From Akkermansia muciniphila (GTDB lineage Bacteria; Verrucomicrobiota; Verrucomicrobiia; Verrucomicrobiales; Akkermansiaceae): a stretch of 64,000 nt of DNA. Of this stretch, positions 1-64,000 are shown piece after piece. Numbering within the stretch: the first letter of the stretch is position 1; each line of letters begins with the position of its first letter. The notes under the pieces were generated by a model. The model made no database searches and had not been told where the DNA came from. It saw nothing but the letters and a program-made list of their open reading frames with translations. The stretch spans positions 62,001-126,000 of the forward strand of contig CAMDCV010000005.1 in assembly GCA_945890645.1 (NCBI GenBank), written 5' to 3'. A program made the position numbers and the translations under genes.

Positions 1-1310
1 GTTACATCGCCATGAGCGGCCTCCGATTGGTCGATCAGGAGCTACTCGATCTGGGACTATCTTTTCCTGCAGTGGCCCGTCGTGCGAGGGAAATTGAGGC
101 ACTCCCCTCGCTTGGTTTGCTTACGATAGCGGGCATGTCGCCATCGCACATGGGAGCGGAATATCTGGAAGTAAGAGATTGCGATGAGATTCCTGCACGC
201 TTTGATGCTATTGCGCTTTCCACGCTCAGCGCTACGTCAAAAGAAGCATACGCAATGGCGGCTCGCATTCGCGCGATGGGAATTCCTGTGATTCTCGGAG
301 GGCTTCATGCCACCCTTGCACCGCAGGAAGCTGCTAGACATGTGGATGCTGTTGTCATGGGCGAGGGAGAGTGCGTATGGCCGGAAGTATTGCAAGATCT
401 CGAAAAAGGCACATTAAAACCTATCTACGATGCACGTAGTAGAAAGCCTTTTGATTTCAATTTCGCCCCAATGCCTCGATTTGATTTACTAGGACCCGAT
501 CGCTACCCGCGCTTTACCGTGCAAACGCAACGCGGTTGTCCCTGGGCCTGTGAATTTTGCGCTGCTTCGATGCGCTTGTCGCCCACCTTCCGCACCAAAC
601 CCGTGGAAAAGGTCATCGCTGAACTTCACCGCCTGCGCGATTTATTTCAGCGTCCTTTCATTGAATTTGCGGACGACAATACCTTTGCCGACAAACGTCA
701 TGGTCGCGCCTTGATGAAAGCCATGGCTAACGAGGGCTTTCGCTGGTTTACCGAGACGGATGTATCCGTTGCCGATGATGAAGACTTGCTGCGCATGATG
801 CGTGATGCTGGATGCCAGCAAATTCTCATTGGCTTCGAGAGCCCCCGCTTTGCATCGCTGGATGGCATCGAAAAAAATGCCAACTGGAAAGCGAGGCGAA
901 CCGATCGCTATCTCAGGGCTGTCGAAACGATCCAAAAACATGGCATCACCGTCAATGGCTGCTTTATGCTGGGCCTAGACGGTGATGATCCGAGTAGCTT
1001 TGAGGATGTCTTTCAGTTTGTCGAAAGCAGTGGTCTGTACGATGTGCAGGTAACATATCTCACTCCTTTTCCCGGCACGCCCTTGTGGAAACGTCTGTCG
1101 GAAGAAGGCCGAATACTTTGCGAAGATGCCGCAGATCGCTGTACCTTGTTTGATATCAATTTCCAACCCACGCATATGAGTGTCGAGGAATTACGCAGTG
1201 GATTCCATAATCTTGTCAGGCGACTTTATGCTCCCGAATTTGTGGATCGTCGCAGCCGTGCATTTCGTAAGCATTTGAAACATTCCATTCGTAATAGAAA
1301 ACAATCATGA
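1..1310 (+). CDS. B12-binding-type radical SAM protein (5' end cut by window edge)
   Basis: This is a radical SAM enzyme of the cobalamin-binding subfamily; its substrate cannot be told from sequence. Counting from the first in-window ATG (position 12), the iron-sulfur motif CPWACEFC supplies C176, C180 and C183. The preceding ~150 residues have the look of a B12-binding domain, including ILGGLHAT and a GEGE motif. The reading frame is open upstream of the ATG and encodes Tyr-Ile-Ala, so the real start probably lies before the window and position 12 is an internal Met. The last codons overlap the next gene in an ATGA junction, implying translational coupling to a membrane protein. The broad family call is firm; the exact reaction is unknown. 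Confidence 0.85.
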   Translation, partial: YIAMSGLRLVDQELLDLGLSFPAVARRAREIEALPSLGLLTIAGMSPSHMGAEYLEVRDCDEIPARFDAIALSTLSATSKEAYAMAARIRAMGIPVILGGLHATLAPQEAARHVDAVVMGEGECVWPEVLQDLEKGTLKPIYDARSRKPFDFNFAPMPRFDLLGPDRYPRFTVQTQRGCPWACEFCAASMRLSPTFRTKPVEKVIAELHRLRDLFQRPFIEFADDNTFADKRHGRALMKAMANEGFRWFTETDVSVADDEDLLRMMRDAGCQQILIGFESPRFASLDGIEKNANWKARRTDRYLRAVETIQKHGITVNGCFMLGLDGDDPSSFEDVFQFVESSGLYDVQVTYLTPFPGTPLWKRLSEEGRILCEDAADRCTLFDINFQPTHMSVEELRSGFHNLVRRLYAPEFVDRRSRAFRKHLKHSIRNRKQS

Positions 1311-2551
1311 CAATGACCACCCGTCCCGCCTCTATGCGTCCCCTTGATTTGTTGCTCTATCTTTTCGGGCATCGGCGAGCAATCGAGCGGATCGCAGCCA
1401 CACCATCGGCAATTCTTGTGGGTGCCATTCTCGTGCTGAGTGCCGGACTAGCACGCAACTATGACCACCTCGATTTACTCCAACAGCCATCATGGTTTCT
1501 CGGCCCGTTCATCGCCTCCTTGGTCTCGACATTCTTTATCTGGTTGTGGTTGCTCACTGGATTGAACTTGAATCAGCCAAAGCAAAAAATCAATGACACG
1601 CTGACCTTTCTCAATCTCATCTGGCTTACCGCACCCTGCGCCTGGCTCTATGCCATCCCCGTGGAAATGTACACCGATCTCACCACGGCGACGAAATGGA
1701 ACATCGCATTTTTGGCCATCGTGGCTCTGTGGCGCGTGGCTATCATTGTTCGCGCTGTGACTATATTATCGGGCGCTCCTTGGTTTCGCGTCACTTTATT
1801 GGTGATGGCTCCCGCGTCTTGTGAGATGTTAGTTGGTTCCTTTTTCAAGAGTCTTTCTTTGATCGGCATTATGGGCGGCGTGCGCTTGCCACCGCATCAG
1901 GAACTGCTCAGAGAAGCTACGGGATTCACAGCGGGAGCCTCGTTTTGGATTTTCATTGCATCCTGTATTTTACTGTTTTTCATCAAAGGTCGAGCGATCA
2001 CTCCACTGAACCGCGACAAAGCCGGAATCCCGCGAACTGCCATCATCACGTCGGTGATTTTCCTGCTGAGTTTCATCGCACTCGCGATTCCTTTTCAATC
2101 GGCGCTACAAAACCGTCATCAACTCGAAAAACTGATTGCAGCTAACGACTATACAGCCGCCATCGCATTTGCTTCCGCACGTCAACGGTCGGACTTTCCG
2201 GCCATTCATTATCTTGCACCTTCGCCTGATGACTATAATATGAGTTATCCATTAGAACCCCTCGACATGCTACCTGCCAATGCACCTCAGTGGCTGCGTG
2301 ACGAGTGGACTCATAATGCCATTGTGGCAGTTACTTCCAGCGTTCCGCGCAGCGAAGAGGATTGGAAGACGATCCAAGCACGACACCCGAAAGTTCTTGC
2401 CGCATTGAACGAACAAGCGCGAATCCTTAAGGAAAAGCCGTCGCTCACCCACGAAGAAGAATTTTGGCTAAGAAGCTACAAGCGATACAAGCCTGAATTT
2501 AAAAAAACTGATACGCCATCTAACGAAAATGCACCCAGTCCCCAAGAATAA
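1307..2551 (+). CDS. Multi-pass membrane protein of unknown function
   Basis: The family was not recognised. The 414-residue product has about seven hydrophobic stretches (roughly residues 30-48, 60-84, 98-118, 128-152, 160-185, and two more between 205 and 265). A soluble, charged C-terminal tail of about 130 residues, rich in Lys/Glu and Pro, follows. It starts inside the stop of the radical SAM gene (ATGA overlap), so the two are very likely made from one mRNA and may act together, the membrane protein perhaps anchoring or transporting something related to the radical SAM product. That link is inference from gene order only. A second Met three codons in is an equally possible start. Confidence 0.6.
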   Translation: MTMTTRPASMRPLDLLLYLFGHRRAIERIAATPSAILVGAILVLSAGLARNYDHLDLLQQPSWFLGPFIASLVSTFFIWLWLLTGLNLNQPKQKINDTLTFLNLIWLTAPCAWLYAIPVEMYTDLTTATKWNIAFLAIVALWRVAIIVRAVTILSGAPWFRVTLLVMAPASCEMLVGSFFKSLSLIGIMGGVRLPPHQELLREATGFTAGASFWIFIASCILLFFIKGRAITPLNRDKAGIPRTAIITSVIFLLSFIALAIPFQSALQNRHQLEKLIAANDYTAAIAFASARQRSDFPAIHYLAPSPDDYNMSYPLEPLDMLPANAPQWLRDEWTHNAIVAVTSSVPRSEEDWKTIQARHPKVLAALNEQARILKEKPSLTHEEEFWLRSYKRYKPEFKKTDTPSNENAPSPQE

Positions 2552-2567
2552 CCAAAAAAGTCTGCGA

Positions 2568-2912
2568 ATGTACATGATGAAAGTCAAAATTACACTGTTG
2601 ATTTGCTTGATCTTCGCAATTACGGCATCGAGTTGCTTGTCACGTCGCGGCACTACGCTATCACCCCCGATATCGGTTGCTTCTACCATGACCGCAGCAG
2701 CTGGAACGATCGAGGTGGAGAATGCCTCTTCACGAACTCTTCAGGTTCGAATCGATACACAAACGGGAGTTTTAGCACCGGGCGGAAAAACTACATTCAC
2801 TGGGTTTTCAGGGACAGCAAGTAGTGCTGGAGTTTCCTGTGACATTTATGAGAGTGGGAAACAATTTTACAGCAGTAGGATCAATCTTGGCTCAGTGATT
2901 ACGCTTCGTTAG
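2568..2912 (+). CDS. Small predicted lipoprotein
   Basis: This encodes a short secreted protein of about 114 residues with a typical lipoprotein signal: a Met/Lys-containing N-terminus, a hydrophobic stretch (LLICLIFAI) and a lipobox-like ITASSC, whose Cys would be lipid-modified. The mature part is small, Thr/Ser/Gly-rich and resembles a single beta-sandwich-like domain, but no family was recognised. The frame is also open from 2529, which would overlap the upstream gene by 23 bases and put charged residues before the signal. The starts at 2568, 2574 or 2577 suit a signal peptide better. It follows the membrane-protein gene closely and may share its transcript. Function is unknown. Confidence 0.6.
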   Translation: MYMMKVKITLLICLIFAITASSCLSRRGTTLSPPISVASTMTAAAGTIEVENASSRTLQVRIDTQTGVLAPGGKTTFTGFSGTASSAGVSCDIYESGKQFYSSRINLGSVITLR

Positions 2913-2917
2913 TTTTA

Positions 2918-3050
2918 GCGGCGCATGCCGCCTTGGACTGCTGCGAGAATCGCAGCTTTCCGTTAGCAGGTGGATAAGGTAATGCCGTGTGATGGTGTTG
3001 GTGAATGGACTGACAAACAAATGCGGTGATGCTCACCGCAGTCCAAGGCC
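2918..3050. repeat. Intergenic mosaic of palindromes
   Basis: Three perfect short hairpins lie within about 130 bp: 2918-2931 (5-bp stem, loop GCAT), 2941-2955 (CTGCGA / TCGCAG, loop GAA) and 3023-3039 (GCGGTGA / TCACCGC, loop TGC). The outer copies are linked by a 12-bp perfect inverted repeat, GCCTTGGACTGC at 2930-2941 and GCAGTCCAAGGC at 3038-3049. There is no long T-run, so this is not a plain terminator. The structure looks like an intergenic mobile palindromic element of the REP/BIME kind and lies between two convergent genes. Confidence 0.6.
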
Positions 3051-3077
3051 TTCCGCTGAGCGTAAGGGCTCTATTGT

Positions 3078-3479
3078 TTACTCCGCACCGGTTACTCTGC
3101 GCTGTTGTTTTTTCTCGGAGAGCTTGCGTTTATCTGCCACCATGCGCTGCTTTTGCTTGCGTGATTTCTGCCGCTTCTGACGGCGGATTTTTTCGATTTC
3201 CTGCTGTCGTTTCGAGATCGCTCCGTTTTGGATTTGGTCGAGTCGATCGCACAATTCCTTGCGGGCGAGGTAGCGATTTAGCTCACGCGAACGTTCGCGC
3301 TGGCATTTCACCTCTTGACCCGTGGGTTCGTGTTTCAGATAGACGCAGGACGAAGTCTTGTTGATCTTTTGCCCACCGGAACCAGAGCCGGTGATGAATT
3401 TTTCCACAAGATCCTCCTCGCGTATGCCTAGGGCGAGCATGCGTTTTTCTTGAGCGAGAATTTTTTCGGGGGAGATCAT
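3078..3479 (-). CDS. Release-factor-like GGQ protein (ribosome rescue type)
   Basis: This is a 133-residue protein consisting of the catalytic domain of class I peptide-chain release factors without the codon-recognition domains. The GSGSGGQ motif (about residues 31-37) carries the GGQ tripeptide that triggers peptidyl-tRNA hydrolysis, followed by KINKTSS, as in RF-1-domain rescue factors. The C-terminus is a strongly basic tail (Lys/Arg/Gln-rich, ~50 residues), similar to the tails that ArfB and C12orf65-type proteins use to enter the empty mRNA channel. It probably frees stalled ribosomes; it could instead be a release-factor accessory of unknown role. It lies 53 bp downstream of the methyltransferase gene on the same strand. 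Confidence 0.8.
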   Translation of the reverse strand: MISPEKILAQEKRMLALGIREEDLVEKFITGSGSGGQKINKTSSCVYLKHEPTGQEVKCQRERSRELNRYLARKELCDRLDQIQNGAISKRQQEIEKIRRQKRQKSRKQKQRMVADKRKLSEKKQQRRVTGAE

Positions 3480-3532
3480 TGGGAAGATTAGAGACGATGA
3501 GACATCAGACGTAAGACTTGATCAACTGGACA

Positions 3533-4693
3533 TTACCTTGTGCCGACTACTTCGAAGGTGAAGCCTTTCAAATATTCGGTCTCGGGGAGATGAAGCATGA
3601 CAGGGTGATCGCCGCGTTGGGTGTGGGTGGCGATGAGACGCAGGGATTTTTTCGCATCGTTCGCGGCCTCGGCGATGTTTTCGAGAAACATGCCGCGCGA
3701 GGCGTGGTGCGAGCAGCAATAGGTTGAGAGGATGCCGCCTTTTTCCAACAACTTCAGCGCGCGCAGGTGGATTTCCTTGTAGCCGCGCATGGCATCGGTG
3801 AGCGTTTTTTTATTTCGAGTGAACGATGGTGGATCGAGCACGATGAGATCGTAGTTCGGTTCGGCTTCTTTGAGGAAATCAAAGACGTTGGCCTCGATGA
3901 CTTCGATGTTGAGTTGATTGCGCGCGGCATTGGCACGCGTGGATTCACAGGCCGGGGCGGAAATGTCCACGGCGGTGACTGCTGTTGCGCCGGCTTTAGC
4001 GCAGGCGAGAGCGAAGCCGCCTTGGTTGGTGAAGCAATCGAGCACGCGCTTGCCGGCGGCGAAACGGGCTAGCTCGCCATGAGCTTGGAGCTGATCGAGG
4101 TAGAGGCCGGTCTTTTGACCATCGAGCAGATCAACTTCGTAATCGATGCCATTCGAGCTGACAGCGAAAACGCCAGGATTTTCGCCGTGGAAAAGTGTCA
4201 CTTCGAGTTCGAGACCTTCGGCGCGGCGGATGGGCGAGTCGTTGCGCAGCACGATGGATTGTGGTGCGAGCACATCGATGAGCGCTTGTTTGATGATATC
4301 CTTGCGCAGATCCATCGCCAAAGTGAGCGTCTGCATCACCAAATGATCGCCGTAGCGATCGACGATCAGGCCGGGGATGCCGTCCGATTCCGACCACACC
4401 ACGCGGCACAGTCGGGCATCGAGCGGCAGGCTTTCGCGGTAGCTCAGGGCTTGCTGGATGCGACGGGTGAAAAATTCGAGGTCGAGGTCCTGTTTGCGGC
4501 GTGAGAAGCGTCGGGCGATGATTTGCGATTGCGGATTGAAGATCGCGGTGCCAAGCGGGCGGTCGCGGAAATCCTTGAGTGTAATGACATCGCCAGGCTG
4601 TGGATCGCCGAAGACTTTTTTCACTTCTGTGGCGTAAACCCAGTCGTGTCCGTGGAAAATGCGTGCCCGTGGGGCGATGATGAGTCCTGCCAT
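3533..4693 (-). CDS. rlmI: Class I rRNA (cytosine-C5) methyltransferase, RlmI family
   Basis: This is a SAM-dependent methyltransferase of the RlmI/YccW type, which methylates a cytosine of 23S rRNA. The N-terminal ~75 residues form a PUA-like RNA-binding domain (GHDWVY; GDVITLKDF). The Rossmann methyltransferase domain follows, with VLDCFTNQGGFAL as SAM motif I and the catalytic-region motif VLDPPSF. The start was set at 4693 because homologues begin close to this Met-Ala-Gly-Leu; a longer frame to 4756 would add 21 unrelated residues and run towards the divergent gene at 4768. The 386-residue length is normal. The target base is inferred from the family, not shown here. Confidence 0.85.
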   Translation of the reverse strand: MAGLIIAPRARIFHGHDWVYATEVKKVFGDPQPGDVITLKDFRDRPLGTAIFNPQSQIIARRFSRRKQDLDLEFFTRRIQQALSYRESLPLDARLCRVVWSESDGIPGLIVDRYGDHLVMQTLTLAMDLRKDIIKQALIDVLAPQSIVLRNDSPIRRAEGLELEVTLFHGENPGVFAVSSNGIDYEVDLLDGQKTGLYLDQLQAHGELARFAAGKRVLDCFTNQGGFALACAKAGATAVTAVDISAPACESTRANAARNQLNIEVIEANVFDFLKEAEPNYDLIVLDPPSFTRNKKTLTDAMRGYKEIHLRALKLLEKGGILSTYCCSHHASRGMFLENIAEAANDAKKSLRLIATHTQRGDHPVMLHLPETEYLKGFTFEVVGTR

Positions 4694-4767
4694 AATGATT
4701 GAATTGGAAAAAAGCGAAAGATTGTTCTTGATGCGGGGGGGCGGGGACTGTAGCAAAGCGCACAGCT

Positions 4768-5049
4768 ATGGGCCAACAAATTAAAAAAGTAATCAAACGT
4801 CGTCGCCGCAAGGACTACCTGCGTCGCAAGAATGAGCAAGCGAAACTGGGTGGATCGGTGAAAAAAGCCAGTGTCGTCAAGAAAGCGCCCGCAGCCGCCG
4901 CAGACAAACCTGCGAAGAAAGCTCCTGCCAAAAAAGCCGCCAAAAAAGCTCCTGCAAAAAAAGCTGCCAAAGTCGTTGCTGAAGCTGCGACCGATGCTCC
5001 TGTGGAGGCTCCCGCCGAAGCTGCCGCTGAAGAAGGTGCCGAGTCCTAA
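4768..5049 (+). CDS. Small Lys/Arg/Ala/Pro-rich basic protein
   Basis: This encodes a 93-residue low-complexity protein with three parts. A very basic N-terminus (KKVIKRRRRK) forms a plausible nucleic-acid or ribosome-binding helix. A middle is built of KKAPAKKAAKK-type repeats, like histone-H1-like and AlgP-like tails. An acidic Ala/Glu C-terminal end closes the protein. It probably binds DNA or RNA, but no family-level function can be assigned. It is monocistronic: it is transcribed away from rlmI and is followed 27 bp after its stop by a strong intrinsic terminator, suggesting high expression. Confidence 0.75.
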   Translation: MGQQIKKVIKRRRRKDYLRRKNEQAKLGGSVKKASVVKKAPAAAADKPAKKAPAKKAAKKAPAKKAAKVVAEAATDAPVEAPAEAAAEEGAES

Positions 5050-5076
5050 TACGACATCGATTCTTGCTTTTAATAC

Positions 5077-5111
5077 AGCGATCTCGCCAGTCGGTGGAGA
5101 TCGCTTTTTTT
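5077..5111 (+). terminator. Rho-independent terminator
   Basis: A perfect 9-bp stem (AGCGATCTC at 5077-5085, GAGATCGCT at 5097-5105) with an 11-nt loop runs directly into seven T residues. It ends the transcript of the basic-protein gene at 4768-5049. Confidence 0.9.
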
Positions 5112-5138
5112 ATTGAGTCGTGCTGGCAATGAACTAAA

Positions 5139-5846
5139 TCATTTCCATGACTTAATGTCATCGTCGGTGCCCGCCATTTGATCAGGGCCATCACTCCACA
5201 CAGCCGCCCGACAGCCCAATAAGAATTCTCCATTCACTTCGATCTGGTCGTCATAATCGAGATCCAGCCTTACTTTATAGGCACCGCCCCAGGGATCGAA
5301 AATTCCGATGATACTGGTGCCACTTGCATCATAGACGACTCCGTTTTTCCTGTCTTTTCCTTCTTTCATCGTAAGAAACTTAATCGACTTGGGATTAAGC
5401 GTCTTATGATCGCCCAACAATGCTTCAAACATCGCTGTGTCTTTGTTAGAATAAAAAGTAGCATCACTCGTACCCTGATTCGGCAGTGAGGCATACTCAT
5501 CGAAAAAGTTCTCAAAAGCCATTTCAATCTGCATGGCGCCACTGCGTTCCTGGACACTTTTCGCTTTGTTCATAGCAGACTTAAAACCATTATACACCAG
5601 CATGATGACGATCACGCTCAAAACCGTAAAAACATACCCCAAAATCAGCCCTGTGATTGCCAAACCCCGCCCTTGCAAGACGCCACCGGATTTTTTGATC
5701 TTACCCAGTGCCAAATGACCTGTAATAATAGCCGGGATTCCCGCAAGTGGACCAAAGAAGACGCTGCCAATGCCGCAAATGAGGCTAGCGGTGGCGAGAC
5801 CGCTGGAGGCAACGGGAGTAGGGAGAGGGGCGTATTGATTTTCCAT
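5139..5846 (-). CDS. DUF4190 membrane domain fused to a pseudopilin-like C-terminal domain
   Basis: The protein has 235 residues. Residues ~15-85 hold two hydrophobic segments with a GxAIxxGHLALGKI core and the GRGLAITGLILGY motif typical of DUF4190. A short helix and a soluble C-terminal domain follow; its end (WSDGPDQMAGTDDDIKSW) closely resembles the calcium-binding-like tail of type II secretion major pseudopilins. There is no prepilin cleavage site, so the pilin-like domain is held in the membrane by DUF4190 instead of a pilin helix. It is divergent from the prepilin peptidase gene (109-bp gap), which may or may not be a functional link. Role unknown. Confidence 0.7.
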   Translation of the reverse strand: MENQYAPLPTPVASSGLATASLICGIGSVFFGPLAGIPAIITGHLALGKIKKSGGVLQGRGLAITGLILGYVFTVLSVIVIMLVYNGFKSAMNKAKSVQERSGAMQIEMAFENFFDEYASLPNQGTSDATFYSNKDTAMFEALLGDHKTLNPKSIKFLTMKEGKDRKNGVVYDASGTSIIGIFDPWGGAYKVRLDLDYDDQIEVNGEFLLGCRAAVWSDGPDQMAGTDDDIKSWK

Positions 5847-5955
5847 CAGTAAAATAAAGTAAGCTATATTCTAGCGAATTGATGAGTGGATTCAAGCATT
5901 TCCTTTACAAGCGCGTGCACATCTCTTTAATACGGTTGCTTTTAGCGCATAACCC

Positions 5956-7083
5956 ATGGATGCCCTCGTTCTCGATTTCTCTTCCCCTTGGTGGTATGCG
6001 CCCGTGGTCGCGCTGGGAGCCTGCGTCGGATCTTTTCTCAATGTGGTCATCTATCGTCTGCCGCTCGGGCTCTCCGTGAATCAGCCGAAGCGTTCCTTCT
6101 GTCCCCTTTGTCGCAAAGACATCGCTTGGTGGCATAATATCCCTTTGGTCTCATGGCTGCTGTTGCGCGGTCGCTGCGCCTCTTGTCATGTTCCGATTCC
6201 CTTCCGCTATTGGCTCGTGGAAATGCTCACCGCACTGCTCTTCGCGGCATCTTGGTATCAGCACAGCGCGATGGCCGCACCGGCGCTATTTTTATTCATC
6301 GCACTGCTCGTGGCGATTACCTTCATCGATGCCGAGCATCAAATCATTCCTCTGGTATTAACGACGATTGGGTCCGTAGTGGCATTGCTTTTTTCATGTT
6401 TCCACAGCGACCTTCTGCATCTCATAGGATTACCCAACGAACCCGCTTTATGGTGGCATGGTTTGCGCGACTCTGCACTCGGCTGGGTGCTCGGATTTTT
6501 CGGTTTGTGGTCGGTAGTTCTGCTAGGCAAACTCGCCTTCGGCAAAAAAGTCATCGCCTTTACCGAAGCCACCAAATGGGAAGTGGTCGATGCCGTCAAC
6601 GATGACGAGCCCATCCTTTTTCGCTGCGATGGAGATGACATCCCATGGCAGGATTTGTTCTATCGCAAAAGCGACCGCTTGATCCTCGAGTGCACAGAAA
6701 TCTTTGTTGATCACAAATCAGCTGGCTCTGGCACACTCCAAATCCGCGCTGAGGAAATCACCTTGCCCGATGGTAAGACCCTAGCTTTGGAAAAAATCAA
6801 GACACTCTCCGGAAGCACCACGCGCGCGACGATTCCCCGCGAAGCAATGGGCATGGGCGACCCACATTTGTTAGGCATGATCGGTGCATTTCTCGGTGGA
6901 CCTGCGGTGCTGTTCACGGTCTGCGCGTCAGCGTTTTATGCACTCGGCGCTGCACTGTTAGGGCGTATTGGATTCGGCAAACCCCTGCCCTTTGGCCCTT
7001 TTCTTGCGCTCGCGGCATTGACTTGGCTATTCGGTGGTTGGCGTTTATGGCTCCTCTACAGCCAATGGGCCCTGGGCTATTGA
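5956..7083 (+). CDS. pilD: Prepilin peptidase (type IV leader peptidase, A24) with a large insertion
   Basis: This integral membrane aspartyl protease cleaves and N-methylates type IV pilins and type II secretion pseudopilins. It shows the N-terminal GSFLNVVIYRLP motif, the zinc-binding-type pairs C49/C52 and C74/C77, the first catalytic Asp in FIDAEHQIIP (D125) and the second in GMGDPHLLGMIGAFLG (D302). The two aspartates are about 177 residues apart, against roughly 60-65 in classical enzymes. The extra ~115 residues (about 195-297) form a soluble, Asp/Glu-rich domain after a transmembrane helix. All catalytic motifs are intact. A likely client is the pseudopilin at 57441-58058. Its start codon has no obvious ribosome binding site. 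Confidence 0.88.
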   Translation: MDALVLDFSSPWWYAPVVALGACVGSFLNVVIYRLPLGLSVNQPKRSFCPLCRKDIAWWHNIPLVSWLLLRGRCASCHVPIPFRYWLVEMLTALLFAASWYQHSAMAAPALFLFIALLVAITFIDAEHQIIPLVLTTIGSVVALLFSCFHSDLLHLIGLPNEPALWWHGLRDSALGWVLGFFGLWSVVLLGKLAFGKKVIAFTEATKWEVVDAVNDDEPILFRCDGDDIPWQDLFYRKSDRLILECTEIFVDHKSAGSGTLQIRAEEITLPDGKTLALEKIKTLSGSTTRATIPREAMGMGDPHLLGMIGAFLGGPAVLFTVCASAFYALGAALLGRIGFGKPLPFGPFLALAALTWLFGGWRLWLLYSQWALGY

Positions 7084-7161
7084 ATCGTTGTCTTCCATTT
7101 GATTGTGACTGTCCTGATAAAAATTGTTTTCCCCTGCGTAATTATTCGATAACCTAAACAT

Positions 7162-9573
7162 ATGTCCGCACCCGATGATACTGTCGCCTTTTGCCATGCT
7201 TGTGGCACAGCGATGGACGTCAGCAATGTCGCGCCCTTCAGCAACGTGGAGTGCCCCTCTTGCGAAAAGCACACCCGCGTGAAACGGGAATTCGGCCCCT
7301 ACACCCTTCTGCGCCGACATGCCATCGGCGGTATGAGCATGGTGTTCGTGGGCCATGACAATACTCTCGACCGCGAGGTCGCTTTGAAAATTCTCAGTGA
7401 AGATTATAGTGCCGACGAAAAACGCATATCGTCCTTCGAAGAAGAAGCCCGCATCACCGCTGCCATATCGCATCCTCATGTCGTGCGCGTCTTCAAAACC
7501 GGTAAAGCCTTCGGGCGCTTCTACATCGCCATGGAGATGGTCACGGGCGGCCACCTCGAGCACCAAATCCGCGAACGAGGGGCACTTCCCGAAGCTGAAT
7601 CATTGCGTCTCGCCATCGAAGTCGCCGAAGGTCTCCGCGCCGCTCATGCGGCCGGGCTGATTCACCGAGATATCAAGCCGGGAAATATTTTGTTAGACTC
7701 GGCAGGCAGTGCGAAGATTGTGGATTTCGGTCTCGCGCTGATGACGAAGGGTGGCGTTGCTACCCCCGATGAACTGTGGGCCACCCCTTTCTATGTCCCA
7801 CCCGAAACGATCGATGGACTGGAAGAAGATTACCGCGCTGACGTTTATGCCTTCGGTGCAACCTTTTATCATTTGTTAGCCGGCAAGCCTCCTTGCACAG
7901 AGGAAAGCATGGTTACCTCACAGTTGCGAGAGGCGAAAAAACACATCATCCCGCTCAGCATGGCTTGCCCGCACCTTGCCATGGAAACGTGCGCCGTCAT
8001 CGAGTGTTCGATGGCCTATGATCCGACCGCTCGTTTCACTTCGTATGATGAATTGATCGAGGCCCTCAACAGCGCCTTAATGGTAGTCACCACACGCGAT
8101 AAAAACATCCGCAAGGGTATTGCTCCCGCCCCGCGACCTCCCGTGGCGCATGTCATCACCGCTGCAGATCGCCGCAAACTGCTCAAGAAACAGCGCAATC
8201 AAAAAATCTTTACCGCCGTGGCCCTGCTTGTGGTCAGCGCGGCCATTGCTTGGGCTGTTGTGACCGTATCCAAAAATAAGAACGGCAATCTTGCCAATCC
8301 CACCCCGACGCCTCCGATCGATAATTCACCCGTCATCACCGACAGCACGGGCGTAGAAATCGGCAGCCTCTATCAGCAAGCGCGCAATGATCAACAAAAG
8401 GGCAATTATGAATCGGCCCACAAGGCGTTCACGCAGTTGCGTGATAACTCTCGAGTGCAGGAGCCCACTCGATCTTGGTGTGGTTTCGAGGCGATGCTTT
8501 CCTCTCTCCTCGATGGAAACTCACAAGCCGCACGCAGCGATGCGAGAGCTCTCTCGGATCACCTCAAAAGCGATGCCGTATCAGGTGGCATGCGGAAGCA
8601 ATTAACGCCTTGGTTGGAGCAAATGCAACAATTGCCACCGATTCCCAAACCACTCGACTCAGACAAACCGGAGAGCGATCATATCTATCTCATGACTTGC
8701 CTGGCGAGCGGTTGCAAAAATTGGGAACAAGGTAAACTCGTTGAATCTCTGCCCTTTTTTGAAATCGTTAGCAACATTCCCGCTAAAAACGACGATTCAC
8801 TCATGGGCATCTACCAAGAGAAAGCCAAAAACTATCTGGCCGATGCGAAAAAACTTCAGGCAAGTCAACCTTACCCACTTCCTAATACAGCCGCAGCCTG
8901 TCGCGCAAAATCGACTGCTCTCGATGAATTGATCAGCAGCCTGTCCACGCGCGGACGTGCCAAATTCAACATCCGCGTCTGGCAGGTTCAGTTAGAGCGT
9001 CAGGCAAAACAACTGGAAGCAGGACCATCCAATGTCTCCCCTTCTAGCGGCAACAAACTATCCGACAACCTGGTTGAGATTATCAAACTTTGCAGCAGCT
9101 ATCGTTTTCACGAAGCGGCCGAGTTGGCGAAGCGCTCCCGTGGCGCCAATGACGACGAGGAAATCAAACGCACTGCATTTATCGGACTTTGCCGGGGCGC
9201 AGGAATGTTTCTCTCTGACTTGGAAAATGATGCTAAAAAAGCTCCGCTTCCTGTCACAATCCTGACCAAGGACGGGCGCAATTTCACCAAAATCATCGAT
9301 GCCGGTGAAGGCATGGTCACACTTCTCAAGGGAGAAACCGAAGCCTCACTACCATGGCCTCAAATCAAGCCTGCGGACATCATCTCGATCTATCGAGAAG
9401 CCATCAAACGCAATCCGAGCGACCCGAATATCAATCGTCGTCACGAAAATGCAATCTGCTTCCAATGGCTAAGCGGCGAAAAAGACGCCGCCCAGAACGC
9501 TGCAGCAAAACTCAGCGAAAGCTCACCGCAGTTCAAACAACGCTGGAGCGAGTGGATGGCCGTATTGAAGTAA
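7162..9573 (+). CDS. Transmembrane Ser/Thr protein kinase with N-terminal zinc ribbon
   Basis: This 803-residue protein is a bacterial Hanks-type kinase. A four-cysteine zinc ribbon (C11, C14, C31, C34) precedes the kinase domain (about 46-305). That domain has a glycine loop GGMSMVFVG, ATP-binding Lys in VALK (K76), HRDIKPGN (168-175) and DFG (188-190), so it looks catalytically complete. One transmembrane helix follows (about 349-370), then a ~430-residue extracytoplasmic region with helical, TPR-like character. Signal input is probably periplasmic and output cytoplasmic. It stands alone, 78 bp after the prepilin peptidase and 133 bp before parE. The substrate is unknown. Confidence 0.88.
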   Translation: MSAPDDTVAFCHACGTAMDVSNVAPFSNVECPSCEKHTRVKREFGPYTLLRRHAIGGMSMVFVGHDNTLDREVALKILSEDYSADEKRISSFEEEARITAAISHPHVVRVFKTGKAFGRFYIAMEMVTGGHLEHQIRERGALPEAESLRLAIEVAEGLRAAHAAGLIHRDIKPGNILLDSAGSAKIVDFGLALMTKGGVATPDELWATPFYVPPETIDGLEEDYRADVYAFGATFYHLLAGKPPCTEESMVTSQLREAKKHIIPLSMACPHLAMETCAVIECSMAYDPTARFTSYDELIEALNSALMVVTTRDKNIRKGIAPAPRPPVAHVITAADRRKLLKKQRNQKIFTAVALLVVSAAIAWAVVTVSKNKNGNLANPTPTPPIDNSPVITDSTGVEIGSLYQQARNDQQKGNYESAHKAFTQLRDNSRVQEPTRSWCGFEAMLSSLLDGNSQAARSDARALSDHLKSDAVSGGMRKQLTPWLEQMQQLPPIPKPLDSDKPESDHIYLMTCLASGCKNWEQGKLVESLPFFEIVSNIPAKNDDSLMGIYQEKAKNYLADAKKLQASQPYPLPNTAAACRAKSTALDELISSLSTRGRAKFNIRVWQVQLERQAKQLEAGPSNVSPSSGNKLSDNLVEIIKLCSSYRFHEAAELAKRSRGANDDEEIKRTAFIGLCRGAGMFLSDLENDAKKAPLPVTILTKDGRNFTKIIDAGEGMVTLLKGETEASLPWPQIKPADIISIYREAIKRNPSDPNINRRHENAICFQWLSGEKDAAQNAAAKLSESSPQFKQRWSEWMAVLK

Positions 9574-9706
9574 GCACTGGCAGCTGTCGTAAGAATTTCT
9601 AGAAAACAGAGAAATCGGCTTTCACGCCCTCACACTTGTGCGCCCTGCATTCCGCTCTTGCACTTGCGCGGGTCCTGCCGTATTCATTGCTTAACTTTTC
9701 CTAACT

Positions 9707-11563
9707 ATGGCCTCCTACACCGAAGATGACATCAAGAGCCTCGACTGGCGTGAACACATCCGCATGCGTCCAGGCATGTACATTGGCAAGCTCGCCGATG
9801 GTTCCTCTCCCGATGATGGCATTTACATTCTTCTGAAGGAAGCGATCGATAACTCAATCGACGAACATATTATGGGCTTCGGTAAAGAAATCCGCATCGA
9901 CATTGATGACGAAAGTCGCGTGGAAGTGCGCGACTTCGGACGCGGTATTCCGCTCGGAAAACTTTACGATTGCGCCGCTCAAATCAACACTGGAGCGAAA
10001 TATGACAGCGAGGCTTTTAAAAAATCCGTCGGTCTCAATGGCGTCGGCATCAAAGCGGTGAACGCACTCTCAAATTTTTTCGAGATCCAAGCCTGGCGCG
10101 AAGGTCAAACCAAAGCGATAGAATTTTCTCAAGGAAAAGTTACGCAGGACATGAAAAACCCGCGTGCCGATGAAGCACCCAATGGCACACGACTCTGCTT
10201 CGATATCGATCGCACGATTTTCCCCGCGAAGACAAAATACCGCGAGCCCATCGTGGAAAAAATGTGCCGCTACTATTCGTATCTCAATCCGAACTTGACC
10301 CTGATTTTTAACGGCAAAAAATTCCGATCCAAGGATGGTTTGCTCGACCTCCTGCGCGAGGAAATGGAAAAGGCACCGCTCTATCAGCCGATCCACCTTG
10401 TCGGCAAAGACATCGAGATCGCCTTCACTCACAGCGAAGAAACCAGCGAAGAATATTACTCGTTTGTCAACGGCCAGAACACTTCACAGGGCGGCACACA
10501 CTTGCAGGCTTTTCGCGAAGCTTTTGTCAATGCCATCCGCGGCTTCTTCAAAAAACAATGGGAGCCAGCGGATATTCGCGCAGGCATCGAGGCCGCGATT
10601 TGCGTGCGCATCGAGGAGCCAGTCTTTGAATCACAGACCAAAACCAAACTCGGCTCCGCCACCACCAAACCAAACGGCGGCGAATCACTGCGCACCTTCA
10701 TCGGCAATTTCCTCAAGGAGCATCTCGACAACTACCTTCACAAAAACCCACAAGCCGCTGAGGCCATTCAAAAGCGTATTCTCATGGCCGAGCGCGAGCG
10801 CAAGGACATGAAGGGTATCCAAAAGCTCGCCCGCGAACGTTCGCGCCAAGCAAAGGTCCACAACAAAAAATTGCGCGACTGCCGCATCCACTTCGACACG
10901 AAACACAAGCGCCGCGAGGAATCCACCATCTTCATCACCGAGGGAGACTCAGCCTCCGGCTCGATCACGAAGTCGCGCGATGTCGAAACACAAGCCGTCT
11001 TTTCCTTGCGCGGCAAACCCCTCAACACCTTCGGTCTAGCGCGGAAAATCGTTTATGAAAACGAGGAGTTCGCTCTATTACAAGCCGCATTGAATGTCGA
11101 AGAAGGCATCGAAGAGCTGCGCTACAATCGCGTCGTCATCGCCACCGATGCCGATGTCGATGGCATGCACATTCGCTTGTTGCTTCTCACCTTTTTCCTG
11201 CAGTTCTTCCCCGAGCTCATTCGCGATGGCCACGTATACATCCTGCAAACGCCTCTCTTCCGCGTCCGCAATAAAAAGGAAACGATCTATTGTTACAGCG
11301 AGGAAGAACGCGTCAAGGCGATGAACAAACTTGGCAAAAATCCCGAGATCACGCGTTTCAAAGGCCTCGGCGAAATTTCTCCCGATGAATTCAAATTCAT
11401 GATTGATTCAAACATGCGACTCGATCCCGTTAGCTACATCGAAGGCAAAGGAGTGAAAGAACTCCTCACCTTCTATATGGGGAAAAATACGCCGGATCGC
11501 CAAGAATACATCATTGAGAATCTGCGCGAAGATGTGGACCGCCAAATCGCTGTCTCCGCATGA
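9707..11563 (+). CDS. parE: DNA topoisomerase IV subunit B (ParE-type type IIA topoisomerase ATPase subunit)
   Basis: This is the ATPase/TOPRIM subunit of a type IIA topoisomerase, 618 residues long. The GHKL ATPase motifs are clear: EAIDNSIDE with the Mg-binding Asn, DFGRGIP, and [14 protein letters not shown]. The TOPRIM motifs are [14 protein letters not shown] and [20 protein letters not shown] rather than EGDSAGGS, and the absence of a gyrase-type insert, favour topoisomerase IV over gyrase; this is judged from motifs and could be reversed by phylogeny. The partner parC/gyrA is not in the window. The stop overlaps the folK start by four bases (ATGA), an unusual pairing that implies coupled translation. 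Confidence 0.88.
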
Positions 11564-12069
11564 ATGCCAACCGCGCAGTGATCGCACTTGGTTCCAACCT
11601 TGGCGACCGTCTCGTCCACTTACAACAAGCACGCGAGGCTCTTCGCGCCCTGGCGCTGCCGGAAAATTTTCTGTATTCCTGTATCTATCAAACTGAACCC
11701 GTACTTTGCCCCGATGGATCACCGGATTTTTTCAACGCAGTTGTCTCATTGAATTACGCAGGCACGGCAGACGAACTTCACCAGCAAACCCGCGCGATTG
11801 AATCCACCATGGGACGCTCCGCATCTACACAACGCAATGCTCCTCGCGTGATCGATCTCGACCTGTTGCTGTTCGGCGAGGAGATGATCGCCACACCCGA
11901 TCTCACCATCCCCCACCCGCGCCTGCACCAACGCCGTTTTGTTCTCCAACCACTCTGCGAAATCGACCCAAAGCTCGTAATTCCAGGGCTGGGCGGCACG
12001 GCTTTCGACCACTTAACACAGCTCAATACAGCAGAATCACCGTTACTCTTGGTCGCTAGCGATTGGTGA
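11560..12069 (+). CDS. folK: 2-amino-4-hydroxy-6-hydroxymethyldihydropteridine diphosphokinase
   Basis: FolK transfers pyrophosphate from ATP to 6-hydroxymethyl-dihydropterin in folate synthesis. The 169-residue product has the family hallmarks ALGSNLGDR near the N-terminus, the [15 protein letters not shown] signature and the [17 protein letters not shown] motif. Length is normal. It overlaps parE by ATGA. The stop codon lies in a weak AT-rich hairpin (GTGAAAT / ATTTCAC, 12066-12084), which could slow transcription but is not a convincing terminator. folD elsewhere in the window acts in the same vitamin network. Confidence 0.93.
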
Positions 12070-12140
12070 AATAATAAATTTCACATTTTATGATTTTCCA
12101 GTTGCCAAGCCGGCGGCTTCAGAGCTACTCTCCTTCCAGC

Positions 12141-12572
12141 ATGAAAAAACTCTCGCTTCTTGCCACGACAATGATCGCCCTCACCGGTATGGTCTCCGCT
12201 GACATTCAGGCTCCTCCGGGTGCTGATTATACCGCTACCCGCAAATTGGGTCGCGCACTCTCGAACATCCTCTACGGTATCGTCGAGATCCCTGAGTCGG
12301 TTGTTCGCAAATCTGACACCTACGGTCGCAAGGCTGGTTGGTCCTATGGTGCTGTTGATGGCACCCATCGCGCGTTCCGTCGCCTTGGTTATGGCTTTTA
12401 CGAACTCGTTACTTTCTCTTGCCCTACCTATCGCGGCACCTACAAACCGCCTTATGAAAATTGTGGTCAGGATGGACGCATCGAAATGAGCCCCTCGCAA
12501 GGTCTGTCCGAGTTCCCACCTGAGCTAGGCTTCGAGACATATTTCTCGCACTCGCGCTCACAAACTTGGTAA
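12141..12572 (+). CDS. Exosortase-system-associated protein, TIGR04073-like
   Basis: This encodes a small secreted protein of 143 residues with a cleavable signal peptide (hydrophobic residues ~5-20, Ala before the mature part). The mature region has the pattern of the TIGR04073 family: ATRKLGRALSNILYGIVEIPES, a middle Gly/Ala helix (GWSYGAVDGTHRAFRRLGYG) and FYELVTFSCPTY. That family co-occurs with exosortase protein-sorting systems in Verrucomicrobia and relatives, but its biochemical role is not known and no exosortase is encoded in this window. The start was set at the Met before the signal peptide, not at 12090. A terminator follows 19 bp after the stop. Confidence 0.72.
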   Translation: MKKLSLLATTMIALTGMVSADIQAPPGADYTATRKLGRALSNILYGIVEIPESVVRKSDTYGRKAGWSYGAVDGTHRAFRRLGYGFYELVTFSCPTYRGTYKPPYENCGQDGRIEMSPSQGLSEFPPELGFETYFSHSRSQTW

Positions 12573-12591
12573 TCAGATTTGTTTGCCTTCT

Positions 12592-12627
12592 AAAAAACCC
12601 GGTCCGCACTTGCGCGCCGGGTTTTTT
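12592..12627 (+). terminator. Rho-independent terminator
   Basis: An 11-bp uninterrupted stem (AAAAAACCCGG at 12592-12602, CCGGGTTTTTT at 12617-12627) with a 14-nt loop follows the TIGR04073-like gene. The A-tract on the left and T-tract on the right would let it work in both directions. Confidence 0.88.
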
Positions 12628-12735
12628 GTATCTTTCACTCTTGTTGAACTTATGACGAAATCCTCCCCATCCACGATGAATCACTTTTTTGCACTTTTCT
12701 CCAAACTTTTGATACTCTCATACGTTAGTAACACG

Positions 12736-13521
12736 ATGCGTTGTATTTTTTCCCTCATTCTGCTGTTGGCTTTCACCTCTCTTGCCCATGCGGAATCGCG
12801 CAAATGGTTAAGCAAGGACGGCACCAAATTCATCGTCGCCGACTACGTGAGTCACAACCAGTTTACTGTCACCGTCAAACGTTCCGATGGCAAAGTAATC
12901 ACTCTCGGTCGCAATGACTTACATCCTGATGACGCCATATACGTAAGCCAACTTCGCACTCCCGCCACTCCTGACAAAACAACTTCCACGACCCAAACAA
13001 CAGTAAACGCTCCCGCCATGGAAGACAGCGCGGTCTTCGATACTCTCAAGCTCGGTGACACCCACAAGGAAATTTCCTCGAAAATCAAAGCGAGTAAATT
13101 ACTCGAATTGACCGTGGACGAAATTTACCTCGGTCGATTTGGCCTCAATGGCTCGTATCGCACCAAACAAACCATCGGCGGCCTGAAGTGCTTGTTATTT
13201 TTTGATTGGGACAGCAATGGTCAACTGAAAGAATTATCTCTCCAGACTCAGCCTCAGCCCAGCGAGACGTACAACGGCTCACTCAAAGCCACGTGGGCCG
13301 AACTCTGCAAGCTCATGACCACGCTTCACGGTAAGCCACTGCAAAATGCCGATTACCCAGCCGCGGGCACATTGCAGAACGATATGTCGCTCAGCACCCA
13401 CCTCTGGCGTATGCAAAGCGGTGGCAGTGCGCTGCTTGGCACCTCGAAATCCGCAGAAGGCTACATGGTCAGCGTGCGTTTCACCACCGAAACCATCGAA
13501 CCAGTCCGCACGAATCGATAA
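12736..13521 (+). CDS. Secreted protein with SHD1-like domain
   Basis: This is a 261-residue protein with a signal peptide (LILLLAFTSLAHA, cleavage after about residue 17). Directly after it comes an SHD1-like segment: RKWLSKDGTKF, a central VKRSDGKVITL strand and DLHPDDAIYVSQL. This small beta domain is common in planctomycete and verrucomicrobial secreted proteins. A Thr/Pro linker joins it to an unrecognised C-terminal domain of ~160 residues. The start at 12736 places the signal peptide at the N-terminus; a longer frame to 12583 would run through the preceding terminator. Function is unknown, probably periplasmic. Confidence 0.65.
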   Translation: MRCIFSLILLLAFTSLAHAESRKWLSKDGTKFIVADYVSHNQFTVTVKRSDGKVITLGRNDLHPDDAIYVSQLRTPATPDKTTSTTQTTVNAPAMEDSAVFDTLKLGDTHKEISSKIKASKLLELTVDEIYLGRFGLNGSYRTKQTIGGLKCLLFFDWDSNGQLKELSLQTQPQPSETYNGSLKATWAELCKLMTTLHGKPLQNADYPAAGTLQNDMSLSTHLWRMQSGGSALLGTSKSAEGYMVSVRFTTETIEPVRTNR

Positions 13522-13600
13522 GCTGCAAGCTCCGCGTGTATGCCGTTCATCGCTGCGTTTGCGCTTGTCAGTGTGAGCGCGATGAGGCAAGGTAACGCCG

Positions 13601-14779
13601 ATGTTTTTTACACCGAAATGGAAAAAGGAAACGCAACTGCTGCTCAAGGGCGCGCAGAAGTTTCTTGATTACAAACGCGATCTGCTCAAGCCCGACCGCA
13701 TCGATGAAATTGAATCGCGTCTCACTGACCTCAAAGCGGCACTGAAGGCTGGCAAGCGTGAGGCATCTGACGAGTGCTCGAAACAGCTCCGTGCCACATG
13801 CGAAAACGCCCTGCCTCAATACCAAGCACCACGCTGGTTTGAAGAGAATGTTGAGGTAATTTTCGTTTCATTGGTCATCGTGCTCGGCCTGCGCTCCTAT
13901 GTGATTCAGCCTTTTCGCATTCCTACAGGCTCCATGCAGCCTACACTCAATGGCATCATCGCCACCAATGTAGAAGGCCAAGATTATGCGTCTCCCTGGG
14001 TTGGCAAGCAAGTGTATGACTGGGCCTCACGGGGCCGCCGTTGGTATCAAATCAAATCGCCGTCCACTAGCAGTATCGAAAGCGTGACCGATGTATCAAA
14101 ATTGTTTTTCTCACGCACCAAAGTGACATTCAAGGATGGTAAGTCCGTGGTGTTTCCCGCTCCGCCCACGGAGACAGAGCAAGCCATCAATGGCGGTATC
14201 CCACACGTCACCTGTAAGGGCAGAAGTTTCAAAAAAGGCGATGTGATGTTCCAAGGCACCATCGATGGCGGCGACCTCGTGCTAGTCGATAAAATTTCCT
14301 ATCACTTCCGTACGCCCACGCGCGGTGAAGTTTTTGTCTTCGATACCATCGGCATGGAGAAAAAAATCGGTAAATTTAGTGGTAGCGATCAGGCCAAAGC
14401 CACGCACTACATCAAACGTCTCTGCGGCGTGCCGGGTGACACCATTTCCATCGACAGCCCCCACTTGTTTGTAAACGGCAAAATCGCTACGGAAAAAGGC
14501 ATTCGCAAAGTATTCGAAATGCCGAATCAAGGTCGCGAAGGAGGTCATGGATATTCCTATGCTGACCCTGCCGTTGCGGAACTCGTGAAAGCAGGCGATG
14601 AACTTACACTCGCGGCAATGGCCCCCCGCGGCATGCGTGAGTACGCTGCACTTGGTGACAACTCGGGTAATTCACTCGACTCCCGCTACTGGGGCAGTGT
14701 GAGAGAATACAATCTCGTCGGACCTGCCTTGTTTTCCCTTTGGCCCTTCACCACAGGGCACTGGGGCTTCATCAAATGA
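13601..14779 (+). CDS. lepB: Signal peptidase I, enlarged
   Basis: This membrane-bound Ser/Lys protease removes signal peptides from exported proteins. After an ~80-residue charged cytoplasmic extension and one transmembrane helix (about 86-103) come the catalytic Ser in RIPTGSMQPTL (S111), the substrate-site strand GDLVLVDKISY, the catalytic-Lys region HYIKRLCGVPGD (K272) and the C-terminal box ALGDNSGNSLDSRYWG. At 392 residues it is longer than the E. coli enzyme, with an insertion of about 100 residues between the Ser and Lys boxes (about 118-225). It overlaps the next gene by ATGA. A single-copy housekeeping role is likely. Confidence 0.92.
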   Translation: MFFTPKWKKETQLLLKGAQKFLDYKRDLLKPDRIDEIESRLTDLKAALKAGKREASDECSKQLRATCENALPQYQAPRWFEENVEVIFVSLVIVLGLRSYVIQPFRIPTGSMQPTLNGIIATNVEGQDYASPWVGKQVYDWASRGRRWYQIKSPSTSSIESVTDVSKLFFSRTKVTFKDGKSVVFPAPPTETEQAINGGIPHVTCKGRSFKKGDVMFQGTIDGGDLVLVDKISYHFRTPTRGEVFVFDTIGMEKKIGKFSGSDQAKATHYIKRLCGVPGDTISIDSPHLFVNGKIATEKGIRKVFEMPNQGREGGHGYSYADPAVAELVKAGDELTLAAMAPRGMREYAALGDNSGNSLDSRYWGSVREYNLVGPALFSLWPFTTGHWGFIK

Positions 14780-15594
14780 GATCCTCTGAAATCACTCGTA
14801 AGGCGAAATCAAACCTCGCGTTTGCCCTAAACATCCTCCCGAAAGAACGGCGGGAGGATATGGTCGTCTTTTACGCCTATTGCCGTGTCATTGATGACAT
14901 TGCCGATGAAGAATCGCGCCCTGTCGAACAACGCATCGCCCAACTGCAAGCATGGCGCACGGGAATCTGTGAGGGCTTTGAAGCGCCTACCCATTTCGAG
15001 GAAGAAGTCGTCGCCTTGCAAAAAAAATACCAGATCCCACGTGATCTGATGGTGGCGATCATCGACGGCTGCACGATGGACACCACCGCTCAACGCTTTC
15101 AAACATGGGAAGACTTACAGGGCTACACTTGGAAAGTCGCGTGTGCGGTGGGTCTGATTTCCCTGAAACTCTTCGGCGCCACACACCCCTCCTCGGAAAC
15201 TTACGCAGTCGCCCTCGGCCATGCACTGCAACTCACGAATATTCTACGCGATATCAAAGAAGATCTCGATAATGGTGGACGAATTTATTTACCCATTGAT
15301 GACTTACAACGCTTCGACTACAGCGAAAGCGATCTGCTCGCACGCGTCCACGACGAGCGCTTTCTCGCATTGATGAATCATTTAGCCGACCGCGCTGAAG
15401 CGTTGTATGAAGAGGCCCGCGCTAGCTTGCCAGCCGATGACCGCAAAGCCCTCATGGCCGCTGAAGTCATGCGGGACATCTATCATACCGTGTTGCTACA
15501 AATGCGCGCCGATGGCTTCAAAGTATATCAAAAGCGCTACAGCCTTTCAAACTTTCGCAAGATGGCGATCCTCGCCAAGCACATGGTCGGGTGA
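14776..15594 (+). CDS. Squalene/phytoene synthase family protein (HpnD-like)
   Basis: This is a head-to-head prenyl transferase of 272 residues. The two aspartate-rich substrate motifs are VIDDIADEE (D40-D44) and ILRDIKEDLDNGGRIYLP (D159-D163), and the family motif YTWKVACAVG lies between them. Bacterial HpnD makes presqualene diphosphate from two farnesyl diphosphates on the way to squalene and hopanoids; phytoene synthase is the alternative. HpnC and HpnE are not in the window, so the exact product is not settled. The start at 14776 sits in the lepB stop (ATGA), which strongly supports this shorter start over 14740. Confidence 0.85.
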   Translation: MRSSEITRKAKSNLAFALNILPKERREDMVVFYAYCRVIDDIADEESRPVEQRIAQLQAWRTGICEGFEAPTHFEEEVVALQKKYQIPRDLMVAIIDGCTMDTTAQRFQTWEDLQGYTWKVACAVGLISLKLFGATHPSSETYAVALGHALQLTNILRDIKEDLDNGGRIYLPIDDLQRFDYSESDLLARVHDERFLALMNHLADRAEALYEEARASLPADDRKALMAAEVMRDIYHTVLLQMRADGFKVYQKRYSLSNFRKMAILAKHMVG

Positions 15595-15598
15595 TCCA

Positions 15599-15964
15599 TC
15601 AAAATTCGCCACGGAACGAGCAACTGGCGGTCGGTGTCTCATAAATGCAGATCTCATACAAGCCCGGCAACTGCGCCTCGATCTTGCGCCAAAACCATGC
15701 GCACATTTTTTCAATCGTCGGGCTTTCGAGACCTTCGATGTCGTTGAGATAACCGTGATCTAACAATTCTAACAAGGGATTCATCGCGTCGGTAATGCGC
15801 TTGTGATCGTAAATCCAGCCGATACTTTCATCGACCTCACCTTCGACCGTGACAGTCACCTTAAAGCTGTGACCATGCATCTTGCGGCACTTATGATCAG
15901 CGGGCAAGCTCGGCAGGGTGTGGGCTGCTTCAAATCGAAATTCTTTGGTCAATCGTGCTCGCAT
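15599..15964 (-). CDS. queD: 6-carboxy-5,6,7,8-tetrahydropterin synthase
   Basis: QueD converts dihydroneopterin triphosphate to 6-carboxytetrahydropterin, the second step of queuosine precursor synthesis. The 121-residue protein has the zinc-binding histidines in FRFEAAH and CRKMHGHSF, with the catalytic Cys of the CxxxHGH motif present. It also has the family segments DHGYLND and ESPTIEKM. It is the last gene of a minus-strand run after the polyprenyl synthase and murJ (12-bp gap). The pathway partners queC and queE are in this window but 27 kb away in another operon. Confidence 0.93.
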   Translation of the reverse strand: MRARLTKEFRFEAAHTLPSLPADHKCRKMHGHSFKVTVTVEGEVDESIGWIYDHKRITDAMNPLLELLDHGYLNDIEGLESPTIEKMCAWFWRKIEAQLPGLYEICIYETPTASCSFRGEF

Positions 15965-15976
15965 AAAGTCACTGAA

Positions 15977-17626
15977 TCACTTCTCCGCCCGCGGTGCAAA
16001 TCTTTTCAGGAATGGTATCCGACGCAGAACTAGCCCCATGCAATCGCGCATTTCCCGAACACCCAACACGTAGCATAAGAAAAAATACACCATCGCCACT
16101 ATCGCGATCACCACTCCCAGAATCGCCAAGCGCCCCAGGAATGGCCACGAAGTGATTGCTTGTAAAATATACCGATTGGCAACCCAGCAAAGCTCGCCCA
16201 TGACAAATGCCGCAACCGCACAACGCCAAAACGTATTGCCCAGCGAGGCAAATGAAAGACCGCCCACCAATCGATGCAACATGACATAAAGCATCGTGAA
16301 GTTCACGACGGCCAACACGCTCGTCGTCAAAGCAAGCGACTCATGCCCCCAATGCAGCACTTTGACAAAATACCAGTTGAGACAAAAATTCAATGCCATG
16401 GCGATAAAGCTGATCACCATCGGCACCCATCGCTTATCGATCGCATAAAACGCTGGCTGCACGATTTTTATCCAACTATAAAACAACAAGCCGTAGCCGT
16501 AACATTGCAGTGCACCTGAGATCATCACGGTGCTTTGATGATCCAAGTCACCGCCTTTGAAGATCATCGCTACCAACGGCGTGGCTAAAAGAGTGAGCCC
16601 GACCGCGCAGGGCAGCACGAGGATCGTCACAAGATTAATCCCCCGAGAAAGAGTTGGCGAAAACTCTTTGCTGATGCCACCCACCGCCGCACGCGACAAT
16701 GCAGGCAAAGTCACCGTCGCCACCGCCACACCAAACATCCCAATCGGCAATTGCATCAAACGAAACGCATAGTTCAGCGCCGAAACACCACCTTCGCCAG
16801 TGCTGGTCGCAAACATCGCATTCACCATCACGTTCACTTGCACCGCACTTGCCGCGATCATCGCCGGCCCCATCAAGCTGAGGATTTTTTTTACCCCGGT
16901 ATCGCTCCACAGAGAATCCCAGCGAGGTCGAAATCCCACTCGCCACAGAGAAGGAAATTGCACCACCAACTGACCAAGGCCACCGATCAAAACGCCGCCG
17001 CTGATACCGATCAAACTTTTCTCACCCCACTGCGGATCGAGCCAATAGCCCAAAGCTCCGCCGCCGATGATGCAACCGAGATTGAAAAAACACGAGGCCA
17101 GTGCAGGCATGCCAAAAATTTGTTTGGCATTCAGCATTCCCATCACCAGGGCTGATAAACTCACCAACAAAATGAACGGATACATGATCCGCGCCAGCCG
17201 CACGATCAGATCGCGCTCGTTCTGCCCGAACGATTGATCAGCAAAAGATAAAATCAAATCGACAATCCAGGGAGCCAGCAACACTCCCAATATCGTCACG
17301 CCACTCATGAACACGACCGCCAGCGATAAAACACGGTTCGCCAGCGTCCATGCCGAAACCTCTCCCTGTTCTTTTAATCGCTTGGAAAATGTTGTTACGA
17401 ATGCCTGCGACAAAGCACCTTCGGCAAACAGGTCGCGCAGCAGGTTTGGAATCTTAAAGGCCAGATTGAAGCAGTCCGCTAACAAACTCGTGCCATACAA
17501 ACGCACCATGAAAATATCGCGGATCAAACCAAGAATCCGACTCAGCATCACAGCGATGCCAATTTTCCCCGTGGCCTTCGCGGCCTTGCGGTTCTCATCG
17601 GCGGCACTGACGTTCTCTTCGGCCAT
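15977..17626 (-). CDS. murJ: Lipid II flippase MurJ
   Basis: MurJ moves lipid II across the inner membrane for peptidoglycan synthesis. The 549-residue product begins with the classic N-terminal block (MLSRILGLIRDIFMVRLYG, then ADCFNLAFKIPNLLRDLFAEGALSQAFV). It carries about fourteen hydrophobic segments in the MOP-superfamily arrangement. It lies between the polyprenyl diphosphate synthase (16-bp gap) and queD. The pairing with a polyprenyl synthase makes sense because lipid II is carried on undecaprenyl phosphate. The short charged C-terminal end is ordinary. Confidence 0.93.
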   Translation of the reverse strand: MAEENVSAADENRKAAKATGKIGIAVMLSRILGLIRDIFMVRLYGTSLLADCFNLAFKIPNLLRDLFAEGALSQAFVTTFSKRLKEQGEVSAWTLANRVLSLAVVFMSGVTILGVLLAPWIVDLILSFADQSFGQNERDLIVRLARIMYPFILLVSLSALVMGMLNAKQIFGMPALASCFFNLGCIIGGGALGYWLDPQWGEKSLIGISGGVLIGGLGQLVVQFPSLWRVGFRPRWDSLWSDTGVKKILSLMGPAMIAASAVQVNVMVNAMFATSTGEGGVSALNYAFRLMQLPIGMFGVAVATVTLPALSRAAVGGISKEFSPTLSRGINLVTILVLPCAVGLTLLATPLVAMIFKGGDLDHQSTVMISGALQCYGYGLLFYSWIKIVQPAFYAIDKRWVPMVISFIAMALNFCLNWYFVKVLHWGHESLALTTSVLAVVNFTMLYVMLHRLVGGLSFASLGNTFWRCAVAAFVMGELCWVANRYILQAITSWPFLGRLAILGVVIAIVAMVYFFLCYVLGVREMRDCMGLVLRRIPFLKRFAPRAEK

Positions 17627-17642
17627 GTGGTAGGTCGCTTAC

Positions 17643-18650
17643 TTAGCGACGGCATTTTTCCAGCAACGAGCCGAGGAAGCGGGCGATCTGATGCAAAGCC
17701 ATCGAGCTTTCATTGTCAGGCAACACTGAAAGATCCTCGTGACATTTTCCTAACAAATCCTTCGCGGTATCGATGGCACTCTCGACAGCACCTTCATATT
17801 CGGCAATGCCCACCAATACAGGCAGATCAAGCGGTTGCTGATTGATGATTCGTGCGGTCAGCTTCATGCGCTGGGAATCGCTGGCCGACTCTAACAAATT
17901 AAGAATCGGCAAGGTAAGTTTTCCTTTCTCCAAATCGGTGCGCAGGGTCTTGCCCACAGTCTCTTCCACCCCGACAAGGTCGAGGCAGTCATCGTAAATT
18001 TGGTAAACGGCACCAAGACGCAGTCCGTAATCATACATGCGCTTCTCTACGTCCTCGTTGGCACCGGAAAGCTTCGCCGCCAAACTAGCAGCCGCAGCAA
18101 ACAAGGCCCCGGTTTTCATTTCCATGATCTGGAAATATTCTTCTTTGGTGAGGGTGAGATCAAAGCGTCGCTGCGTCTGCATGATCTCGCCCTGACACAC
18201 TTCCCGAGCGGCGTAACCCACTTTGCGGCAGATATCAATCGAATCAAAATCGGTCGCTAACGAGAGTGCATGAGAAAACAACGCATCTCCTAATAAAACA
18301 GAAAGCCCGTTACCCCACTTCGCATTCGCCGTCGGCACCATGCGTCGAGTACTGGCACCATCGATGATGTCATCGTGCACCAAGGTCGCCATGTGAATCA
18401 GTTCCAAGATCACGCCAATTTTTCGATGATCTTCATTCGCTTCCCCCAGCGCCCCACCCGTCAACACCGCTAAAGCTGGACGAATGCGTTTTCCGGAAGT
18501 GTTGCAAACATAGGATACGTAGGGCTCGACCATGGGATCGAACGCGCGAACTTGCTCGCGAATCGCAACCTCAACCAATTCAAGGTGGGGTCGCACGAGT
18601 TCGAAGGGAAAAGAGTCGCTGTGTCCCGGTTGCTTGGTTATCGCTGGCAT
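17643..18650 (-). CDS. Polyprenyl diphosphate synthase (IspB/IspA-type)
   Basis: This is a trans-prenyl diphosphate synthase that extends farnesyl or geranyl diphosphate with isopentenyl diphosphate. The 335-residue protein has SGKRIRPALAVLTG, the first aspartate-rich motif LVHDDIIDGASTRR, the GDALFSHAL motif and the second aspartate-rich motif YQIYDDCLDLVG. Features suggest a long-chain product such as the quinone side chain (IspB type), but chain length cannot be fixed from sequence by eye. The start at 18650 was chosen because the longer frame to 18893 would run antisense into the next gene and adds residues foreign to the family. Confidence 0.88.
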   Translation of the reverse strand: MPAITKQPGHSDSFPFELVRPHLELVEVAIREQVRAFDPMVEPYVSYVCNTSGKRIRPALAVLTGGALGEANEDHRKIGVILELIHMATLVHDDIIDGASTRRMVPTANAKWGNGLSVLLGDALFSHALSLATDFDSIDICRKVGYAAREVCQGEIMQTQRRFDLTLTKEEYFQIMEMKTGALFAAAASLAAKLSGANEDVEKRMYDYGLRLGAVYQIYDDCLDLVGVEETVGKTLRTDLEKGKLTLPILNLLESASDSQRMKLTARIINQQPLDLPVLVGIAEYEGAVESAIDTAKDLLGKCHEDLSVLPDNESSMALHQIARFLGSLLEKCRR

Positions 18651-18771
18651 GTCGTCGTGAAGCTTGTGAAATATTTCACAAACTGTCTCGCTTTGCAAGT
18701 AAGACCTTCGAATTGAGAAATAAGCCCCCCTTTCCCTGCAATATCGCACTGAAGCACCGCGTAGCCATGAA

Positions 18772-19455
18772 ATGACCATCCAAAAAATCATTCCTTCAGC
18801 CATCGCCGTACTTTTTACGTTCACCGCTATTGCACAGTCGGAATCGAAAAGCACACCCATTTTCGATGGAAAAACGCTGACTGGCTGGTACACCTATCTG
18901 AAAGATGAGGGCAAAAACAAGGACAGTACTGGCGTCTTTACCATTGTCGATGGCGCCATCCGCATCAGTAGTACAAAGATGGGGTATATTTCTACGGAAA
19001 AGGAATACTCCAACTACGCCTTCAGTTTCTCGTATCGATGGGCCGACACCACCAACACCGAGGTCACTCGCAATTCCGGTTTGATCTATCACGCCATTGG
19101 CGAAGATCGCATGTGGTGCAATGGCATGGAATTGCAAATGCAGCAAGGCGATGCCGGCGATCTTTGGCTCATCCCAGGCGCGGATGCCAACGCCGAAATC
19201 AAAGTCAAAGACGAACCATTCGGTGGTGTTAAGAAAGGCACTCGCATTGCCAAATGGGAAGCGAGTGAAAAACCGTTAGGCGAATGGAATGATGTGATCC
19301 TCATCTGTCGTGGCAATGAATTCGAGCACTGGGTCAACGGCAAAAAAGTATTAGCAGGCGTCACAATCAAACGAGTAGCAGGCAAAATTCAAATCCAAGC
19401 CGAAGGCCACGAAGTCTGGATCCGCAATATGAAAATCGAAGAACGCACTCCCTGA
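18772..19455 (+). CDS. Secreted DUF1080 (3-keto-disaccharide hydrolase-like) protein
   Basis: A signal peptide (about residues 1-22, ending FTAIAQS) is followed by a single concanavalin-like beta-sandwich of the DUF1080 family. Typical motifs are PIFDGKTLTGWYTY, the IVDGAIRIS strand, NSGLIYHA and EWNDVILICRGNEFEHWVNGK near the C-terminus. The family includes hydrolases acting on 3-keto sugars and many uncharacterised secreted proteins that are abundant in Planctomycetes and Verrucomicrobia. The 227-residue length is normal. It is divergent from the polyprenyl synthase and 85 bp upstream of ruvA. Substrate unknown. Confidence 0.83.
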   Translation: MTIQKIIPSAIAVLFTFTAIAQSESKSTPIFDGKTLTGWYTYLKDEGKNKDSTGVFTIVDGAIRISSTKMGYISTEKEYSNYAFSFSYRWADTTNTEVTRNSGLIYHAIGEDRMWCNGMELQMQQGDAGDLWLIPGADANAEIKVKDEPFGGVKKGTRIAKWEASEKPLGEWNDVILICRGNEFEHWVNGKKVLAGVTIKRVAGKIQIQAEGHEVWIRNMKIEERTP

Positions 19456-19540
19456 ATCAGGCTGACTTCTTCACTCAAGTGGAGAAGGACACCAGCCTAA
19501 ATCATTGACGAATTGTTCTTCGTGTGGAAGCTTGGCGCAG

Positions 19541-20134
19541 ATGATTGCTCGCATACGTGGAAAGGTTTGGGAGGCATACCCCAATCGATTGATTCTGGAT
19601 GTGCAAGGGGTAGGATATGAAGTTCATGTGCCGCTGAGCACCTTCGACCACCTCCACCCGACCGAAGGCGCAACAGTGGAAATGCGCACCTACCTCCACA
19701 TTCGCGAAGCAGCGCATACGCTGTATGGTTTTGCCACCGAAGAGGAACGCGATGTTTTTTTGCTGCTGATCGACCGCGTCAGCGGCATCGGTCCGGCCAC
19801 GGCGATGTCAGTGCTGAGTGGATTATCGGTCGCTCGTTTTAAGGAAGCCGTGGTCAAGGCCGATGTCGTGGAACTCTCTCGCATCAAAGGCCTTGGGAAA
19901 AAGACTGCCGAACGCATCGTCCTAGAACTCAAGGACAAGGTCGGCGTCACAGAAACTTGGGAATCAGCGGCCGGTGGTGGTATTAGTAATACAGCAGCCG
20001 ATGCCGAACTCGCATTGATCGCCCTCGGCTACAAGCAAGTCGATGCCCGCAAGGCCGTGAAAAAAGTGCTCGAAACCGAGACCAATGCCACCGTGGAAGA
20101 AATGATACGCGGCGCACTGCGACTAATGTCATGA
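19541..20134 (+). CDS. ruvA: Holliday junction branch migration protein RuvA
   Basis: RuvA binds Holliday junctions and loads the RuvB motor. The 197-residue product starts MIARIRGKV and shows the OB-fold segment GVGYEVHVPLSTF, the helix-hairpin-helix motifs VSGIGPATAMSVLSG and IKGLGKKTAERIVLELKDK, and the C-terminal domain III ALIALGYKQVDARKAVKKV that contacts RuvB. The start at 19541 matches the invariant family N-terminus; the frame is open further upstream to 19505 but those residues are foreign. ruvB and ruvC are not adjacent. It overlaps the next, unrecognised gene by ATGA. Confidence 0.94.
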   Translation: MIARIRGKVWEAYPNRLILDVQGVGYEVHVPLSTFDHLHPTEGATVEMRTYLHIREAAHTLYGFATEEERDVFLLLIDRVSGIGPATAMSVLSGLSVARFKEAVVKADVVELSRIKGLGKKTAERIVLELKDKVGVTETWESAAGGGISNTAADAELALIALGYKQVDARKAVKKVLETETNATVEEMIRGALRLMS

Positions 20135-21411
20135 ACGCAGCGCCGCAACTCACACTAGATGCCATCCGCGAGGCAATGCCCGCCAAGGGCTTGTTCGCGG
20201 CGGGTACGTGGCGATGGTCACCCCAGCCCTTGGTATTGTCAAAAGCTCAAATCCGCGAATTAGAGGGGCTCGGCCATGTATTAGCGAGTTTTCAGCGCGC
20301 CAGCGACGCCATTTATCGCCGCAGTGCCAAGGGTAAAATCCCGTCATGGATTGCCGAAAGCCTCGATCGCGGCAAACCGGAATGGTTGGTGGACGCGCAA
20401 CGACGCAGCGATGCAGCAGAACAATTTCCACGAGTCATCCGCCCGGACCTTTTGATTACCGAAAATGGTTTTGCACTCACGGAGATCGACAGTGTTCCTG
20501 GTGGGATTGGTGTGACGGCTTGGCTATCGGCACAGTATGAAGCTGCGGGATTTTCCGTGCTAGGAGGCGGTCGTGGCATGCTCGATGGATTCGCGGCCCT
20601 GCTACCGGCTGGGGGTGCTGTTCTCCTCTCTGAAGAATCCGCCGACTACCGACCCGAAATGGAATGGCTTTTGGAACAACTGGGTGAAGGTCGCGACATC
20701 AAGTCTGCCGAATTGCTCCAAGCCGATGATACCCGCGACTTCTATCGATTTTTTGAATGCTTCGACTGGCAAAACATCCCGGCCCTGCCTGCATTTGCCG
20801 CGCGCGGTGGCAAACTCCAAGCCCCTCTTAAGCCGCACTTAGAAGAGAAGCTTTGGCTTTCCCTTTTCCACTTGCCGGGACTCAGAAAACTCTGGCAAAA
20901 AGAACTGCGCGGCGCTCATCTAGATCGTCTTAAACAAATTATACCGACCAGTTGGTTTATTCGTGATGTTTCTTTACCTCCCGATGCCGTGTTACCAGGT
21001 CTCCATGCATCTTCGTGGCAAGAGGTCATGGAATTCAGCCAAAAGGAGCGCCGTTTGGTCGTAAAAATTTCCGGTTTCGATCCCACCGCATGGGGCTCCC
21101 GAGGGGTATTCATCGGCCACGATTTACCCGCCCAAGAGTGGCGCGATTGCTTGCAACGTGCGCTCGCTGACACGGAGCATGCCTGGGTGATGCAGGAATT
21201 TCACGAAAGTTCTATCATCGAACATCCGATCTACCAGGCCGATGGGTCCGTCGCCATGGAACGTGGTCGAGTGCGACTGTGTCCGTATTTTTTCACCGAT
21301 GAAACGGGCTACACCCGCCTGCATGGCTGCCTTGCCACGATCGTGCCGATTGATAAAAAGAAAATACACGGCATGAGCGACGGCGTCTTGACGGTCGTCA
21401 CCAGCGAGTGA
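20131..21411 (+). CDS. Unrecognised protein with ATP-grasp-like features
   Basis: I do not recognise a named family. The 426-residue soluble protein has features reminiscent of ATP-grasp or glutathionylspermidine-synthase-like enzymes: a central RPDLLITENGFALTEIDSVP segment followed by GGIG, and a C-terminal VVKISG ... WGSRGVFIG segment like a nucleotide-binding lysine and glycine loop. HAWVMQEFHES follows, resembling the VxQEF pattern of such folds. There is no signal peptide or membrane helix. It starts within the ruvA stop (ATGA), so it is translationally coupled to a DNA-repair gene, although a functional link is not shown. The ATP-grasp assignment is tentative. Confidence 0.6.
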   Translation: MNAAPQLTLDAIREAMPAKGLFAAGTWRWSPQPLVLSKAQIRELEGLGHVLASFQRASDAIYRRSAKGKIPSWIAESLDRGKPEWLVDAQRRSDAAEQFPRVIRPDLLITENGFALTEIDSVPGGIGVTAWLSAQYEAAGFSVLGGGRGMLDGFAALLPAGGAVLLSEESADYRPEMEWLLEQLGEGRDIKSAELLQADDTRDFYRFFECFDWQNIPALPAFAARGGKLQAPLKPHLEEKLWLSLFHLPGLRKLWQKELRGAHLDRLKQIIPTSWFIRDVSLPPDAVLPGLHASSWQEVMEFSQKERRLVVKISGFDPTAWGSRGVFIGHDLPAQEWRDCLQRALADTEHAWVMQEFHESSIIEHPIYQADGSVAMERGRVRLCPYFFTDETGYTRLHGCLATIVPIDKKKIHGMSDGVLTVVTSE

Positions 21412-21418
21412 ACTAGGA

Positions 21419-22288
21419 TCAACCCAACTGACGCGCCGCCTGCAAGGTGTTTTTCATCAGCATGGCGATCGTCATGGGACCAACACCACCAGGCACTGGC
21501 GTGATGGCTTTGCATTTCGGCGCGACTTCTTCAAAGGCGACATCACCGGTCAAACGAAAACCCGATTTCTTGCTAGCATCGGGCACGCGATTGATGCCTA
21601 CATCAATGACCACTGCGCCGTCCCTTACCCAATCAGCCTTAACCATTTCAGGTCGTCCTACTGCGGCGATGAGAATATCGGACTGACGGCAGAGTGCGGG
21701 CAAATCGCGCGAACGCGAGTGGGCGACAGTGACGGTAGCATTGGCGTTTTTAGACATCAATAGCAACGCCATTGGCTTGCCAACGATCATACTGCGACCA
21801 AGCACAACTACCTTCGCGCCGTTGGTATCAATCCCCGCCGCGGCGAGCAATCGCATCGAACCGGCAGGCGTGCAGGGCACAAAACCAGTCGGATCTTCAA
21901 GCACCAGCTTGGCGACGTTTTCGGGGTGGAAGCCATCGACATCCTTGCGCGGATCAATGGCGCGAATGATTTCGTCTTCGTGAATGTGAGGCGGTGGTGG
22001 GCTTTGCACCAGTATGCCGTGTATGGCTGGGTCGGCGTTGAGTTGTCGAACTACTTCTAACAATTCCTCCTGCGTCGTCTCAGCGGGCAAGACGATTTTT
22101 TTTGAATGCATGCCAAGCTCAGCACAGGTTTTCACCTTCGAGCCGACATACACTTGCGATGCAGGATCTTCTCCCACCAGCACGACGGCGAGACCGGGCT
22201 GAATGCCTTTTTGGAGTAAATCTGCGATTTCTAATTGGCACTCCGCAAGGACTGCGGCAGCTACGGTTTTTCCGTCGATGAGTTGCAT
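21419..22288 (-). CDS. folD: Methylenetetrahydrofolate dehydrogenase / methenyltetrahydrofolate cyclohydrolase
   Basis: FolD interconverts 5,10-methylene- and 10-formyl-tetrahydrofolate. The 289-residue protein shows the substrate-binding region [14 protein letters not shown] with the catalytic Lys, [11 protein letters not shown] (usually VQLPLP), [14 protein letters not shown], the dinucleotide motif [14 protein letters not shown] and the C-terminal [11 protein letters not shown]. The SPPPP in place of the common LPLP is a mild oddity. It is the last gene of the minus-strand run, 9 bp after the DUF374 acyltransferase, and converges with the gene ending at 21411. Confidence 0.94.
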
Positions 22289-22297
22289 GGCGATGGT

Positions 22298-22975
22298 TTA
22301 GTGGATGGCGGGTGGCTGGGAAAGTTCTTTTTCTAAATTGAGCCGCAAGGCTTCCAATTCTTCTGTACTAAAATCGCGAGGGACGAAAAGCGGCGTGTCG
22401 ATGCACAAATAAATTTTCGAAAACGGCTTGGGTATTTCAAAGCTATCCCAAGTCTTCAATTTCCAAGACGAGACGCAAACAACGCGCAAGGGTAAAAGAG
22501 CACATCCAGTGAGCTGAGAGAGCTTAAGCGGACCTCCTTGTAGGACCCGCGCCGGACCGCGTGGACCATCGGGGGTGATGCAGATGTCACTTCCGGAATC
22601 CAATGTTTTTTTTAGTTCCCGCAGGGCGGTAGTGCCACGACGCGATGAGGAACCACGCACGGCGCTGATGCCATAAACCCGAAGCGTGTGCTCGATGATG
22701 GCACCATCCCTGCTGGCACTGGTAAGAGCAGACAAGCCATGCGGTCGAGGGCATTTTCGAAACCATGCAGCAATCGCCGGTATGATGTGACCATGCCAGA
22801 AAACCAAGATGACAGGTCCGTTGATTTTTTGAAAATACTCGTCGTTGCGAAACTCGATACGCAGGGTAAAACTCAACAAACGGATTAACCAGCCCGCAAT
22901 TGTCCCGAGGACTTTTTCCTTTTTCCCACCCTTAATGGCAGATTTTTTGTTAGATTGAGGAGCGACGGACGACAT
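22298..22975 (-). CDS. DUF374 lysophospholipid acyltransferase-like protein
   Basis: This encodes a 225-residue protein of the DUF374 family, related to lipid acyltransferases. Visible motifs are the FWHGHIIPAIAAWF histidine block, SALTSASRDGAIIEHTL, the glycine/arginine turn AVRGSSSRRGTTALRELKK and TPDGPRGPARVLQGG, which matches the family substrate-binding signature. One hydrophobic N-terminal segment may anchor it to the inner membrane, where it probably acylates a lipid A or phospholipid precursor; the donor and acceptor are not known. It lies 9 bp before folD and 104 bp after thiL. Confidence 0.82.
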   Translation of the reverse strand: MSSVAPQSNKKSAIKGGKKEKVLGTIAGWLIRLLSFTLRIEFRNDEYFQKINGPVILVFWHGHIIPAIAAWFRKCPRPHGLSALTSASRDGAIIEHTLRVYGISAVRGSSSRRGTTALRELKKTLDSGSDICITPDGPRGPARVLQGGPLKLSQLTGCALLPLRVVCVSSWKLKTWDSFEIPKPFSKIYLCIDTPLFVPRDFSTEELEALRLNLEKELSQPPAIH

Positions 22976-23079
22976 TCAAAGAGATCCTGTAGGTTATCAT
23001 GCAAAGACTAGTGATTCTTTTACGACACCGACAGCCTCACAAATGAGACAGGTTTTGGCAAGGATAGGTAACAGGTTTC

Positions 23080-23985
23080 TTACCTCTTGCGCGAAGGGAA
23101 ATGATCCCACCCACCACTCAGTTCCATGCTTTGCCCTGATGGCACGATACGTCCGATGCAAGTCAGTTTCGTAGCCGGGAAAAATTTTTGCCATTTCTTC
23201 ATCAAGCGTTTCGCATCAGCGGGCGCAACAGTGAAAAGGAGTTCGTAATCTTCACCATCTTGCAAAGCATGAGAGACCGTGCGACCAGGCGTTCGAGGAA
23301 TCTGATCAAGATCGATCACAAAACCTATCGAGGAAGCTTTCGCCAAACGCGGCAAGTCTTTTGCCAAGCCATCCGAAAGATCCATCATCGCGGTGGCAAA
23401 GTGTTGCTGCGCCAGCCACTGCCCCTCGGCGAGACGTGGTTCGATATCGAGATGACGACCCGCTAACGAGCCGCCGAGTTGGCCCGTTACAAAGATCAAA
23501 TCATCACAACGCGCCGTCGAACGCAGCAGAAGATGTTTCTTTTTTACAGTGCCTGTCGCTGCGATGGAAATGACTAAACCCGTCGCACTCTCGACTCGAG
23601 ATGTTTCCCCGCCTACCATCGTCGCGCCAAATTTCTGCAAGCAGTCTGCCATGCCTTGATACAAATCGACCAGCGAATTCACCGACGCTTCACTCGGAAT
23701 GCCCAGTGTCACAAGGAACCACTGCGGTGCCCCCCCCATCGCAGCGAAATCGCTGACGACACGCGCAATCGCTTTCCATCCGACGCGACGCATTTTTTCG
23801 TTAGAGAGGAAGTGCACCTCCTCTACGATGGCATCCGTTTTCAACAATTGCCATGTGGTCGTAGAAAAGGGTACAACAGCACAGTCGTCGCCTGGGCCCA
23901 CATTCAAAGAAAGAGGCGCAGGCGGCAATTGCGCCAAAAGCCGAGCGATCAGAGCATCCTCACCAATGTCGTTTATGCATTTCAT
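23080..23985 (-). CDS. thiL: Thiamine-monophosphate kinase
   Basis: ThiL phosphorylates thiamine monophosphate to the active diphosphate. The 301-residue product has the N-terminal GEDALIARL, the VGPGDDCAVV metal-binding aspartates, KTDAIVEEVHF, a GGETSR block and MMDLSDGLAKDLPRLA. All are typical of the PurM-like fold. The start overlaps the stop of the CPBP protease gene (ATGA on the minus strand), so the two are coupled. The length is slightly short of the E. coli enzyme but all recognised motifs are present. Confidence 0.9.
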   Translation of the reverse strand: MKCINDIGEDALIARLLAQLPPAPLSLNVGPGDDCAVVPFSTTTWQLLKTDAIVEEVHFLSNEKMRRVGWKAIARVVSDFAAMGGAPQWFLVTLGIPSEASVNSLVDLYQGMADCLQKFGATMVGGETSRVESATGLVISIAATGTVKKKHLLLRSTARCDDLIFVTGQLGGSLAGRHLDIEPRLAEGQWLAQQHFATAMMDLSDGLAKDLPRLAKASSIGFVIDLDQIPRTPGRTVSHALQDGEDYELLFTVAPADAKRLMKKWQKFFPATKLTCIGRIVPSGQSMELSGGWDHFPSRKR

Positions 23986-24920
23986 GGCATTGTTTCGGGG
24001 AGCGTGAACAAACCAGCACGCATCGCGAGCTGCAGCGAGACAGTAGCAGTATTGAAAAAGAAATGAATGCTAATCGCCGCCCACAAAGATCCCGTCCATT
24101 CATAGGCGCATGCCATGAGGATGCCTAACAAAAAAAGTGGCAACATCAATGGCACATTGCCATGACCAGCGGCAAAGATCAGCGATGTGGCGATAATCGC
24201 GGTTGATCGACCAGCAAAATGTTTAGCAACCGGATACAGGTAGCCACGAAAAATCACCTCTTCCGCAATCGGTGCCACGATCGCAGCAGAAAAGGCCATC
24301 AACGATACAGTCAGCGCGTCATTGCCCTCGCGCAATAATTTGACAGCGTCTTGCATGCTGTCGTTCCCGACAAGATTTTCCGCCCATGCGATGTATCCGT
24401 ATTGCTGTAGCATCCCCATGATAATCCACATCACGATCACGGCCGCAGGGCCGATGCAGAAAAAAAGCGGCCATTGCCGCCAGCGCAATCCTAGCCATAC
24501 GACAGGCTTGACGCGCCACCAGACAATGATCGTAACAACCGCGACAAGAAACGCAAAAACCACAATATTTGCGACCAACGCCGAGGAAGTTAATGGTGGC
24601 GTGCTCCCCTCTTTTTGTGCGGCCGCTTGCGACAGCGCGAAAAAGAGAAATATCGTGCTCATCAGGAGCAATCCTAGTACATCGACTCGATGACACCACC
24701 AAGTAGCGACCTTGCCCACAGGAAGCGATGGCGGCAACAATCCCATCGGCTGTTCCGGGTCATTTTCCACGATCGGCACAACACTTTTCGCTCGACTGAA
24801 GTATTTTACGACCGAGCCAATCAACAACAACAAAAATGCCAGGGCAAAACTGGCGGCGAGCAAAGTGGAAGCGATGTCGTTCGATGAAGCAGACGATTCA
24901 GGCACGGCACATGCTAGCAA
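23982..24920 (-). CDS. CPBP family intramembrane glutamic endopeptidase
   Basis: This multi-pass membrane protein of 312 residues has the CPBP (Abi) protease motifs: EEVIFRGYLYP (the paired glutamates and arginine), a FAAGHGN motif with the second conserved histidine, and a C-terminal SIHFFFNTATV motif with the third. Around eight hydrophobic segments surround them. The family includes Rce1-like proteases and bacteriocin-immunity proteins; the substrate here cannot be named. It heads the minus-strand run CPBP-thiL-DUF374-folD, and the 120-bp gap to the divergent kinase gene must hold its promoter. Confidence 0.87.
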   Translation of the reverse strand: MLACAVPESSASSNDIASTLLAASFALAFLLLLIGSVVKYFSRAKSVVPIVENDPEQPMGLLPPSLPVGKVATWWCHRVDVLGLLLMSTIFLFFALSQAAAQKEGSTPPLTSSALVANIVVFAFLVAVVTIIVWWRVKPVVWLGLRWRQWPLFFCIGPAAVIVMWIIMGMLQQYGYIAWAENLVGNDSMQDAVKLLREGNDALTVSLMAFSAAIVAPIAEEVIFRGYLYPVAKHFAGRSTAIIATSLIFAAGHGNVPLMLPLFLLGILMACAYEWTGSLWAAISIHFFFNTATVSLQLAMRAGLFTLPETMP

Positions 24921-25040
24921 GGGCGCACAAGGACGCCAACAGATTTTATCTTTGCTTACTTTTTTCCGAGTTTCGCTTGATTTTCGTTAATATTTGGAAA
25001 GAATGTCTGTGGTTTAATCATCACGAACTCCCTCTACACT

Positions 25041-27710
25041 GTGGAATCCACATCCTTTACACCACCGACCATCGAGGCGCTTAATCAGCTGCTTCCGGCC
25101 TACCATTTTTTTGACTTCATCGCCCAAGGAGGCATGGGCGCCGTTTTCCTCGCCAAACAAATTTCCTTGGACCGTGAAGTGGCCGTAAAAATCCTGCCTC
25201 GCGAGCTGAGCGCCGACCCGGAATTCCGCTCCTCGTTTCAAACGGAAGCCCGTGCGATGGCACGTCTGAATCACCCGAACCTGATCGGTATTTACGACTC
25301 CGGTGACGTTGATGGCATGCTTTACATCGCCATGGAGTATGTTCCAGGGAAATCCCTCTACCACTCTTCTTGGAATAAAAAAATCGACCCGAAAGAAGCT
25401 TGTCGGATCATTATAGCCATCTGCGAAGGTCTCAGCCACGCGCACGAAAACGGCATCATCCACCGCGACATCAAACCTGCCAACATATTGCTCACGCCGA
25501 AGATCGAACCGAAAATCGGCGACTTCGGTCTCGCACAGCGAGTGGGCGTAAAGAACGACGGTATCGTCATGGGCACACCAGGGTATACCGCGCCGGAAGT
25601 GATTTCTCATCCGGAAAAAGCAGACCGCCGCTCCGATATCTTCGCGGTAGGTGTTATTCTTCATGAATTGCTCACGGGACAAAAACCAGCGCCGAACGTG
25701 ACGGCCTCGAGTTTGTGCAAATGTAAGCCCGAATTTGATACCATCATCTCGCGAGCGACTCATCCTAATCCCGTAATGCGCTATCCGGATGCCAAATCCA
25801 TGGCCAAAGCGATCTTGGAAGCGAATGAGCCCACCATGGCAGTCAAAGGCAGTCCGTTGCTGGCGACGAATGCGCCCCCTCGTTCGGTAGCGATGGCGAA
25901 GCCCCAAGCCTTGGCGCGACCCACGAAGGTGTTGCCTGCCGGGGCACCGGTAATCGTCACCAAGCCGACCAGCACTGTTTTAGGAAAACCAAAATTGGAG
26001 CCAGAGGATGATGATGTCGCCCTACCACCCATTGTCGTAAAATCGGGCACTGCCAGTTGGAGCTATGTGCGAAACTTACTCATCATCGCGGCCCTTTGCG
26101 TGGTAGTGGTCTTCGTTTATCAGAAGTTGCAGATTCACCGCCAAGATGTGGCAAAAAAGGAGCAGCAATATCAAATCAAACTCAAAGAGGAAGAAATGCT
26201 CCGTCGTCGCGAGGCGCAGCAAGAGTTGGCTCGATTGCAGGGCGAAACAAAAGAGCCCCATAGTGCACCCACGATCAAACAACCGAAGGTTGTGGAAGTA
26301 AAAGAGGAGGAAACGGCGATGGAATCGCTCGACCGCCTTCAGTATGATCTTTCAAAAGGAGCGCGCGCCGAAATGCCCATTGGCACCAAACGCCGTGGCG
26401 AACTCGACTTTTTCCTCGTCACGGAACCGATGACATGGGACGTCGCATTATTTTTCGCAGAGAAACATGGCGGACACATTGCTCTCCCATCAACGGAAGA
26501 CGACCTGACCTTTTTGACCTCCTTGTTGAAAAACAATGAAACAATCTGGATGGGCGCCGGCCGCACCGGTCGAGATCAATGGATACTCCTTGATGGATCG
26601 ATGTGGTCGTTCCCTAAAACGCCACCCGGCTTGGGAAGTGTAGCCACGATTTCTCACCTTGGTAACGTGCGCGCAGCGGAATCTTCCCGCCAACTCCCTT
26701 TCGTGATCGCTTGGCATCGCGATGGCTCAAATCCATCGTCCCTCGCCAACCTGTTGCAAGTCTCACGCAAATCACTCGATAGCCAATCGCCGATCTACCC
26801 ACCCGGCACGTTAGCCGATGCAGCTAGACATTATCTTCCGATCATTCGCCCCATGAAATACAAGGAAGCTCAAACTCTCGCACAACAAGCAGGCGCACAC
26901 ATTGCCGCACTCAGCAATCGGGAAGAAGGCTACTGGGTGAAAGACAACTTGGGGCATGTGAGAGCAACGCGCGGCATCTGGCTCGCTGGCGAAAAATCCG
27001 GCGGCGTCTGGCAATGGAAAACGAAGGAGCGTTGGACTTATGCCGATTGGGCACCGGACTCGCCCGATGAAGACGAAGACGCAACCATGCTTGTCTATCT
27101 CCCGGAAAAAGGATGGCACAATGTTGATAAAGATGAAGAGGTCGATGGAGTTTTGTTAGAGTGGAGCAAAGATGCGGATGCCGCCAATGCGCCAGGCACC
27201 AATCTCAGCAGCGCAACTCCTGATTTGGCTGGCTTAATTACCAAGTGTCGCGATTTATTGACCGCATCTGCTAAGGAGCATGAAAACAAAAAAGCGGCGA
27301 ACCTCAAAGCCTTCCAGTGGGACCTCGATGTCTGGTTGCGTGGATTAAAGCCTTTCGAGAAAGCGCAGTGGCAAAATACGGTGACCTTACTCCAAGGCCT
27401 GACACGCAACGGTAGTGTGCCGTCGGCGGAAGAAGTTGCAGCCGAAATTTCCGGCGGCGATGACGGCGTACCAGCCATGCACGCTGGCATCGTCAAAATC
27501 CATACATACTCTTTTACTAAACAAAAGGATATCGAAGCCGAGTGGGAAGCGCGCAATGAAAAAATTCGTGATTCCTATGTCGCCAAGATCAAAGAGATGG
27601 GAAATGCCGCGCAAAAGACCGGCCAATTCGACTTGGTGCGCCAAATGAAAGACCACCTCGAAGATGCCAGCGATTTGAAATCGTGGGCCGAATCGATTCT
27701 GGAAGATTAA
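25041..27710 (+). CDS. Transmembrane Ser/Thr protein kinase with two C-type-lectin-like domains
   Basis: The 889-residue protein begins at GTG. The Hanks-type kinase domain (about 22-265) is complete: GGMGAVFLA loop, VAVKIL with K50, HRDIKPANILL (141-151), DFGLA (161-165) and GTPGYTAPE. A Pro-rich linker leads to one transmembrane helix (about 343-361) and a charged coiled coil (about 362-402). The outer part carries two C-type-lectin-like domains at about 452-565 and 597-710, recognised by AEKHGGHIALPSTEDD and IWMGAGR in the first and IWLAGEKSGGVWQW and EEVDGVLLEW in the second. It probably senses an extracellular ligand or the cell wall. The OmpA-family gene follows 12 bp later. Confidence 0.87.
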   Translation: MESTSFTPPTIEALNQLLPAYHFFDFIAQGGMGAVFLAKQISLDREVAVKILPRELSADPEFRSSFQTEARAMARLNHPNLIGIYDSGDVDGMLYIAMEYVPGKSLYHSSWNKKIDPKEACRIIIAICEGLSHAHENGIIHRDIKPANILLTPKIEPKIGDFGLAQRVGVKNDGIVMGTPGYTAPEVISHPEKADRRSDIFAVGVILHELLTGQKPAPNVTASSLCKCKPEFDTIISRATHPNPVMRYPDAKSMAKAILEANEPTMAVKGSPLLATNAPPRSVAMAKPQALARPTKVLPAGAPVIVTKPTSTVLGKPKLEPEDDDVALPPIVVKSGTASWSYVRNLLIIAALCVVVVFVYQKLQIHRQDVAKKEQQYQIKLKEEEMLRRREAQQELARLQGETKEPHSAPTIKQPKVVEVKEEETAMESLDRLQYDLSKGARAEMPIGTKRRGELDFFLVTEPMTWDVALFFAEKHGGHIALPSTEDDLTFLTSLLKNNETIWMGAGRTGRDQWILLDGSMWSFPKTPPGLGSVATISHLGNVRAAESSRQLPFVIAWHRDGSNPSSLANLLQVSRKSLDSQSPIYPPGTLADAARHYLPIIRPMKYKEAQTLAQQAGAHIAALSNREEGYWVKDNLGHVRATRGIWLAGEKSGGVWQWKTKERWTYADWAPDSPDEDEDATMLVYLPEKGWHNVDKDEEVDGVLLEWSKDADAANAPGTNLSSATPDLAGLITKCRDLLTASAKEHENKKAANLKAFQWDLDVWLRGLKPFEKAQWQNTVTLLQGLTRNGSVPSAEEVAAEISGGDDGVPAMHAGIVKIHTYSFTKQKDIEAEWEARNEKIRDSYVAKIKEMGNAAQKTGQFDLVRQMKDHLEDASDLKSWAESILED

Positions 27711-27722
27711 ACCAACGCTGCG

Positions 27723-29105
27723 ATGAGTGAGCCAAATCCACCACCTTACACTCATAGCGGTTCGGGGTGGCGTGACCATCAACCTAGGTCTAAGGCACCG
27801 CTTGTGTTTTTCCTGCTATTGGTCTTGCTAGCAATGAGTATCACTTTGATTTTTCTTGAGTCAAACAAGCGGAAAAACGAAATTTTTGCCAAGATTTCCG
27901 CCTTGCCCCAGCCTTTACAAATCAATCCACAAGCGGCTCCCAAAACGACTCCTGACGCTCGCCAAGAAGCCGCAGACAACCTGAAGATTACGGGATCACT
28001 ACCCAAACAACCAAATCTTGACGATCCACTTGATTTGATCACCTCCATTGGCAATGCCTTAGTCAATCAAGATTTTGCCACTGCCGAAAAGCTGATCGGC
28101 GAGCGCGCGATGAACAGCGACACGCGCGAGCGACTGAAACAATTGGCAACGCAACAACCGCTCAAATTGCGTGCTCCGAATCCCGTTCGAGAAGTGGGCG
28201 AACTCGAACTAAACAAAAAAACCCGCTATGCCCTTGAGTTTGCCGATCGTGAACCAGGCCGCAATCGAATCTACTTTGATCTGACAAAAAACGGCACCAT
28301 CTGGGAAGTCGAAAAAATGATTTTACCGCCTGCGGAAGGAGAAGCCGTGCCACGCGCGATGATGGTTGACTCCCTTGGCATTACCGATTCCTTCCTCCTT
28401 GCCGTCTTGAGCCAAAATTTTTCTTTGGCAAAAGAATTTGTGAATACGGAAAAAGTATCGGATGCAACACTAGCCGGACTTTGCATTCTATTTGAAGAGG
28501 GCAACTATCGCCTGCGCTCTGAAAAGCCGCTCCGCGCCGTCCTACAAAAGGAAAACCTTGCCTCTTATCTCGCCAATGTCGTCACGGCCGATGGCACGCA
28601 GGCAGCTCAATTTGCCATCATGGTGAAAAAAAGTGCCGAGCAACCGAATTGGATTATTGATGAATTGAACCTTGATCAACTCCTGAGCGACTACGCACAG
28701 CGCTTTGCCGGTGGTGACGTGCACTACACACCGTTGATTAAGAATCCAGCAGGAGGTGATACGCTTGTGCTTTATTTCGAATTTGATGAAGAACGACTGA
28801 CATTGCGCACGCAGCGGCAAATGGCGATTGTGGCGATGATACTCAAAACTGATACCCGTAAAAAGATTCATCTATCCGGCCACACCGATGCATTAGGGTC
28901 CGCTGATTACAACCAAGGTCTCTCACTCAACCGTGCGAATGCCGTAAAAGCGTATCTCATTGAAACGGGTGTGAGCCCACAACAAATTATTACCGCAGCC
29001 AAGGGTCTAACAGAACCACGCCGACCAAACGTAAAAGCTACGGGCGAGGACGACCCTGCAGGACGACGTGCCAACCGACGTACAGAAATTTACCTCGATT
29101 TCTAG
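27723..29105 (+). CDS. OmpA-family peptidoglycan-binding membrane protein
   Basis: The 460-residue protein has a single N-terminal transmembrane helix (about 24-46, LVFFLLLVLLAMSITLIFL). A long periplasmic region and a C-terminal OmpA domain (about 345-460) follow. That domain includes LSGHTDALGSADYNQGLSLNRANAVKAYL with the peptidoglycan-contacting Asp and Arg, and ends GRRANRRTEIYLDF. It therefore anchors to the inner membrane and grips peptidoglycan. The middle part (about 80-330) was not recognised. It is 12 bp downstream of the lectin-domain kinase, so the two probably form one operon for wall-linked signalling; this is an inference from position. Confidence 0.87.
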   Translation: MSEPNPPPYTHSGSGWRDHQPRSKAPLVFFLLLVLLAMSITLIFLESNKRKNEIFAKISALPQPLQINPQAAPKTTPDARQEAADNLKITGSLPKQPNLDDPLDLITSIGNALVNQDFATAEKLIGERAMNSDTRERLKQLATQQPLKLRAPNPVREVGELELNKKTRYALEFADREPGRNRIYFDLTKNGTIWEVEKMILPPAEGEAVPRAMMVDSLGITDSFLLAVLSQNFSLAKEFVNTEKVSDATLAGLCILFEEGNYRLRSEKPLRAVLQKENLASYLANVVTADGTQAAQFAIMVKKSAEQPNWIIDELNLDQLLSDYAQRFAGGDVHYTPLIKNPAGGDTLVLYFEFDEERLTLRTQRQMAIVAMILKTDTRKKIHLSGHTDALGSADYNQGLSLNRANAVKAYLIETGVSPQQIITAAKGLTEPRRPNVKATGEDDPAGRRANRRTEIYLDF

Positions 29106-29118
29106 AAATCCCCAAGTC

Positions 29119-29853
29119 CTAGGGCAACGCGATTTTTTCTATCAAATCTCGTCTCAGCCAACCACGTGTCTCGCCGGAGGATAGCTTTGCATAAACATAA
29201 TCACCTTTTTGCGACTCGATACGCACCAGCGATCCGGGTGGACATGGCGTAATTTTATCCGCACTAACGAATGGGGATAACAGAAGAGATTGATCAGTGG
29301 ATAGCATTACCGCCCAGCGATCTTCACTGCGTCTCAATGCGGTGACCCATGTGGAGCTCGCGAGCATGAGGGTGCTCATGGTTAATGCGATAATGCTGAT
29401 AACACGAGCTTTTTTCTGTGTGGTAAAACTGCACACCAATATTCCTCCCACCAGTAGCACAAGACCCAACAGAAAAACAAGAGTCCATTCGCCGCGACTG
29501 AGCCATGCGGTGAATTCCGGCAATCCATCTGGCAAAGTGCTAACTGCCGGCAACGATGCCTGTTCACGGAGTTTTGCAAGGTTGTTGCGGACATCGACGG
29601 CGCGCGGTGACATTGCCAAAGCGCGTTCATAGGCTAGCACCGCGCGACCGTGATCGACTTTTTTTTGATAGCAGAGACCGAGGTTGTAATAGACGCTAGC
29701 ACTAGGACCTTCCTCTTTTAGCAGGGTTTCGTATTTAAGGATGGCGACATCCCATGCTCCTTGTTTCGCTATAAACTGAGTCTCCTCGAAGCTCGCGGCA
29801 TGAGCCGCAACGAGCATTAAGACGCTAACAAATCCTTGAATCAAAGGTTTCAT
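29119..29853 (-). CDS. batE: BatE-like TPR protein with C-terminal SH3-like domain
   Basis: This is the last gene of the Bat operon, 244 residues. A signal peptide (about 1-18, VLMLVAAHA) is followed by TPR repeats (SVYYNLGLCYQKKVDHGRAVLAYERALAMSP), two hydrophobic segments (about 125-145 and 150-170) and a C-terminal SH3-like domain ending GWLRRDLIEKI. Bat proteins are linked to aerotolerance and envelope stress in Bacteroides and Leptospira, but the mechanism is unclear. The start at 29853 overlaps the batD stop (TCAT on the plus strand); the 367-residue frame further upstream lies inside batD and is not used. Confidence 0.82.
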   Translation of the reverse strand: MKPLIQGFVSVLMLVAAHAASFEETQFIAKQGAWDVAILKYETLLKEEGPSASVYYNLGLCYQKKVDHGRAVLAYERALAMSPRAVDVRNNLAKLREQASLPAVSTLPDGLPEFTAWLSRGEWTLVFLLGLVLLVGGILVCSFTTQKKARVISIIALTMSTLMLASSTWVTALRRSEDRWAVMLSTDQSLLLSPFVSADKITPCPPGSLVRIESQKGDYVYAKLSSGETRGWLRRDLIEKIALP

Positions 29854-31625
29854 GAGTGAAGGTCTTGAAGAGCTTTTTGATGCAGGGCGCGCCACGATTC
29901 CCATGGCGGTTGCTGCGTTTCTGACCCGTAAGTGGAACGATCCGCTTCGCGGAAAAATGCGGTGATCGGTGAGTCCACACCGCATCGTGTGGCGACATCG
30001 TGCAAGGTGATAGAATGGGCATGCACCTGCCACTGCGCCGCTAAAGGGAGTTGCAAAGCGCGTCGTGCAGACTGCCAATAAGCAGCGACATCGTTTTGGC
30101 GAATGGATTTCTCTGCCTGCTCCATCGCCGCTGCGATCTCTTGCTTCCTTTCTAACTGCTCTTTCAAAATTGGATCGTTCTTTCGACGATACCAAAAGAC
30201 TAGCAGAGGCGTGGTGGCACACAGCAACGACGCCACGGCACCCATCGCGGGGATGTTTACCTGACGGGAGAGTTGAGAAATCAAGGCGGCACTTCGATTG
30301 CTTTCTCGCAGTGGCGCGAGTCCATCATCGTCTGCTGCTGGCGGTTGCATTGCGTCTACAGCAGCAGTCGTTGTTTCGTCAGCAATTGGATCACCTGTGA
30401 TCTGCACGCTTTGGGATTGTGAGCGAATCGTTTGATACAGGGCTTGTCGGGGATCGAAGTAGCTCAGTTCAAAGGCGACATCGTAAGAACCGCTCTTGCG
30501 AGCGAGAGCATTGTATTGAAAGACTTTGCTTCCAGAAAAGGATGCGACATCGCCCGGTGTGAATTGATCTTGTCCCGGATACCATTTCCACAAATCAGCA
30601 GGACTGAGCTCGGGTGCTTTCATAATGGCAAAATTGCCGCTGCCTTTAACACGCAATGCCACACGCTGGGGTTCGCCAGTGATCCAAGTCGCGGGAATTT
30701 CTAAAATATCAAACGCAAACTCTCCAACGGCGCCAGAGAAATTTTGAGGACGTCCCTCTTCTGGTAGCGGACGCACATCTAGCGACATATTTTGATTTTT
30801 TAGCGTGACGTCTTCCTCTACAAAACTCACTCCTCGTGCTTGTAATTGACGATTGCCTTGTCGCGGACGTAACACGGGTTTCGCGGGATCGGGACGCGCC
30901 ACCACTACTTTGAGGGAGAGATTCACCGGCTGAATTCCGGCTTTAGTCGCAGAAATACCGCCAAACCAAGTCAATGCACGGTATTGTTTGCCATTTTTGT
31001 TTTCGACAGTTTGTTGCGGTTGTGGGCTGACGTTGTGCAGGGTAAAACTGCTATTTTCTGGCTGAAGTCCACTATCGAGTCTGACCTGCGCGTCCATCGA
31101 AAACAGAGCTTGGATGCGCACTGGCGCAATCTCGCCCAGATAAATTTCTTTTCGCTCAGGCACCGCGAGCTCTACTTGTAACAGACCAAAATAATTAGGA
31201 CCGTTAGCAGCCGGATCGAGAGGATTATTCTGCGGTTTTGCGGTTCCATCATCGACTACTGTCAAGTTCTGCGCTTGGGTCTGCATCGCTTGCCCACTTA
31301 CGTTAACTGCGATGGATGGGATCACATAAGTCCCCGCCACTTGCGAGCCGACGATGTAATTATAAGTTACAGCCTGAGTAGTAACGCCGTTCACAATGGA
31401 AATCATTTGGCTTTGCCCTTGGAACTGAATTGTTAGATTGGGCACAGCGGGGAAATTCGGTTGCTGTGCTTTTCCGCCTGTCACTCGCAAGGTGAGATTA
31501 GCGGCTTCTCCGACAGCGATCTCATTGGAATCTAACGTAACCTGCACCTCAGCCGCATGACTTACCAGCATCAGCAGAAAACTGATGATCGTCTGAGCCA
31601 TCGAACGTTGCCAAAAACTTACCAT
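29850..31625 (-). CDS. batD: BatD family protein
   Basis: This 591-residue exported protein has an N-terminal signal peptide (about 1-24) and a string of Ig-like beta-sandwich repeats. Motifs include IAVGEAANLTLRVTG and YNYIVGSQVAGTYVIPSIAVNVSG, a common pattern of BatD. A membrane helix near residue 450 (MGAVASLLCATTPLLVFWY) and a charged cytoplasmic tail follow. BatD lies in the membrane with the vWA proteins BatA and BatB in a MoxR-linked complex. It overlaps both neighbours: its start overlaps the batB-batC stop by seven bases and its stop overlaps the batE start. Confidence 0.85.
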   Translation of the reverse strand: MVSFWQRSMAQTIISFLLMLVSHAAEVQVTLDSNEIAVGEAANLTLRVTGGKAQQPNFPAVPNLTIQFQGQSQMISIVNGVTTQAVTYNYIVGSQVAGTYVIPSIAVNVSGQAMQTQAQNLTVVDDGTAKPQNNPLDPAANGPNYFGLLQVELAVPERKEIYLGEIAPVRIQALFSMDAQVRLDSGLQPENSSFTLHNVSPQPQQTVENKNGKQYRALTWFGGISATKAGIQPVNLSLKVVVARPDPAKPVLRPRQGNRQLQARGVSFVEEDVTLKNQNMSLDVRPLPEEGRPQNFSGAVGEFAFDILEIPATWITGEPQRVALRVKGSGNFAIMKAPELSPADLWKWYPGQDQFTPGDVASFSGSKVFQYNALARKSGSYDVAFELSYFDPRQALYQTIRSQSQSVQITGDPIADETTTAAVDAMQPPAADDDGLAPLRESNRSAALISQLSRQVNIPAMGAVASLLCATTPLLVFWYRRKNDPILKEQLERKQEIAAAMEQAEKSIRQNDVAAYWQSARRALQLPLAAQWQVHAHSITLHDVATRCGVDSPITAFFREADRSTYGSETQQPPWESWRALHQKALQDLHS

Positions 31626-33430
31626 GTTTTGCCTTTTGTGGTGTTGTCGGTCTTACCATCCCGTCGTTGCGGGATCGGGATCACACGGCGTTCTTCATGA
31701 CGCAGAGATTCAAGCAACTGCTTCGCTTCCTCCGCTGTCATTTCTCGCGGTTGTTGAGCCTTCTCACCGACTGACGGCTCGCCCTCTTTTCCTTCCTGAT
31801 CTTCCTTTGCTTGCTGTGCTTCTTCTGCTTTCTTTTCCTCCTCGGACTTTTCTTGAGGTTCCCCCTGCTGGTCTTTTTCTTCCTCAGATTTTTGTTCCTG
31901 TTCCTTTTTCTCTTGCTCTTGTTTCTCCTGATCTTCTTTTTGCTGTAGTTCTTTTTCCTTCTGCTCCTGCTCTTCTTTGTCCTTTTTCTCTAGTTGATCC
32001 TGCGGATTTTCTTGCTCTTGTTGCTGTTGCAATTGCTCCAATTTCTTTTTCACCAAGTCACGATTGTAGCGCGCGTCTTCATCATTGCTATCCAGAACCA
32101 GCGCGTCTTCGTAAGCTTTGATCGATTCCTGCCAATGCTTGATCGTTGTCTGCGGTTCTTTTTCCTGCGCTGCCTGACCTTGTCGATAAAGGGCATTGCC
32201 CAAATTGTAATAGGCACGCTGTTGCAGAGAAAGATCAGGTGTTCGCAGGGCATCGCGCAAATCGCTCACCGCATCGGCAAATTCACCGCGCTCGTAGGCT
32301 TCGGTACCGCGATTGTAAACGACCCGCTCATCGGCATGCAGGGGGGTCGGTAACAATATCAATGCCGCCAAGATAGCCAACGCGACGACTGGCTGGCGTA
32401 AGGCACGTTTGCGATCCGGCAGAAAATATTCCACGAGCAATAATAGCACCGCCAGAGCCAGTGGCCAAACGAAACGCTCTAACGGAATTTTTTCCATTTT
32501 CTGGTTCAGATCTGTCTTTGGCATGAGGCGTAGTTTCTCTTGATAAATGGTGTTGAGTCCCTCGGCGCCACGACCCAGCGGGACGTAGAGACCCTTGGTG
32601 ACTCCGGCGATTTTCTTCAAAGTGCTTTCATCAAGCGAGGTGCGCACGATCTCGCCTTTTTCATCGCGCATGACATCTCGGCGGCCGTTATTGAACTGGA
32701 TCGGAATCATCGAGCCCTCGGGATTTCCTACGCCAACAGTATAAATCACCATGCCATTGTCATGCGCCTTTTTCGCGGCATCGAGCACATCGCCTTGCAG
32801 GTCTTCGCCATCGGTGATGAGCACGAGGATGCGTTGATTATTTTGATTTTCGGTAAACAATCGCTCGGCTTCCTGAATCGCGCTAGCGAGGTCGGTGCCT
32901 TGATGCGGGATCATGTTGGTATTGACGATGTTCAACGATTCGCGAAATGCATCATAGTCCAGCGTGAGCGGGCACAAGGCATAAGCACTTCCCGCAAAAG
33001 GCACCAAGCCAATGCGATCGCCCTCGAGCCGATCCACAAAATCCAAAATGCCCATGCGCGCGCGGTCGAGTCGGTTCGGTGACAAATCATCGGCCAGCAT
33101 GCTGTGCGACGTATCGAGCGCGAACAGCAGATCGATGCCCCGACGTTTCACTTCGCGAAATTCGTAACCCATTTGTGGACGAGCCAACGCGGCAAACGAG
33201 AGAAACACCGCACTCACCCAGAGGATGCGATTGAGAAGACGACGACGCGGCGAATCACCTGAAAACAGCAGCGGTAAAAATCGCGGATGTGCCATCTTTG
33301 CGAGGTCGAGCTGACGACGACGATCAAATTTACGATAGAAAAAAATCACTGCTAAACAAACAAGCAGACCAACAACCAACCACAGCGGTTGGCCGAATTG
33401 CAGTCCGGTTCTTTCCATAGGCGTATTCAT
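31619..33430 (-). CDS. batB: BatB-BatC fusion: vWA membrane protein with C-terminal TPR and Gln/Glu/Lys-rich tail
   Basis: The 603-residue protein combines two usual Bat proteins. The N-terminal half is BatB: two transmembrane helices (about 14-32 and 68-84), a vWA domain with the MIDAS motif DTSHS (106-110), and a later membrane helix. The second half is BatC: a hydrophobic segment, TPR repeats (about 385-475; NRGTEAYERGEFADAV, AYYNLGNALYRQG) and a ~65-residue Gln/Glu/Lys-rich coil. A vWA domain facing the periplasm and TPRs in one chain suggest a scaffold fed by the MoxR chaperone. The start at 33430 overlaps the batA stop (ATGA). Confidence 0.85.
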   Translation of the reverse strand: MNTPMERTGLQFGQPLWLVVGLLVCLAVIFFYRKFDRRRQLDLAKMAHPRFLPLLFSGDSPRRRLLNRILWVSAVFLSFAALARPQMGYEFREVKRRGIDLLFALDTSHSMLADDLSPNRLDRARMGILDFVDRLEGDRIGLVPFAGSAYALCPLTLDYDAFRESLNIVNTNMIPHQGTDLASAIQEAERLFTENQNNQRILVLITDGEDLQGDVLDAAKKAHDNGMVIYTVGVGNPEGSMIPIQFNNGRRDVMRDEKGEIVRTSLDESTLKKIAGVTKGLYVPLGRGAEGLNTIYQEKLRLMPKTDLNQKMEKIPLERFVWPLALAVLLLLVEYFLPDRKRALRQPVVALAILAALILLPTPLHADERVVYNRGTEAYERGEFADAVSDLRDALRTPDLSLQQRAYYNLGNALYRQGQAAQEKEPQTTIKHWQESIKAYEDALVLDSNDEDARYNRDLVKKKLEQLQQQQEQENPQDQLEKKDKEEQEQKEKELQQKEDQEKQEQEKKEQEQKSEEEKDQQGEPQEKSEEEKKAEEAQQAKEDQEGKEGEPSVGEKAQQPREMTAEEAKQLLESLRHEERRVIPIPQRRDGKTDNTTKGKTW

Positions 33431-34431
33431 GGCAATCGACGGTAACGAGTATGACGCAGCAGCCACTCGATCAACAACAAGCCCAGCCCAGGCCAGAGGG
33501 CGACGGCGAACCACTCATCGTAGTCCTCGTATTTTTTCTCCTTCCAAGAGGTCGTTTCAAGTTGGTTGATCACTTCGTAAATTTTCTCTAACGAATCAGT
33601 ATCGGTGGCGCGGAAGTATCTGCCACCCGTGGCATCGGCAATCTGAGTTAAAGTTTTTTCATCGATCTCCACTTTTACCATCTGCATCTGCGTGCCGAAA
33701 AATCCACGAACAGGATAGGGAGCTTCTCCATTGGTTCCCGCGCCGATGGTATAAACTTTGATGCCCAGTGCCTTAGCCGCTTCGCTAGCAGTGATAGGAT
33801 TGACAGAGCCGCTGGTGTTCACTCCATCGGTGAGCAAAATGACTACCTTACTCTTCGCATCAGAATCTCGTAAGTGGTCGACGGAGGAAACGATTGCCGA
33901 ACCAATCGCCGTGCCATCTTCCACTTGACCGATACGCACATCCTGAATGCGTTTAGCAATCCATTCCTGATCGTTCGTCAATGGTGCGGCGAGATACGGA
34001 CGTCCGGCGAAGGCGACCATGCCAATGCGGTCATCGGGACGCTGCACGACGAATTTCGCCACCACATCCTTGACCACCTCGAGACGGTTCGATTGCTTGC
34101 CATTCAGCGTGAAATCCATTGCCTCCATCGAGCCAGAAACGTCGAGCGTCAGCATGATATCAATGCCGTTCGACTCAATGTCGGTCGTGCCTTTGACCAG
34201 ACGCGGGCGGGCCAGCGCTAAAACCAGCAAAGCAAAAGAAAGCAACCCTAGCGCCGCAAGCCACCCGCCTGCCCGCGAATGCGAACGCGCCCCGACTTGC
34301 ACTGCATCTTCGATACTCGGCAAACGCAGCGCGAGCGGTTGACCGCGTCGGCCTTTCCAAAACGCCATCACGGGCAGCAGCAATAGCAGCAGCAAAAACC
34401 ACGGATGAGCAAATTGAAACGAAGTGGTCAT
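33427..34431 (-). CDS. batA: BatA: vWA-domain membrane protein
   Basis: This 334-residue protein has an N-terminal helix (about 8-24), a second helix (about 57-75), a vWA domain whose MIDAS motif is DVSGS (97-101), and a C-terminal helix. The vWA domain likely binds a metal ion and a partner protein. It is coupled by overlap to the DUF4381-like gene before it and to the fused batB-batC gene after it. Together with MoxR, DUF58 and the Bat proteins it should form a membrane complex of unclear substrate, implicated in stress tolerance in other phyla. Confidence 0.88.
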   Translation of the reverse strand: MTTSFQFAHPWFLLLLLLLPVMAFWKGRRGQPLALRLPSIEDAVQVGARSHSRAGGWLAALGLLSFALLVLALARPRLVKGTTDIESNGIDIMLTLDVSGSMEAMDFTLNGKQSNRLEVVKDVVAKFVVQRPDDRIGMVAFAGRPYLAAPLTNDQEWIAKRIQDVRIGQVEDGTAIGSAIVSSVDHLRDSDAKSKVVILLTDGVNTSGSVNPITASEAAKALGIKVYTIGAGTNGEAPYPVRGFFGTQMQMVKVEIDEKTLTQIADATGGRYFRATDTDSLEKIYEVINQLETTSWKEKKYEDYDEWFAVALWPGLGLLLIEWLLRHTRYRRLP

Positions 34432-35042
34432 GCGGCAGAAGATGTTGGGGGTTCCTCCGCTTTTGGTAGCGGAGCCAGCACCATGTCTTTTACCTGGCCG
34501 AGCATTGATTGTCTGTCCATTGCCGTGAGCGAGCCAGCAGCGAATTTAGCGATGTCGCACGAGCGCAAAAAGGCACGTAAGTTTTGTAATGATGGCTCTG
34601 CCATAATTTCGCGCTGCAAGCATTCCTGCAAAAATTCTTCCGAGGTGCGTTGTGGTGCCGCGATGCCATAGGCCATGACTACATAGTTACGCAGCACATC
34701 AGCCACTTGCGCGGCATACGATTGATCATCGAATTGTGATTGCGTTTCCTCGATCACGCGCAAAGCGGCAATCGCCTTTGTCATCGCAGAAGCACCGGGC
34801 TGTCGCGAACCATGCCAACGCCAAAAAAATATCGCTATTACAATAAGAACGACAGTAGCAAGAGCCACCCACCACCAAAAATACGACGGATTTTCCGGCA
34901 CTGGGATTTCGATCAATTCACGCGGACCGCGAATGTCTTCTTCCGGCGCTGGCGGCGTCTGAGCGACGACCAGTGAGCATATTCCGACGAACATGCTCAA
35001 GCTCCACCTGAAAGTTGTTAGACCTTTTGTCATGCTTCGCAT
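34428..35042 (-). CDS. DUF4381-like membrane protein of the Bat operon
   Basis: The 204-residue product has a hydrophobic segment at its N-terminus that is a likely signal anchor, followed by a Pro-rich stretch. One strong transmembrane helix comes next (about 54-74, containing WWWVALATVVLIVIAIFFW), then a cytoplasmic helical domain. This layout matches the small DUF4381 proteins that sit between DUF58 and BatA in MoxR operons. The start at 35042 makes a TGATG overlap with the DUF58 stop. A longer frame to 35114 would lie inside DUF58. Role unknown beyond its place in the complex. Confidence 0.75.
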   Translation of the reverse strand: MRSMTKGLTTFRWSLSMFVGICSLVVAQTPPAPEEDIRGPRELIEIPVPENPSYFWWWVALATVVLIVIAIFFWRWHGSRQPGASAMTKAIAALRVIEETQSQFDDQSYAAQVADVLRNYVVMAYGIAAPQRTSEEFLQECLQREIMAEPSLQNLRAFLRSCDIAKFAAGSLTAMDRQSMLGQVKDMVLAPLPKAEEPPTSSAA

Positions 35043-35985
35043 CAGCCCGATCGTTGGCGGCGGTTTTGAAAAAATCCCATCAACTGCGGCATCCAGTTTT
35101 CGCCGTTGATGCATTCTAACAGATCAATGCCACGCGAACGGATTTTGTTCACGGTGTTTTCCCGTCTCTGCCGTGCCTGTTTCGCATAGCTGTCACGCAC
35201 TTCCGCACGCGCGGTGTTCAGCTCTACGACTTCGCCAGTTTCGGCATCCTCAATGCACAGCAAACCCACATCCGGCAAGCTTTCCTCGCGCGGATCAGTG
35301 ACCGATACTGCGATCACATCATGCCTACGGCTCGTCACTTGCAACTTCGTCAAAAGACTTTTCAGTTTTTCCTCCTGCGGTGCGCCGAGGCAAAAGTCCG
35401 ACACCAAAAAAATCACCGCGCGTCGGTGTAGCACACGATTAGCGAAGTCGAGCGCATGCCCGATGTGCGTGCCCTTGCGATGCGGGCGGAAAAACAAAAT
35501 CTCGCGGATGATGCGCATGATGTGCGAGCGACCCTTGCCTGGCGGGATGTAGAGTTCCACTTCATCGCAAAACAAAATTACGCCGACCTTATCGCGATTG
35601 CGAATCGCCGAGGCCGCCAGAACTCCCGCTGCTTCCGCTGCGAGTTCGCGTTTGGAGTTTTCTACTGAACCAAAGTCAGCCGAGGCACTAATATCGATCA
35701 ACAATAAAATCGTAAGTTCACGCTCTTCTGTAAAAACTTTGATGTGCGCCTCGCCAGTTCGAGCCGTGACATTCCAATCAATGGTGCGCACGTCATCGCC
35801 TGGGACGTAATTTCGCACCCGATCAAAGTCCATGCCGCGTCCTTTGAAAACACTGGCGTAGCGACCGGCGAGAGCATCATTGACGAGCCGATGCGTGCGC
35901 ACTTCCATACGTCGCACGCGTCCGAGAATTTCCGCCGCGCGGGCTTCATCCTCGGCAGTGATCGCTGGCTGGAGGGCTTTACGAA

Positions 35986-35989
<4 letters not shown>
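35042..35989 (-). CDS. DUF58 domain-containing protein
   Basis: This 315-residue protein is found beside MoxR in many bacteria. The DUF58 signature is clear: VPGDDVRTIDWNVTARTGEAHIKVF, followed by a vWA-like fold with LLLIDISASADFGS. The sequence shows no transmembrane helix, so it is likely cytoplasmic and links MoxR to the Bat membrane proteins. It is coupled to MoxR (ATGA overlap at 35986) and to the DUF4381-like gene. Its metal-binding residues look intact. Substrate not known. Confidence 0.88.
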
Positions 35990-37005
<1,016 letters not shown>

Positions 37006-37093
37006 AGTGATGAAAAATCGCGGCGGCATGGGCCCGCTTCACACCAGAAATATCGACAGAACCATTCGCATTTGTCCATGCGATTTGTGACTC

Positions 37094-37933
37094 TCAGGGT
37101 TTCAACGATTCAATCAAGCGACGGATCAGCGTCGCGTCTTCTATTTCTTCATGGCGTTGCAGGGATATTTCCAGATTTCGCAAGGTGCGTATGAGAATTT
37201 CTCCCGGTGAGGCAGTGCTCGTCAGAGCTGTGGCAATAGCGTCATCAATGTCATCCCTGCGGTTCAGTATATCATTCAAATCATGCATGCGCCCACTATT
37301 GAAACAATCGACTAACAAGTGTTGTCCACCATGCTCCACCCGGCACAAAAAATGGCCGGGAAAATTCACTCCATCCACTTCGAGGTCGAGTCTACGCGCG
37401 ACTAAAAGAAAAATCGTTGCCAAGCCGATCGGATTAGATTTTCCGTGCTGAATCGCCCATGCCAAATCGGTATTTAAGGGGTCATGGTATTGCTCGTGAT
37501 TGCCCTTCAATCGACCACTTTCAAACAAATACATCCGTAGTCCATCGATACCCGCTTCGTCACATGCCTCACTGGCCTCCTCGGCCAATAAATCCAGTAA
37601 ATCAGAAAGTGGCGGACGCAGCGATACTCCATCGTGAAGAAAATCGGAAAGCTGTCGCAAACAAGCTTCTAAGTGATCCCAGTCATCATCCATCGCACGC
37701 CAACCATGAAACGGCACTTCCCAATCGACCAGTAAAGCATCGCGCCGACACGGCTTGATCAGATCCGAGAGCAATCCAATTTCCGAATCTGTCAAGGGAT
37801 GCGGACACTCCGCCAGCACCTCGCTGACATCACCGCCATATTCACGCAGCCTCTCCCCCACTGTCTGACGCACCGTCGGTGTATCGTCGTCCAATAAGCG
37901 GAGTAGTGAGTAAAATTCAGTGACGGACGACAT
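37094..37933 (-). CDS. SirB1/transglutaminase-like protein (Transglut_core2)
   Basis: This 279-residue soluble protein has the SirB1 domain organisation. A helical N-terminal half with repeated acidic and hydrophobic residues is followed by a transglutaminase-like core with GLATIFLLVARRLDLEVDGVNFPGHFLCR and the later LLVDCFNSGR. The usual catalytic Cys of true transglutaminases is not obvious at the expected place, so it may bind rather than cut or link proteins. The start at 37933 gives the family-like N-terminus; a longer frame adds 30 unlike residues. It lies upstream of moxR on the same strand but is not clearly part of that operon. Confidence 0.72.
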   Translation of the reverse strand: MSSVTEFYSLLRLLDDDTPTVRQTVGERLREYGGDVSEVLAECPHPLTDSEIGLLSDLIKPCRRDALLVDWEVPFHGWRAMDDDWDHLEACLRQLSDFLHDGVSLRPPLSDLLDLLAEEASEACDEAGIDGLRMYLFESGRLKGNHEQYHDPLNTDLAWAIQHGKSNPIGLATIFLLVARRLDLEVDGVNFPGHFLCRVEHGGQHLLVDCFNSGRMHDLNDILNRRDDIDDAIATALTSTASPGEILIRTLRNLEISLQRHEEIEDATLIRRLIESLKP

Positions 37934-38068
37934 GGAATTGAGGTGGTGTGAAAATCGTATGATTAGGCGTATGCAAGATCTATACCATGAAAGTAAGTCT
38001 TCTCGCCCACTCGGCAAGTGCATTTTATAAAATGTCTAAAATGCCACCAACTGCCTTTACAAAAATTT

Positions 38069-38096
38069 TTGACAATGCAGGCACTGAGTCCATAAT
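38069..38096 (+). promoter_or_regulatory. Candidate sigma-70-like promoter
   Basis: A perfect TTGACA box (38069-38074), a 16-bp spacer and CATAAT (38091-38096) lie in the divergent gap upstream of the sugar-dehydrogenase gene. A start of transcription near 38103 would suit the ATG codons at 38132 or 38177. It rests on consensus match only. Confidence 0.5.
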
Positions 38097-38176
38097 GATG
38101 CTGTAATTCTCTTTTTCTAGACTTACGTGAGATGTTTCATCGTCTGTTAACTTTAAAAAACCAAGTCTTTGATCCT

Positions 38177-40864
38177 ATGCGTTTTTTACCCCTATTTCTT
38201 ACATTTTATTGCGCTAGTAGCGTCCATGCGCAACTCGTGCGCGAAGCGGCAACAACACTCAACTTCCCTGCTACTCTTCCCGTCACAACAGGGTTCGCGA
38301 CCGAAAATGCTTTAGGCACTTTGACCTTTCTTTCACCCATTGATGTAGCCTCGCCACCGGGTGTCACAAATCGATTGTTTGTCTTGGAGCGCGGAGTGGG
38401 AATACAGATCGTGAATCTGGAAACGATGACAAAATCCACTTTTATGCCATTGGCTGCTCACACAGGGAGTGAGTCCGGCTTGTTATCGATGGCATTTCAT
38501 CCGAATTACAACCAAAACGGATATTTTTACGTTTTCTACAGTTTACAGATTAGTGGACTAACCTTTCAGCGCGTGGCACGTTTTCAGGCTACGGGCACTG
38601 TGGGAAATTACAACGCGGCTACTTCTGCTTCTGCCACTACACTTGCCCCGATTATCACGCAGCGAGATCAACAAGATAATCACAATGGCGGAGACATCGC
38701 CTTCGGACCAGATGGCTATCTTTACATCTCCACCGGCGATGAGGGTGCTCAACGCGATGGTAGCGATAATGCACGACGCATCGCTAAAGATTTTCTCGGA
38801 CACATTCTGCGCATTGATGTCGATTCAAAGCCCGGTTCTCTCGAACCGAATCCGCATGATGAAAGCAGCACTCCGGGAGTCGCTGGCGACAGTGCCATCA
38901 GTGCCGGAAGCTATCGTATTCCCCCCGATAATCCGTTTGTCACGATGGCGCAAGGAACTGGCAATGCCACTTACAATGGATACACATTTCCCAAATCCGC
39001 GATCCGCACAGAAATTTACTCCTCGGGCTATCGCAATCCTTGGCGCATGAGTTTTGACCCTTTTACAGGGCGCTTGTTTGTGGCGGATGTGGGACAAGAT
39101 AAATACGAAGAAATCAATATTGTAACCAATGGGTATAACGCAGGCTGGAGTTGGCGCGAGGGAAAACATGCCCATACACCCGCGATCGCACCGACCACCC
39201 CGCCCGTCGGCTGGACTTCTACTGATCCCATTTACGAATACGATCATACCAATGATGGTACTGGCAGCGGGAATGATGCGGTGATTTACGGCGTATCAAT
39301 TACGGGTGGCGTGGTCTATCGCGGGGATCGACTACCCGAGCTTTTTGGCAAGTATCTTTTCTGTGATTATATCAGCGGGTTTATCGTCGCTCTCACTGAG
39401 AATGCGGAAGGTTCGTGGACTGGTGTTCGCATCGCTACTGATGAATTTATTTGTGGCTGGGGTTATGATCCCCGCAATCAAGACGCATTGTTCTGCGACC
39501 GCATCGATGGAAAGGTTAAACGCCTCGTCCGATCCAGCGTATTAGGCACCAACCCACCATCGCTACTGTCTCAAACGGGAGTCTTTTCCAATCTTTCCAC
39601 ACTCACTCCCGAAGCCGGTGTCATACCTTATGCACCGAATGTTCCATTCTGGAGCGACTACGCCATCAAGTCGCGTTGGTTCGCAATCAAGAATCTCACG
39701 GACACAGTCGGTTTCAGGCAAGATGGTAACTGGACCTTGCCCACGGGAATGACTTGGATCAAACACTTCGATATCGAAACCACGCGCGGAAATCCCGCCA
39801 CACGTCGCAAACTGGAGACGCGAATCATCGTTAAGACTGCGACAGATATTTATGGCCTCAGTTACAAATGGCGACCGGACCAGAGCGATGCTGAACTTGT
39901 TTCAGAACAAGGTCTCAGTGAATTAATACCCGCCAGCAGCCCTGCACAAACATGGCGATACCCCAGTCGCACGGAATGTCGCGTATGCCACACTGATGTG
40001 GGCGGTCAGGCCTTAAGTTTCAATACTTATCAACTCAATCGTACACACCCGTATGGAGCGCAAACACCCAATCAAATCGAGGCATTGATTGCCGCGGGTT
40101 ACTTCACTCCGGGCACTGCGCCAACTGCTGTAGACACCTTGCCCACCTATGCCGCAGCAGATGATGCTACGTCATCTCTTGAGTGGCGCGTTCGGTCCTA
40201 TCTTTCAGTTAATTGCGCGCAATGCCATCAACCGGGTGGTGCGGCCATTGGCAACTGGGATGCACGGGCAACGACACCCACAGATTCTGCTCAACTCATC
40301 AACGGCCTGTTAGTTAACGACGGCGGCGATTCCACCAACCGCTGGTGTGTGCCAGGCGACACCTCGCACTCGATGATTCTAAAACGCGTCTCGGGCATCG
40401 GTGCCACTCGAATGCCTCCCTTGGGCACCAACGAGCGCGATCTCGTAGCCGAGCAGCTGATCACCGATTGGATCACAGCCACACTTCCGGCACGTCAAAG
40501 CTTTGCCCAATGGCAAGTGACTCATTTTCAAAGCACTTCTGCACCGAATGCGCAAGGGTCGGAAAACCCCGATGGCGATGCTCAAAACAACAATCTAGAA
40601 TTTCTTCTTGGCACCAATCCGCTGGGCTACAACTCCCCTTACATTCCAATCACTAGTGACGAGGGATCACTCTTTTCCCTCACTTTTACACATCCTGCAA
40701 ACCGCTCTGTAATGATTGAAACGAGCACCAATTTCCAAAACTGGTCACTCTGGAATGTGCCCGGAAATGCACTCTATTATCCTGCGATTTCAACGCAGCG
40801 AACAATCAGCGGCAATCGTGATGTGCCCTACCGGTTTTTCCGATTGCGACTATCCACTCCGTAA
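38177..40864 (+). CDS. Secreted sugar-dehydrogenase-like protein with two cytochrome-c haem motifs
   Basis: The 895-residue protein has a signal peptide (about 1-18, LFLTFYCASSVHA). The N-terminal part (about 30-430) is a glucose/sorbosone-dehydrogenase-type beta-propeller, with NHNGGDIAFGPDGYLYISTGDEG (about residue 170) and SGYRNPWRMSFDPFTGRLF. The second half has two CxxCH haem-binding motifs: CRVCH at C601 and CAQCH at C680. A C-terminal DGDAQNNNLEFLLGTNP segment is followed by a domain ending in FFRLRL. This suggests a periplasmic electron-transferring sugar or polyol oxidase, PQQ-dependent by family analogy; the cofactor was not shown. A start at 38132 is possible and would precede the signal peptide by 15 residues. 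Confidence 0.8.
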   Translation: MRFLPLFLTFYCASSVHAQLVREAATTLNFPATLPVTTGFATENALGTLTFLSPIDVASPPGVTNRLFVLERGVGIQIVNLETMTKSTFMPLAAHTGSESGLLSMAFHPNYNQNGYFYVFYSLQISGLTFQRVARFQATGTVGNYNAATSASATTLAPIITQRDQQDNHNGGDIAFGPDGYLYISTGDEGAQRDGSDNARRIAKDFLGHILRIDVDSKPGSLEPNPHDESSTPGVAGDSAISAGSYRIPPDNPFVTMAQGTGNATYNGYTFPKSAIRTEIYSSGYRNPWRMSFDPFTGRLFVADVGQDKYEEINIVTNGYNAGWSWREGKHAHTPAIAPTTPPVGWTSTDPIYEYDHTNDGTGSGNDAVIYGVSITGGVVYRGDRLPELFGKYLFCDYISGFIVALTENAEGSWTGVRIATDEFICGWGYDPRNQDALFCDRIDGKVKRLVRSSVLGTNPPSLLSQTGVFSNLSTLTPEAGVIPYAPNVPFWSDYAIKSRWFAIKNLTDTVGFRQDGNWTLPTGMTWIKHFDIETTRGNPATRRKLETRIIVKTATDIYGLSYKWRPDQSDAELVSEQGLSELIPASSPAQTWRYPSRTECRVCHTDVGGQALSFNTYQLNRTHPYGAQTPNQIEALIAAGYFTPGTAPTAVDTLPTYAAADDATSSLEWRVRSYLSVNCAQCHQPGGAAIGNWDARATTPTDSAQLINGLLVNDGGDSTNRWCVPGDTSHSMILKRVSGIGATRMPPLGTNERDLVAEQLITDWITATLPARQSFAQWQVTHFQSTSAPNAQGSENPDGDAQNNNLEFLLGTNPLGYNSPYIPITSDEGSLFSLTFTHPANRSVMIETSTNFQNWSLWNVPGNALYYPAISTQRTISGNRDVPYRFFRLRLSTP

Positions 40865-40876
40865 TAAGGGAAAAAA

Positions 40877-40951
40877 TGGTGCGCGGTGCAGGTTTCGAAC
40901 CTGCGACCCCCACCGTGTCGAGGTGGTGCTCTACCACTGAGCTAACCGCGC
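40877..40951 (-). tRNA. tRNA-Val (anticodon GAC)
   Basis: On the minus strand the cloverleaf is complete: acceptor stem GCGCGGT / ACCGCGC, D-arm GCTC / GAGC, anticodon stem CCACC / GGTGG around the loop TCGACAC, variable GGGTC, T-arm GCAGG / CCTGC with TTCGAAA, and encoded 3' CCA. The anticodon is GAC (valine). Position 33, normally U, is C here. There is no other RNA gene in the window. It follows the sugar-dehydrogenase gene by 12 bp on the opposite strand. Confidence 0.93.
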
Positions 40952-41097
40952 TACTGCTTGCAGCGGGCGGGAAATTACACCCTCAGCCCCCCGCGTGGCA
41001 ATCCTTTTTTTGCCCTTTTTGCATTTTCCCCATCACCTCATCAAGGCCTATTGGAAAAGGCATTGCGGAAACGCATTGTATGCGATAACAAAAACGC

Positions 41098-42516
41098 GTG
41101 ATTGCAAACGTATTAGCCGAACGCTACGCCTCTGAAAGCATGCAGGCGATCTGGTCCGCCGAGGGCCGTATCCTCCTCGAACGAGAATTCTGGATCGCGG
41201 TGATGAAAGCCCAAAAAGACCTAGGTCTCGACATCCCCGAGGTAGCCATCGCCGCTTATGAAAAGGTCAAGCATCAGATCGATGTCGCCTCGATCATGCA
41301 ACGCGAGCGCACCACCCGCCACGATGTGAAAGCACGCATCGAGGAATACAACGACCTCGCCGGTCACGAGCATGTCCACAAGGGCATGACTTCGCGCGAC
41401 CTCACGGAAAACGTCGAGCAACTGCAAGTCTTCAAATCCCTTTTCGTGCTGCGCGACAAGTGCGTCGCCACGCTCCATCGCTTCCGCAAGCACGCGGAAA
41501 GCACACGCCATCTTGTGCTCACCGCGCGCACGCACAACGTCGCCGCGCAACCGACGACCATGGGCAAGCGCATTGCGATGTTTGGTGAAGAATTTTTGCA
41601 AAGCCTGCTATTGCTCGAATCGACGATTGAACAATACCGTGTGCGCGGCTTGAAAGGTGCCGTCGGCACGCAGATGGATCAGCTTTCCCTCTTCGATGGC
41701 GATGCGAAAAAAGTCGCCGATCTCGAACAACGCATCGTCCGCCATCTCGGCATGAAAGGCGTGTGGATCAATGTCGGACAAGTCTATCCGCGATCCCTCG
41801 ATTTCCGCGTCGTATCCTGTCTCACCGATCTCGCCTCGGCGCCGTCATCGTTTTGCAAAACCCTGCGCCTGATGGCAGGACATGAAACGGCCAGCGAAGG
41901 CTTCGCGCCAGGACAAACGGGCTCCAGCGCGATGCCACACAAGATGAATTCACGCTCCTGCGAACGGGTCAATGGCTTTCACGTGATCCTCAAAGGCTAC
42001 CTCGCCATGGCAGCGGGACTCGCGGGCGATCAATGGAACGAGGGCGATGTCTCGTGCTCGGTGGTGCGACGCATCATGTTGCCGGATTCGTTTTTTGCGC
42101 TCGATGGTTTGCTCGAAACGTTCCTTACGATTCTCGATCAAATGGAAACTTATCCAGAAATGATCGCTGCCGAAACGCAACACTACCTGCCTTTCTTGAT
42201 GACCACCACGGTGATGATGGAAGCGGTGAAGACTGGCGTCGGACGCGAGACCGCGCACAAGGCGATCAAAGAACACGCCGTTGCCACCGTGCAAGATCTG
42301 CGCCGCGGGAAAATCGAACGCAACAATTTGATCGAACGCCTCGCCGCCGATTCGCGACTGGGTCTCAGCCGTGAAACGCTCGATACGATTCTCAAAAATG
42401 GCGAAAACGAAACCGGTGCCGCCGATCCGCAAGTCGATTGGTTTTGCCAGAGCGTCATTGCTCTCGAAGAAAAATATCCCCAAGCGCTCACCTACGCACC
42501 GGGCGCGATTCTCTAA
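41098..42516 (+). CDS. purB: Adenylosuccinate lyase
   Basis: PurB splits adenylosuccinate and SAICAR in purine synthesis. The 472-residue protein starts at GTG and has the family motifs RTTRHDVKARIEEY with its catalytic-region His, GMTSRDLTENVEQLQ, the THNVAAQPTTMGKR block and the flexible-loop signature GSSAMPHKMNSRSCER. Length is normal for the fumarase/aspartase superfamily. It leads the operon purB-queC-queE (12-bp gap to queC). No sign of regulation is visible in the 146-bp gap upstream, which also separates it from the tRNA. Confidence 0.93.
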   Translation: MIANVLAERYASESMQAIWSAEGRILLEREFWIAVMKAQKDLGLDIPEVAIAAYEKVKHQIDVASIMQRERTTRHDVKARIEEYNDLAGHEHVHKGMTSRDLTENVEQLQVFKSLFVLRDKCVATLHRFRKHAESTRHLVLTARTHNVAAQPTTMGKRIAMFGEEFLQSLLLLESTIEQYRVRGLKGAVGTQMDQLSLFDGDAKKVADLEQRIVRHLGMKGVWINVGQVYPRSLDFRVVSCLTDLASAPSSFCKTLRLMAGHETASEGFAPGQTGSSAMPHKMNSRSCERVNGFHVILKGYLAMAAGLAGDQWNEGDVSCSVVRRIMLPDSFFALDGLLETFLTILDQMETYPEMIAAETQHYLPFLMTTTVMMEAVKTGVGRETAHKAIKEHAVATVQDLRRGKIERNNLIERLAADSRLGLSRETLDTILKNGENETGAADPQVDWFCQSVIALEEKYPQALTYAPGAIL

Positions 42517-42528
42517 CATATTTTCACC

Positions 42529-43221
42529 ATGTCACCCGCACCTGCCATCGTACTGCTCAGTGGCGGAATGGATTCCGTTACCGCGCTTTACCACGCTCAC
42601 GCCAGCGGCGAAGTCAGCGTAGCAGTGAGCTTTGACTATGGCTCTAAGCACAATGCCAAGGAAATTCCGATGGCACAGTGGCACTGCGAAAAGCTCGGCA
42701 TCCGCCATGAAATCGTGCGACTCGATTTTTTCACGCGCTTGTTTCAAAGCCACTTGTTAGAGGGCGGCAAAGAAATTCCCGACGGTCACTATGCCGAGGA
42801 AATGATGAAACAAACCGTCGTGCCTTTTCGCAATGGCATCATGCTAGCCATCGCCGCAGGCATCGCGGAAAACGCAGGCGCGGGCCGATTGGTCATCGCC
42901 GCGCACGCGGGCGATCATGCGATCTATCCCGATTGCCGCGAGTCGTTTATGCAGGGCATGTCGCAAGCCGTGCGCGAAGGCACTTACGCGCAGGTCGAGA
43001 TCGACCGACCATTCATCGCGCTCGACAAAGCCGCGATCGCGAAACGCGGGCACGAACTCGGCATCGACTTTCGCCACACCTGGTCCTGCTACAAAGGCGG
43101 CGACATCCACTGCGGCACTTGTGGCACCTGCGTAGAACGCCGCGAGGCTTTTTTACTTGCTGGAGTGACAGATCCAACCGACTACCGCGAAACCCCTCCC
43201 CTCCCCCAAGCACCATGCTGA
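42529..43221 (+). CDS. queC: 7-cyano-7-deazaguanine synthase
   Basis: QueC forms preQ0 from 7-carboxy-7-deazaguanine, ammonia and ATP in the queuosine pathway. The 230-residue protein begins with the PP-loop ATP motif LLSGGMDS and includes VPFRNGIMLAIAAGIAENAGA. Its C-terminal zinc site is formed by the cysteines in WSCYKGGDIHCGTCGTC. It overlaps queE by seven bases, so queC and queE are translationally coupled. queD for the same pathway is at 15599-15964. Confidence 0.95.
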   Translation: MSPAPAIVLLSGGMDSVTALYHAHASGEVSVAVSFDYGSKHNAKEIPMAQWHCEKLGIRHEIVRLDFFTRLFQSHLLEGGKEIPDGHYAEEMMKQTVVPFRNGIMLAIAAGIAENAGAGRLVIAAHAGDHAIYPDCRESFMQGMSQAVREGTYAQVEIDRPFIALDKAAIAKRGHELGIDFRHTWSCYKGGDIHCGTCGTCVERREAFLLAGVTDPTDYRETPPLPQAPC

Positions 43222-43907
43222 TTTCGGAAATTTTCTATTCCGTGCAAGGCGAAGGCTCACTCGCTGGTGTGCCCAGCGTTTTCGTGCGCAGTTCCGGCTG
43301 CAATTTGCGCTGTGTCTGGTGCGATACCCCCTATGCCTCTTGGAATCCCACTGGTACCGAAATGACCATCAAGGAGATCCTCACCGCCGTCACCGCACAT
43401 CCCGCCACCCACGTCGTGCTTACTGGCGGAGAACCAATGATCGCCAAGGGCATGCACGAACTAGCCACACACCTGCGCGACCTCGGCAAGCACATCACCA
43501 TCGAAACCGCCGGCACCATCGCGCCGAACGGCATCGCCTGCGGTCTCGCATCGCTTAGTCCTAAGCTCGCCCATTCCACCCCATCGCCCGAACTCGCTGG
43601 TGCCTGGTCAGCCCGCCACGAGCGCGACCGCTGGCAACCCGATATCCTCCGCGCCTGGATCGAGCACTGTGACTACCAACTCAAATTCGTTGTCCGTGAG
43701 CACAGCGACGTCGAAGAAATCATCGATCTGTTAGAAAAAAATCACATCGCTGTTCCCGCGCACAAAATTCTCCTCATGCCCGAAGGCACAGACGCCAAAA
43801 TTTTGCATACCACCGCCGCGCATGTCGCCGTGTGGTGCAAACAATACGGCTTCCGCTACACCCCCCGCCTCCATATTGATTTGTATGGGAACACGATGGG
43901 GACGTGA
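43215..43907 (+). CDS. queE: 7-carboxy-7-deazaguanine synthase
   Basis: QueE is a radical SAM enzyme that rearranges 6-carboxytetrahydropterin to 7-carboxy-7-deazaguanine. The 230-residue protein has the N-terminal SVQGEGSLAGVPSVFVR segment and the cluster motif CNLRCVWC (three cysteines in a CxxxCxxC spacing). TGGEPMI binds SAM. The start at 43215 is fixed by that N-terminus and by the 7-base overlap with the queC stop. The same frame is open upstream to 42933, but that part lies antiparallel in sense to no known domain and inside queC. Confidence 0.93.
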   Translation: MLISEIFYSVQGEGSLAGVPSVFVRSSGCNLRCVWCDTPYASWNPTGTEMTIKEILTAVTAHPATHVVLTGGEPMIAKGMHELATHLRDLGKHITIETAGTIAPNGIACGLASLSPKLAHSTPSPELAGAWSARHERDRWQPDILRAWIEHCDYQLKFVVREHSDVEEIIDLLEKNHIAVPAHKILLMPEGTDAKILHTTAAHVAVWCKQYGFRYTPRLHIDLYGNTMGT

Positions 43908-43958
43908 TGGCACCAATTGCTGATTGGCAATGCTGGGTCGTTTTGCTAGCTTCGGGTC

Positions 43959-44429
43959 ATGGTTGACATGTTGGTAAGATTGTATGCGTTGCCCGATAGC
44001 ACAGCATTGTATGAAACCGTGGCATCGCATGGCGTGACGCTGCGTCGGGCGCGCGCGTTTGAAAAACACACGGTCGCGGAATTCGCTCGACAGCATTTCT
44101 CGCCGAAGTGGGTGAGTGAAATTGAAGTCGCACTCACTCGCCAACCGGTGAGTTGTTTCATAGCCACCAAGGACAAGGCGATTCTTGGTTTCGCCTGTTA
44201 TGAAACCACCATGCGCGGTTACTTTGGTCCGACAGGCGTCTCAGAAGCCGCGCGCGGCATGGGATTGGGAAAGGCCTTGTTGTTCCTGTGTCTGGAATCG
44301 ATGCGAGAGATGGGTTATGCGTATGCGATCATCGGCGGCGTGGGTCCGCGGGAGTTTTATGAAAATGCCTGCGGCGCGACCGTCATCGAAGGAAGTGATC
44401 CGGGAATCTACGGCGATATTCTGCCTTGA
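43959..44429 (+). CDS. GNAT family N-acetyltransferase
   Basis: This is a 156-residue protein with the Gcn5-related fold. The acetyl-CoA loop is GVSEAARGMGLGKALL, preceded by the beta strand FACYETT and followed by the AYAIIGGVGPREFYENACGA segment typical of the family. The substrate is unknown; small GNAT proteins acetylate amines, antibiotics or protein N-termini. It is separated from queE by 51 bp and converges with the dus gene, with stop codons three bases apart. Confidence 0.82.
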   Translation: MVDMLVRLYALPDSTALYETVASHGVTLRRARAFEKHTVAEFARQHFSPKWVSEIEVALTRQPVSCFIATKDKAILGFACYETTMRGYFGPTGVSEAARGMGLGKALLFLCLESMREMGYAYAIIGGVGPREFYENACGATVIEGSDPGIYGDILP

Positions 44430-44432
44430 GGA

Positions 44433-45458
44433 TTAGAGCAATTCTTGGAAGCCGCAGAACAGCTTGGATTGTTCGGGAGGCACGTCGGGCAAGAGATCAT
44501 CATGATCGAGGGCGTTGCGGAATAAGGCAAAAAATTCTTCTTCGGTCTGCATGCGGCGCATCCCTTGTTCGATCTCATCGCCCAGCCCCTGCACGATATA
44601 AAGCATAGTTTTTTTCATCCGCTGGATGTGATGCTTTTCCACGTATTCTTTGCTCTCTCGCGCTAGCTCGGCATAGAGGTCTTCGATATATGCCAGTAAA
44701 TCGCGGGCACGTGGCTGCGGTGTCGCACTGCCATCGAAGTGACTGCGCAACTGATCGAAAATCCACGGATTGCGAATGGCACCGCGCCCAATCATGAGGC
44801 CCTGCGCGCCGGTAAGTTGCAGATACTTGCGACCTGCTAAGGCATTGACGACATTGCCATTGGCAATCACGGGACAATCCAAGATCTCTACCGCCGCCGC
44901 TACACAATGCGGGCGTACCGGCGTTTGATAGCGATCTGCCACGGTACGTCCATGAATCGTGAGCCCATCGATCGCATGCTTGCGAAAAATTTCTAACAGT
45001 TTTTCAAACTCCGATTCAATAGCGAATCCAACACGGGTTTTCACCGTGAAGCGTGTCGGGATCGCCTCTCGCAGCATACCGATCATTCGATCGATTTCTG
45101 CTGGCTGACGAAGCAATCCCCCACCCGCGCTTTTTCCACAGACAGTCGGGCTCGGGCAGCCGAGATTAAGGTCGATGCCAGCCACGTTTTCACGCAACAA
45201 GAGTTTCGCTTCTTTCACCATCGCTTCGGCATCCGACCCGATGATCTGTGCGAAGATTGGCCGTCCCGTGGTGTTTTCACGGATTGAGCGCAAAATATAG
45301 CGATCTGGTTTCGAAGCCGGATGCACGCGGAAAAATTCCGTCACAAACCAATCGGGCCCACCGCGTTTTGCGATCACGCGCATGAACGGCAAATCCGTTA
45401 CACTCTGCATCGGTGCGAGCACCAAAGCTGGGCGATCTACGGGGAGAAAATCGCGCAC
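44433..45458 (-). CDS. dus: tRNA-dihydrouridine synthase
   Basis: Dus is an FMN enzyme reducing uridines in tRNA D-loops. The 341-residue TIM-barrel protein has VLAPMQSVTDLPF near the N-terminus, the catalytic-Cys segment NLGCPSPTVCGKSAGGGLL and VKTRVGF. LTIHGRTVADRYQ, VIANGNVVNA and GLMIGRGAIRNPWIF follow, with the phosphate-binding residues. It resembles DusB-type enzymes but the exact target position is not clear. It follows the LpxR-like gene on the same strand after 12 bp, probably as one transcript. Confidence 0.9.
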   Translation of the reverse strand: MRDFLPVDRPALVLAPMQSVTDLPFMRVIAKRGGPDWFVTEFFRVHPASKPDRYILRSIRENTTGRPIFAQIIGSDAEAMVKEAKLLLRENVAGIDLNLGCPSPTVCGKSAGGGLLRQPAEIDRMIGMLREAIPTRFTVKTRVGFAIESEFEKLLEIFRKHAIDGLTIHGRTVADRYQTPVRPHCVAAAVEILDCPVIANGNVVNALAGRKYLQLTGAQGLMIGRGAIRNPWIFDQLRSHFDGSATPQPRARDLLAYIEDLYAELARESKEYVEKHHIQRMKKTMLYIVQGLGDEIEQGMRRMQTEEEFFALFRNALDHDDLLPDVPPEQSKLFCGFQELL

Positions 45459-45470
45459 ATCAGTAAAATG

Positions 45471-46535
45471 TTAGAACTGCAAGCGCACGCTGATCGTGCC
45501 GAAATTCGAGTCACCAGGCTGTTCTTTGTATTCCTCGGTGCGCCATGTGTGGGCATAGGTAAGTTCCACGGAGCGAATGCGCCAACCGATGCCTGCGTAC
45601 ACTTCACCTACAAATGGTTCGCGTGTATTACCGGTGGTGAAATCGTGAAACATGGGTCCATCAAGTGTCGCATCGTGGGCGATTCCCGTACCTTTAAATC
45701 CACTCATAAAAAACAAGGACCAATTGCTAGTCTCCACTTCGTTCTCCGTGTAATACTTATGAACGTAGGCGGTCTCACTAAGGCGAGGATCACTGAAATC
45801 TGTGGGCAAATGAAAACCCACACGCATCATACCGCCAATATGAGCCGTAGTGCGGAAGGTGCCCAATCGCGCACCCCACTCACCATAGCCATCCACGCTG
45901 ATCGATTGCGTGAGATGCCCTAACGAGTATCGACGCTTTTGCACAAAACTTAAGTCGACTGTGACTTCGGTGGGAATTTGATCTTCCCATCCGAGAAACT
46001 GCTCGACGTCCCTGATGTCGTGAATAAAATCTTGTGCCTCTTGCGCATACGAATATTTCCCCGTTACACCGAGCATGAACTCCACAGAGTTGAGACAAAC
46101 GTCATCTTTGGTGTGAAGTGAAAATCCGAGTGCCGACCACCCCGCATAACGACGCTCTCCGACCGGCTGAGTTCGCGAGGCGAAATCTTCGGGTGTGAAC
46201 ATTAACTGCGTGAGCGAAAAGCCATAGTTGTATTGCACTTTTTCCGGCTCATCGAAACCCGTGATAAACTGGAATGCTTCCAGAGAATCGTCATCCCCCG
46301 TAAAGGGACGCAAGGCACGCTGGATCGCGCCGATGTCTTTCAGCTTACGATTGCTAGAAATCCACGAAACGCGAGCGCCATTCGTGTAATCCTGGTCACG
46401 ATTGCCAAAAAGATCATTGTCCAAATAAAACGTCAGGTAGCCCGGCCCGAAGTCGAATGGCGTTTCGCGGGCGGCATGCGCGACGGTTTGGCTCAAGCCA
46501 CCGACGATCACAGCTACGGTTGCAATAATTTTCAT
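45471..46535 (-). CDS. Lipid A deacylase LpxR-like outer-membrane protein (DUF2219)
   Basis: This 354-residue protein has a signal peptide (about 1-22, VAVIVGGLSQTVAHA) and an outer-membrane beta-barrel character with alternating residues. The family block GYLTFYLDNDLFGNRDQDYTNGARVSW matches the LpxR active-site region. That region has the Asn-Asp and Asp-Tyr-Thr-Asn residues thought to bind calcium and the catalytic group in Salmonella LpxR, which removes 3'-acyl chains of lipid A. The protein ends in Phe, as expected for outer-membrane barrels. A Met at 46550 is the alternative start. The lipid substrate here is inferred. Confidence 0.82.
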   Translation of the reverse strand: MKIIATVAVIVGGLSQTVAHAARETPFDFGPGYLTFYLDNDLFGNRDQDYTNGARVSWISSNRKLKDIGAIQRALRPFTGDDDSLEAFQFITGFDEPEKVQYNYGFSLTQLMFTPEDFASRTQPVGERRYAGWSALGFSLHTKDDVCLNSVEFMLGVTGKYSYAQEAQDFIHDIRDVEQFLGWEDQIPTEVTVDLSFVQKRRYSLGHLTQSISVDGYGEWGARLGTFRTTAHIGGMMRVGFHLPTDFSDPRLSETAYVHKYYTENEVETSNWSLFFMSGFKGTGIAHDATLDGPMFHDFTTGNTREPFVGEVYAGIGWRIRSVELTYAHTWRTEEYKEQPGDSNFGTISVRLQF

Positions 46536-46625
46536 AGCGATACCGTACACTTTTTCGACATATGATGCGAGGAGTATTTTTCTCGCCTTGACGAAGCGTA
46601 GGACACGCCCGCAGAATCACAATTC

Positions 46626-47747
46626 ATGGAGCCATTCAAAGAAGTTTTTCATCGCAAAGCGATCTCCGCCATGGGTCGTGTGTTCGCGCGGCAGTCGAAA
46701 GATTTTGATGAAAAACGCTTCATGGCACTGGCCGCAAAAGATCTCGATGCTCTGGAGCTCAAACAACGCAGCGAGCAAATTTATTGTGCGCTGGTGACGA
46801 TGCTACCTGACGATTTTCCCACTGCCGCCCGCATCATCCGCGCGACTTTGCATCCCGCACTCGATGCCAACGCGCAAAAACTTGGCGTCACTGATGACGG
46901 AATACAAGGCTGGATGATCATGCCACTGGCAGAGTATGCCGGCAGACAAGGCATCGATCACATCCCGATCGCTCTCGATCTTCTGAAAGAATTTACCATG
47001 CGATTCACGTCCGAATTCGGGATCCGTCACTTGTGGCTGGCTCGACCGCATGAAGTACTACCGATCGTGGCGACATGGACCACTCATGAGAACGAGCACG
47101 TGCGACGTCTGGTATCAGAAGGCTCCCGTCCCCGCTTACCTTGGGGCATGCAGCTACCCGCATTCATCGTGGAACCAATGACAACATTGCCGTTGCTCAC
47201 AGCCTTACGCGATGACCCCTCCCCGTATGTGCGGCGTTCCGTAGCCAATCACCTCAACGACATCGCCAAAGACCACCCAGCACTGGTGTTAAGCATCGCG
47301 CAAAAGTGGCACCGTCGTGCGCCCATCGAACGTCAACGCCTACTCAGGCACGCCCTGCGAAACTTACTCAAACAAGGCCACTCTGCCGCTCTCGCACTCT
47401 ATGAACTCCTGCCACCAAAACTTGCCAAAGCAACACTAACGCTTGTCCAAACACAGATACCGATGGGCGGTGAGCTTTCCTTCACTCTCGATCTGCGAGC
47501 CTTGGAATTACAACCTCAACGACTGCGCTTGGACATTGTTATGCACTACCAAAAAGCCAACGGGAGCCTAGCACCAAAAGTTTTCCGATGGAAGGACATC
47601 ACACTGGCACCGGGTGAACGCCACAGCGCCACACGCAGGCAATCATTTCGACCGATCACCACCCGCGTCTATCATACCGGTCTGCACCGCTTGGAAATCA
47701 AAGCCAATGGCTTAGTCATCGCTGGGGCTGATTTTACTTTAGTGTGA
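46626..47747 (+). CDS. alkC: DNA alkylation repair protein, AlkC-like
   Basis: This HEAT-repeat DNA glycosylase of the AlkC/AlkD superfamily has 373 residues. The first ~260 residues form helical repeats with the family motif EGSRPRLPWG and ALRDDPSPYVRRSVANHLNDIAKDHP, which line the DNA-binding surface. The C-terminal ~110 residues form a beta-rich domain (DIVMHYQKANG; RLEIKANGLVIAG) like the Ig-like domain of AlkC proteins. AlkC removes 3-methylcytosine and 3-methyladenine in other bacteria. It stands alone, convergent with the transglutaminase gene. Confidence 0.82.
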   Translation: MEPFKEVFHRKAISAMGRVFARQSKDFDEKRFMALAAKDLDALELKQRSEQIYCALVTMLPDDFPTAARIIRATLHPALDANAQKLGVTDDGIQGWMIMPLAEYAGRQGIDHIPIALDLLKEFTMRFTSEFGIRHLWLARPHEVLPIVATWTTHENEHVRRLVSEGSRPRLPWGMQLPAFIVEPMTTLPLLTALRDDPSPYVRRSVANHLNDIAKDHPALVLSIAQKWHRRAPIERQRLLRHALRNLLKQGHSAALALYELLPPKLAKATLTLVQTQIPMGGELSFTLDLRALELQPQRLRLDIVMHYQKANGSLAPKVFRWKDITLAPGERHSATRRQSFRPITTRVYHTGLHRLEIKANGLVIAGADFTLV

Positions 47748-47766
47748 AGATCGACCATATCATCTA

Positions 47767-48645
47767 TCACCCATCGACACTCACATCCACGGCGACGATG
47801 ATTTTTTGATTGCCAGCACCGAGGGTGACGCCGCGCAAGGGGCTGACATCACTGAAATCGCGGCCCCAAGCTAGCGTGATATGGCGCAAGGAAGGCATCA
47901 GGTCGTTGGTGGGATCGAGGTCCATCCAGCCCCATTCTTCGCCACACCAAAGTGATAGCCAAGCGTGTGAGGCATCGGCACCTATCAGTTTTTGTTGTCC
48001 GGGAGGTGGTAATGTTTCAAGGTAACCGCTGACGTAGCGCGCAGGCAGTCCGATGCCGCGAAGGCAGGCGATCATCACCTGTGCGTAATCCTGACAAACG
48101 CCGCGTTTTTTTCCCCAAGACTCTTCGATCGGCGTGGCGACATTGGTGGCCGTGGGATCGAAGGTGAAGTCGGTGCAGATGCGATGGTTTAATTCAAGCG
48201 CAGCTTGAAGGATTGGTCGCGCGGGCGTGAAACTTCGCAGAGCGTAGTCGCGCATTGGCGCTGATGGATGAATGAGCGGCGAGTCACAGACAAACTCTGA
48301 CGCGAGCGAGGCAGTGGACCATTGTGAGGATTGGCAAGAATCGCGCACCCATTCCCAGGGTTGCGTTGTAGCTGCATCGACGGGAGAAATGGCATCGATT
48401 TCCACGAGGCAGTGGGAAATCACTTCGAGCTCTTCATGCGAGCCTTCGATTTCAAAATACGTAACGCCATTGCCATAAGCATCGTGGCGCGTGTAGCGGT
48501 GCAAGGGCTCGGGGCGTATCGTCATTTCGTGCCATGGGCATTGCTGGCTTGGCAGACGCCGAGGAATCAATTTCGCATGGTAGTGGCAGACACTGACAGG
48601 ACTATCGTATCGGCAAATGGTGCGATGAATGACGTTGTAGCGCAT
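47767..48645 (-). CDS. Transglutaminase-like cysteine protein
   Basis: This 292-residue protein has an N-terminal domain (about 1-85, starting MRYNVIHRTICRYDSPV) of the bacterial transglutaminase N-type, and a papain-like transglutaminase core. The catalytic triad is recognisable: Cys in RGVCQDYAQV (C184), His in GADASHAWLSLW (H227) and Asp in DLDPTND (D242). Such proteins usually act as proteases or amide-linking enzymes. It is the last gene of the cluster with the ATP-grasp/alpha-E and DUF2126 genes; the preceding stop is 2 bp away. Confidence 0.86.
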   Translation of the reverse strand: MRYNVIHRTICRYDSPVSVCHYHAKLIPRRLPSQQCPWHEMTIRPEPLHRYTRHDAYGNGVTYFEIEGSHEELEVISHCLVEIDAISPVDAATTQPWEWVRDSCQSSQWSTASLASEFVCDSPLIHPSAPMRDYALRSFTPARPILQAALELNHRICTDFTFDPTATNVATPIEESWGKKRGVCQDYAQVMIACLRGIGLPARYVSGYLETLPPPGQQKLIGADASHAWLSLWCGEEWGWMDLDPTNDLMPSLRHITLAWGRDFSDVSPLRGVTLGAGNQKIIVAVDVSVDG

Positions 48646-48647
48646 GG

Positions 48648-51161
48648 TCAGCGAGAGCGGCGGGTGGCGTGACTGAAATAATCTTCGGTCAACTGGTTAG
48701 AAAAAGCTTCGAGCTGATCGATGAAATGCGCACAAGACTCGTGCAGCACAGCGAAACGTTGCGGTTGGCATTCAAGAGCTAACAAATTCACCTCGCGCAA
48801 GCAACCTAGCATTGTCGCAACACCCTTTAACGCCGTGGATGAACCAGAAATCGACGATCCCTGTGGTAACAAGCGCGCCTGTTGATACATCGCATCTAAC
48901 TGAAAGGCAAGCGAGCGCGGATTCGCGGCATGGAGCATCAATAGGTCCATCACTTGCAGCAATTTCGGCTTGGCAAAATGATGGCGACGGTAAGTCATCG
49001 TACTATCGAAAATTTCTAACAAGGGCACGAGCACGGCTTCTTCGTCTTCGCAAAGTTGGATCGCCGCTTGCAGGAATGTCGCGCTTGCAGTGCCGCGTTC
49101 GATGCGTCGGCCGATTTCGAGAAAGCGCCAACCGTGTCCTTGCACCATGTTTTCCGACTGCATACCGCTGAAGGCCGCCATGTCGAGGATGATGCGGTCG
49201 AGTTTGGCTGTGATGCCGTACGCGCCTGCATGTATCAGCGGGGCGGAGACTTCTTCTTGCAAGAGATTGAACAAGCGCCAAGTATCGTCGGACAGTCGAT
49301 CGCGCGCGGCGGCGGCATTGAAATGCAGTTTCTCTAACAAATCCGCGACGCCATCACAGCGCTCGGGGTTGTCCATCAAGTCTTTGATTTCCTCGAATGC
49401 CAGTGCCGTCGGGCCGTTGACAACAAAAGTTTCATCTAACAACTTCACCTGCTGCGCCAAGCGCAGACCATCGTGCAGTTCGCGCATTTGCAACTCACCG
49501 CCTTCCCCTCCGAGACGTTTGCTTAGCATGCGCAGCACGCGTGTGGTCTGCTCCATACGCTCGGCATATCGGCCTAACCAATACAAATGATCGGCAATGC
49601 GACTCGGCACATCGCCGGGTGGACGCGAAACGCGCAGCACTTCCGTGCGATCGCCTAACAGAGTTTTCGGCACCACTTCTTCATCGGAAATGACCCACAC
49701 GTCCTTGCTGAGTGCGCCGGCCACCATCGATACGAGAAATCCTTCGCTCGCAGGACTCACACGACCCAGACCACCGGGCATGACATGCGATTCCTGCGCG
49801 GTGCCACACACAAACGAGCGCCACACAAACGAGCGTGGCTCCAATGCGCTACCGGTCCAAAACGGCGCGCTGGAAAGGGTGAGAGCTTCTTGTGCGACCC
49901 ACGATTCCGGATCCGCACGCACTTCCGCGAGCAGGGCTTGCAAGGTGGCATCGGTCATCTTCGCCGTCGATTGGGCGGGGCGCTCGCTTTGGCAATACGC
50001 TTTTTTGAAAACCCAGCGTCGTGGTTGTGCCATCACTTCGGCGAGGGCGGACGACTGCCCGCACCACCACGTTGGCACAGAGGAAATCAGTAAAGTTTCG
50101 CCTAACAACTTTTCACATAAATTCGGCAAAAACGGCAACCATGCTGCCGCTTCCATCACACCCGAGCCCACGCGATTCGCGATGCGCACTTTGCCATTGC
50201 GCCATGCTTCTAATAACCCCGGCACGCCGCTGAAACTTGTGGGATCGAGCTCCAAAGTATCGCAGGCCTGATCTTCCACACGACGGATCAACACATCCAC
50301 TTGCCGCAGACCTTCAAGCGTTTTCATGAACAGCCGCGTATCGCGCACAGTCAGGTCGGCGCCTTCGACTAACGGAAATCCTAAATAGCGCGCCTTGAAG
50401 GCATGCTCAAAGTAGCCGCGATGATGCGGCCCCGGCGTGACCATCACGACGTTCGGCGTCTTGCGATGCATCACGGCCAACTCACGAAAAATATCGCGCT
50501 CACGCTCGAAAAACGCGGCCAATCGTTGCACGCGGCATTGTTTGAATTCTTGTGGAAAGGCTTGCGACAAGACGATGCGATTTTCTAACGCATACCCGAT
50601 GCCGCCCGGCATTTGACAACGATCCGCCAGCGCTATCCACGAGCCATCGACGGCACGCACGAGGTCCGTGGCGAGCGTATAAATCGAATCATCATCAATG
50701 ACCACACCTTGCACCTGCCGCAAGTAGCCCGGGTTCGCATACAGCAGGCGCGGCGGAATCCACGACTCCTTGATCATCCGCTGCGGCCCATAGACATCCG
50801 CCATGATCGCGCGAAACAAACGAATCCGTTGTTGCAAGCCGCGCTCCACCGAAGCGAAATCCATCGAGCTGAGCAAAACCGGCATCACATCGAGAAACCA
50901 CGGCCGTCCCGCTGCTCCGGCATCCTGGTAGGCATTGTAAGTGACACCGTGATCGCGCAGCAATCGTGCGATGGTATCAGCATTCGCCTTCATTCCCTGT
51001 GGGCCGAGATGTGCGAGCATGCGCGAGAACGATTGCCAGTGCGGACGCACGCTGCCATCGGGCGCAAACATTTCATCCCACACGCCCGGTGCTGGACGGT
51101 ACGAAAATGCAGACGCAGCAATGCCCGGAAGAGGCGGCGAAAAACTCGATTGCATTTGCAT
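48648..51161 (-). CDS. Circularly permuted ATP-grasp protein with C-terminal alpha-E domain
   Basis: The 837-residue protein has two recognisable parts. Residues ~60-500 form the circularly permuted ATP-grasp domain (DUF404 type): YNAYQDAGAAGRPWFLDVMP, VVMVTPGPHHRGYFEHAF, LIRRVEDQACDTLELDP and RVGSGVMEAA. Residues ~520-837 form an all-helical alpha-E domain (DUF403), beginning with IADHLYWLGRYAERMEQTTR. Proteins like this are thought to ligate peptides or amino acids to a carrier using ATP. The start at 51161 lies after the stop of the DUF2126 gene (27-bp gap); the longer frame to 51575 overlaps that gene by ~390 bp and is rejected. Confidence 0.86.
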   Translation of the reverse strand: MQMQSSFSPPLPGIAASAFSYRPAPGVWDEMFAPDGSVRPHWQSFSRMLAHLGPQGMKANADTIARLLRDHGVTYNAYQDAGAAGRPWFLDVMPVLLSSMDFASVERGLQQRIRLFRAIMADVYGPQRMIKESWIPPRLLYANPGYLRQVQGVVIDDDSIYTLATDLVRAVDGSWIALADRCQMPGGIGYALENRIVLSQAFPQEFKQCRVQRLAAFFERERDIFRELAVMHRKTPNVVMVTPGPHHRGYFEHAFKARYLGFPLVEGADLTVRDTRLFMKTLEGLRQVDVLIRRVEDQACDTLELDPTSFSGVPGLLEAWRNGKVRIANRVGSGVMEAAAWLPFLPNLCEKLLGETLLISSVPTWWCGQSSALAEVMAQPRRWVFKKAYCQSERPAQSTAKMTDATLQALLAEVRADPESWVAQEALTLSSAPFWTGSALEPRSFVWRSFVCGTAQESHVMPGGLGRVSPASEGFLVSMVAGALSKDVWVISDEEVVPKTLLGDRTEVLRVSRPPGDVPSRIADHLYWLGRYAERMEQTTRVLRMLSKRLGGEGGELQMRELHDGLRLAQQVKLLDETFVVNGPTALAFEEIKDLMDNPERCDGVADLLEKLHFNAAAARDRLSDDTWRLFNLLQEEVSAPLIHAGAYGITAKLDRIILDMAAFSGMQSENMVQGHGWRFLEIGRRIERGTASATFLQAAIQLCEDEEAVLVPLLEIFDSTMTYRRHHFAKPKLLQVMDLLMLHAANPRSLAFQLDAMYQQARLLPQGSSISGSSTALKGVATMLGCLREVNLLALECQPQRFAVLHESCAHFIDQLEAFSNQLTEDYFSHATRRSR

Positions 51162-51187
51162 GACGTGACAAAGAGAATCTGTCCCAA

Positions 51188-54100
51188 TCACGGCTCTTTC
51201 GCAATGCAATTTGTCGGCTCGGGCGTGCGCAGATCGAGGGTAAACGGGTATACCGCGTTGCGCGGTTCGGGGTTGACGGTGATGCGTCCGGGGGTGTGAC
51301 CGAAGGGCATGTAGCGCGCCATGCGACGGCTTTCTGCCTCGGCGGCATTCACGGGGAAACGTTCGTGGCTCAAGCCGCCTTGGTGCGTCACGTGATAGAC
51401 ACAACCGCCGAGACTGCGCTGCGACCAGGTATCGATCAAATCGAAAGTCAACGGTGCATGCACGCCGATCAGTGGCTGCAAGCAACTCGGCGGCTGCCAT
51501 GCACGATAACGAACTCCGGCGACAAATTCTCCCGCACGACCTGTAGACTGCAAGGGAAGTGCGCGACCATTGCACGTGATTGCGTAACGTTGATCGGTCC
51601 AGCCAGTGACTTTGACCTGCATGCGTTCGAGCGAACTATCGACATAGCGCGCCGTGCCAGTGCCCGTCGCTTCTTCGCCGAGCACGTGCCATGGCTCCAG
51701 TGCGGTGCGCAGTTCGACCTCGATGCCGCGTTGCGCGAAAGCGCCAATGGAAGGAAAGCGGAACTCCGCATGTGGTTGGAACCACGCGTCGTCAAAATCG
51801 TACCCATGGCCGCGAAGATTATCCAATACATCCGTAAAATCCTGCCAAACGAAATGCGGCAGCATGAAGCGGTCATGCAGTTCCGTGCCCCATCGCACCA
51901 GAGGCAAATGACTCGGTTGTTTCCAAAACCTTGCGACCAAAGCCCGCATCAACAACTGCTGCGCCAAGCTCATGCGCTCATGCGGCGGCATTTCAAAACA
52001 CCGTAATTCGACCAATCCCAAACGCCCCGTGCTGCTATCGGGCGAAAATAATTTATCGATGCAAAACTCCGCGCGGTGCGTATTTCCCGTGAGGTCCACG
52101 AGCAGATGGCGAAACACCCGATCCACCATCCAAGGCGGCACTTTGGCGTGATCGGGGATCTGGGAAAACGCGATCTCCAATTCATAAAGCGCATCATCGC
52201 GCGCTTCATCGACCCGCGGGTGTTGGCTCGTTGGACCGATGAACAAGCCACTGAAAAGATAACTCAACGAGGGATGATTGTGCCAGAAACCTAACAAGGA
52301 ACGCAGCACATCAGGACGTCGCAGAAACGGTGAATCAGAGGGCGTTTCGCCACCTAACACAATGTGGTTGCCGCCGCCAGTGCCAGCGTGACGACCATCT
52401 AACAAAAATTTCTCCGTGCCCAGACGACACTGCCGCGCTTCGTCATACAAAGTCGTGGTGTGATCGACCAAGGCCTTCCAACTCGCTGCAGGTTGCAGGT
52501 TCACTTCGATCACGCCGGGGTCGGGAGTGATTTTGAAATTTTGCAAACGCGGGTCAAAAGGTGGGGCCTCACCCTCGATGATGACGGGGATTTTTAACTC
52601 CGCAGCGACGGTTTCAATCGCCTGTGCCAGAGTGAGAAATTCTTCCGCCGTTTGCAGGGGCGGCAGGAACAAATGCAGACGTCCTTCACGTGGCTCAAAG
52701 CACATCGCGCGACGCACAATCCACGGTGCAGATTCTCCGGCGCGCGGCGTGCGTGAGGTCGGCACGGGTGACAGGGTCGGAGACGGATGAGATGCCGCCA
52801 TTTTTGTCGCCCAGGCGGGCGTGTCGATCTCGTCTTTCTTGAGACTCTTGCTGCGGGGAGGTAGCGGTTGCGAAAGTTGTCTAGGCAAGGGCGCGCGCGG
52901 TTCGTGCGGGTCTTGTGGCACGAAGAACGGAAACTCTTCCTCCTTCACCCACGGCAGCGAATCGAGCGGCAGTCGATAGCCCATCGGCGAATCACCGGGC
53001 ACGAGGAACATGTGTTCATCGCGCAAAAACCATCGACCGCTTTGCCAGGAAACTACGCCATTCGTAAAACTCCCCTGCAAGGGCAGCGCGAAGCCGACAC
53101 ACTTGCCGAGACCTTCGTGGAAGATGCGCGCCAGACGTTTTCTCTCTAACGGATCTTTGAGATTATTTTCTAACGGATCGACATTACCCGGCAGTCGTTT
53201 TTCACGCCACAAGTAATAATAGACATCCTCATAGGCAGGCATTAGGCAGCTCGCGGGCACTGTAAGCTCTTCTGCCAAGCGCGTAGCGAAACGTTTCGCT
53301 TCGTCTTCGCCGTGGCCGTAGTTGCGTTTTTCATCGGCGATGAGTGCATCGTTTTTCCAGATGGGTTTGCCATCTTTGCGCCACCAACAACCGAGTGCCC
53401 AGCGCGGCAGCGGCTCACCGGGATACCACTTGCCTTGCCCGTAATGGAGAAAACCACCGGGTCCAAATTTTTCGCGCAAACGCTTTACGAGATCGCCAGA
53501 AATCAGTCGCTTCGTCGGCCCAAGAGCATCGGTGTTCCACTCTTCGCCGTTCATGTCATCGACGCTGACAAAGGTCGGCTCGCCCCCCATCGTCAGTCGC
53601 ACATCGCCCTTGAGTAGTTCTTCATCGATCTGCTCGCCGAGTTCTTCGATGGCCTCCCATTGCTCCTCGGTGTAGGGCAAGGTCACGCGTGGCGTTTCGT
53701 GTACGCGCTCGACTTTCATGTCGAAGGAAAACTCCGTCTCACACGGCTCTAAGACGCCACTGATCGGCGCGGCACTGGAGGGATCTGGTGTGGCAGCGAG
53801 GGGGATGTGCCCTTCGCTCGCAAACAGTCCAGAGGTAGGATCAAGACCTACCCAACCTGCGCCGGGCAAATACACTTCGCACCATGCATGCAGGTCAGTG
53901 AAATCTTTTTCCGGTCCGCTCGGACCATCGAGTGCTTTTTGATCGGACTTCAACTGAATGAGATAACCACTGACGAAGCGCGACGCGTAACCGAGATGGC
54001 GGAGCAACTGGCACATCAGCCATGCCGAATCCCGACACGAGCCACTGCGTTTTTTCAGCGTTTCCTCCGGTGTCTGCACGCCCGGCTCCATGCGGATGCA

Positions 54101-54655
54101 GTACTTGATATCGCGGTTCAAGCGTGAGTTGAGCGAGACGAGAAAATCGATGGTGCGAAAGCCCGCGATTTTTTCCTCAGGATCGACCTTGGCCTTCTTC
54201 GATTTCTTTTCCTTATTGCGGATGCTGAGATTTTTCTCGTGGATCTCACGTGCGATTTGTTCGAGGTACTTTGCGAAGGGCGGTGACAGTGGACCTTTCT
54301 TGCGGAACGGCTCGAGTTCGTGATCGAGCGCCGGATCGTAACGGAAAGGCACGCACTCGGCATCGGGTTCGAGGAAGAAATCGAAGGGATTGAACACCGC
54401 CATCTCCACTACGAGATCCACTTCCACGCGGAACTCGCGCGTTTTTTCGGGAAACACCAAACGCGCCAGGTAGTTCGCTTGCGGGTCCTGCTGCCAGTTG
54501 AGGAAATGGTCGTGCGGTGTGACGCGCAGCGAGTAGGCCAGCACCTTCGAGCGGGCGTGAGGCGCAGGTCGCAGGCGCACCGTATGGGGTCCTAATGAAA
54601 TTTCCCGTTCGTAGCGATAATGCGTGACGTGGTGCAGGGAGACGTGAATGGGCAT
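51188..54655 (-). CDS. Transglutaminase / DUF2126 protein
   Basis: The protein has 1155 residues and two parts. An N-terminal transglutaminase-type module (starts MPIHVSLHHVTHYRYER) has an active-site Cys in GSCRDSAWL (C207), His in DLHAWCEVYLPG (H256) and Asp in GLDPTSG (D272). From about residue 320 the DUF2126 domain follows, with LGEQIDEELLKGDVRLTMGGEPTFVS, GGFLHYGQGKWYPGEPLPRWA, AGTGGGNHIVLGGETPSDSPFLRRPD and GLVELRCFEMPPH. DUF2126 is likely an ATP-dependent amide-ligase-type fold by analogy; its substrate is unknown. It leads the three-gene cluster. Confidence 0.88.
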   Translation of the reverse strand: MPIHVSLHHVTHYRYEREISLGPHTVRLRPAPHARSKVLAYSLRVTPHDHFLNWQQDPQANYLARLVFPEKTREFRVEVDLVVEMAVFNPFDFFLEPDAECVPFRYDPALDHELEPFRKKGPLSPPFAKYLEQIAREIHEKNLSIRNKEKKSKKAKVDPEEKIAGFRTIDFLVSLNSRLNRDIKYCIRMEPGVQTPEETLKKRSGSCRDSAWLMCQLLRHLGYASRFVSGYLIQLKSDQKALDGPSGPEKDFTDLHAWCEVYLPGAGWVGLDPTSGLFASEGHIPLAATPDPSSAAPISGVLEPCETEFSFDMKVERVHETPRVTLPYTEEQWEAIEELGEQIDEELLKGDVRLTMGGEPTFVSVDDMNGEEWNTDALGPTKRLISGDLVKRLREKFGPGGFLHYGQGKWYPGEPLPRWALGCWWRKDGKPIWKNDALIADEKRNYGHGEDEAKRFATRLAEELTVPASCLMPAYEDVYYYLWREKRLPGNVDPLENNLKDPLERKRLARIFHEGLGKCVGFALPLQGSFTNGVVSWQSGRWFLRDEHMFLVPGDSPMGYRLPLDSLPWVKEEEFPFFVPQDPHEPRAPLPRQLSQPLPPRSKSLKKDEIDTPAWATKMAASHPSPTLSPVPTSRTPRAGESAPWIVRRAMCFEPREGRLHLFLPPLQTAEEFLTLAQAIETVAAELKIPVIIEGEAPPFDPRLQNFKITPDPGVIEVNLQPAASWKALVDHTTTLYDEARQCRLGTEKFLLDGRHAGTGGGNHIVLGGETPSDSPFLRRPDVLRSLLGFWHNHPSLSYLFSGLFIGPTSQHPRVDEARDDALYELEIAFSQIPDHAKVPPWMVDRVFRHLLVDLTGNTHRAEFCIDKLFSPDSSTGRLGLVELRCFEMPPHERMSLAQQLLMRALVARFWKQPSHLPLVRWGTELHDRFMLPHFVWQDFTDVLDNLRGHGYDFDDAWFQPHAEFRFPSIGAFAQRGIEVELRTALEPWHVLGEEATGTGTARYVDSSLERMQVKVTGWTDQRYAITCNGRALPLQSTGRAGEFVAGVRYRAWQPPSCLQPLIGVHAPLTFDLIDTWSQRSLGGCVYHVTHQGGLSHERFPVNAAEAESRRMARYMPFGHTPGRITVNPEPRNAVYPFTLDLRTPEPTNCIAKEP

Positions 54656-54714
54656 AAAATGTGTGTGTGTTCAAAGCAAACCCCGTGCCAGAATCTGCCA
54701 GATTGCGGCAGTAT

Positions 54715-54993
54715 TCAGCGCTCGATGTGAAACCCTTTGACGCCCTCAAGCGGCGGGATTACCTGCGCGTGCATCGACTGAATGTGATGGGCTACCGATG
54801 ACTCCTCAGTCAGCTCGTTTAAGAACGCTTCGAGCTCAGCGCTGGTCTCAGCCATGATTTGTAGCTCGACGGTGCCGTCGGGCATATTCTTGACCCAGCC
54901 GCAGACATCATAGGAGCGTGCGATCTCTTTCGTCGCGTATCGAAAGCCGACTCCTTGGACTTTTCCGGCAAAAACAATTCGTTTGGCTACCAT
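54715..54993 (-). CDS. acyP: Acylphosphatase
   Basis: This small hydrolase of 92 residues acts on acyl phosphates. The active-site motif GKVQGVGFRYATKEIA with its Arg, and the Asn in GWVKNMPDGTVEL, are both present. Length is normal. It is 59 bp upstream of the DUF2126 gene on the same strand. ATP-grasp ligases work through acyl-phosphate intermediates, so a role in the same pathway is conceivable, but acylphosphatases are also housekeeping enzymes; the link is inference. Confidence 0.92.
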   Translation of the reverse strand: MVAKRIVFAGKVQGVGFRYATKEIARSYDVCGWVKNMPDGTVELQIMAETSAELEAFLNELTEESSVAHHIQSMHAQVIPPLEGVKGFHIER

Positions 54994-55404
54994 GGCGCGG
55001 CAAGGAATGCACTGCCTCAGCTCCCGAGTCCATCGATTTTACAAGCCAAAATCGTTGAAATTGTAAGGAAATTCGTCAAATTCACTAATTAAGAGAAAAT
55101 ATGTATTTACATTAGCAAGAAAAAGCGCAATGTGTTTTTAGTAATCAAAGCCTATGACACCTACCTTGATTCTCCACCAGACTGACTGTCCAAGCGTCCG
55201 CTACGCTACTGGGGTGTCATTTGTGGCATGGATTCGCAATATAGGTTCGATTTTTTCGTGTGTGTTTCATGGCGTTGCTGGCACTTCTCCCTTCTCATTG
55301 GGAAGGGAAGTGTCAGTCAACCGCACGCAACTAGCGGCTCCACCAATCAGTCCTTCAGCCGATTTCCCCCGTACTCCCTCGCCCTGAGCAATCAAAGCGA
55401 GCTA
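54994..55404. other. Intergenic region without recognised gene
   Basis: This region is relatively AT-rich at its left end. I see no convincing coding frame; a 77-codon open frame from 55154 has no recognisable signature. A hairpin with a bulge lies at about 55277-55310 (CACTT/AAGTG plus CCCTTC/GAAGGG). An 8-bp inverted repeat, ATGACACC / GGTGTCAT, spans 55154-55220. No T-run follows either. A small RNA or a decayed gene cannot be excluded. Confidence 0.4.
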
Positions 55405-55452
55405 TAAAAAACAAAACCCACCCCGCCGTGCAAGCTCCCCCCTGCACGGCGG
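55405..55452 (-). terminator. Rho-independent terminator for the DUF1460 gene
   Basis: The stem CCGCCGTGCA (55423-55432) pairs perfectly with TGCACGGCGG (55443-55452) around a 10-nt loop. On the minus strand it runs into a T-rich stretch (GGTGGGTTTTGTTTTTTATAG), 24 bp after the stop of the gene at 55477. Confidence 0.82.
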
Positions 55453-55476
55453 CGGCGTTTTGGGAGCAAACAGCCC

Positions 55477-56412
55477 CTATTTTTTCCATAATTTCGACGG
55501 CGGCAGGTCCTTGGGACGGCAGACCGCGATACCGGCGTGGGTTTTCAACTCTTGCAAATAATCGCTGATCGGTTTGTCGAAAACGGTGCATCGACCTTTG
55601 TCACGGCTCGAGGTGGCATGGAGAAAATACGCCCGACCTTTGTGCCTCATAATCAGACCAACGTGCGACGTGTATTGATAGGGAGAGGTCGTGGTGATGG
55701 CACAAACATCGCCATCGGCGAGGTAGCGCTCGGCATTGGGCACCTTGGCTTTAGGTACATGATAGACGGGCAACGCGGACACTTTTTTCTCGATGTCTGC
55801 CATCGGGGCTAAAAGCGACGGATTGTTCTTGAGGTAGCGGTAACTTTTCCACTGGACCGTCATTTCCTGAATCTGTCGGTTCATCCGCTCAGCACCAGGA
55901 ATGCGCGGTGAAATGTTTTCCGCCAAACCACGTCGTTGATTGTCGTAAAACACTTCTTCCAAGTGATGCATACGACTCAAATAGTTGCCAGTGCATTGTC
56001 CATTGCGATAGCGCTCGACTTCGACCATATGGATCAAATCCTCTGGCTTGTAAGGACCGGGCTTGTAGGTGAGCATGCGCGAAATTCCGAGTGAATTTTC
56101 ATAAAACGTCCAACAATCCATGGCATTAAGATTCACCACGGGATTCTCGATACGATCGTGTACCTCTAACGTATAATTGACATATCTCGTCCCCAACAAA
56201 GCCCGTGCGGCAAGCATGGTGCGTTGACCAATGGGACGTGCGCGCCAATTTTCGCTCTCTGCCTGCTTCACAATCGCATGAAATTTCGATTCACCCTGAA
56301 ACACCGTAGTCAGTGGCAAACGCAACGGACTAGGCGGCGTCACCGTATGCACCGAAACATTTTGCCCGTGCAGAAAAAGCGGCAAAAGCAGGAGGGAGAT
56401 AAACCATTTCAT
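55477..56412 (-). CDS. DUF1460 amidase-like secreted protein
   Basis: This 311-residue protein has an N-terminal signal peptide (about 1-16, LLLLPLFLHG). The DUF1460 domain follows, with the putative active-site Cys in NAMDCWTFYENSLG, TGNYLSRMHHLEEV and a late His in TSHVGLIMRHKGRAYFLHATS. DUF1460 proteins are NlpC/P60-like enzymes; several are N-acetylmuramoyl-L-alanine amidases for peptidoglycan. It is exported and stands alone with its own terminator. Confidence 0.83.
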   Translation of the reverse strand: MKWFISLLLLPLFLHGQNVSVHTVTPPSPLRLPLTTVFQGESKFHAIVKQAESENWRARPIGQRTMLAARALLGTRYVNYTLEVHDRIENPVVNLNAMDCWTFYENSLGISRMLTYKPGPYKPEDLIHMVEVERYRNGQCTGNYLSRMHHLEEVFYDNQRRGLAENISPRIPGAERMNRQIQEMTVQWKSYRYLKNNPSLLAPMADIEKKVSALPVYHVPKAKVPNAERYLADGDVCAITTTSPYQYTSHVGLIMRHKGRAYFLHATSSRDKGRCTVFDKPISDYLQELKTHAGIAVCRPKDLPPSKLWKK

Positions 56413-56640
56413 AACCGCAGGCTACACGTCATGAGGGATTTTTGCAAGCACGCTATGGTTTATGAAGATAAGTGTAAGTGCCGAGTCAGCCGTGATCAGC
56501 CAATGGAGCGCGGACTTTAGTCCACTTCAAAATTTCACGAGTCAGGAAAAACTCAAAAATCAACCTCAACTATCATCAACATGTCCTGCCATAGCTGATT
56601 GGCGACGGCGGATCGTCAACTTTGCCTTCCCATCTTCCCT
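56413..56640. other. Intergenic region left of the tandem-like repeat
   Basis: The 402-bp gap between the DUF1460 gene and the plus-strand gene at 56815 has no convincing gene. A 77-codon frame from 56462 runs through the repeat at 56641-56716 and has no family features. The right end must carry the promoter of the gene at 56815; no clear boxes were picked. Confidence 0.4.
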
Positions 56641-56716
56641 TTCGTGTATTTTGTGTATTTGGTGGTTAAAAAAAAACCTCAAAAAATCTGAGTAATCTGC
56701 GTAATCTGTGGTTAGA
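56641..56716. repeat. Short degenerate tandem-like repeat
   Basis: Two runs of related units lie around an A-tract. The left run reads TTCGTGTATT, TTGTGTATTT, GGTGGTTAAA. The right run reads CTGAGTAAT, CTGCGTAAT, CTGTGGTTA. Similar strings are scattered in intergenic regions of many unrelated bacterial genomes by my memory; no function is known. Confidence 0.5.
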
Positions 56717-56814
56717 CAAATTTCTATGTTAGTACTGAATAGTAATTAAGAGAGAACTCTCTCAAAGATTCCCCCTTGCGTGCCAACAATGCTGCGTTAG
56801 TGTGCGCCACATTT

Positions 56815-57444
56815 ATGCAGCAGAAGCGTTTTCTCATTCAAGCCATCGCGGCCATCGTCGTGATTTGGCTCATTGTTTTCAGCATTCGTTCCTGGGCCGG
56901 ATCGAAAAAAATCACTGCCGAACGCATTCAAAAGGAAATCGCCGCCGCGTCATTCGCCGACTGGTCCAACGCTGAGTCCTACGATGCCGGCACCGCCAAA
57001 AAGCGAGAAGAAAAAATCCGCGAGATCGCCGATCTCACCAACCGCCTCGATTTCAGCGAGCGCGAAAAGAACCGTGAAAACCGCAGCGGGGAAGCCTTTT
57101 TCCGCGTGCTCAGCCCAGACGAACGCAGTTTATTCATCGAACTCACCGTCGCCGAGAGCATGAATAAATTTATGCAAGCCCTCGATCAAATGCCGCCTGC
57201 CGATCGTCAACGCTTCGTCAAACAAGGGCTCGAAGAAATCGAAAAAGGCAAAACCGCCGAGGATATTGAACGCACACGCGAATTCGGTGACGACGTGGTG
57301 GAAAAAATCACACAGGAAGGCATGCGCGCGTATTTTGAAAAGGCCAGCGTCGATACCAAGCTCGATCTCGCTCCGCTCATGGAATCGATGAACGAAGTCA
57401 TGCAAGGCCTGCGTGGCAATCGTTTCGGCCCACCGCAACGATGA
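56815..57444 (+). CDS. Membrane-anchored helical protein of unknown function
   Basis: The family was not recognised. The 209-residue product has a short basic start (MQQKRF), one transmembrane helix (about 8-26, IQAIAAIVVIWLIVFSI) and a soluble, highly charged, mostly helical remainder rich in Glu, Lys and Arg. The start at 56815 gives a normal signal anchor; an upstream in-frame Met at 56776 would add 13 residues. Its stop overlaps the pseudopilin start (ATGA), so the two may be co-translated, which hints at a role in pilus or secretion assembly, but this is inference only. Confidence 0.6.
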   Translation: MQQKRFLIQAIAAIVVIWLIVFSIRSWAGSKKITAERIQKEIAAASFADWSNAESYDAGTAKKREEKIREIADLTNRLDFSEREKNRENRSGEAFFRVLSPDERSLFIELTVAESMNKFMQALDQMPPADRQRFVKQGLEEIEKGKTAEDIERTREFGDDVVEKITQEGMRAYFEKASVDTKLDLAPLMESMNEVMQGLRGNRFGPPQR

Positions 57445-58058
57445 GAACCATGAGGAAGCAGCTTCACTCAACGGAAAGGAGCACAGGCGTCTCGCCTGTG
57501 TTTCAATCTCCCTTCACAGGCAAGATGCCTGTGCTCCTTTCTTCGTCCCGTCGCGGCTTCACCTTGGTCGAGGTCCTTGTTGTCATCGGCATCATCGTAG
57601 CGCTTACCGCTTTGATCGTCCCGATCAGCCTCTCGATGATCGCCAAATCCCGCCAAGCCGCGTGCCTCAGCAATCTCCGCCAAATCGGCGTGGGCGTGGA
57701 ATCGTATTTGCAGGACAATAACAACACCATGCCCAACCTCGCCGCCGGACGTAAATCTCGCAACGAAGACATCGCGGTAATGGAAAATACTCTCAACGCC
57801 TATCTCGAAAGCGAAGAAGTCTTCCACTGCCCCGAAGACAAAACCTTGTTTGCTGAATCAGGATCGAGCTACTTGTGGAACTCCACGCAAAGCAACCGCA
57901 ATCGCGAGCAACTTGTATTTTTCAACATCAAGGGCGATTCCTCGCGCGTGCCCATCGTCACCGACAAGGAAGCCTGGCACCCCGGTGAGTCGGGCGTGAA
58001 CATTCTTTATGCCGATTACTCCGCCAGCAAGGAATTCAAATTCATCACCTCTCCGTAA
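57441..58058 (+). CDS. Type IV pilin-like/pseudopilin protein with unusually long leader
   Basis: The prepilin N-terminus RRGFTLVEVLVVIGIIVALTA gives the cleavage site between G39 and F40 and the conserved Glu at mature position 5 (E44). The hydrophobic helix is followed by a small soluble domain (CLSNLRQIGVGVESYLQDNNNTMP; CPEDKTLF) typical of the DUF1559/type II pseudopilin-like proteins of PVC bacteria. Counted from 57441 the leader is 39 residues, most of it encoded by a palindromic repeat (57474-57541). An in-frame ATG at 57525 inside that repeat would give a normal 11-residue leader and may be the true start. The enzyme for cleavage is encoded at 5956. Confidence 0.8.
   Translation: MRTMRKQLHSTERSTGVSPVFQSPFTGKMPVLLSSSRRGFTLVEVLVVIGIIVALTALIVPISLSMIAKSRQAACLSNLRQIGVGVESYLQDNNNTMPNLAAGRKSRNEDIAVMENTLNAYLESEEVFHCPEDKTLFAESGSSYLWNSTQSNRNREQLVFFNIKGDSSRVPIVTDKEAWHPGESGVNILYADYSASKEFKFITSP
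57474..57541. repeat. Nested palindromic repeat inside the pseudopilin leader
   Basis: Two 27-nt arms (57474-57500 and 57515-57541) are inverted copies with two mismatches. Each arm is itself a near-perfect hairpin: CACAGGCG / CGCCTGTG in the left and CACAGGCA / TGCCTGTG in the right. The 14-nt middle is TTTCAATCTCCCTT. It sits inside a coding frame, so it is read as Ser-Thr-Gly-Val-Ser-Pro-Val ... Gly-Lys-Met-Pro-Val. Confidence 0.8.
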
Positions 58059-58079
58059 GCGGCCACGCACTTTCGAAAT

Positions 58080-58982
58080 ATGTTAGAAATCAACGACCTC
58101 TGGAAACACTTCCGCGGCATCCCTGCCCTCAAGGGTGTTTCGTTTCGCGTGGAACGCGGGCAAATCTACGGCCTGCTCGGCCACAACGGCGCGGGGAAAA
58201 GCACCACGCTCGGCATCATCCTCGGCATGGTCGCGGCGACCAAGGGCGATGTGGTGATCGATGGCATCTCGATCCAAAAGGACCGCAGTCGCGCGCTGCG
58301 CAAGGTCGGTGCGATCTTTGAAGCGCCATCGTTTTACGAATACCTCAGCGGCTGGCAGAACCTCAAGATTCTCATGAGCTACACTGGCCCCTTCGAGGAA
58401 AAACTTGCGCGTGAAGTCGTCGAACGCGTCGGCCTGACCAAGCGCATCGACTCGAAGGTGCAAACCTACAGCCACGGCATGCGACAACGCCTCGCTCTCG
58501 CACAAGCGCTGCTGCCCGAACCGGAAATTTTATTGTTAGATGAGCCGACCGACGGCCTCGACCCCGAGGGCATCAAGTGGTTCCGCGATTTCATTCTCGA
58601 CCTGCGCAAGGAGCGCGGCATGACGGTGCTGTTCAATTCGCACTTGCTGGCTGAAGTCGAGCAGATGTGCGATCGCATCGCGATCCTGCAAGGCGGCGAG
58701 CGCGTGTTCGAAGGCCCGATCAAAGGCCTCGTCGAAGAACAAATCCGCTACGAAATCGATGCCGATCCCAGCATGCAGATCGGTGCCGTCATCGCGCCCC
58801 ACGGCGGCATTGTGGAAAACGCCGGCGTGATCTACTTGCCCCACACAGTCGATGCCGCACACGTGCTACACGACCTGGTATTCGCTGGCATCAAAGTCCG
58901 CTCGTTCACCCCGAAACGCCGCTCGCTCGAAGACCTTTACATGGAAATCAAACAAGAACACAAACCACGTCTGATCGTATGA
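58080..58982 (+). CDS. ABC transporter ATP-binding protein
   Basis: This 300-residue ATPase of the ABC-2 exporter type has Walker A GHNGAGKST, the ABC signature YSHGMRQRLALAQALL, Walker B ILLLDEPTDGLDP and the switch His in VLFNSHLL. The C-terminal ~80 residues are the usual accessory domain. It overlaps the permease gene by ATGA, so the pair is one functional unit. The substrate is not inferable; neighbours give no hint. Confidence 0.93.
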   Translation: MLEINDLWKHFRGIPALKGVSFRVERGQIYGLLGHNGAGKSTTLGIILGMVAATKGDVVIDGISIQKDRSRALRKVGAIFEAPSFYEYLSGWQNLKILMSYTGPFEEKLAREVVERVGLTKRIDSKVQTYSHGMRQRLALAQALLPEPEILLLDEPTDGLDPEGIKWFRDFILDLRKERGMTVLFNSHLLAEVEQMCDRIAILQGGERVFEGPIKGLVEEQIRYEIDADPSMQIGAVIAPHGGIVENAGVIYLPHTVDAAHVLHDLVFAGIKVRSFTPKRRSLEDLYMEIKQEHKPRLIV

Positions 58983-59827
58983 ATTTCCTCTCCCAACTCT
59001 CGGGCGAAATGCGCAAGTTATTTGCCCGCCCCCGCACCTACATCGGCTACGTCGCTTTCCTCGCGATGGAAATCCTCATCCTCGTGGTGTACAAGCTCGA
59101 CCGCACCCAGGACTACACTCGCAAGCAATTGCAAAACAACGGCCTCGAGTTCGATACCTACTACAGCTCGCTCTCCATCACCTTCACGATCATGTTGCTG
59201 AGCATGTTTGTGTTAGGCTCGGTATTCTTCGCGCTGGTGGCCGGAGACATCGTCGCCAAGGAACATGAAGACGGCAACCTGCGCCTGATCTTCGCCCGAC
59301 CGATCTCACGCTTGCGCTTGTTGTTAGTGAAATATTCTGCCGTCTGCCTTTACACCGTGAGCTTCGTGTTTTTTGTCGGCATCAGTGGTTACGCCATGGC
59401 GGTGGCAGCCGTGGGATGGGAAGGTGGTTTATTTGTGATGGAACCCAAAATGAAAGTCTTCGCCGCCTACCCCGAGTGGAGCGAGGGCGCCTCGCGGCTC
59501 GCATTAGGAGCCTTGGGCATTAGCTTTAGCATGATCACCATCTCGTCGATCGCGTTCATGTTCTCCTGTTTCAAAATGAAACCTGCCGCTGCGACGATCA
59601 TCACGCTGAGCATCTTGTTCGTGGACATGATCCTGCAAAACTTCCCCTTTTTCCGCCCCTACGAAGAATGGTTCGTCACCTGGCGCATGAGCGCCTGGCT
59701 CTTCCTCATGGAAAACCACCTCCCCTGGGCCAAAGTGCTCGAATCCTTCGCGTTCTTAGGCGGCCTCAACGCCACGGTTTTTGTGATCGGATGGCTGAGC
59801 TTTCAGTCGCGGGATTTTAAGACGTGA
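58979..59827 (+). CDS. ABC-2 type permease
   Basis: This 282-residue permease has six membrane segments (about 22-40, 68-92, 112-138, 160-182, 197-217 and 255-275). It shows the ABC-2 pattern including VAGDIVAKEHEDGNLRLIFARPISRLRLLLVKY, the motif linking the permease to the ATPase. The start at 58979 overlaps the ATPase stop. A frame open upstream belongs to the ATPase region in another reading and is not coding. Substrate unknown. Downstream begins the repeat locus, 34 bp after the stop. Confidence 0.87.
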   Translation: MNFLSQLSGEMRKLFARPRTYIGYVAFLAMEILILVVYKLDRTQDYTRKQLQNNGLEFDTYYSSLSITFTIMLLSMFVLGSVFFALVAGDIVAKEHEDGNLRLIFARPISRLRLLLVKYSAVCLYTVSFVFFVGISGYAMAVAAVGWEGGLFVMEPKMKVFAAYPEWSEGASRLALGALGISFSMITISSIAFMFSCFKMKPAAATIITLSILFVDMILQNFPFFRPYEEWFVTWRMSAWLFLMENHLPWAKVLESFAFLGGLNATVFVIGWLSFQSRDFKT

Positions 59828-59860
59828 TTTTTGTTAGATGTATTTTTCCTAACTGTTTTC
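59828..59860. other. Short spacer with imperfect inverted repeat
   Basis: GTTAG and CTAAC flank a T-rich centre here. It may end the ABC transcript, but the stem is only 5 bp and the case is weak. Confidence 0.3.
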
Positions 59861-60083
59861 AAACGGCAACGCCGTTTCCCAGTAAAGCCTAGGGTTGGCC
59901 GCGTAGCGGACTACCCTAGGCTGCTCGTTATCAAAAATCTTCTTCAACCTTGAAAAGGTTGCCTAGTGGCGTTTGCGCATCGATAGCGAATAACAATAGG
60001 CAACCCGCTTCGGGGTTGGAAATTTTTTGAGTCATTCATTACCCAAGCAACCTTGGGCTAGAATAGGAAACCTCGTTGAGGTT
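59861..60083 (+). repeat. Composite hairpin repeat, copy 1
   Basis: The copy is 223 bp. It starts with AAACGGC-AAC-GCCGTTT (59861-59877) and contains a stem around CCTAGGGTTGG ... CTACCCTAGG, then CAACCTT-GAA-AAGGTTG, the CAACCC..GGGGTTG hairpin, CCCAAG..CTTGGG and AACCTC-GTT-GAGGTT at the end. Relative to copy 2 it lacks 14 bp (GTAGCCCATACGGG) inside the CCCAAG/CTTGGG stem. Confidence 0.85.
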
Positions 60084-60135
60084 TTGGGAATTGTGATGCA
60101 AACTCCGATTTATAAAAAAATCATTGAGTGATCTA

Positions 60136-60371
60136 AAACGGCAACGCCGTTTCCTCGTATAGCCCAGGGTTGAACGCGAAGCGGGCTACCCTGGGTTGCT
60201 GATAATCAAAATCTTCTTCAACCTTGAAAAGGTTGCCTAGTGGCGTTAGTGCATTGAGACCCAATGACAATAGGCAACCCACTTCGGGGTTGAATAATTT
60301 TTTGAGGAATCTTTGACCCAAGGTAGCCCATACGGGCAACCTTGGGCTAGAGTAGGAAACCTCGTTGAGGT
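60136..60371 (+). repeat. Composite hairpin repeat, copy 2
   Basis: The 236-bp copy has the same order of hairpins as copy 1 with a few base changes, and the full CCCAAGGTAGCCCATACGGG motif. It ends 15 bp from the transposase stop. AACGGC/GCCGTT, CAACCTT/AAGGTTG and AACCTC/GAGGTT are perfect arms. Confidence 0.85.
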
Positions 60372-60386
60372 ATGATTACATTGTAA

Positions 60387-60842
60387 TTATTCCCATACAT
60401 AACGTTCATCGTACGGGATCTTATATTTTTCGAGAAAGGCTCGATACTCTTCTTGAAAGCTACGTTTGCGATGATGTTCCTCTTGCTGGTTGATGTAAGA
60501 AATCACCTGCGGTGTTTCCAACTGACCCACGGAAAACGCACCATAACCTCCTTGCCACGAGAACTGTTGCTGAATTGGTTCATGCTCTTTGATCCAGAGA
60601 CTAGAGGCGCGTTTGATATCTCTAACGAGATCCGCAACTGTCATCGTTCTTGGCAACACGAAACACAAATGAACGTGATCTTCGACCCCGCCCACCGCCA
60701 GTGCATGTCCCCCTTTTTCATTAATCAAACCTCCCAGATACCGATGAAGTTCCGAACGCAAGGATGCATTCTTCAAATAAGGCTCGCGATGCGCCGTAGA
60801 AAAAATCAAATGCACGAGAAGATTCGAGAGTGACTGGGGCAT
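60387..60842 (-). CDS. REP-associated tyrosine transposase (IS200/IS605-like, Y1 HUH)
   Basis: RAYTs are single-strand DNA transposases related to TnpA of IS200/IS605 and act on REP hairpins. The 151-residue protein begins MPQSLSNLLVHLIFSTAHRE and has the HUH metal motif in EDHVHL (H56, H58), SWQGGYGAFSV, the catalytic-Tyr region ISYINQQEEHHRK (Y116 as the likely nucleophile) and the ending KIPYDERYVWE. All catalytic residues look intact. A Met at 60857 is an alternative start. It is flanked by composite repeats on both sides, its presumed substrates. Confidence 0.88.
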   Translation of the reverse strand: MPQSLSNLLVHLIFSTAHREPYLKNASLRSELHRYLGGLINEKGGHALAVGGVEDHVHLCFVLPRTMTVADLVRDIKRASSLWIKEHEPIQQQFSWQGGYGAFSVGQLETPQVISYINQQEEHHRKRSFQEEYRAFLEKYKIPYDERYVWE

Positions 60843-60930
60843 GGTTTTATTTCCCACATCGCCCAGGCGGAGGCAATCACGGATTTAAGGTGGTGCATCG
60901 TCGGGGGAGCTTTCATATTTGTCTATCGAT
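60843..60930. other. Spacer between transposase start and copy 3
   Basis: This 88-bp stretch must carry the transposase promoter on the minus strand. No promoter boxes or hairpins were picked with confidence. Confidence 0.3.
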
Positions 60931-61170
60931 AAACGGCAACGCCGTTTCCTCGTATAGCCCAGGGTTGGACGCGTAGCGGACTACCCTGGGTTGCTCGTCA
61001 CCAAAGCATTCTTCTACCTTGAAAAGGTTGCCTAAAGGCGATCGCGCATCGATACCCAATCACATGAGGCAACCCACTTCGGGGTTGGAAATTTTTGGGG
61101 GGGATTGATTACCCAAGGTAGCCCCAGACAGGGCAACCTTGGGCTTTACTAGGAAACCTCTTTGAGGTTT
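60931..61170 (+). repeat. Composite hairpin repeat, copy 3
   Basis: The 240-bp copy starts AAACGGC-AAC-GCCGTTT (60931-60947) and ends AAACCTC-TTT-GAGGTTT (61154-61170). The internal element reads GTAGCCCCAGACAGGGC, so it carries the motif missing from copy 1, with a different loop. It is the most diverged copy. It ends 23 bp before the stop of the YgiC-like gene. Confidence 0.85.
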
Positions 61171-61193
61171 TTGGGAAATTGACGGCCAAACCC

Positions 61194-62351
61194 TCACCCA
61201 ATCCGATGCGGGTGAAACCTGCTCATGTTTCCGGTGATGGGCGATTGGTCGCCGCGGGCGGAGAGGGCGCAGCAGGTGTCATCGACCATCCATAGGCCCC
61301 AGACGAAGTGGCGACCGCCGGCTTGGAAGAGGGGTGTGCGTTTTTGATAGATCATCTCGGAGGACTCGGCTTGGCCAGTGCCTTGGGCGATGGCTTTGCC
61401 AAATTCGCAGAGGGAGATGCCGCCGCCTTCGCGGCCGTAGATGGGCTTTTCCACCCACTGCGAGATGCCGAGACGGCTCATTTCCTCGCGGGTGCGCGTG
61501 GCGGGCAAGAGCAGCGGATGGTTGGGGTTCAGCTCCCACAGGATGGGCAGCAGGGCTTTGTTCGAGAGCATCATCTTCCACGCGGGTTCGATGAAGCGGG
61601 ATCGCTCGGCGCCGATTTCGGCGAAGAAAGGTTCTTTCACCAACCATTCCCAGGGATAGAGCTTGAAGAGTCGATCAATCGGACGCTCGATGGAATCGGT
61701 GAAGCGACCTTCCTCCGAATAACCGATCTCTGCCATGTCCATGAGGTTCACAGCTTTTCCGGCTTGCTCGGCAGTCTCGGCGAGATAGGCGATGGTTTGT
61801 CGATCTTCGGGGAGGTCCCACGCGCAGGCGAGGTGGATGAGCGGATCAGGCAGAGTTTTCCAGCGCTCGACTAAGGCTTCGTGCAAGGAATTGAGCTGAT
61901 CCGAGCTAGGGTAGCAGTCCTTGAGCCAATCCCACTGAATGACAGCGGCTTCGAGCAAAGACGTGGGGGTATCGGCATTGTACTCGAGGAGTTTCGGCGT
62001 GCCAATGCCATCCCAGGCGAGATCGAAGCGGCCATAGAGCGAGAAATCCTGCGCCGTCCAGGAAGACTGAATGATGCTGGCGAGGTCATCGGAAATCGCG
62101 AGCTTGTGCCACCAATCGCGGCAAATGATTTGCTCACAGGCATCGAGACACATCCCGTGAAGTTCGTTGGCCGCGGCTTCGAGAGTCTCGGCGGCATCCA
62201 GGCTGAAGACGAGGTGTTCATTTTCATTCCAGTACGAATCTGCACCAGCACCGTGCCAGACGAGGCCGGATTCTTCGACGCGCTGGACCCAATTCGGTCG
62301 GGGCTTGCTGGCCTCCAGTCGGATCGGGACGAAGGAAAAATTATAGTTCAT
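61194..62351 (-). CDS. Glutathionylspermidine-synthase-like ATP-grasp protein (YgiC/YjfC type)
   Basis: This 385-residue protein of the GSP-synthase C-terminal family is close in length to E. coli YgiC (about 386). Motifs include SLYGRFDLAWDG, KLLEYNADTPTSLLEAAVIQWDW (binding of the peptide-like substrate and metal), LWELNPNHPLLLPA and the ATP-grasp loop WVEKPIYGREGGGISL. It probably ligates an amine or peptide with ATP, but substrates of the YgiC branch are unknown. The start at 62351 (MNYNFSFVPIRLE) was chosen because the longer frame to 62426 would overlap the lipoprotein gene by 50 bp. It lies 25 bp after that gene. Confidence 0.88.
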   Translation of the reverse strand: MNYNFSFVPIRLEASKPRPNWVQRVEESGLVWHGAGADSYWNENEHLVFSLDAAETLEAAANELHGMCLDACEQIICRDWWHKLAISDDLASIIQSSWTAQDFSLYGRFDLAWDGIGTPKLLEYNADTPTSLLEAAVIQWDWLKDCYPSSDQLNSLHEALVERWKTLPDPLIHLACAWDLPEDRQTIAYLAETAEQAGKAVNLMDMAEIGYSEEGRFTDSIERPIDRLFKLYPWEWLVKEPFFAEIGAERSRFIEPAWKMMLSNKALLPILWELNPNHPLLLPATRTREEMSRLGISQWVEKPIYGREGGGISLCEFGKAIAQGTGQAESSEMIYQKRTPLFQAGGRHFVWGLWMVDDTCCALSARGDQSPITGNMSRFHPHRIG

Positions 62352-62376
62352 GGGCAGAAAGTCGGCGAACGAGAAA

Positions 62377-63168
62377 TCAACTGCCAAACGACGACGAGCT
62401 TCCAGAGCTAGTGCCGCCGAAACCACCGCGCACGGATTTCCCTGCGGTCACGGGTGCACCGCTTTGTTTGCTTTGCTGCACGAGACGTTGGTAACCGGGA
62501 TTAGCGGCGGCGTGTGACCTCACAGTATTGCGATCATTGTTCAAGGACTGCTGCCAGCCTTGTTGGCGCATTTGGGCCTGTTGATATCCGGCACCAGGAG
62601 TAAAGTTGTTGCGATTTCCGGAAAGCATCCAGTACATTAAAAGCATGCTGCCAACACCACTGCCACCATAATGATGGGTCGTGTGATGAGTCGCAGGAGT
62701 AGGGGAAGACGAAGTCCCTCCTCCACCTTCACCGGCTAATTCTTGCTCCTGCTCTTTCGCTAAAATGCCTTCCACCTTTTTCAATGCGGCCTCGGAAGGT
62801 CGGCTGACGGACATGCGCGGTGCTTTGGGTTGGGCATCCACCCACTCGCCATTGGCATACCATTTCCCATCCTTTTCATGACCATAGGCGTAGGGGAAAA
62901 AATCTTGGGCATCGGCATGGTAAAAACCCACGCCGGGAATCTCTAAATTGTGATCTACGTAGCCCTGCGTGAGCTGTGCGCGACGACGATCAATCTCATC
63001 GAGACTCTTTTCCAACTCGGCCATTTGCTGATCCTTCGCTGTGGCCGTGTAGGTCTTATCCGAATCGCACGACGTCAGTCCGACCGTGCCACTGGCCAGC
63101 AGACAAAGAGTGGACCAGTGGAGAATGCCACCGTGGCGGATGCGTGTGAGATCACCGTGTTTCTTCAT
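62377..63168 (-). CDS. YgiB-like (DUF1190-like) lipoprotein
   Basis: The 263-residue product has a basic start (MKKHGDLTRIRHGG), a hydrophobic stretch and a lipobox ending in C34 (GLTSC). Its middle is low-complexity with Ser, Gly, His and Gln. The end, RGGFGGTSSGSSSSFGS, resembles the C-terminus of E. coli YgiB (RGGFG followed by Ser/Gly repeats), and a GSGVGSMLLMYWML segment resembles its central hydrophobic part. The pairing with a YgiC-like gene matches the ygiB-ygiC order in E. coli, which raises confidence. A Met at 63177 is an alternative start. Role unknown. Confidence 0.7.
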   Translation of the reverse strand: MKKHGDLTRIRHGGILHWSTLCLLASGTVGLTSCDSDKTYTATAKDQQMAELEKSLDEIDRRRAQLTQGYVDHNLEIPGVGFYHADAQDFFPYAYGHEKDGKWYANGEWVDAQPKAPRMSVSRPSEAALKKVEGILAKEQEQELAGEGGGGTSSSPTPATHHTTHHYGGSGVGSMLLMYWMLSGNRNNFTPGAGYQQAQMRQQGWQQSLNNDRNTVRSHAAANPGYQRLVQQSKQSGAPVTAGKSVRGGFGGTSSGSSSSFGS

Positions 63169-63296
63169 GAGGGGCATACAATCATTGGTTAATGTCTCAG
63201 AGTCAAGGAGATGTGGATTCCAAAAAGGCCTGCTGTTTCTATGGAGGAAGAATTTTTAACCACAGAAAAGGCATTGTAGCAGCTGAAATTTTTTGT

Positions 63297-64000
63297 CTAT
63301 CTACGCTGGAATGCGGCTTCTAGTTCTTGTCGGTTTACTCCGTAGGGCGCGAGTTGCGCTTCGGGAATATTCTCGAAGATTTCATCGATTTCGTAATGGC
63401 GAAGATGTTTGGCTAAGACATCGGCACGGGCTTGGGGAGTGGGATACCAATTCAACATTGACAGCCCATCCACTTGTTCTTTTGTGTTCGAGGAAAAATG
63501 ATCTTGCAGCACATGATCCACAAATTCGTTGGCAAGATCGGGAGGCAGTTGTTTCGCCATGTTCTCTGCCGCCACCATGCGCGCCGCTGGTGCAGGATAG
63601 ACTTCATTCAGGGCGCGGGCCATGGTTTGACGTTGTGCCTGATTCCCTTCGGTGAATTTTTCTAAAAGCCACCGCGCGGAATCTTCGTGGCCCATGGAAT
63701 CTGCAACGGATTTATAGACATCACTCCATTCTTCAAAACCGACTTCGCCATTGGCGATCCACCAGGCATGCGCAGCTTCCGGATCAAGCTTCGCCCAAGA
63801 CTTCAGCATCCCAGTAGGCGTGTAGGAAAATTCGAACCCCTCTTTCTTCATCGCGGCCATCGAATTGAGCAATGTTTCGAAAGAAAACCCCTCAGGAAAA
63901 TCCTGCCCAGACCCCGAACTACCACCGTCTTTGGAGGGAGCGAGGCGCATCATTTCGGCGATCTCTCGCTCTTTGCCCGGCTGTTTGAGCAACACGTCAA
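63297..64000 (-). CDS. Unrecognised helical protein (5' end beyond window)
   Basis: The frame is open to the right edge, so the start is missing; an in-frame GTG at 63993-63995 is probably internal. The visible ~234 residues are helical and acidic, with repeat-like segments (WAKLDPEAAHAWWIANGE; MGHEDSARWLLEKFTEGN) that recall the pattern of small helical repeats seen in verrucomicrobial hypothetical proteins. No family was named and no function is proposed. The stop at 63297 is 128 bp from the lipoprotein start. Confidence 0.65.
   Translation of the reverse strand, partial: DVLLKQPGKEREIAEMMRLAPSKDGGSSGSGQDFPEGFSFETLLNSMAAMKKEGFEFSYTPTGMLKSWAKLDPEAAHAWWIANGEVGFEEWSDVYKSVADSMGHEDSARWLLEKFTEGNQAQRQTMARALNEVYPAPAARMVAAENMAKQLPPDLANEFVDHVLQDHFSSNTKEQVDGLSMLNWYPTPQARADVLAKHLRHYEIDEIFENIPEAQLAPYGVNRQELEAAFQRR

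Follow-up and report, generated by a model that had tools for sequence, protein, structure and literature searches.

Paired triple-hairpin arms around a subclass 1.2 TnpA gene in Akkermansia muciniphila, read as REPIN-like derivatives of an IS200/IS605-type element

The repeats surrounding a tyrosine transposase gene in a 64,000-nucleotide stretch of Akkermansia muciniphila DNA (hereafter the window) are pairs of inverted arms, each arm about 100 nt long and composed of three hairpins (H1, H2 and H3). Comparison among genomes indicates that these arms go with the gene, that their stems are restored by compensatory change and that the window site is empty in a relative. The paired arms are best read as non-autonomous, REPIN-like units derived from an element of the IS200/IS605 type whose ends carry three hairpins each. 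We consider it probable that the copies are gene-less mobile units of the REPIN/MITE type, built from both ends of an IS200/IS605-related element and moved by TnpA.

A first-pass annotation of the window had described three direct copies of a repeat with five or six hairpins in a fixed order. The copies are present where it placed them (59861-60084, 60136-60373 and 60931-61170), as is every hairpin that it named. The six hairpins do occur in order, but they group as two inverted three-hairpin arms and not as a single array, since a profile based solely on left arms recovers each of the three right arms, on the minus strand (44.7, 40.6 and 20.5 bits). Scored with the arm model R1, unit 1 comprises a left arm (H1-H2-H3) at 59861..59964 on the plus strand (91.8 bits) and an inverted right arm with a shortened H2 at 59998..60084 on the minus strand (68.3 bits). 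Unit 2 has its left arm at 60136..60238 (plus strand, 99.8 bits; covariation on alignment A2, below), with H1 at 60136-60152, H2 at 60163-60195 and H3 at 60219-60235, and its inverted right arm at 60272..60373 (minus strand, 86.7 bits). Unit 3 combines a left arm at 60931..61033 (plus strand, 95.4 bits) with an inverted right arm at 61067..61170 (minus strand, 87.6 bits). The transposase gene, tnpA (60387..60857, minus strand, with an ATG start at 60842), has units 1 and 2 to its left and unit 3 to its right, and thus stands between complete units rather than between inward-facing arms, the rarer layout among two-sided loci (3 of 33). The 1.3-kb locus holds seven perfect hairpins with a stem of at least 7 and a loop of 3-6, whereas the rest of the window (62.7 kb) has 14. 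As single-stranded DNA, unit 2 folds at -57.9 kcal/mol; dinucleotide-shuffled versions reach -28.8 +/- 3.7 (z = -7.9), and the z value stays at about -7.9 whichever strand is taken.

From the outside inwards, the left half of a window unit consists of H1 (AAACGGC-AAC-GCCGTTT), which forms the outer edge; H2 (CCCAGGGT...ACCCTGGG), which is longer and whose stem has a conserved mismatch between two pyrimidines; and the inner H3 (CAACCTT-GAA-AAGGTTG). The right half, once reverse-complemented, presents the same series of hairpins with different stems (AAACCTC, CCCAAGGT and CAACCC). Left arms of the window resemble one another (0.87-0.89), and right arms one another (0.74-0.83), more than left arms resemble right arms (0.58-0.70), so that the unit, like a transposable element, has distinct left and right ends.

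Alignment A2, which comprises 33 arms from about 20 genomes, contains double compensatory changes in 14 of its 22 pairs, with 93.6% of cells paired and a covariation score of 0.329, compared with 0.112 for shuffled and 0.03-0.12 for slid alignments. Stem changes are two-sided in 80 cases and one-sided in four, and G-U-type intermediates are almost absent, which suggests that the stems are kept as paired DNA more than as RNA; the substitution pattern thus argues for selection of the stems as paired DNA, maintained by compensatory change. The single mismatch in the H2 stem is T.T in 29 of the 33 A2 arms. A second set of 70 scorable arms from outside A2 has T.T in 37, C.C in 10 and another pyrimidine pair in four, and a short perfect hairpin takes the place of the mismatched H2 in 13. 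Cleavage of E. coli REPs requires a bulge in their stem (PMC8266576), and by analogy the H2 mismatch may be read by the enzyme. Rfam searches at relaxed and gathering thresholds returned no match beyond sub-threshold chance ones.

The transposase is intact, as first described: the ORF at 60387-60857 on the minus strand matches Y1_Tnp (PF01797, E = 9.4e-23) and carries both the HVH motif and Y116 of an HUH tyrosine transposase. Its designation as a RAYT, on the other hand, is not supported. The protein scores 20.9 bits with NF047646 (NCBIfam REP_Tyr_transposase), below the curated cut-off of 80, and has Y---Q--HH instead of the class 2 motif Y---NP, which occurs in 0 of 103 proteins examined. 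It passes NF033573 (NCBIfam IS200 transposase) with 60.2 bits against a cut-off of 55, and the closest solved structures in the PDB are TnpA proteins of the IS200/IS605 type, including ISHp608; by score and structure matches it is therefore nearer to IS200 TnpA than to TnpA_REP. The window motifs EDHVH, SWQ and YINQQEEHH, in a protein of about 150 aa, correspond to the signature of TnpA_Y1 subclass 1.2 (DH[IV]H, WQ, Y---Q--HH; PMC6006769), and Y---Q--HH is found in 101 of the 103 relatives collected. On motifs and profile scores, the enzyme is a subclass 1.2 TnpA, an IS200-like HUH transposase, and not a canonical RAYT. This subclass was described as occurring mostly in Cyanobacteria and Bacteroidetes, was given no REP partner and was said to be generally without the typical terminal structures of IS200 (Quentin et al., 2018, PMC6006769).

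The repeat also occurs beyond the window locus. A DNA search of the genome with the 240-bp unit recovers three full-length copies, all of them in the window, and badly undercounts the family because the stems diverge, so that a covariance model is needed. With the arm model, the same genome yields 23 arms, which make up seven complete units (three in the window and four elsewhere) and nine further arms. Across 60 genomes of the family, the matches listed place arms in 27 and the gene in 31; both are present in 21, arms only in six, the gene only in 10 and neither in 23 (Fisher p = 3e-4, with genomes treated without correction for phylogeny). Arms in these genomes total at least 254, and copies do not prevail where the gene is missing: among the 254 arms listed, 245 lie in gene-bearing genomes, and the six arm-only genomes account for the other nine, with at most three each. 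The absence of an R1 arm from 10 of the 31 gene-bearing genomes indicates that those genes have other partners or none.

Several further observations concern the same genome (G000). Single arms on contigs C22, C18, C13 and C16 (L284, L286, L287 and L289) join an H1 of the window family to another H3-like hairpin (CCGCCCCGC..GCGGGGCATGGCG) and apparently form a second subfamily. Additional intact subclass 1.2 genes at L020 (G000:C28:18537-18983) and L021 (G000:C47:11101-11550) carry different sets of hairpins in their flanks (GTGTCGC/CCGTGGGT/CACCGC; CGTCCC/CCCGCGG), which points to several such systems in one genome. Just past the end of the window, near the contig end, lies a second gene of subclass 1.2, whose coding sequence is divided between two reading frames (G000:C5:126917-127344). 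Within the window, two CACAGGC-N5-GCCTGTG palindromes (57482-57500 and 57515-57533) lie in frame (STGVSPV..TGKMPV) at the start of a pilin-like ORF (57441-58058); genome-wide this pattern occurs nine times, against 0 for a reversed-pattern control, and some occurrences are paired about 33 bp apart.

Subclass 1.2 genes are common in Verrucomicrobiota and Planctomycetota, where they are flanked by triple-hairpin arms. Around 105 such genes from Verrucomicrobiota, hairpins with a stem of at least 7 occur at 4.03/kb within 300 bp, compared with 0.47/kb at 700-1300 bp and 0.32/kb in shuffled sequence. At least one is present at 89 of the 105 loci, and the upstream flank resembles the downstream flank at 81 of 102 loci, compared with 0 in shuffled nulls. 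Control flanks of recA contain 0.5 hairpins/kb, with a hairpin at 8 of 30 loci and similar flanks at 0 of 30, so that hairpin density beside subclass 1.2 genes is about eight times that of recA flanks. A GTDB-wide scan with protein alignment A1 returned 80 loci (patterns based on a single protein were too specific and matched nothing), and those outside Verrucomicrobiota have 3.9 hairpins/kb. R1, which was built partly from gene-adjacent arms and whose cross-phylum gene-flank counts are for that reason partly circular, unlike the genome-wide and hairpin-density counts, detects an arm at 58 of these 80 loci and one arm in 114 kb of recA surroundings. Where arms lie on both sides of the gene, the order is arm, gene, inverted arm in 28 of 33 loci, with H3 adjoining the gene. 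That the array and the transposase belong together, which the first-pass annotation had deduced from position, is upheld by this arrangement and by the predominance of arms in gene-bearing genomes.

Loci from Bacteroidetes are rich in hairpins yet contain almost no R1 arm, which implies that their arms differ. In other lineages, L120/L121 and L142/L143 follow, as seen by eye, the plan H1-H2-H3-gene-H3-H2-H1 with unrelated sequences. Similarity to the window arms correlates weakly but really with enzyme identity (rho = 0.26; far control, 0.07), and a metaprofile of hairpin positions gave broad peaks only. At four loci (L073, L213, L218 and L221, with the gene at about 1500-1950, 2001-2450, 863-1312 and 2001-2450, respectively), subclass 1.2 genes lie within type I restriction-modification loci and have on either side hsdS-like pieces (xPLPPLxxQRRIVAE) recognized by eye from translations only; the flanking hairpins there correspond, in the upstream frame, to its C-terminal tail ANGAPPSQPGATPQ. 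L213 and L218, which share 90.8% identity over 946 bp, were considered as copies of a transposed element and then dropped because their shared flanks encode hsdS-like sequence. Subclass 1.2 genes in such restriction loci might help to shuffle specificity genes.

Comparison of copies and their flanks shows that both arm pairs and whole elements are mobile. One genome (G018) carries two arm-tnpA-arm' copies of 745 bp that are 95.7% identical and have unrelated flanks; apart from nine shared bases on the left (TGGATGGGA), homology stops at the outer edges of H1. About 40 to 60 or more single arms in this genome match from arm edge to arm edge, and most lie far from a gene. Another genome (G034) contains eight gene-less units in mostly unrelated flanks. 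The earlier proposal that the multi-hairpin unit spreads as one piece is supported. The arms of the seven units that were compared resemble those of the gene-bearing element end for end (LE-LE 0.80, RE-RE 0.77, LE-RE 0.69). At the window locus, the intergenic insertion as a whole spans 59828..61193. In the sister species G001 the same two neighbour genes are separated by 98 bp instead of 1,366, a syntenic empty site without the whole insertion; this one comparison, which does not by itself prove direction, makes a gain here more likely than a loss in G001. Outside the arms, we found neither a conserved GTAG/GTGG foot nor a target or cleavage tetranucleotide common to the units; CTACC occurs solely within H2.

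The distribution of single arms in G018 is uneven. Most of those in this 4.3-Mb genome fall within about 215 kb of a 1.18-Mb contig (G018:C2, at about 274-489 kb; L294-L300 and L346-L350), at roughly one arm per 3-5 kb and in both orientations, with few elsewhere. The clustering may reflect local hopping or an island; an integron/attC reading of the region was rejected because the arms point both ways.

The complete element takes the form arm, subclass 1.2 tnpA, inverted arm. A TnpA dimer acting on single-stranded DNA would probably recognize the hairpins of both arms and cut at the outer foot of H1 or close to it, so that the DNA enclosed by two arms would be moved, either with the gene, as in the complete element, or without it, as in the window units. 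We infer that this TnpA binds the arms, cleaves them as single-stranded DNA, makes use of the H2 mismatch and moves these units. The tandem layout of the window, with the gene between units, is BIME-like and could arise by recombination between arms.

The first-pass annotation had considered the repeat unlike the known systems. It is less alien than that: REPINs (PMC3116915) and BIMEs (PMC2817692) are likewise laid out as a palindromic element in two inverted copies, there with one hairpin per half, and are thought to be moved by class 2 RAYTs. Three hairpins per half and the other class of enzyme do remain unusual. As with the REPINs or BIMEs and RAYTs of E. coli and Pseudomonas fluorescens SBW25, there are inverted palindromic halves around a short spacer, dispersed without the gene (seven units in the window's own genome, eight in G034), a Y1 transposase gene among the copies, and compensatory stem changes. 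Unlike in those systems, a half of the window type comprises three covarying hairpins over about 100 nt instead of a single hairpin of 20-40 nt, the enzyme belongs to subclass 1.2 and not to class 2, the GT[AG]G foot is not seen and the gene-bearing element is mobile. IS200/IS605 elements (IS608, ISDra2; TnpA subclass 1.1) share the HUH and tyrosine motifs, hairpins at both ends and movement of the gene-bearing element as a unit, seen here in one genome (G018). They differ in having one subterminal hairpin per end, whereas here there are three, the ends are inverted repeats of one another, no target tetranucleotide was identified and copy number is low. The window enzyme and its relatives bear the DH[IV]H, WQ and Y---Q--HH motifs of subclass 1.2 but depart from its description (PMC6006769) in the triple-hairpin arms that flank the gene and in their frequency in Verrucomicrobiota and Planctomycetota.

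Two further groups invite comparison. PATEs of Haloquadratum are gene-less derivatives of the IS605 type with one palindrome near each end (PMC3119063); they too have ends resembling those of gene-bearing elements, but lack the terminal inverted repeats that the inverted triple-hairpin ends form here. TIRtrons, as described by Di Nocera et al. (2013, PMC3733652), combine a transposase gene with inverted repeats that are long and in part self-complementary, and the tyrosine transposase gene described here is likewise flanked. By the same account, TIRYTs keep the motifs that set RAYTs apart from the bulk of IS200 transposases; the window enzyme, without the RAYT Y---NP, differs from them by motif description, and the TIRs were compared by description only. 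We found no description of three-hairpin arms, of a DNA partner for subclass 1.2 or of DNA binding or cleavage by this subclass in the literature searched, which included few subscription journals and makes this weak evidence.

Other explanations of the locus were weighed against this reading. It is unlikely that tnpA merely inserted among hairpin arrays that predate it as independent repeats or that attract insertions as favoured landing sites. The window gene does lie between units and not inside one, six of the 27 arm-bearing family genomes have arms without the gene, and the arms of G018 are mostly single and gene-distant; against this, the gene stands exactly between two inward-facing arms in most two-sided loci, gene and arms were duplicated together in G018, the arms of the gene-less G034 units correspond end for end to those of the gene-bearing element, and arm-only genomes contribute only 9 of the 254 arms listed.

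An ordinary class 2 RAYT with BIME/REPIN repeats that are simply longer seems quite improbable, although the REPIN/REPtron layout (PMC3116915, PMC2817692) likewise consists of dispersed inverted pairs with a Y1 transposase close by and the conserved H2 mismatch recalls the E. coli REP bulge (PMC8266576). Y---NP is missing from 103 of 103 proteins, NF047646 stays below its cut-off, no conserved GTAG/GTGG foot adjoins the arms, each half has three hairpins, and whole gene-bearing elements are mobile here, whereas mobility of the class 2 gene itself, tnpA_REP, has not been seen (PMC8266576). It is also quite improbable that the arms are transcribed structures, such as terminators, attenuators or a structured non-coding RNA controlling the neighbouring genes. 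The hairpins do lie at gene ends, where they would be transcribed, and REPs are believed to act at the mRNA level in certain hosts (PMC3733652). The arms nevertheless have no Rfam match at gathering scores, changes on both sides of a stem outnumber one-sided ones (e.g., G-C to G-U) with pairing kept as in DNA, and arms occur in both orientations, the dispersed units standing in unrelated flanks.

The reading of the units as REPIN-like derivatives of an IS200/IS605-type element would supply, in several phyla, a DNA partner for an enzyme subclass whose 2018 description left it without one. It would also account for one class of hairpin repeats found between genes in Verrucomicrobiota and Planctomycetota. 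We lean slightly towards the broader view that subclass 1.2 TnpA proteins are, as a rule, the transposases of widespread and undescribed elements with inverted triple-hairpin ends, whose emptied derivatives would disperse in REPIN-like form and whose ends would be marked for the enzyme by the conserved H2 pyrimidine mismatch. Such elements would offer an intermediate between an insertion sequence, in which gene and ends travel together, and a REPtron, in which only gene-less inverted pairs do so, and the question of how domesticated RAYT/REP systems emerged from IS200 elements would thereby become testable.

Follow-up and report, generated by a model that had tools for sequence, protein, structure and literature searches.

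Described lipoprotein-ligase pairs and glutathionylspermidine synthetase

The bifunctional glutathionylspermidine synthetase (Gsp) carries an amidase domain and takes free glutathione as its substrate, activating the C-terminal glycine of this peptide with ATP and joining the peptide to spermidine. Two E. coli proteins of the same ligase family, YgiC and YjfC, have reportedly been characterised as peptide-spermidine ligases (in work by Pederick dated 2023), the group is said to be treated in an amidoligase survey of 2009, and we know of no physiological substrate of either enzyme. Peptide-spermidine ligase is also the product name that RefSeq gives to both. In E. coli K-12, each ligase gene is preceded by a lipoprotein gene, in the order ygiB-ygiC and yjfM-yjfC. 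YgiB is a lipoprotein with a central hydrophobic segment, a body that is DUF1190 (187 bits), and a TRGGFG tail ending in -GG, and YjfM, from the yjfIJKLMC cluster with its PspA-, DUF2491- and DUF350-type genes, is likewise a tagged lipoprotein (SRGGYG...WGG) adjoining the ligase.

Operons that join DUF350, DUF1190 and an ATP-grasp ligase have already been published in connection with envelope stress, and these too combine a lipoprotein with a Gsp-like ligase; in the portion of that source available to us the lipoprotein is named DUF1190, and neither a common C-terminal tag nor the name stem Verrucomicrobi is mentioned (PMC11237479). While the E. coli pairs, the peptide-spermidine ligase activity and the DUF350/DUF1190/ligase operons are thus already known, no description of a tag common to unrelated partners was found in the literature searched, which covered few subscription papers and included, in the portions available, PMC12568646, PMC12506659, PMC10948618, PMC11237479, PMC12270671 and PMC3597751.

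A YgiC-type ligase and its partner lipoprotein in Akkermansia muciniphila

The window analysed here, the whole 64,000-nt stretch of an Akkermansia muciniphila contig, holds a pair arranged in the same order as the two K-12 pairs, as had been claimed in a preliminary description, whose gene coordinates, strand and intergenic gap are also correct. The partner lipoprotein (263 aa; 62377..63168, minus strand; ATG at 63168, TGA at 62379-62377) lies upstream of the ligase (385 aa; 61194..62351, minus strand; ATG at 62351, TGA at 61196-61194), with 25 nt between them. The assignment of the downstream gene to YgiC-type ATP-grasp ligases (GSP_synth) is borne out by a match to PF03738 that covers model positions 1-371 of 371 (432.5 bits, 2e-129, cut-off 29.3), by nearest solved structures that are YgiC (7uk8, 2e-89) and YjfC (7uk6, 3e-73), by a match to PHROG 6215, and by 41.5% identity to one E. 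coli ygiC copy. The ligase is present in one copy in the window genome, and no signal peptide is apparent in its sequence.

In contrast to bifunctional Gsp, the window ligase stays far below the Gsp equivalog NF007801 (125.4 bits against a cut-off of 882), and its best stretch on that profile begins at position 249 of 619. By alignment, the catalytic residues of Gsp are present in it, namely the counterparts of R316, D318, E330, N332, K498, K533, R538 and R598 of the E. coli enzyme, which we take to be the catalytic arginine and the Mg- and ATP-binding residues. R108 and D110, in a GRFD motif (62022..62033, minus strand), align with R316 and D318; E123 and N125, in an EYNAD motif (61971..61985, minus strand), with E330 and N332; K265 and K302 with K498 and K533; R306 (61434..61436, minus strand) with R538; and R366 (61254..61256, minus strand) with R598.

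The partner has a lipobox, LTSC (63067..63078, minus strand), with a predicted lipidated Cys34 that is invariant in 16 aligned relatives and is followed by Asp at +2. Among the partner proteins that have a lipobox-like motif, too, Asp follows the Cys more often than any other residue (21 of 54), and in E. coli Asp at this position holds lipoproteins in the inner membrane. A profile match and the AlphaFold model outline a body domain at about residues 74-130 (62779..62949, minus strand), with the pattern PGVGxYHA..FFP..YG..GxWxxxGxW..SRP and a predicted confidence of 77-95 in its blocks, and a central Gly/hydrophobic segment at residues 169-186 (62611..62664, minus strand) is marked by invariant positions in the alignment of relatives. 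The C-terminus consists of an RGGFG motif (residues 247-251; 62416..62430, minus strand), invariant as VRGGFG in the 16 relatives, and a Ser/Gly tail, GTSSGSSSSFGS (62380..62415, minus strand), whose end, -G-S, is proposed below as an acceptor C-terminus on the basis of terminal-residue counts and predicted disorder. The central hydrophobic segment and the RGGFG and Ser/Gly C-terminus are therefore as described earlier. In the AlphaFold model (mean confidence 68.6) the protein is ordered around residues 39-148 and 190-249, and the end, residues 250-263, is predicted to be disordered.

No structural match to this model was found at E<=0.001, the Foldseek matches at E>4 and PDB matches at E 0.018 and 0.53 being dismissed as chance; a weak NCBIfam PsbQ match to residues 18-66 (0.0047; 16.8 bits, where the cut-off is 106.9) was dismissed too. 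The pair is closely followed by an IS200-like Y1 transposase gene (PF01797, 9e-23; window 60387-60857, minus strand). In two relatives (L018, L027) the ligase is directly followed by convergent genes that read from their sequence as ABC permease-, ABC ATPase- and pilin-like, and the window counterparts of these genes lie farther on, at 57441-59827.

Relation of the lipoprotein to YgiB

Kinship of the lipoprotein with YgiB and DUF1190, as proposed in the preliminary description, is not supported, and for the body of the protein it was rejected. In contrast to the 187 bits of YgiB itself, the lipoprotein has no Pfam match at E<=1, PF06693 included. When 27 verrucomicrobial lipoproteins were compared by profile with 14 DUF1190-type proteins, the probability was 12% with the tails and 10% without them, with only the signal peptides aligned. 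The C-terminal halves (28 versus 16 sequences) reached 35% with the tail, aligned solely on RGGFG and a few residues beyond, and 0.4% with the tails cut, so that the profile signal falls to background. The lipoprotein does match PHROG 3739, the family matched by phage DUF1190 partners, at residues 170-263 (E=1.6e-4), which favours the YgiB reading, but this match includes the tail. With tails removed, the body instead gave a profile match at 98.8% to the partners of other Verrucomicrobiota (L012-14, L043, L055-57), and this comparison places it in a verrucomicrobial family that has no name. What stands of the proposed YgiB-YgiC-like pair is thus the ligase, the pairing, the gene order and the C-terminus as a common feature, while the lipoprotein body is by profile unrelated to DUF1190, a lack of relation that the preliminary description had named as one half of a refutation and that holds outside the tail.

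Conservation of the pair

The lipoprotein and ligase are kept together. Among 57 related genomes, 12 have both genes, 43 have neither, and one genome each has the ligase or a lipoprotein-profile match alone; 13 genomes contain the ligase and 13 give a match to the 16-row lipoprotein profile, so that either is matched in 14 genomes and both in 12 of these 14. In all 12 the two are adjacent, with matches 11 to 104 nt apart, and the failure of conservation in related genomes that had been named as refuting evidence was not found. Fisher's test for the co-occurrence gives p = 2e-10, which, since the genomes are mutually related, cannot be read as a tally of separate events. The genome with the ligase alone (G043) has beside it a divergent partner that bears an RGGFG tail (L013). 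The single profile match in a genome without a ligase match (G039; 9.9e-5) spans only profile positions 140-211 and is held to be spurious. Within the genus, both genes are present in 7 of 10 genomes and neither in the other 3, and few genomes of the phylum have a ligase of this family (15 of 387). The gene order is conserved far beyond chance, and the pair behaves like a cassette that is gained or lost jointly.

A common C-terminal tail on unrelated partner bodies

To judge by their sequences, the feature common to partners of these ligases is a C-terminal tail, composed of (R)GGFG and a Ser/Gly-rich stretch that usually ends in G-S or G-G. The loci compared were 62, comprising 36 genome contigs, 3 from relatives, 2 from E. 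coli, 7 from a phylum search, and 14 phage or plasmid records that were picked for diversity before their partner sequences were read, although some listings named a DUF1190 neighbour; further loci, mostly from the same genomes again, were set aside. At 55 of the 62, the neighbourhood of the ligase includes an ORF on its strand that carries GG[FYW]G within the final 50 residues. As background, 63 of all 2719 ORFs of at least 60 residues in these loci (spurious ones included) have the tail pattern, about 8 beyond the 55. The motif takes the form GGFG in 54 of the 55 partners and is preceded by R in 48, and 7-25 mostly Ser/Gly residues follow it. The last residue is S in 33, G in 20, T in one (L033) and E in one (L045), and the penultimate residue is G in 43.

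At four of the seven other loci variants of the tail can be recognised by eye, namely RGGLG in Nocardia (L080), SRGGLT in Deinococcus (L082), RQGFGG in Rhizobium (L079), and, in Pseudoclavibacter (L049), a repeated SGFG on a lipoprotein downstream of the ligase. A recognisable tail is absent at the remaining 3 of the 62 loci (L044; the phage locus L078; and L084, whose ligase is 30% identical). Of six extra plasmid loci, five have strict tails and one has AGFG; this sample is biased, since four of the six were picked by a YgiB match. In the window genome, a scan that covered the CGN and not the AGR arginine codons gave 8 RGGFG matches, one of which is a Ser/Gly-tailed sizeable ORF, this lipoprotein; in three congeners without the ligase, none of the 22 CGN matches examined (of 23) is the Ser/Gly tail of a sizeable ORF.

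The bodies that carry the tail are diverse. Once signal and tail had been cut off, the bodies of 63 partners fell into 8 single-linkage clusters (blastp, E<=1e-3), the largest being a verrucomicrobial cluster of 35, which includes one Bacteroidetes member, and a DUF1190 cluster of 20; one of the 8 is apparently soluble. By record titles and taxonomy lines, the tailed records come from Verrucomicrobiota, Burkholderiales and other Pseudomonadota, Acidobacteria, Desulfuromonadales, Actinobacteria, Armatimonadetes and Bacteroidetes, and the tail beside a ligase spans at least seven phyla, and tailed phages as well. The gene order is reversed at Sulfitobacter and Rhodobacter loci. In three distant Verrucomicrobiota (L067-L069), a DUF350-type membrane protein (above the Pfam cut-off in one of the three), a distant GSP_synth and a tailed protein occur together. 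These tailed proteins have about 260-310 residues, an AGGFG-type tail with Ser/Pro, and no Pfam assignment above cut-off, and no signal peptide or lipobox is visible in their sequences; the tail therefore accompanies the ligase also beside partners that seem cytosolic.

Among clear phage records, 6 of 7 (L071, L072 and L074-L078) have, on the ligase strand, a tagged lipoprotein gene that precedes the ligase gene by at most 2.5 kb and no more than two intervening genes. The phages with both (L071, L072, L074-L077) have Achromobacter, Ochrobactrum, Aeromonas and Acinetobacter as hosts, and a further record labelled as phage (L073) has neighbours that look bacterial. In Achromobacter phage Motura the genes for homospermidine synthase, tagged lipoprotein and ligase are consecutive, and in Aeromonas phage LAh_6 a potassium-channel gene, a DUF1190 protein gene and the ligase gene occur together.

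Transport genes were also seen beside several of the ligases. Ion- or potassium-channel genes occur at two phage loci (L076, 1570-1944; L078, 1490-2476, judged from its sequence), in Rhizobium (L079, 213-1268) and in Deinococcus (L082, 4154-4987). Genes for SMR-type small transporters, a family in which some pairs export spermidine, adjoin the ligase cluster of one Acinetobacter phage (L075, 1161-1502) and one Acinetobacter plasmid (L095, 1799-2146).

Proposed modification of the tail and alternative explanations

As unrelated partners beside the ligase carry the same short tail, the tail is suggested to be what the enzyme acts on. This strengthens and sharpens the earlier idea that the low-complexity tail is a substrate, in that the conserved -G[S/G] C-terminus appears a likelier acceptor than the Ser/Gly side chains; a small terminal S or G, like the Gly activated by Gsp, would fit an acceptor C-terminus. 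The window genome contains nspC, a polyamine decarboxylase gene (452 bits), and the organism can probably make a spermidine-type polyamine. Spermidine-synthase-type matches in the genome lie partly within long frames of 850-920 residues. We consider it about an even bet that the two genes make up a protein-modification cassette in which the ligase joins a polyamine to the lipoprotein tail before export. In such a cassette, the lipoprotein would be synthesised in the cytosol and end in a tag made up of RGGFG and a flexible Ser/Gly stretch with Gly-Ser as its last two residues, and a cytosolic YgiC-type ligase would recognise this tag, phosphorylate the terminal carboxylate of the tail with ATP, as Gsp does with the glycine of glutathione, and then join the polyamine to the tail terminus. 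Lipidation and anchoring would come afterwards and leave the lipoprotein with a flexible end that carries positive charge and faces the periplasm. We infer the tail as substrate, a polyamine as the amine in this organism, and the modification before export; the last would follow from a ligase without an apparent signal peptide, most partners being exported, and this timing is assumed together with the cytosolic location of the ligase. The three loci that lack a recognisable tail, and the two partners whose last residue is Glu or Thr, count against the cassette reading.

The tail could also be bound by the ligase without being modified. It may be a docking or regulatory element that holds the ligase at the membrane or activates it, while the ligase conjugates polyamine to another small peptide, as would suit the peptide-spermidine ligase described for E. 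coli YgiC, and the constancy of GGFG (54 of 55 partners), beside a terminal residue that can be either S or G, is what would be expected of a binding site. Docking leaves unexplained the near-universal S or G as last residue and the mostly G penultimate residue, however, and docking at a membrane sits poorly with tails on partners that lack a visible anchor, so that this reading, the strongest of the alternatives, is rather unlikely.

It is more doubtful that the two genes form an ordinary operon with co-regulation only, in which the tail serves the envelope, for instance by packing within the partner's own fold or by binding another envelope protein, and the ligase acts elsewhere. In the AlphaFold model part of the motif is ordered (residues 245-247 form a strand, and block 241-250 has a mean confidence of 71), and RGGFG may accordingly serve inside the partner's own fold. 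A readthrough construct joining tail and ligase (L017) also showed no docking, with confidence below 50 at residues 33-59, in a prediction made as a single chain from a 33-row alignment and with a C-terminus that was not free; this result speaks neither for nor against modification of the tail. Against this reading, the tail persists near the ligase across replaced bodies, reversed gene order, phages and apparently soluble partners. DUF350, a possible common envelope partner present in the yjfIJKLMC cluster, was rejected in this role for the window genome, where it has no match.

The least probable of the three, a little behind the ordinary operon, is a ligase that does modify the tail but attaches an amino acid, or an amine other than a polyamine; the donor cannot be read from sequence and the spermidine-synthase-type matches lie partly in the long frames noted above, but the ligase is close to YgiC, reported to act with spermidine, nspC is in the genome, homospermidine synthase adjoins the pair of phage Motura, and the published operons, in the portion of the source available, include polyamine genes (PMC11237479).

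Implications for the ligase family

Returning to the preferred reading, in which a polyamine is joined to the tail, a wider form of it can be put forward tentatively, and we consider it less likely than not: the (R)GGFG and Ser/Gly tail would be a portable conjugation tag, with a dedicated cytosolic ligase adding polyamine to the C-terminus of any carrier, in at least seven phyla and in tailed phages. Since most carriers of the tag are membrane-anchored, the product would be a polycation tethered at the membrane, and, if this is true, its targets could include the cation channels whose genes adjoin several of the pairs. The verrucomicrobial pair shows that the partner body is replaceable while the tail remains. 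This suggests that the substrate or docking site is a short peptide, amenable to synthesis, and the question is therefore testable with peptides and E. coli K-12 proteins.
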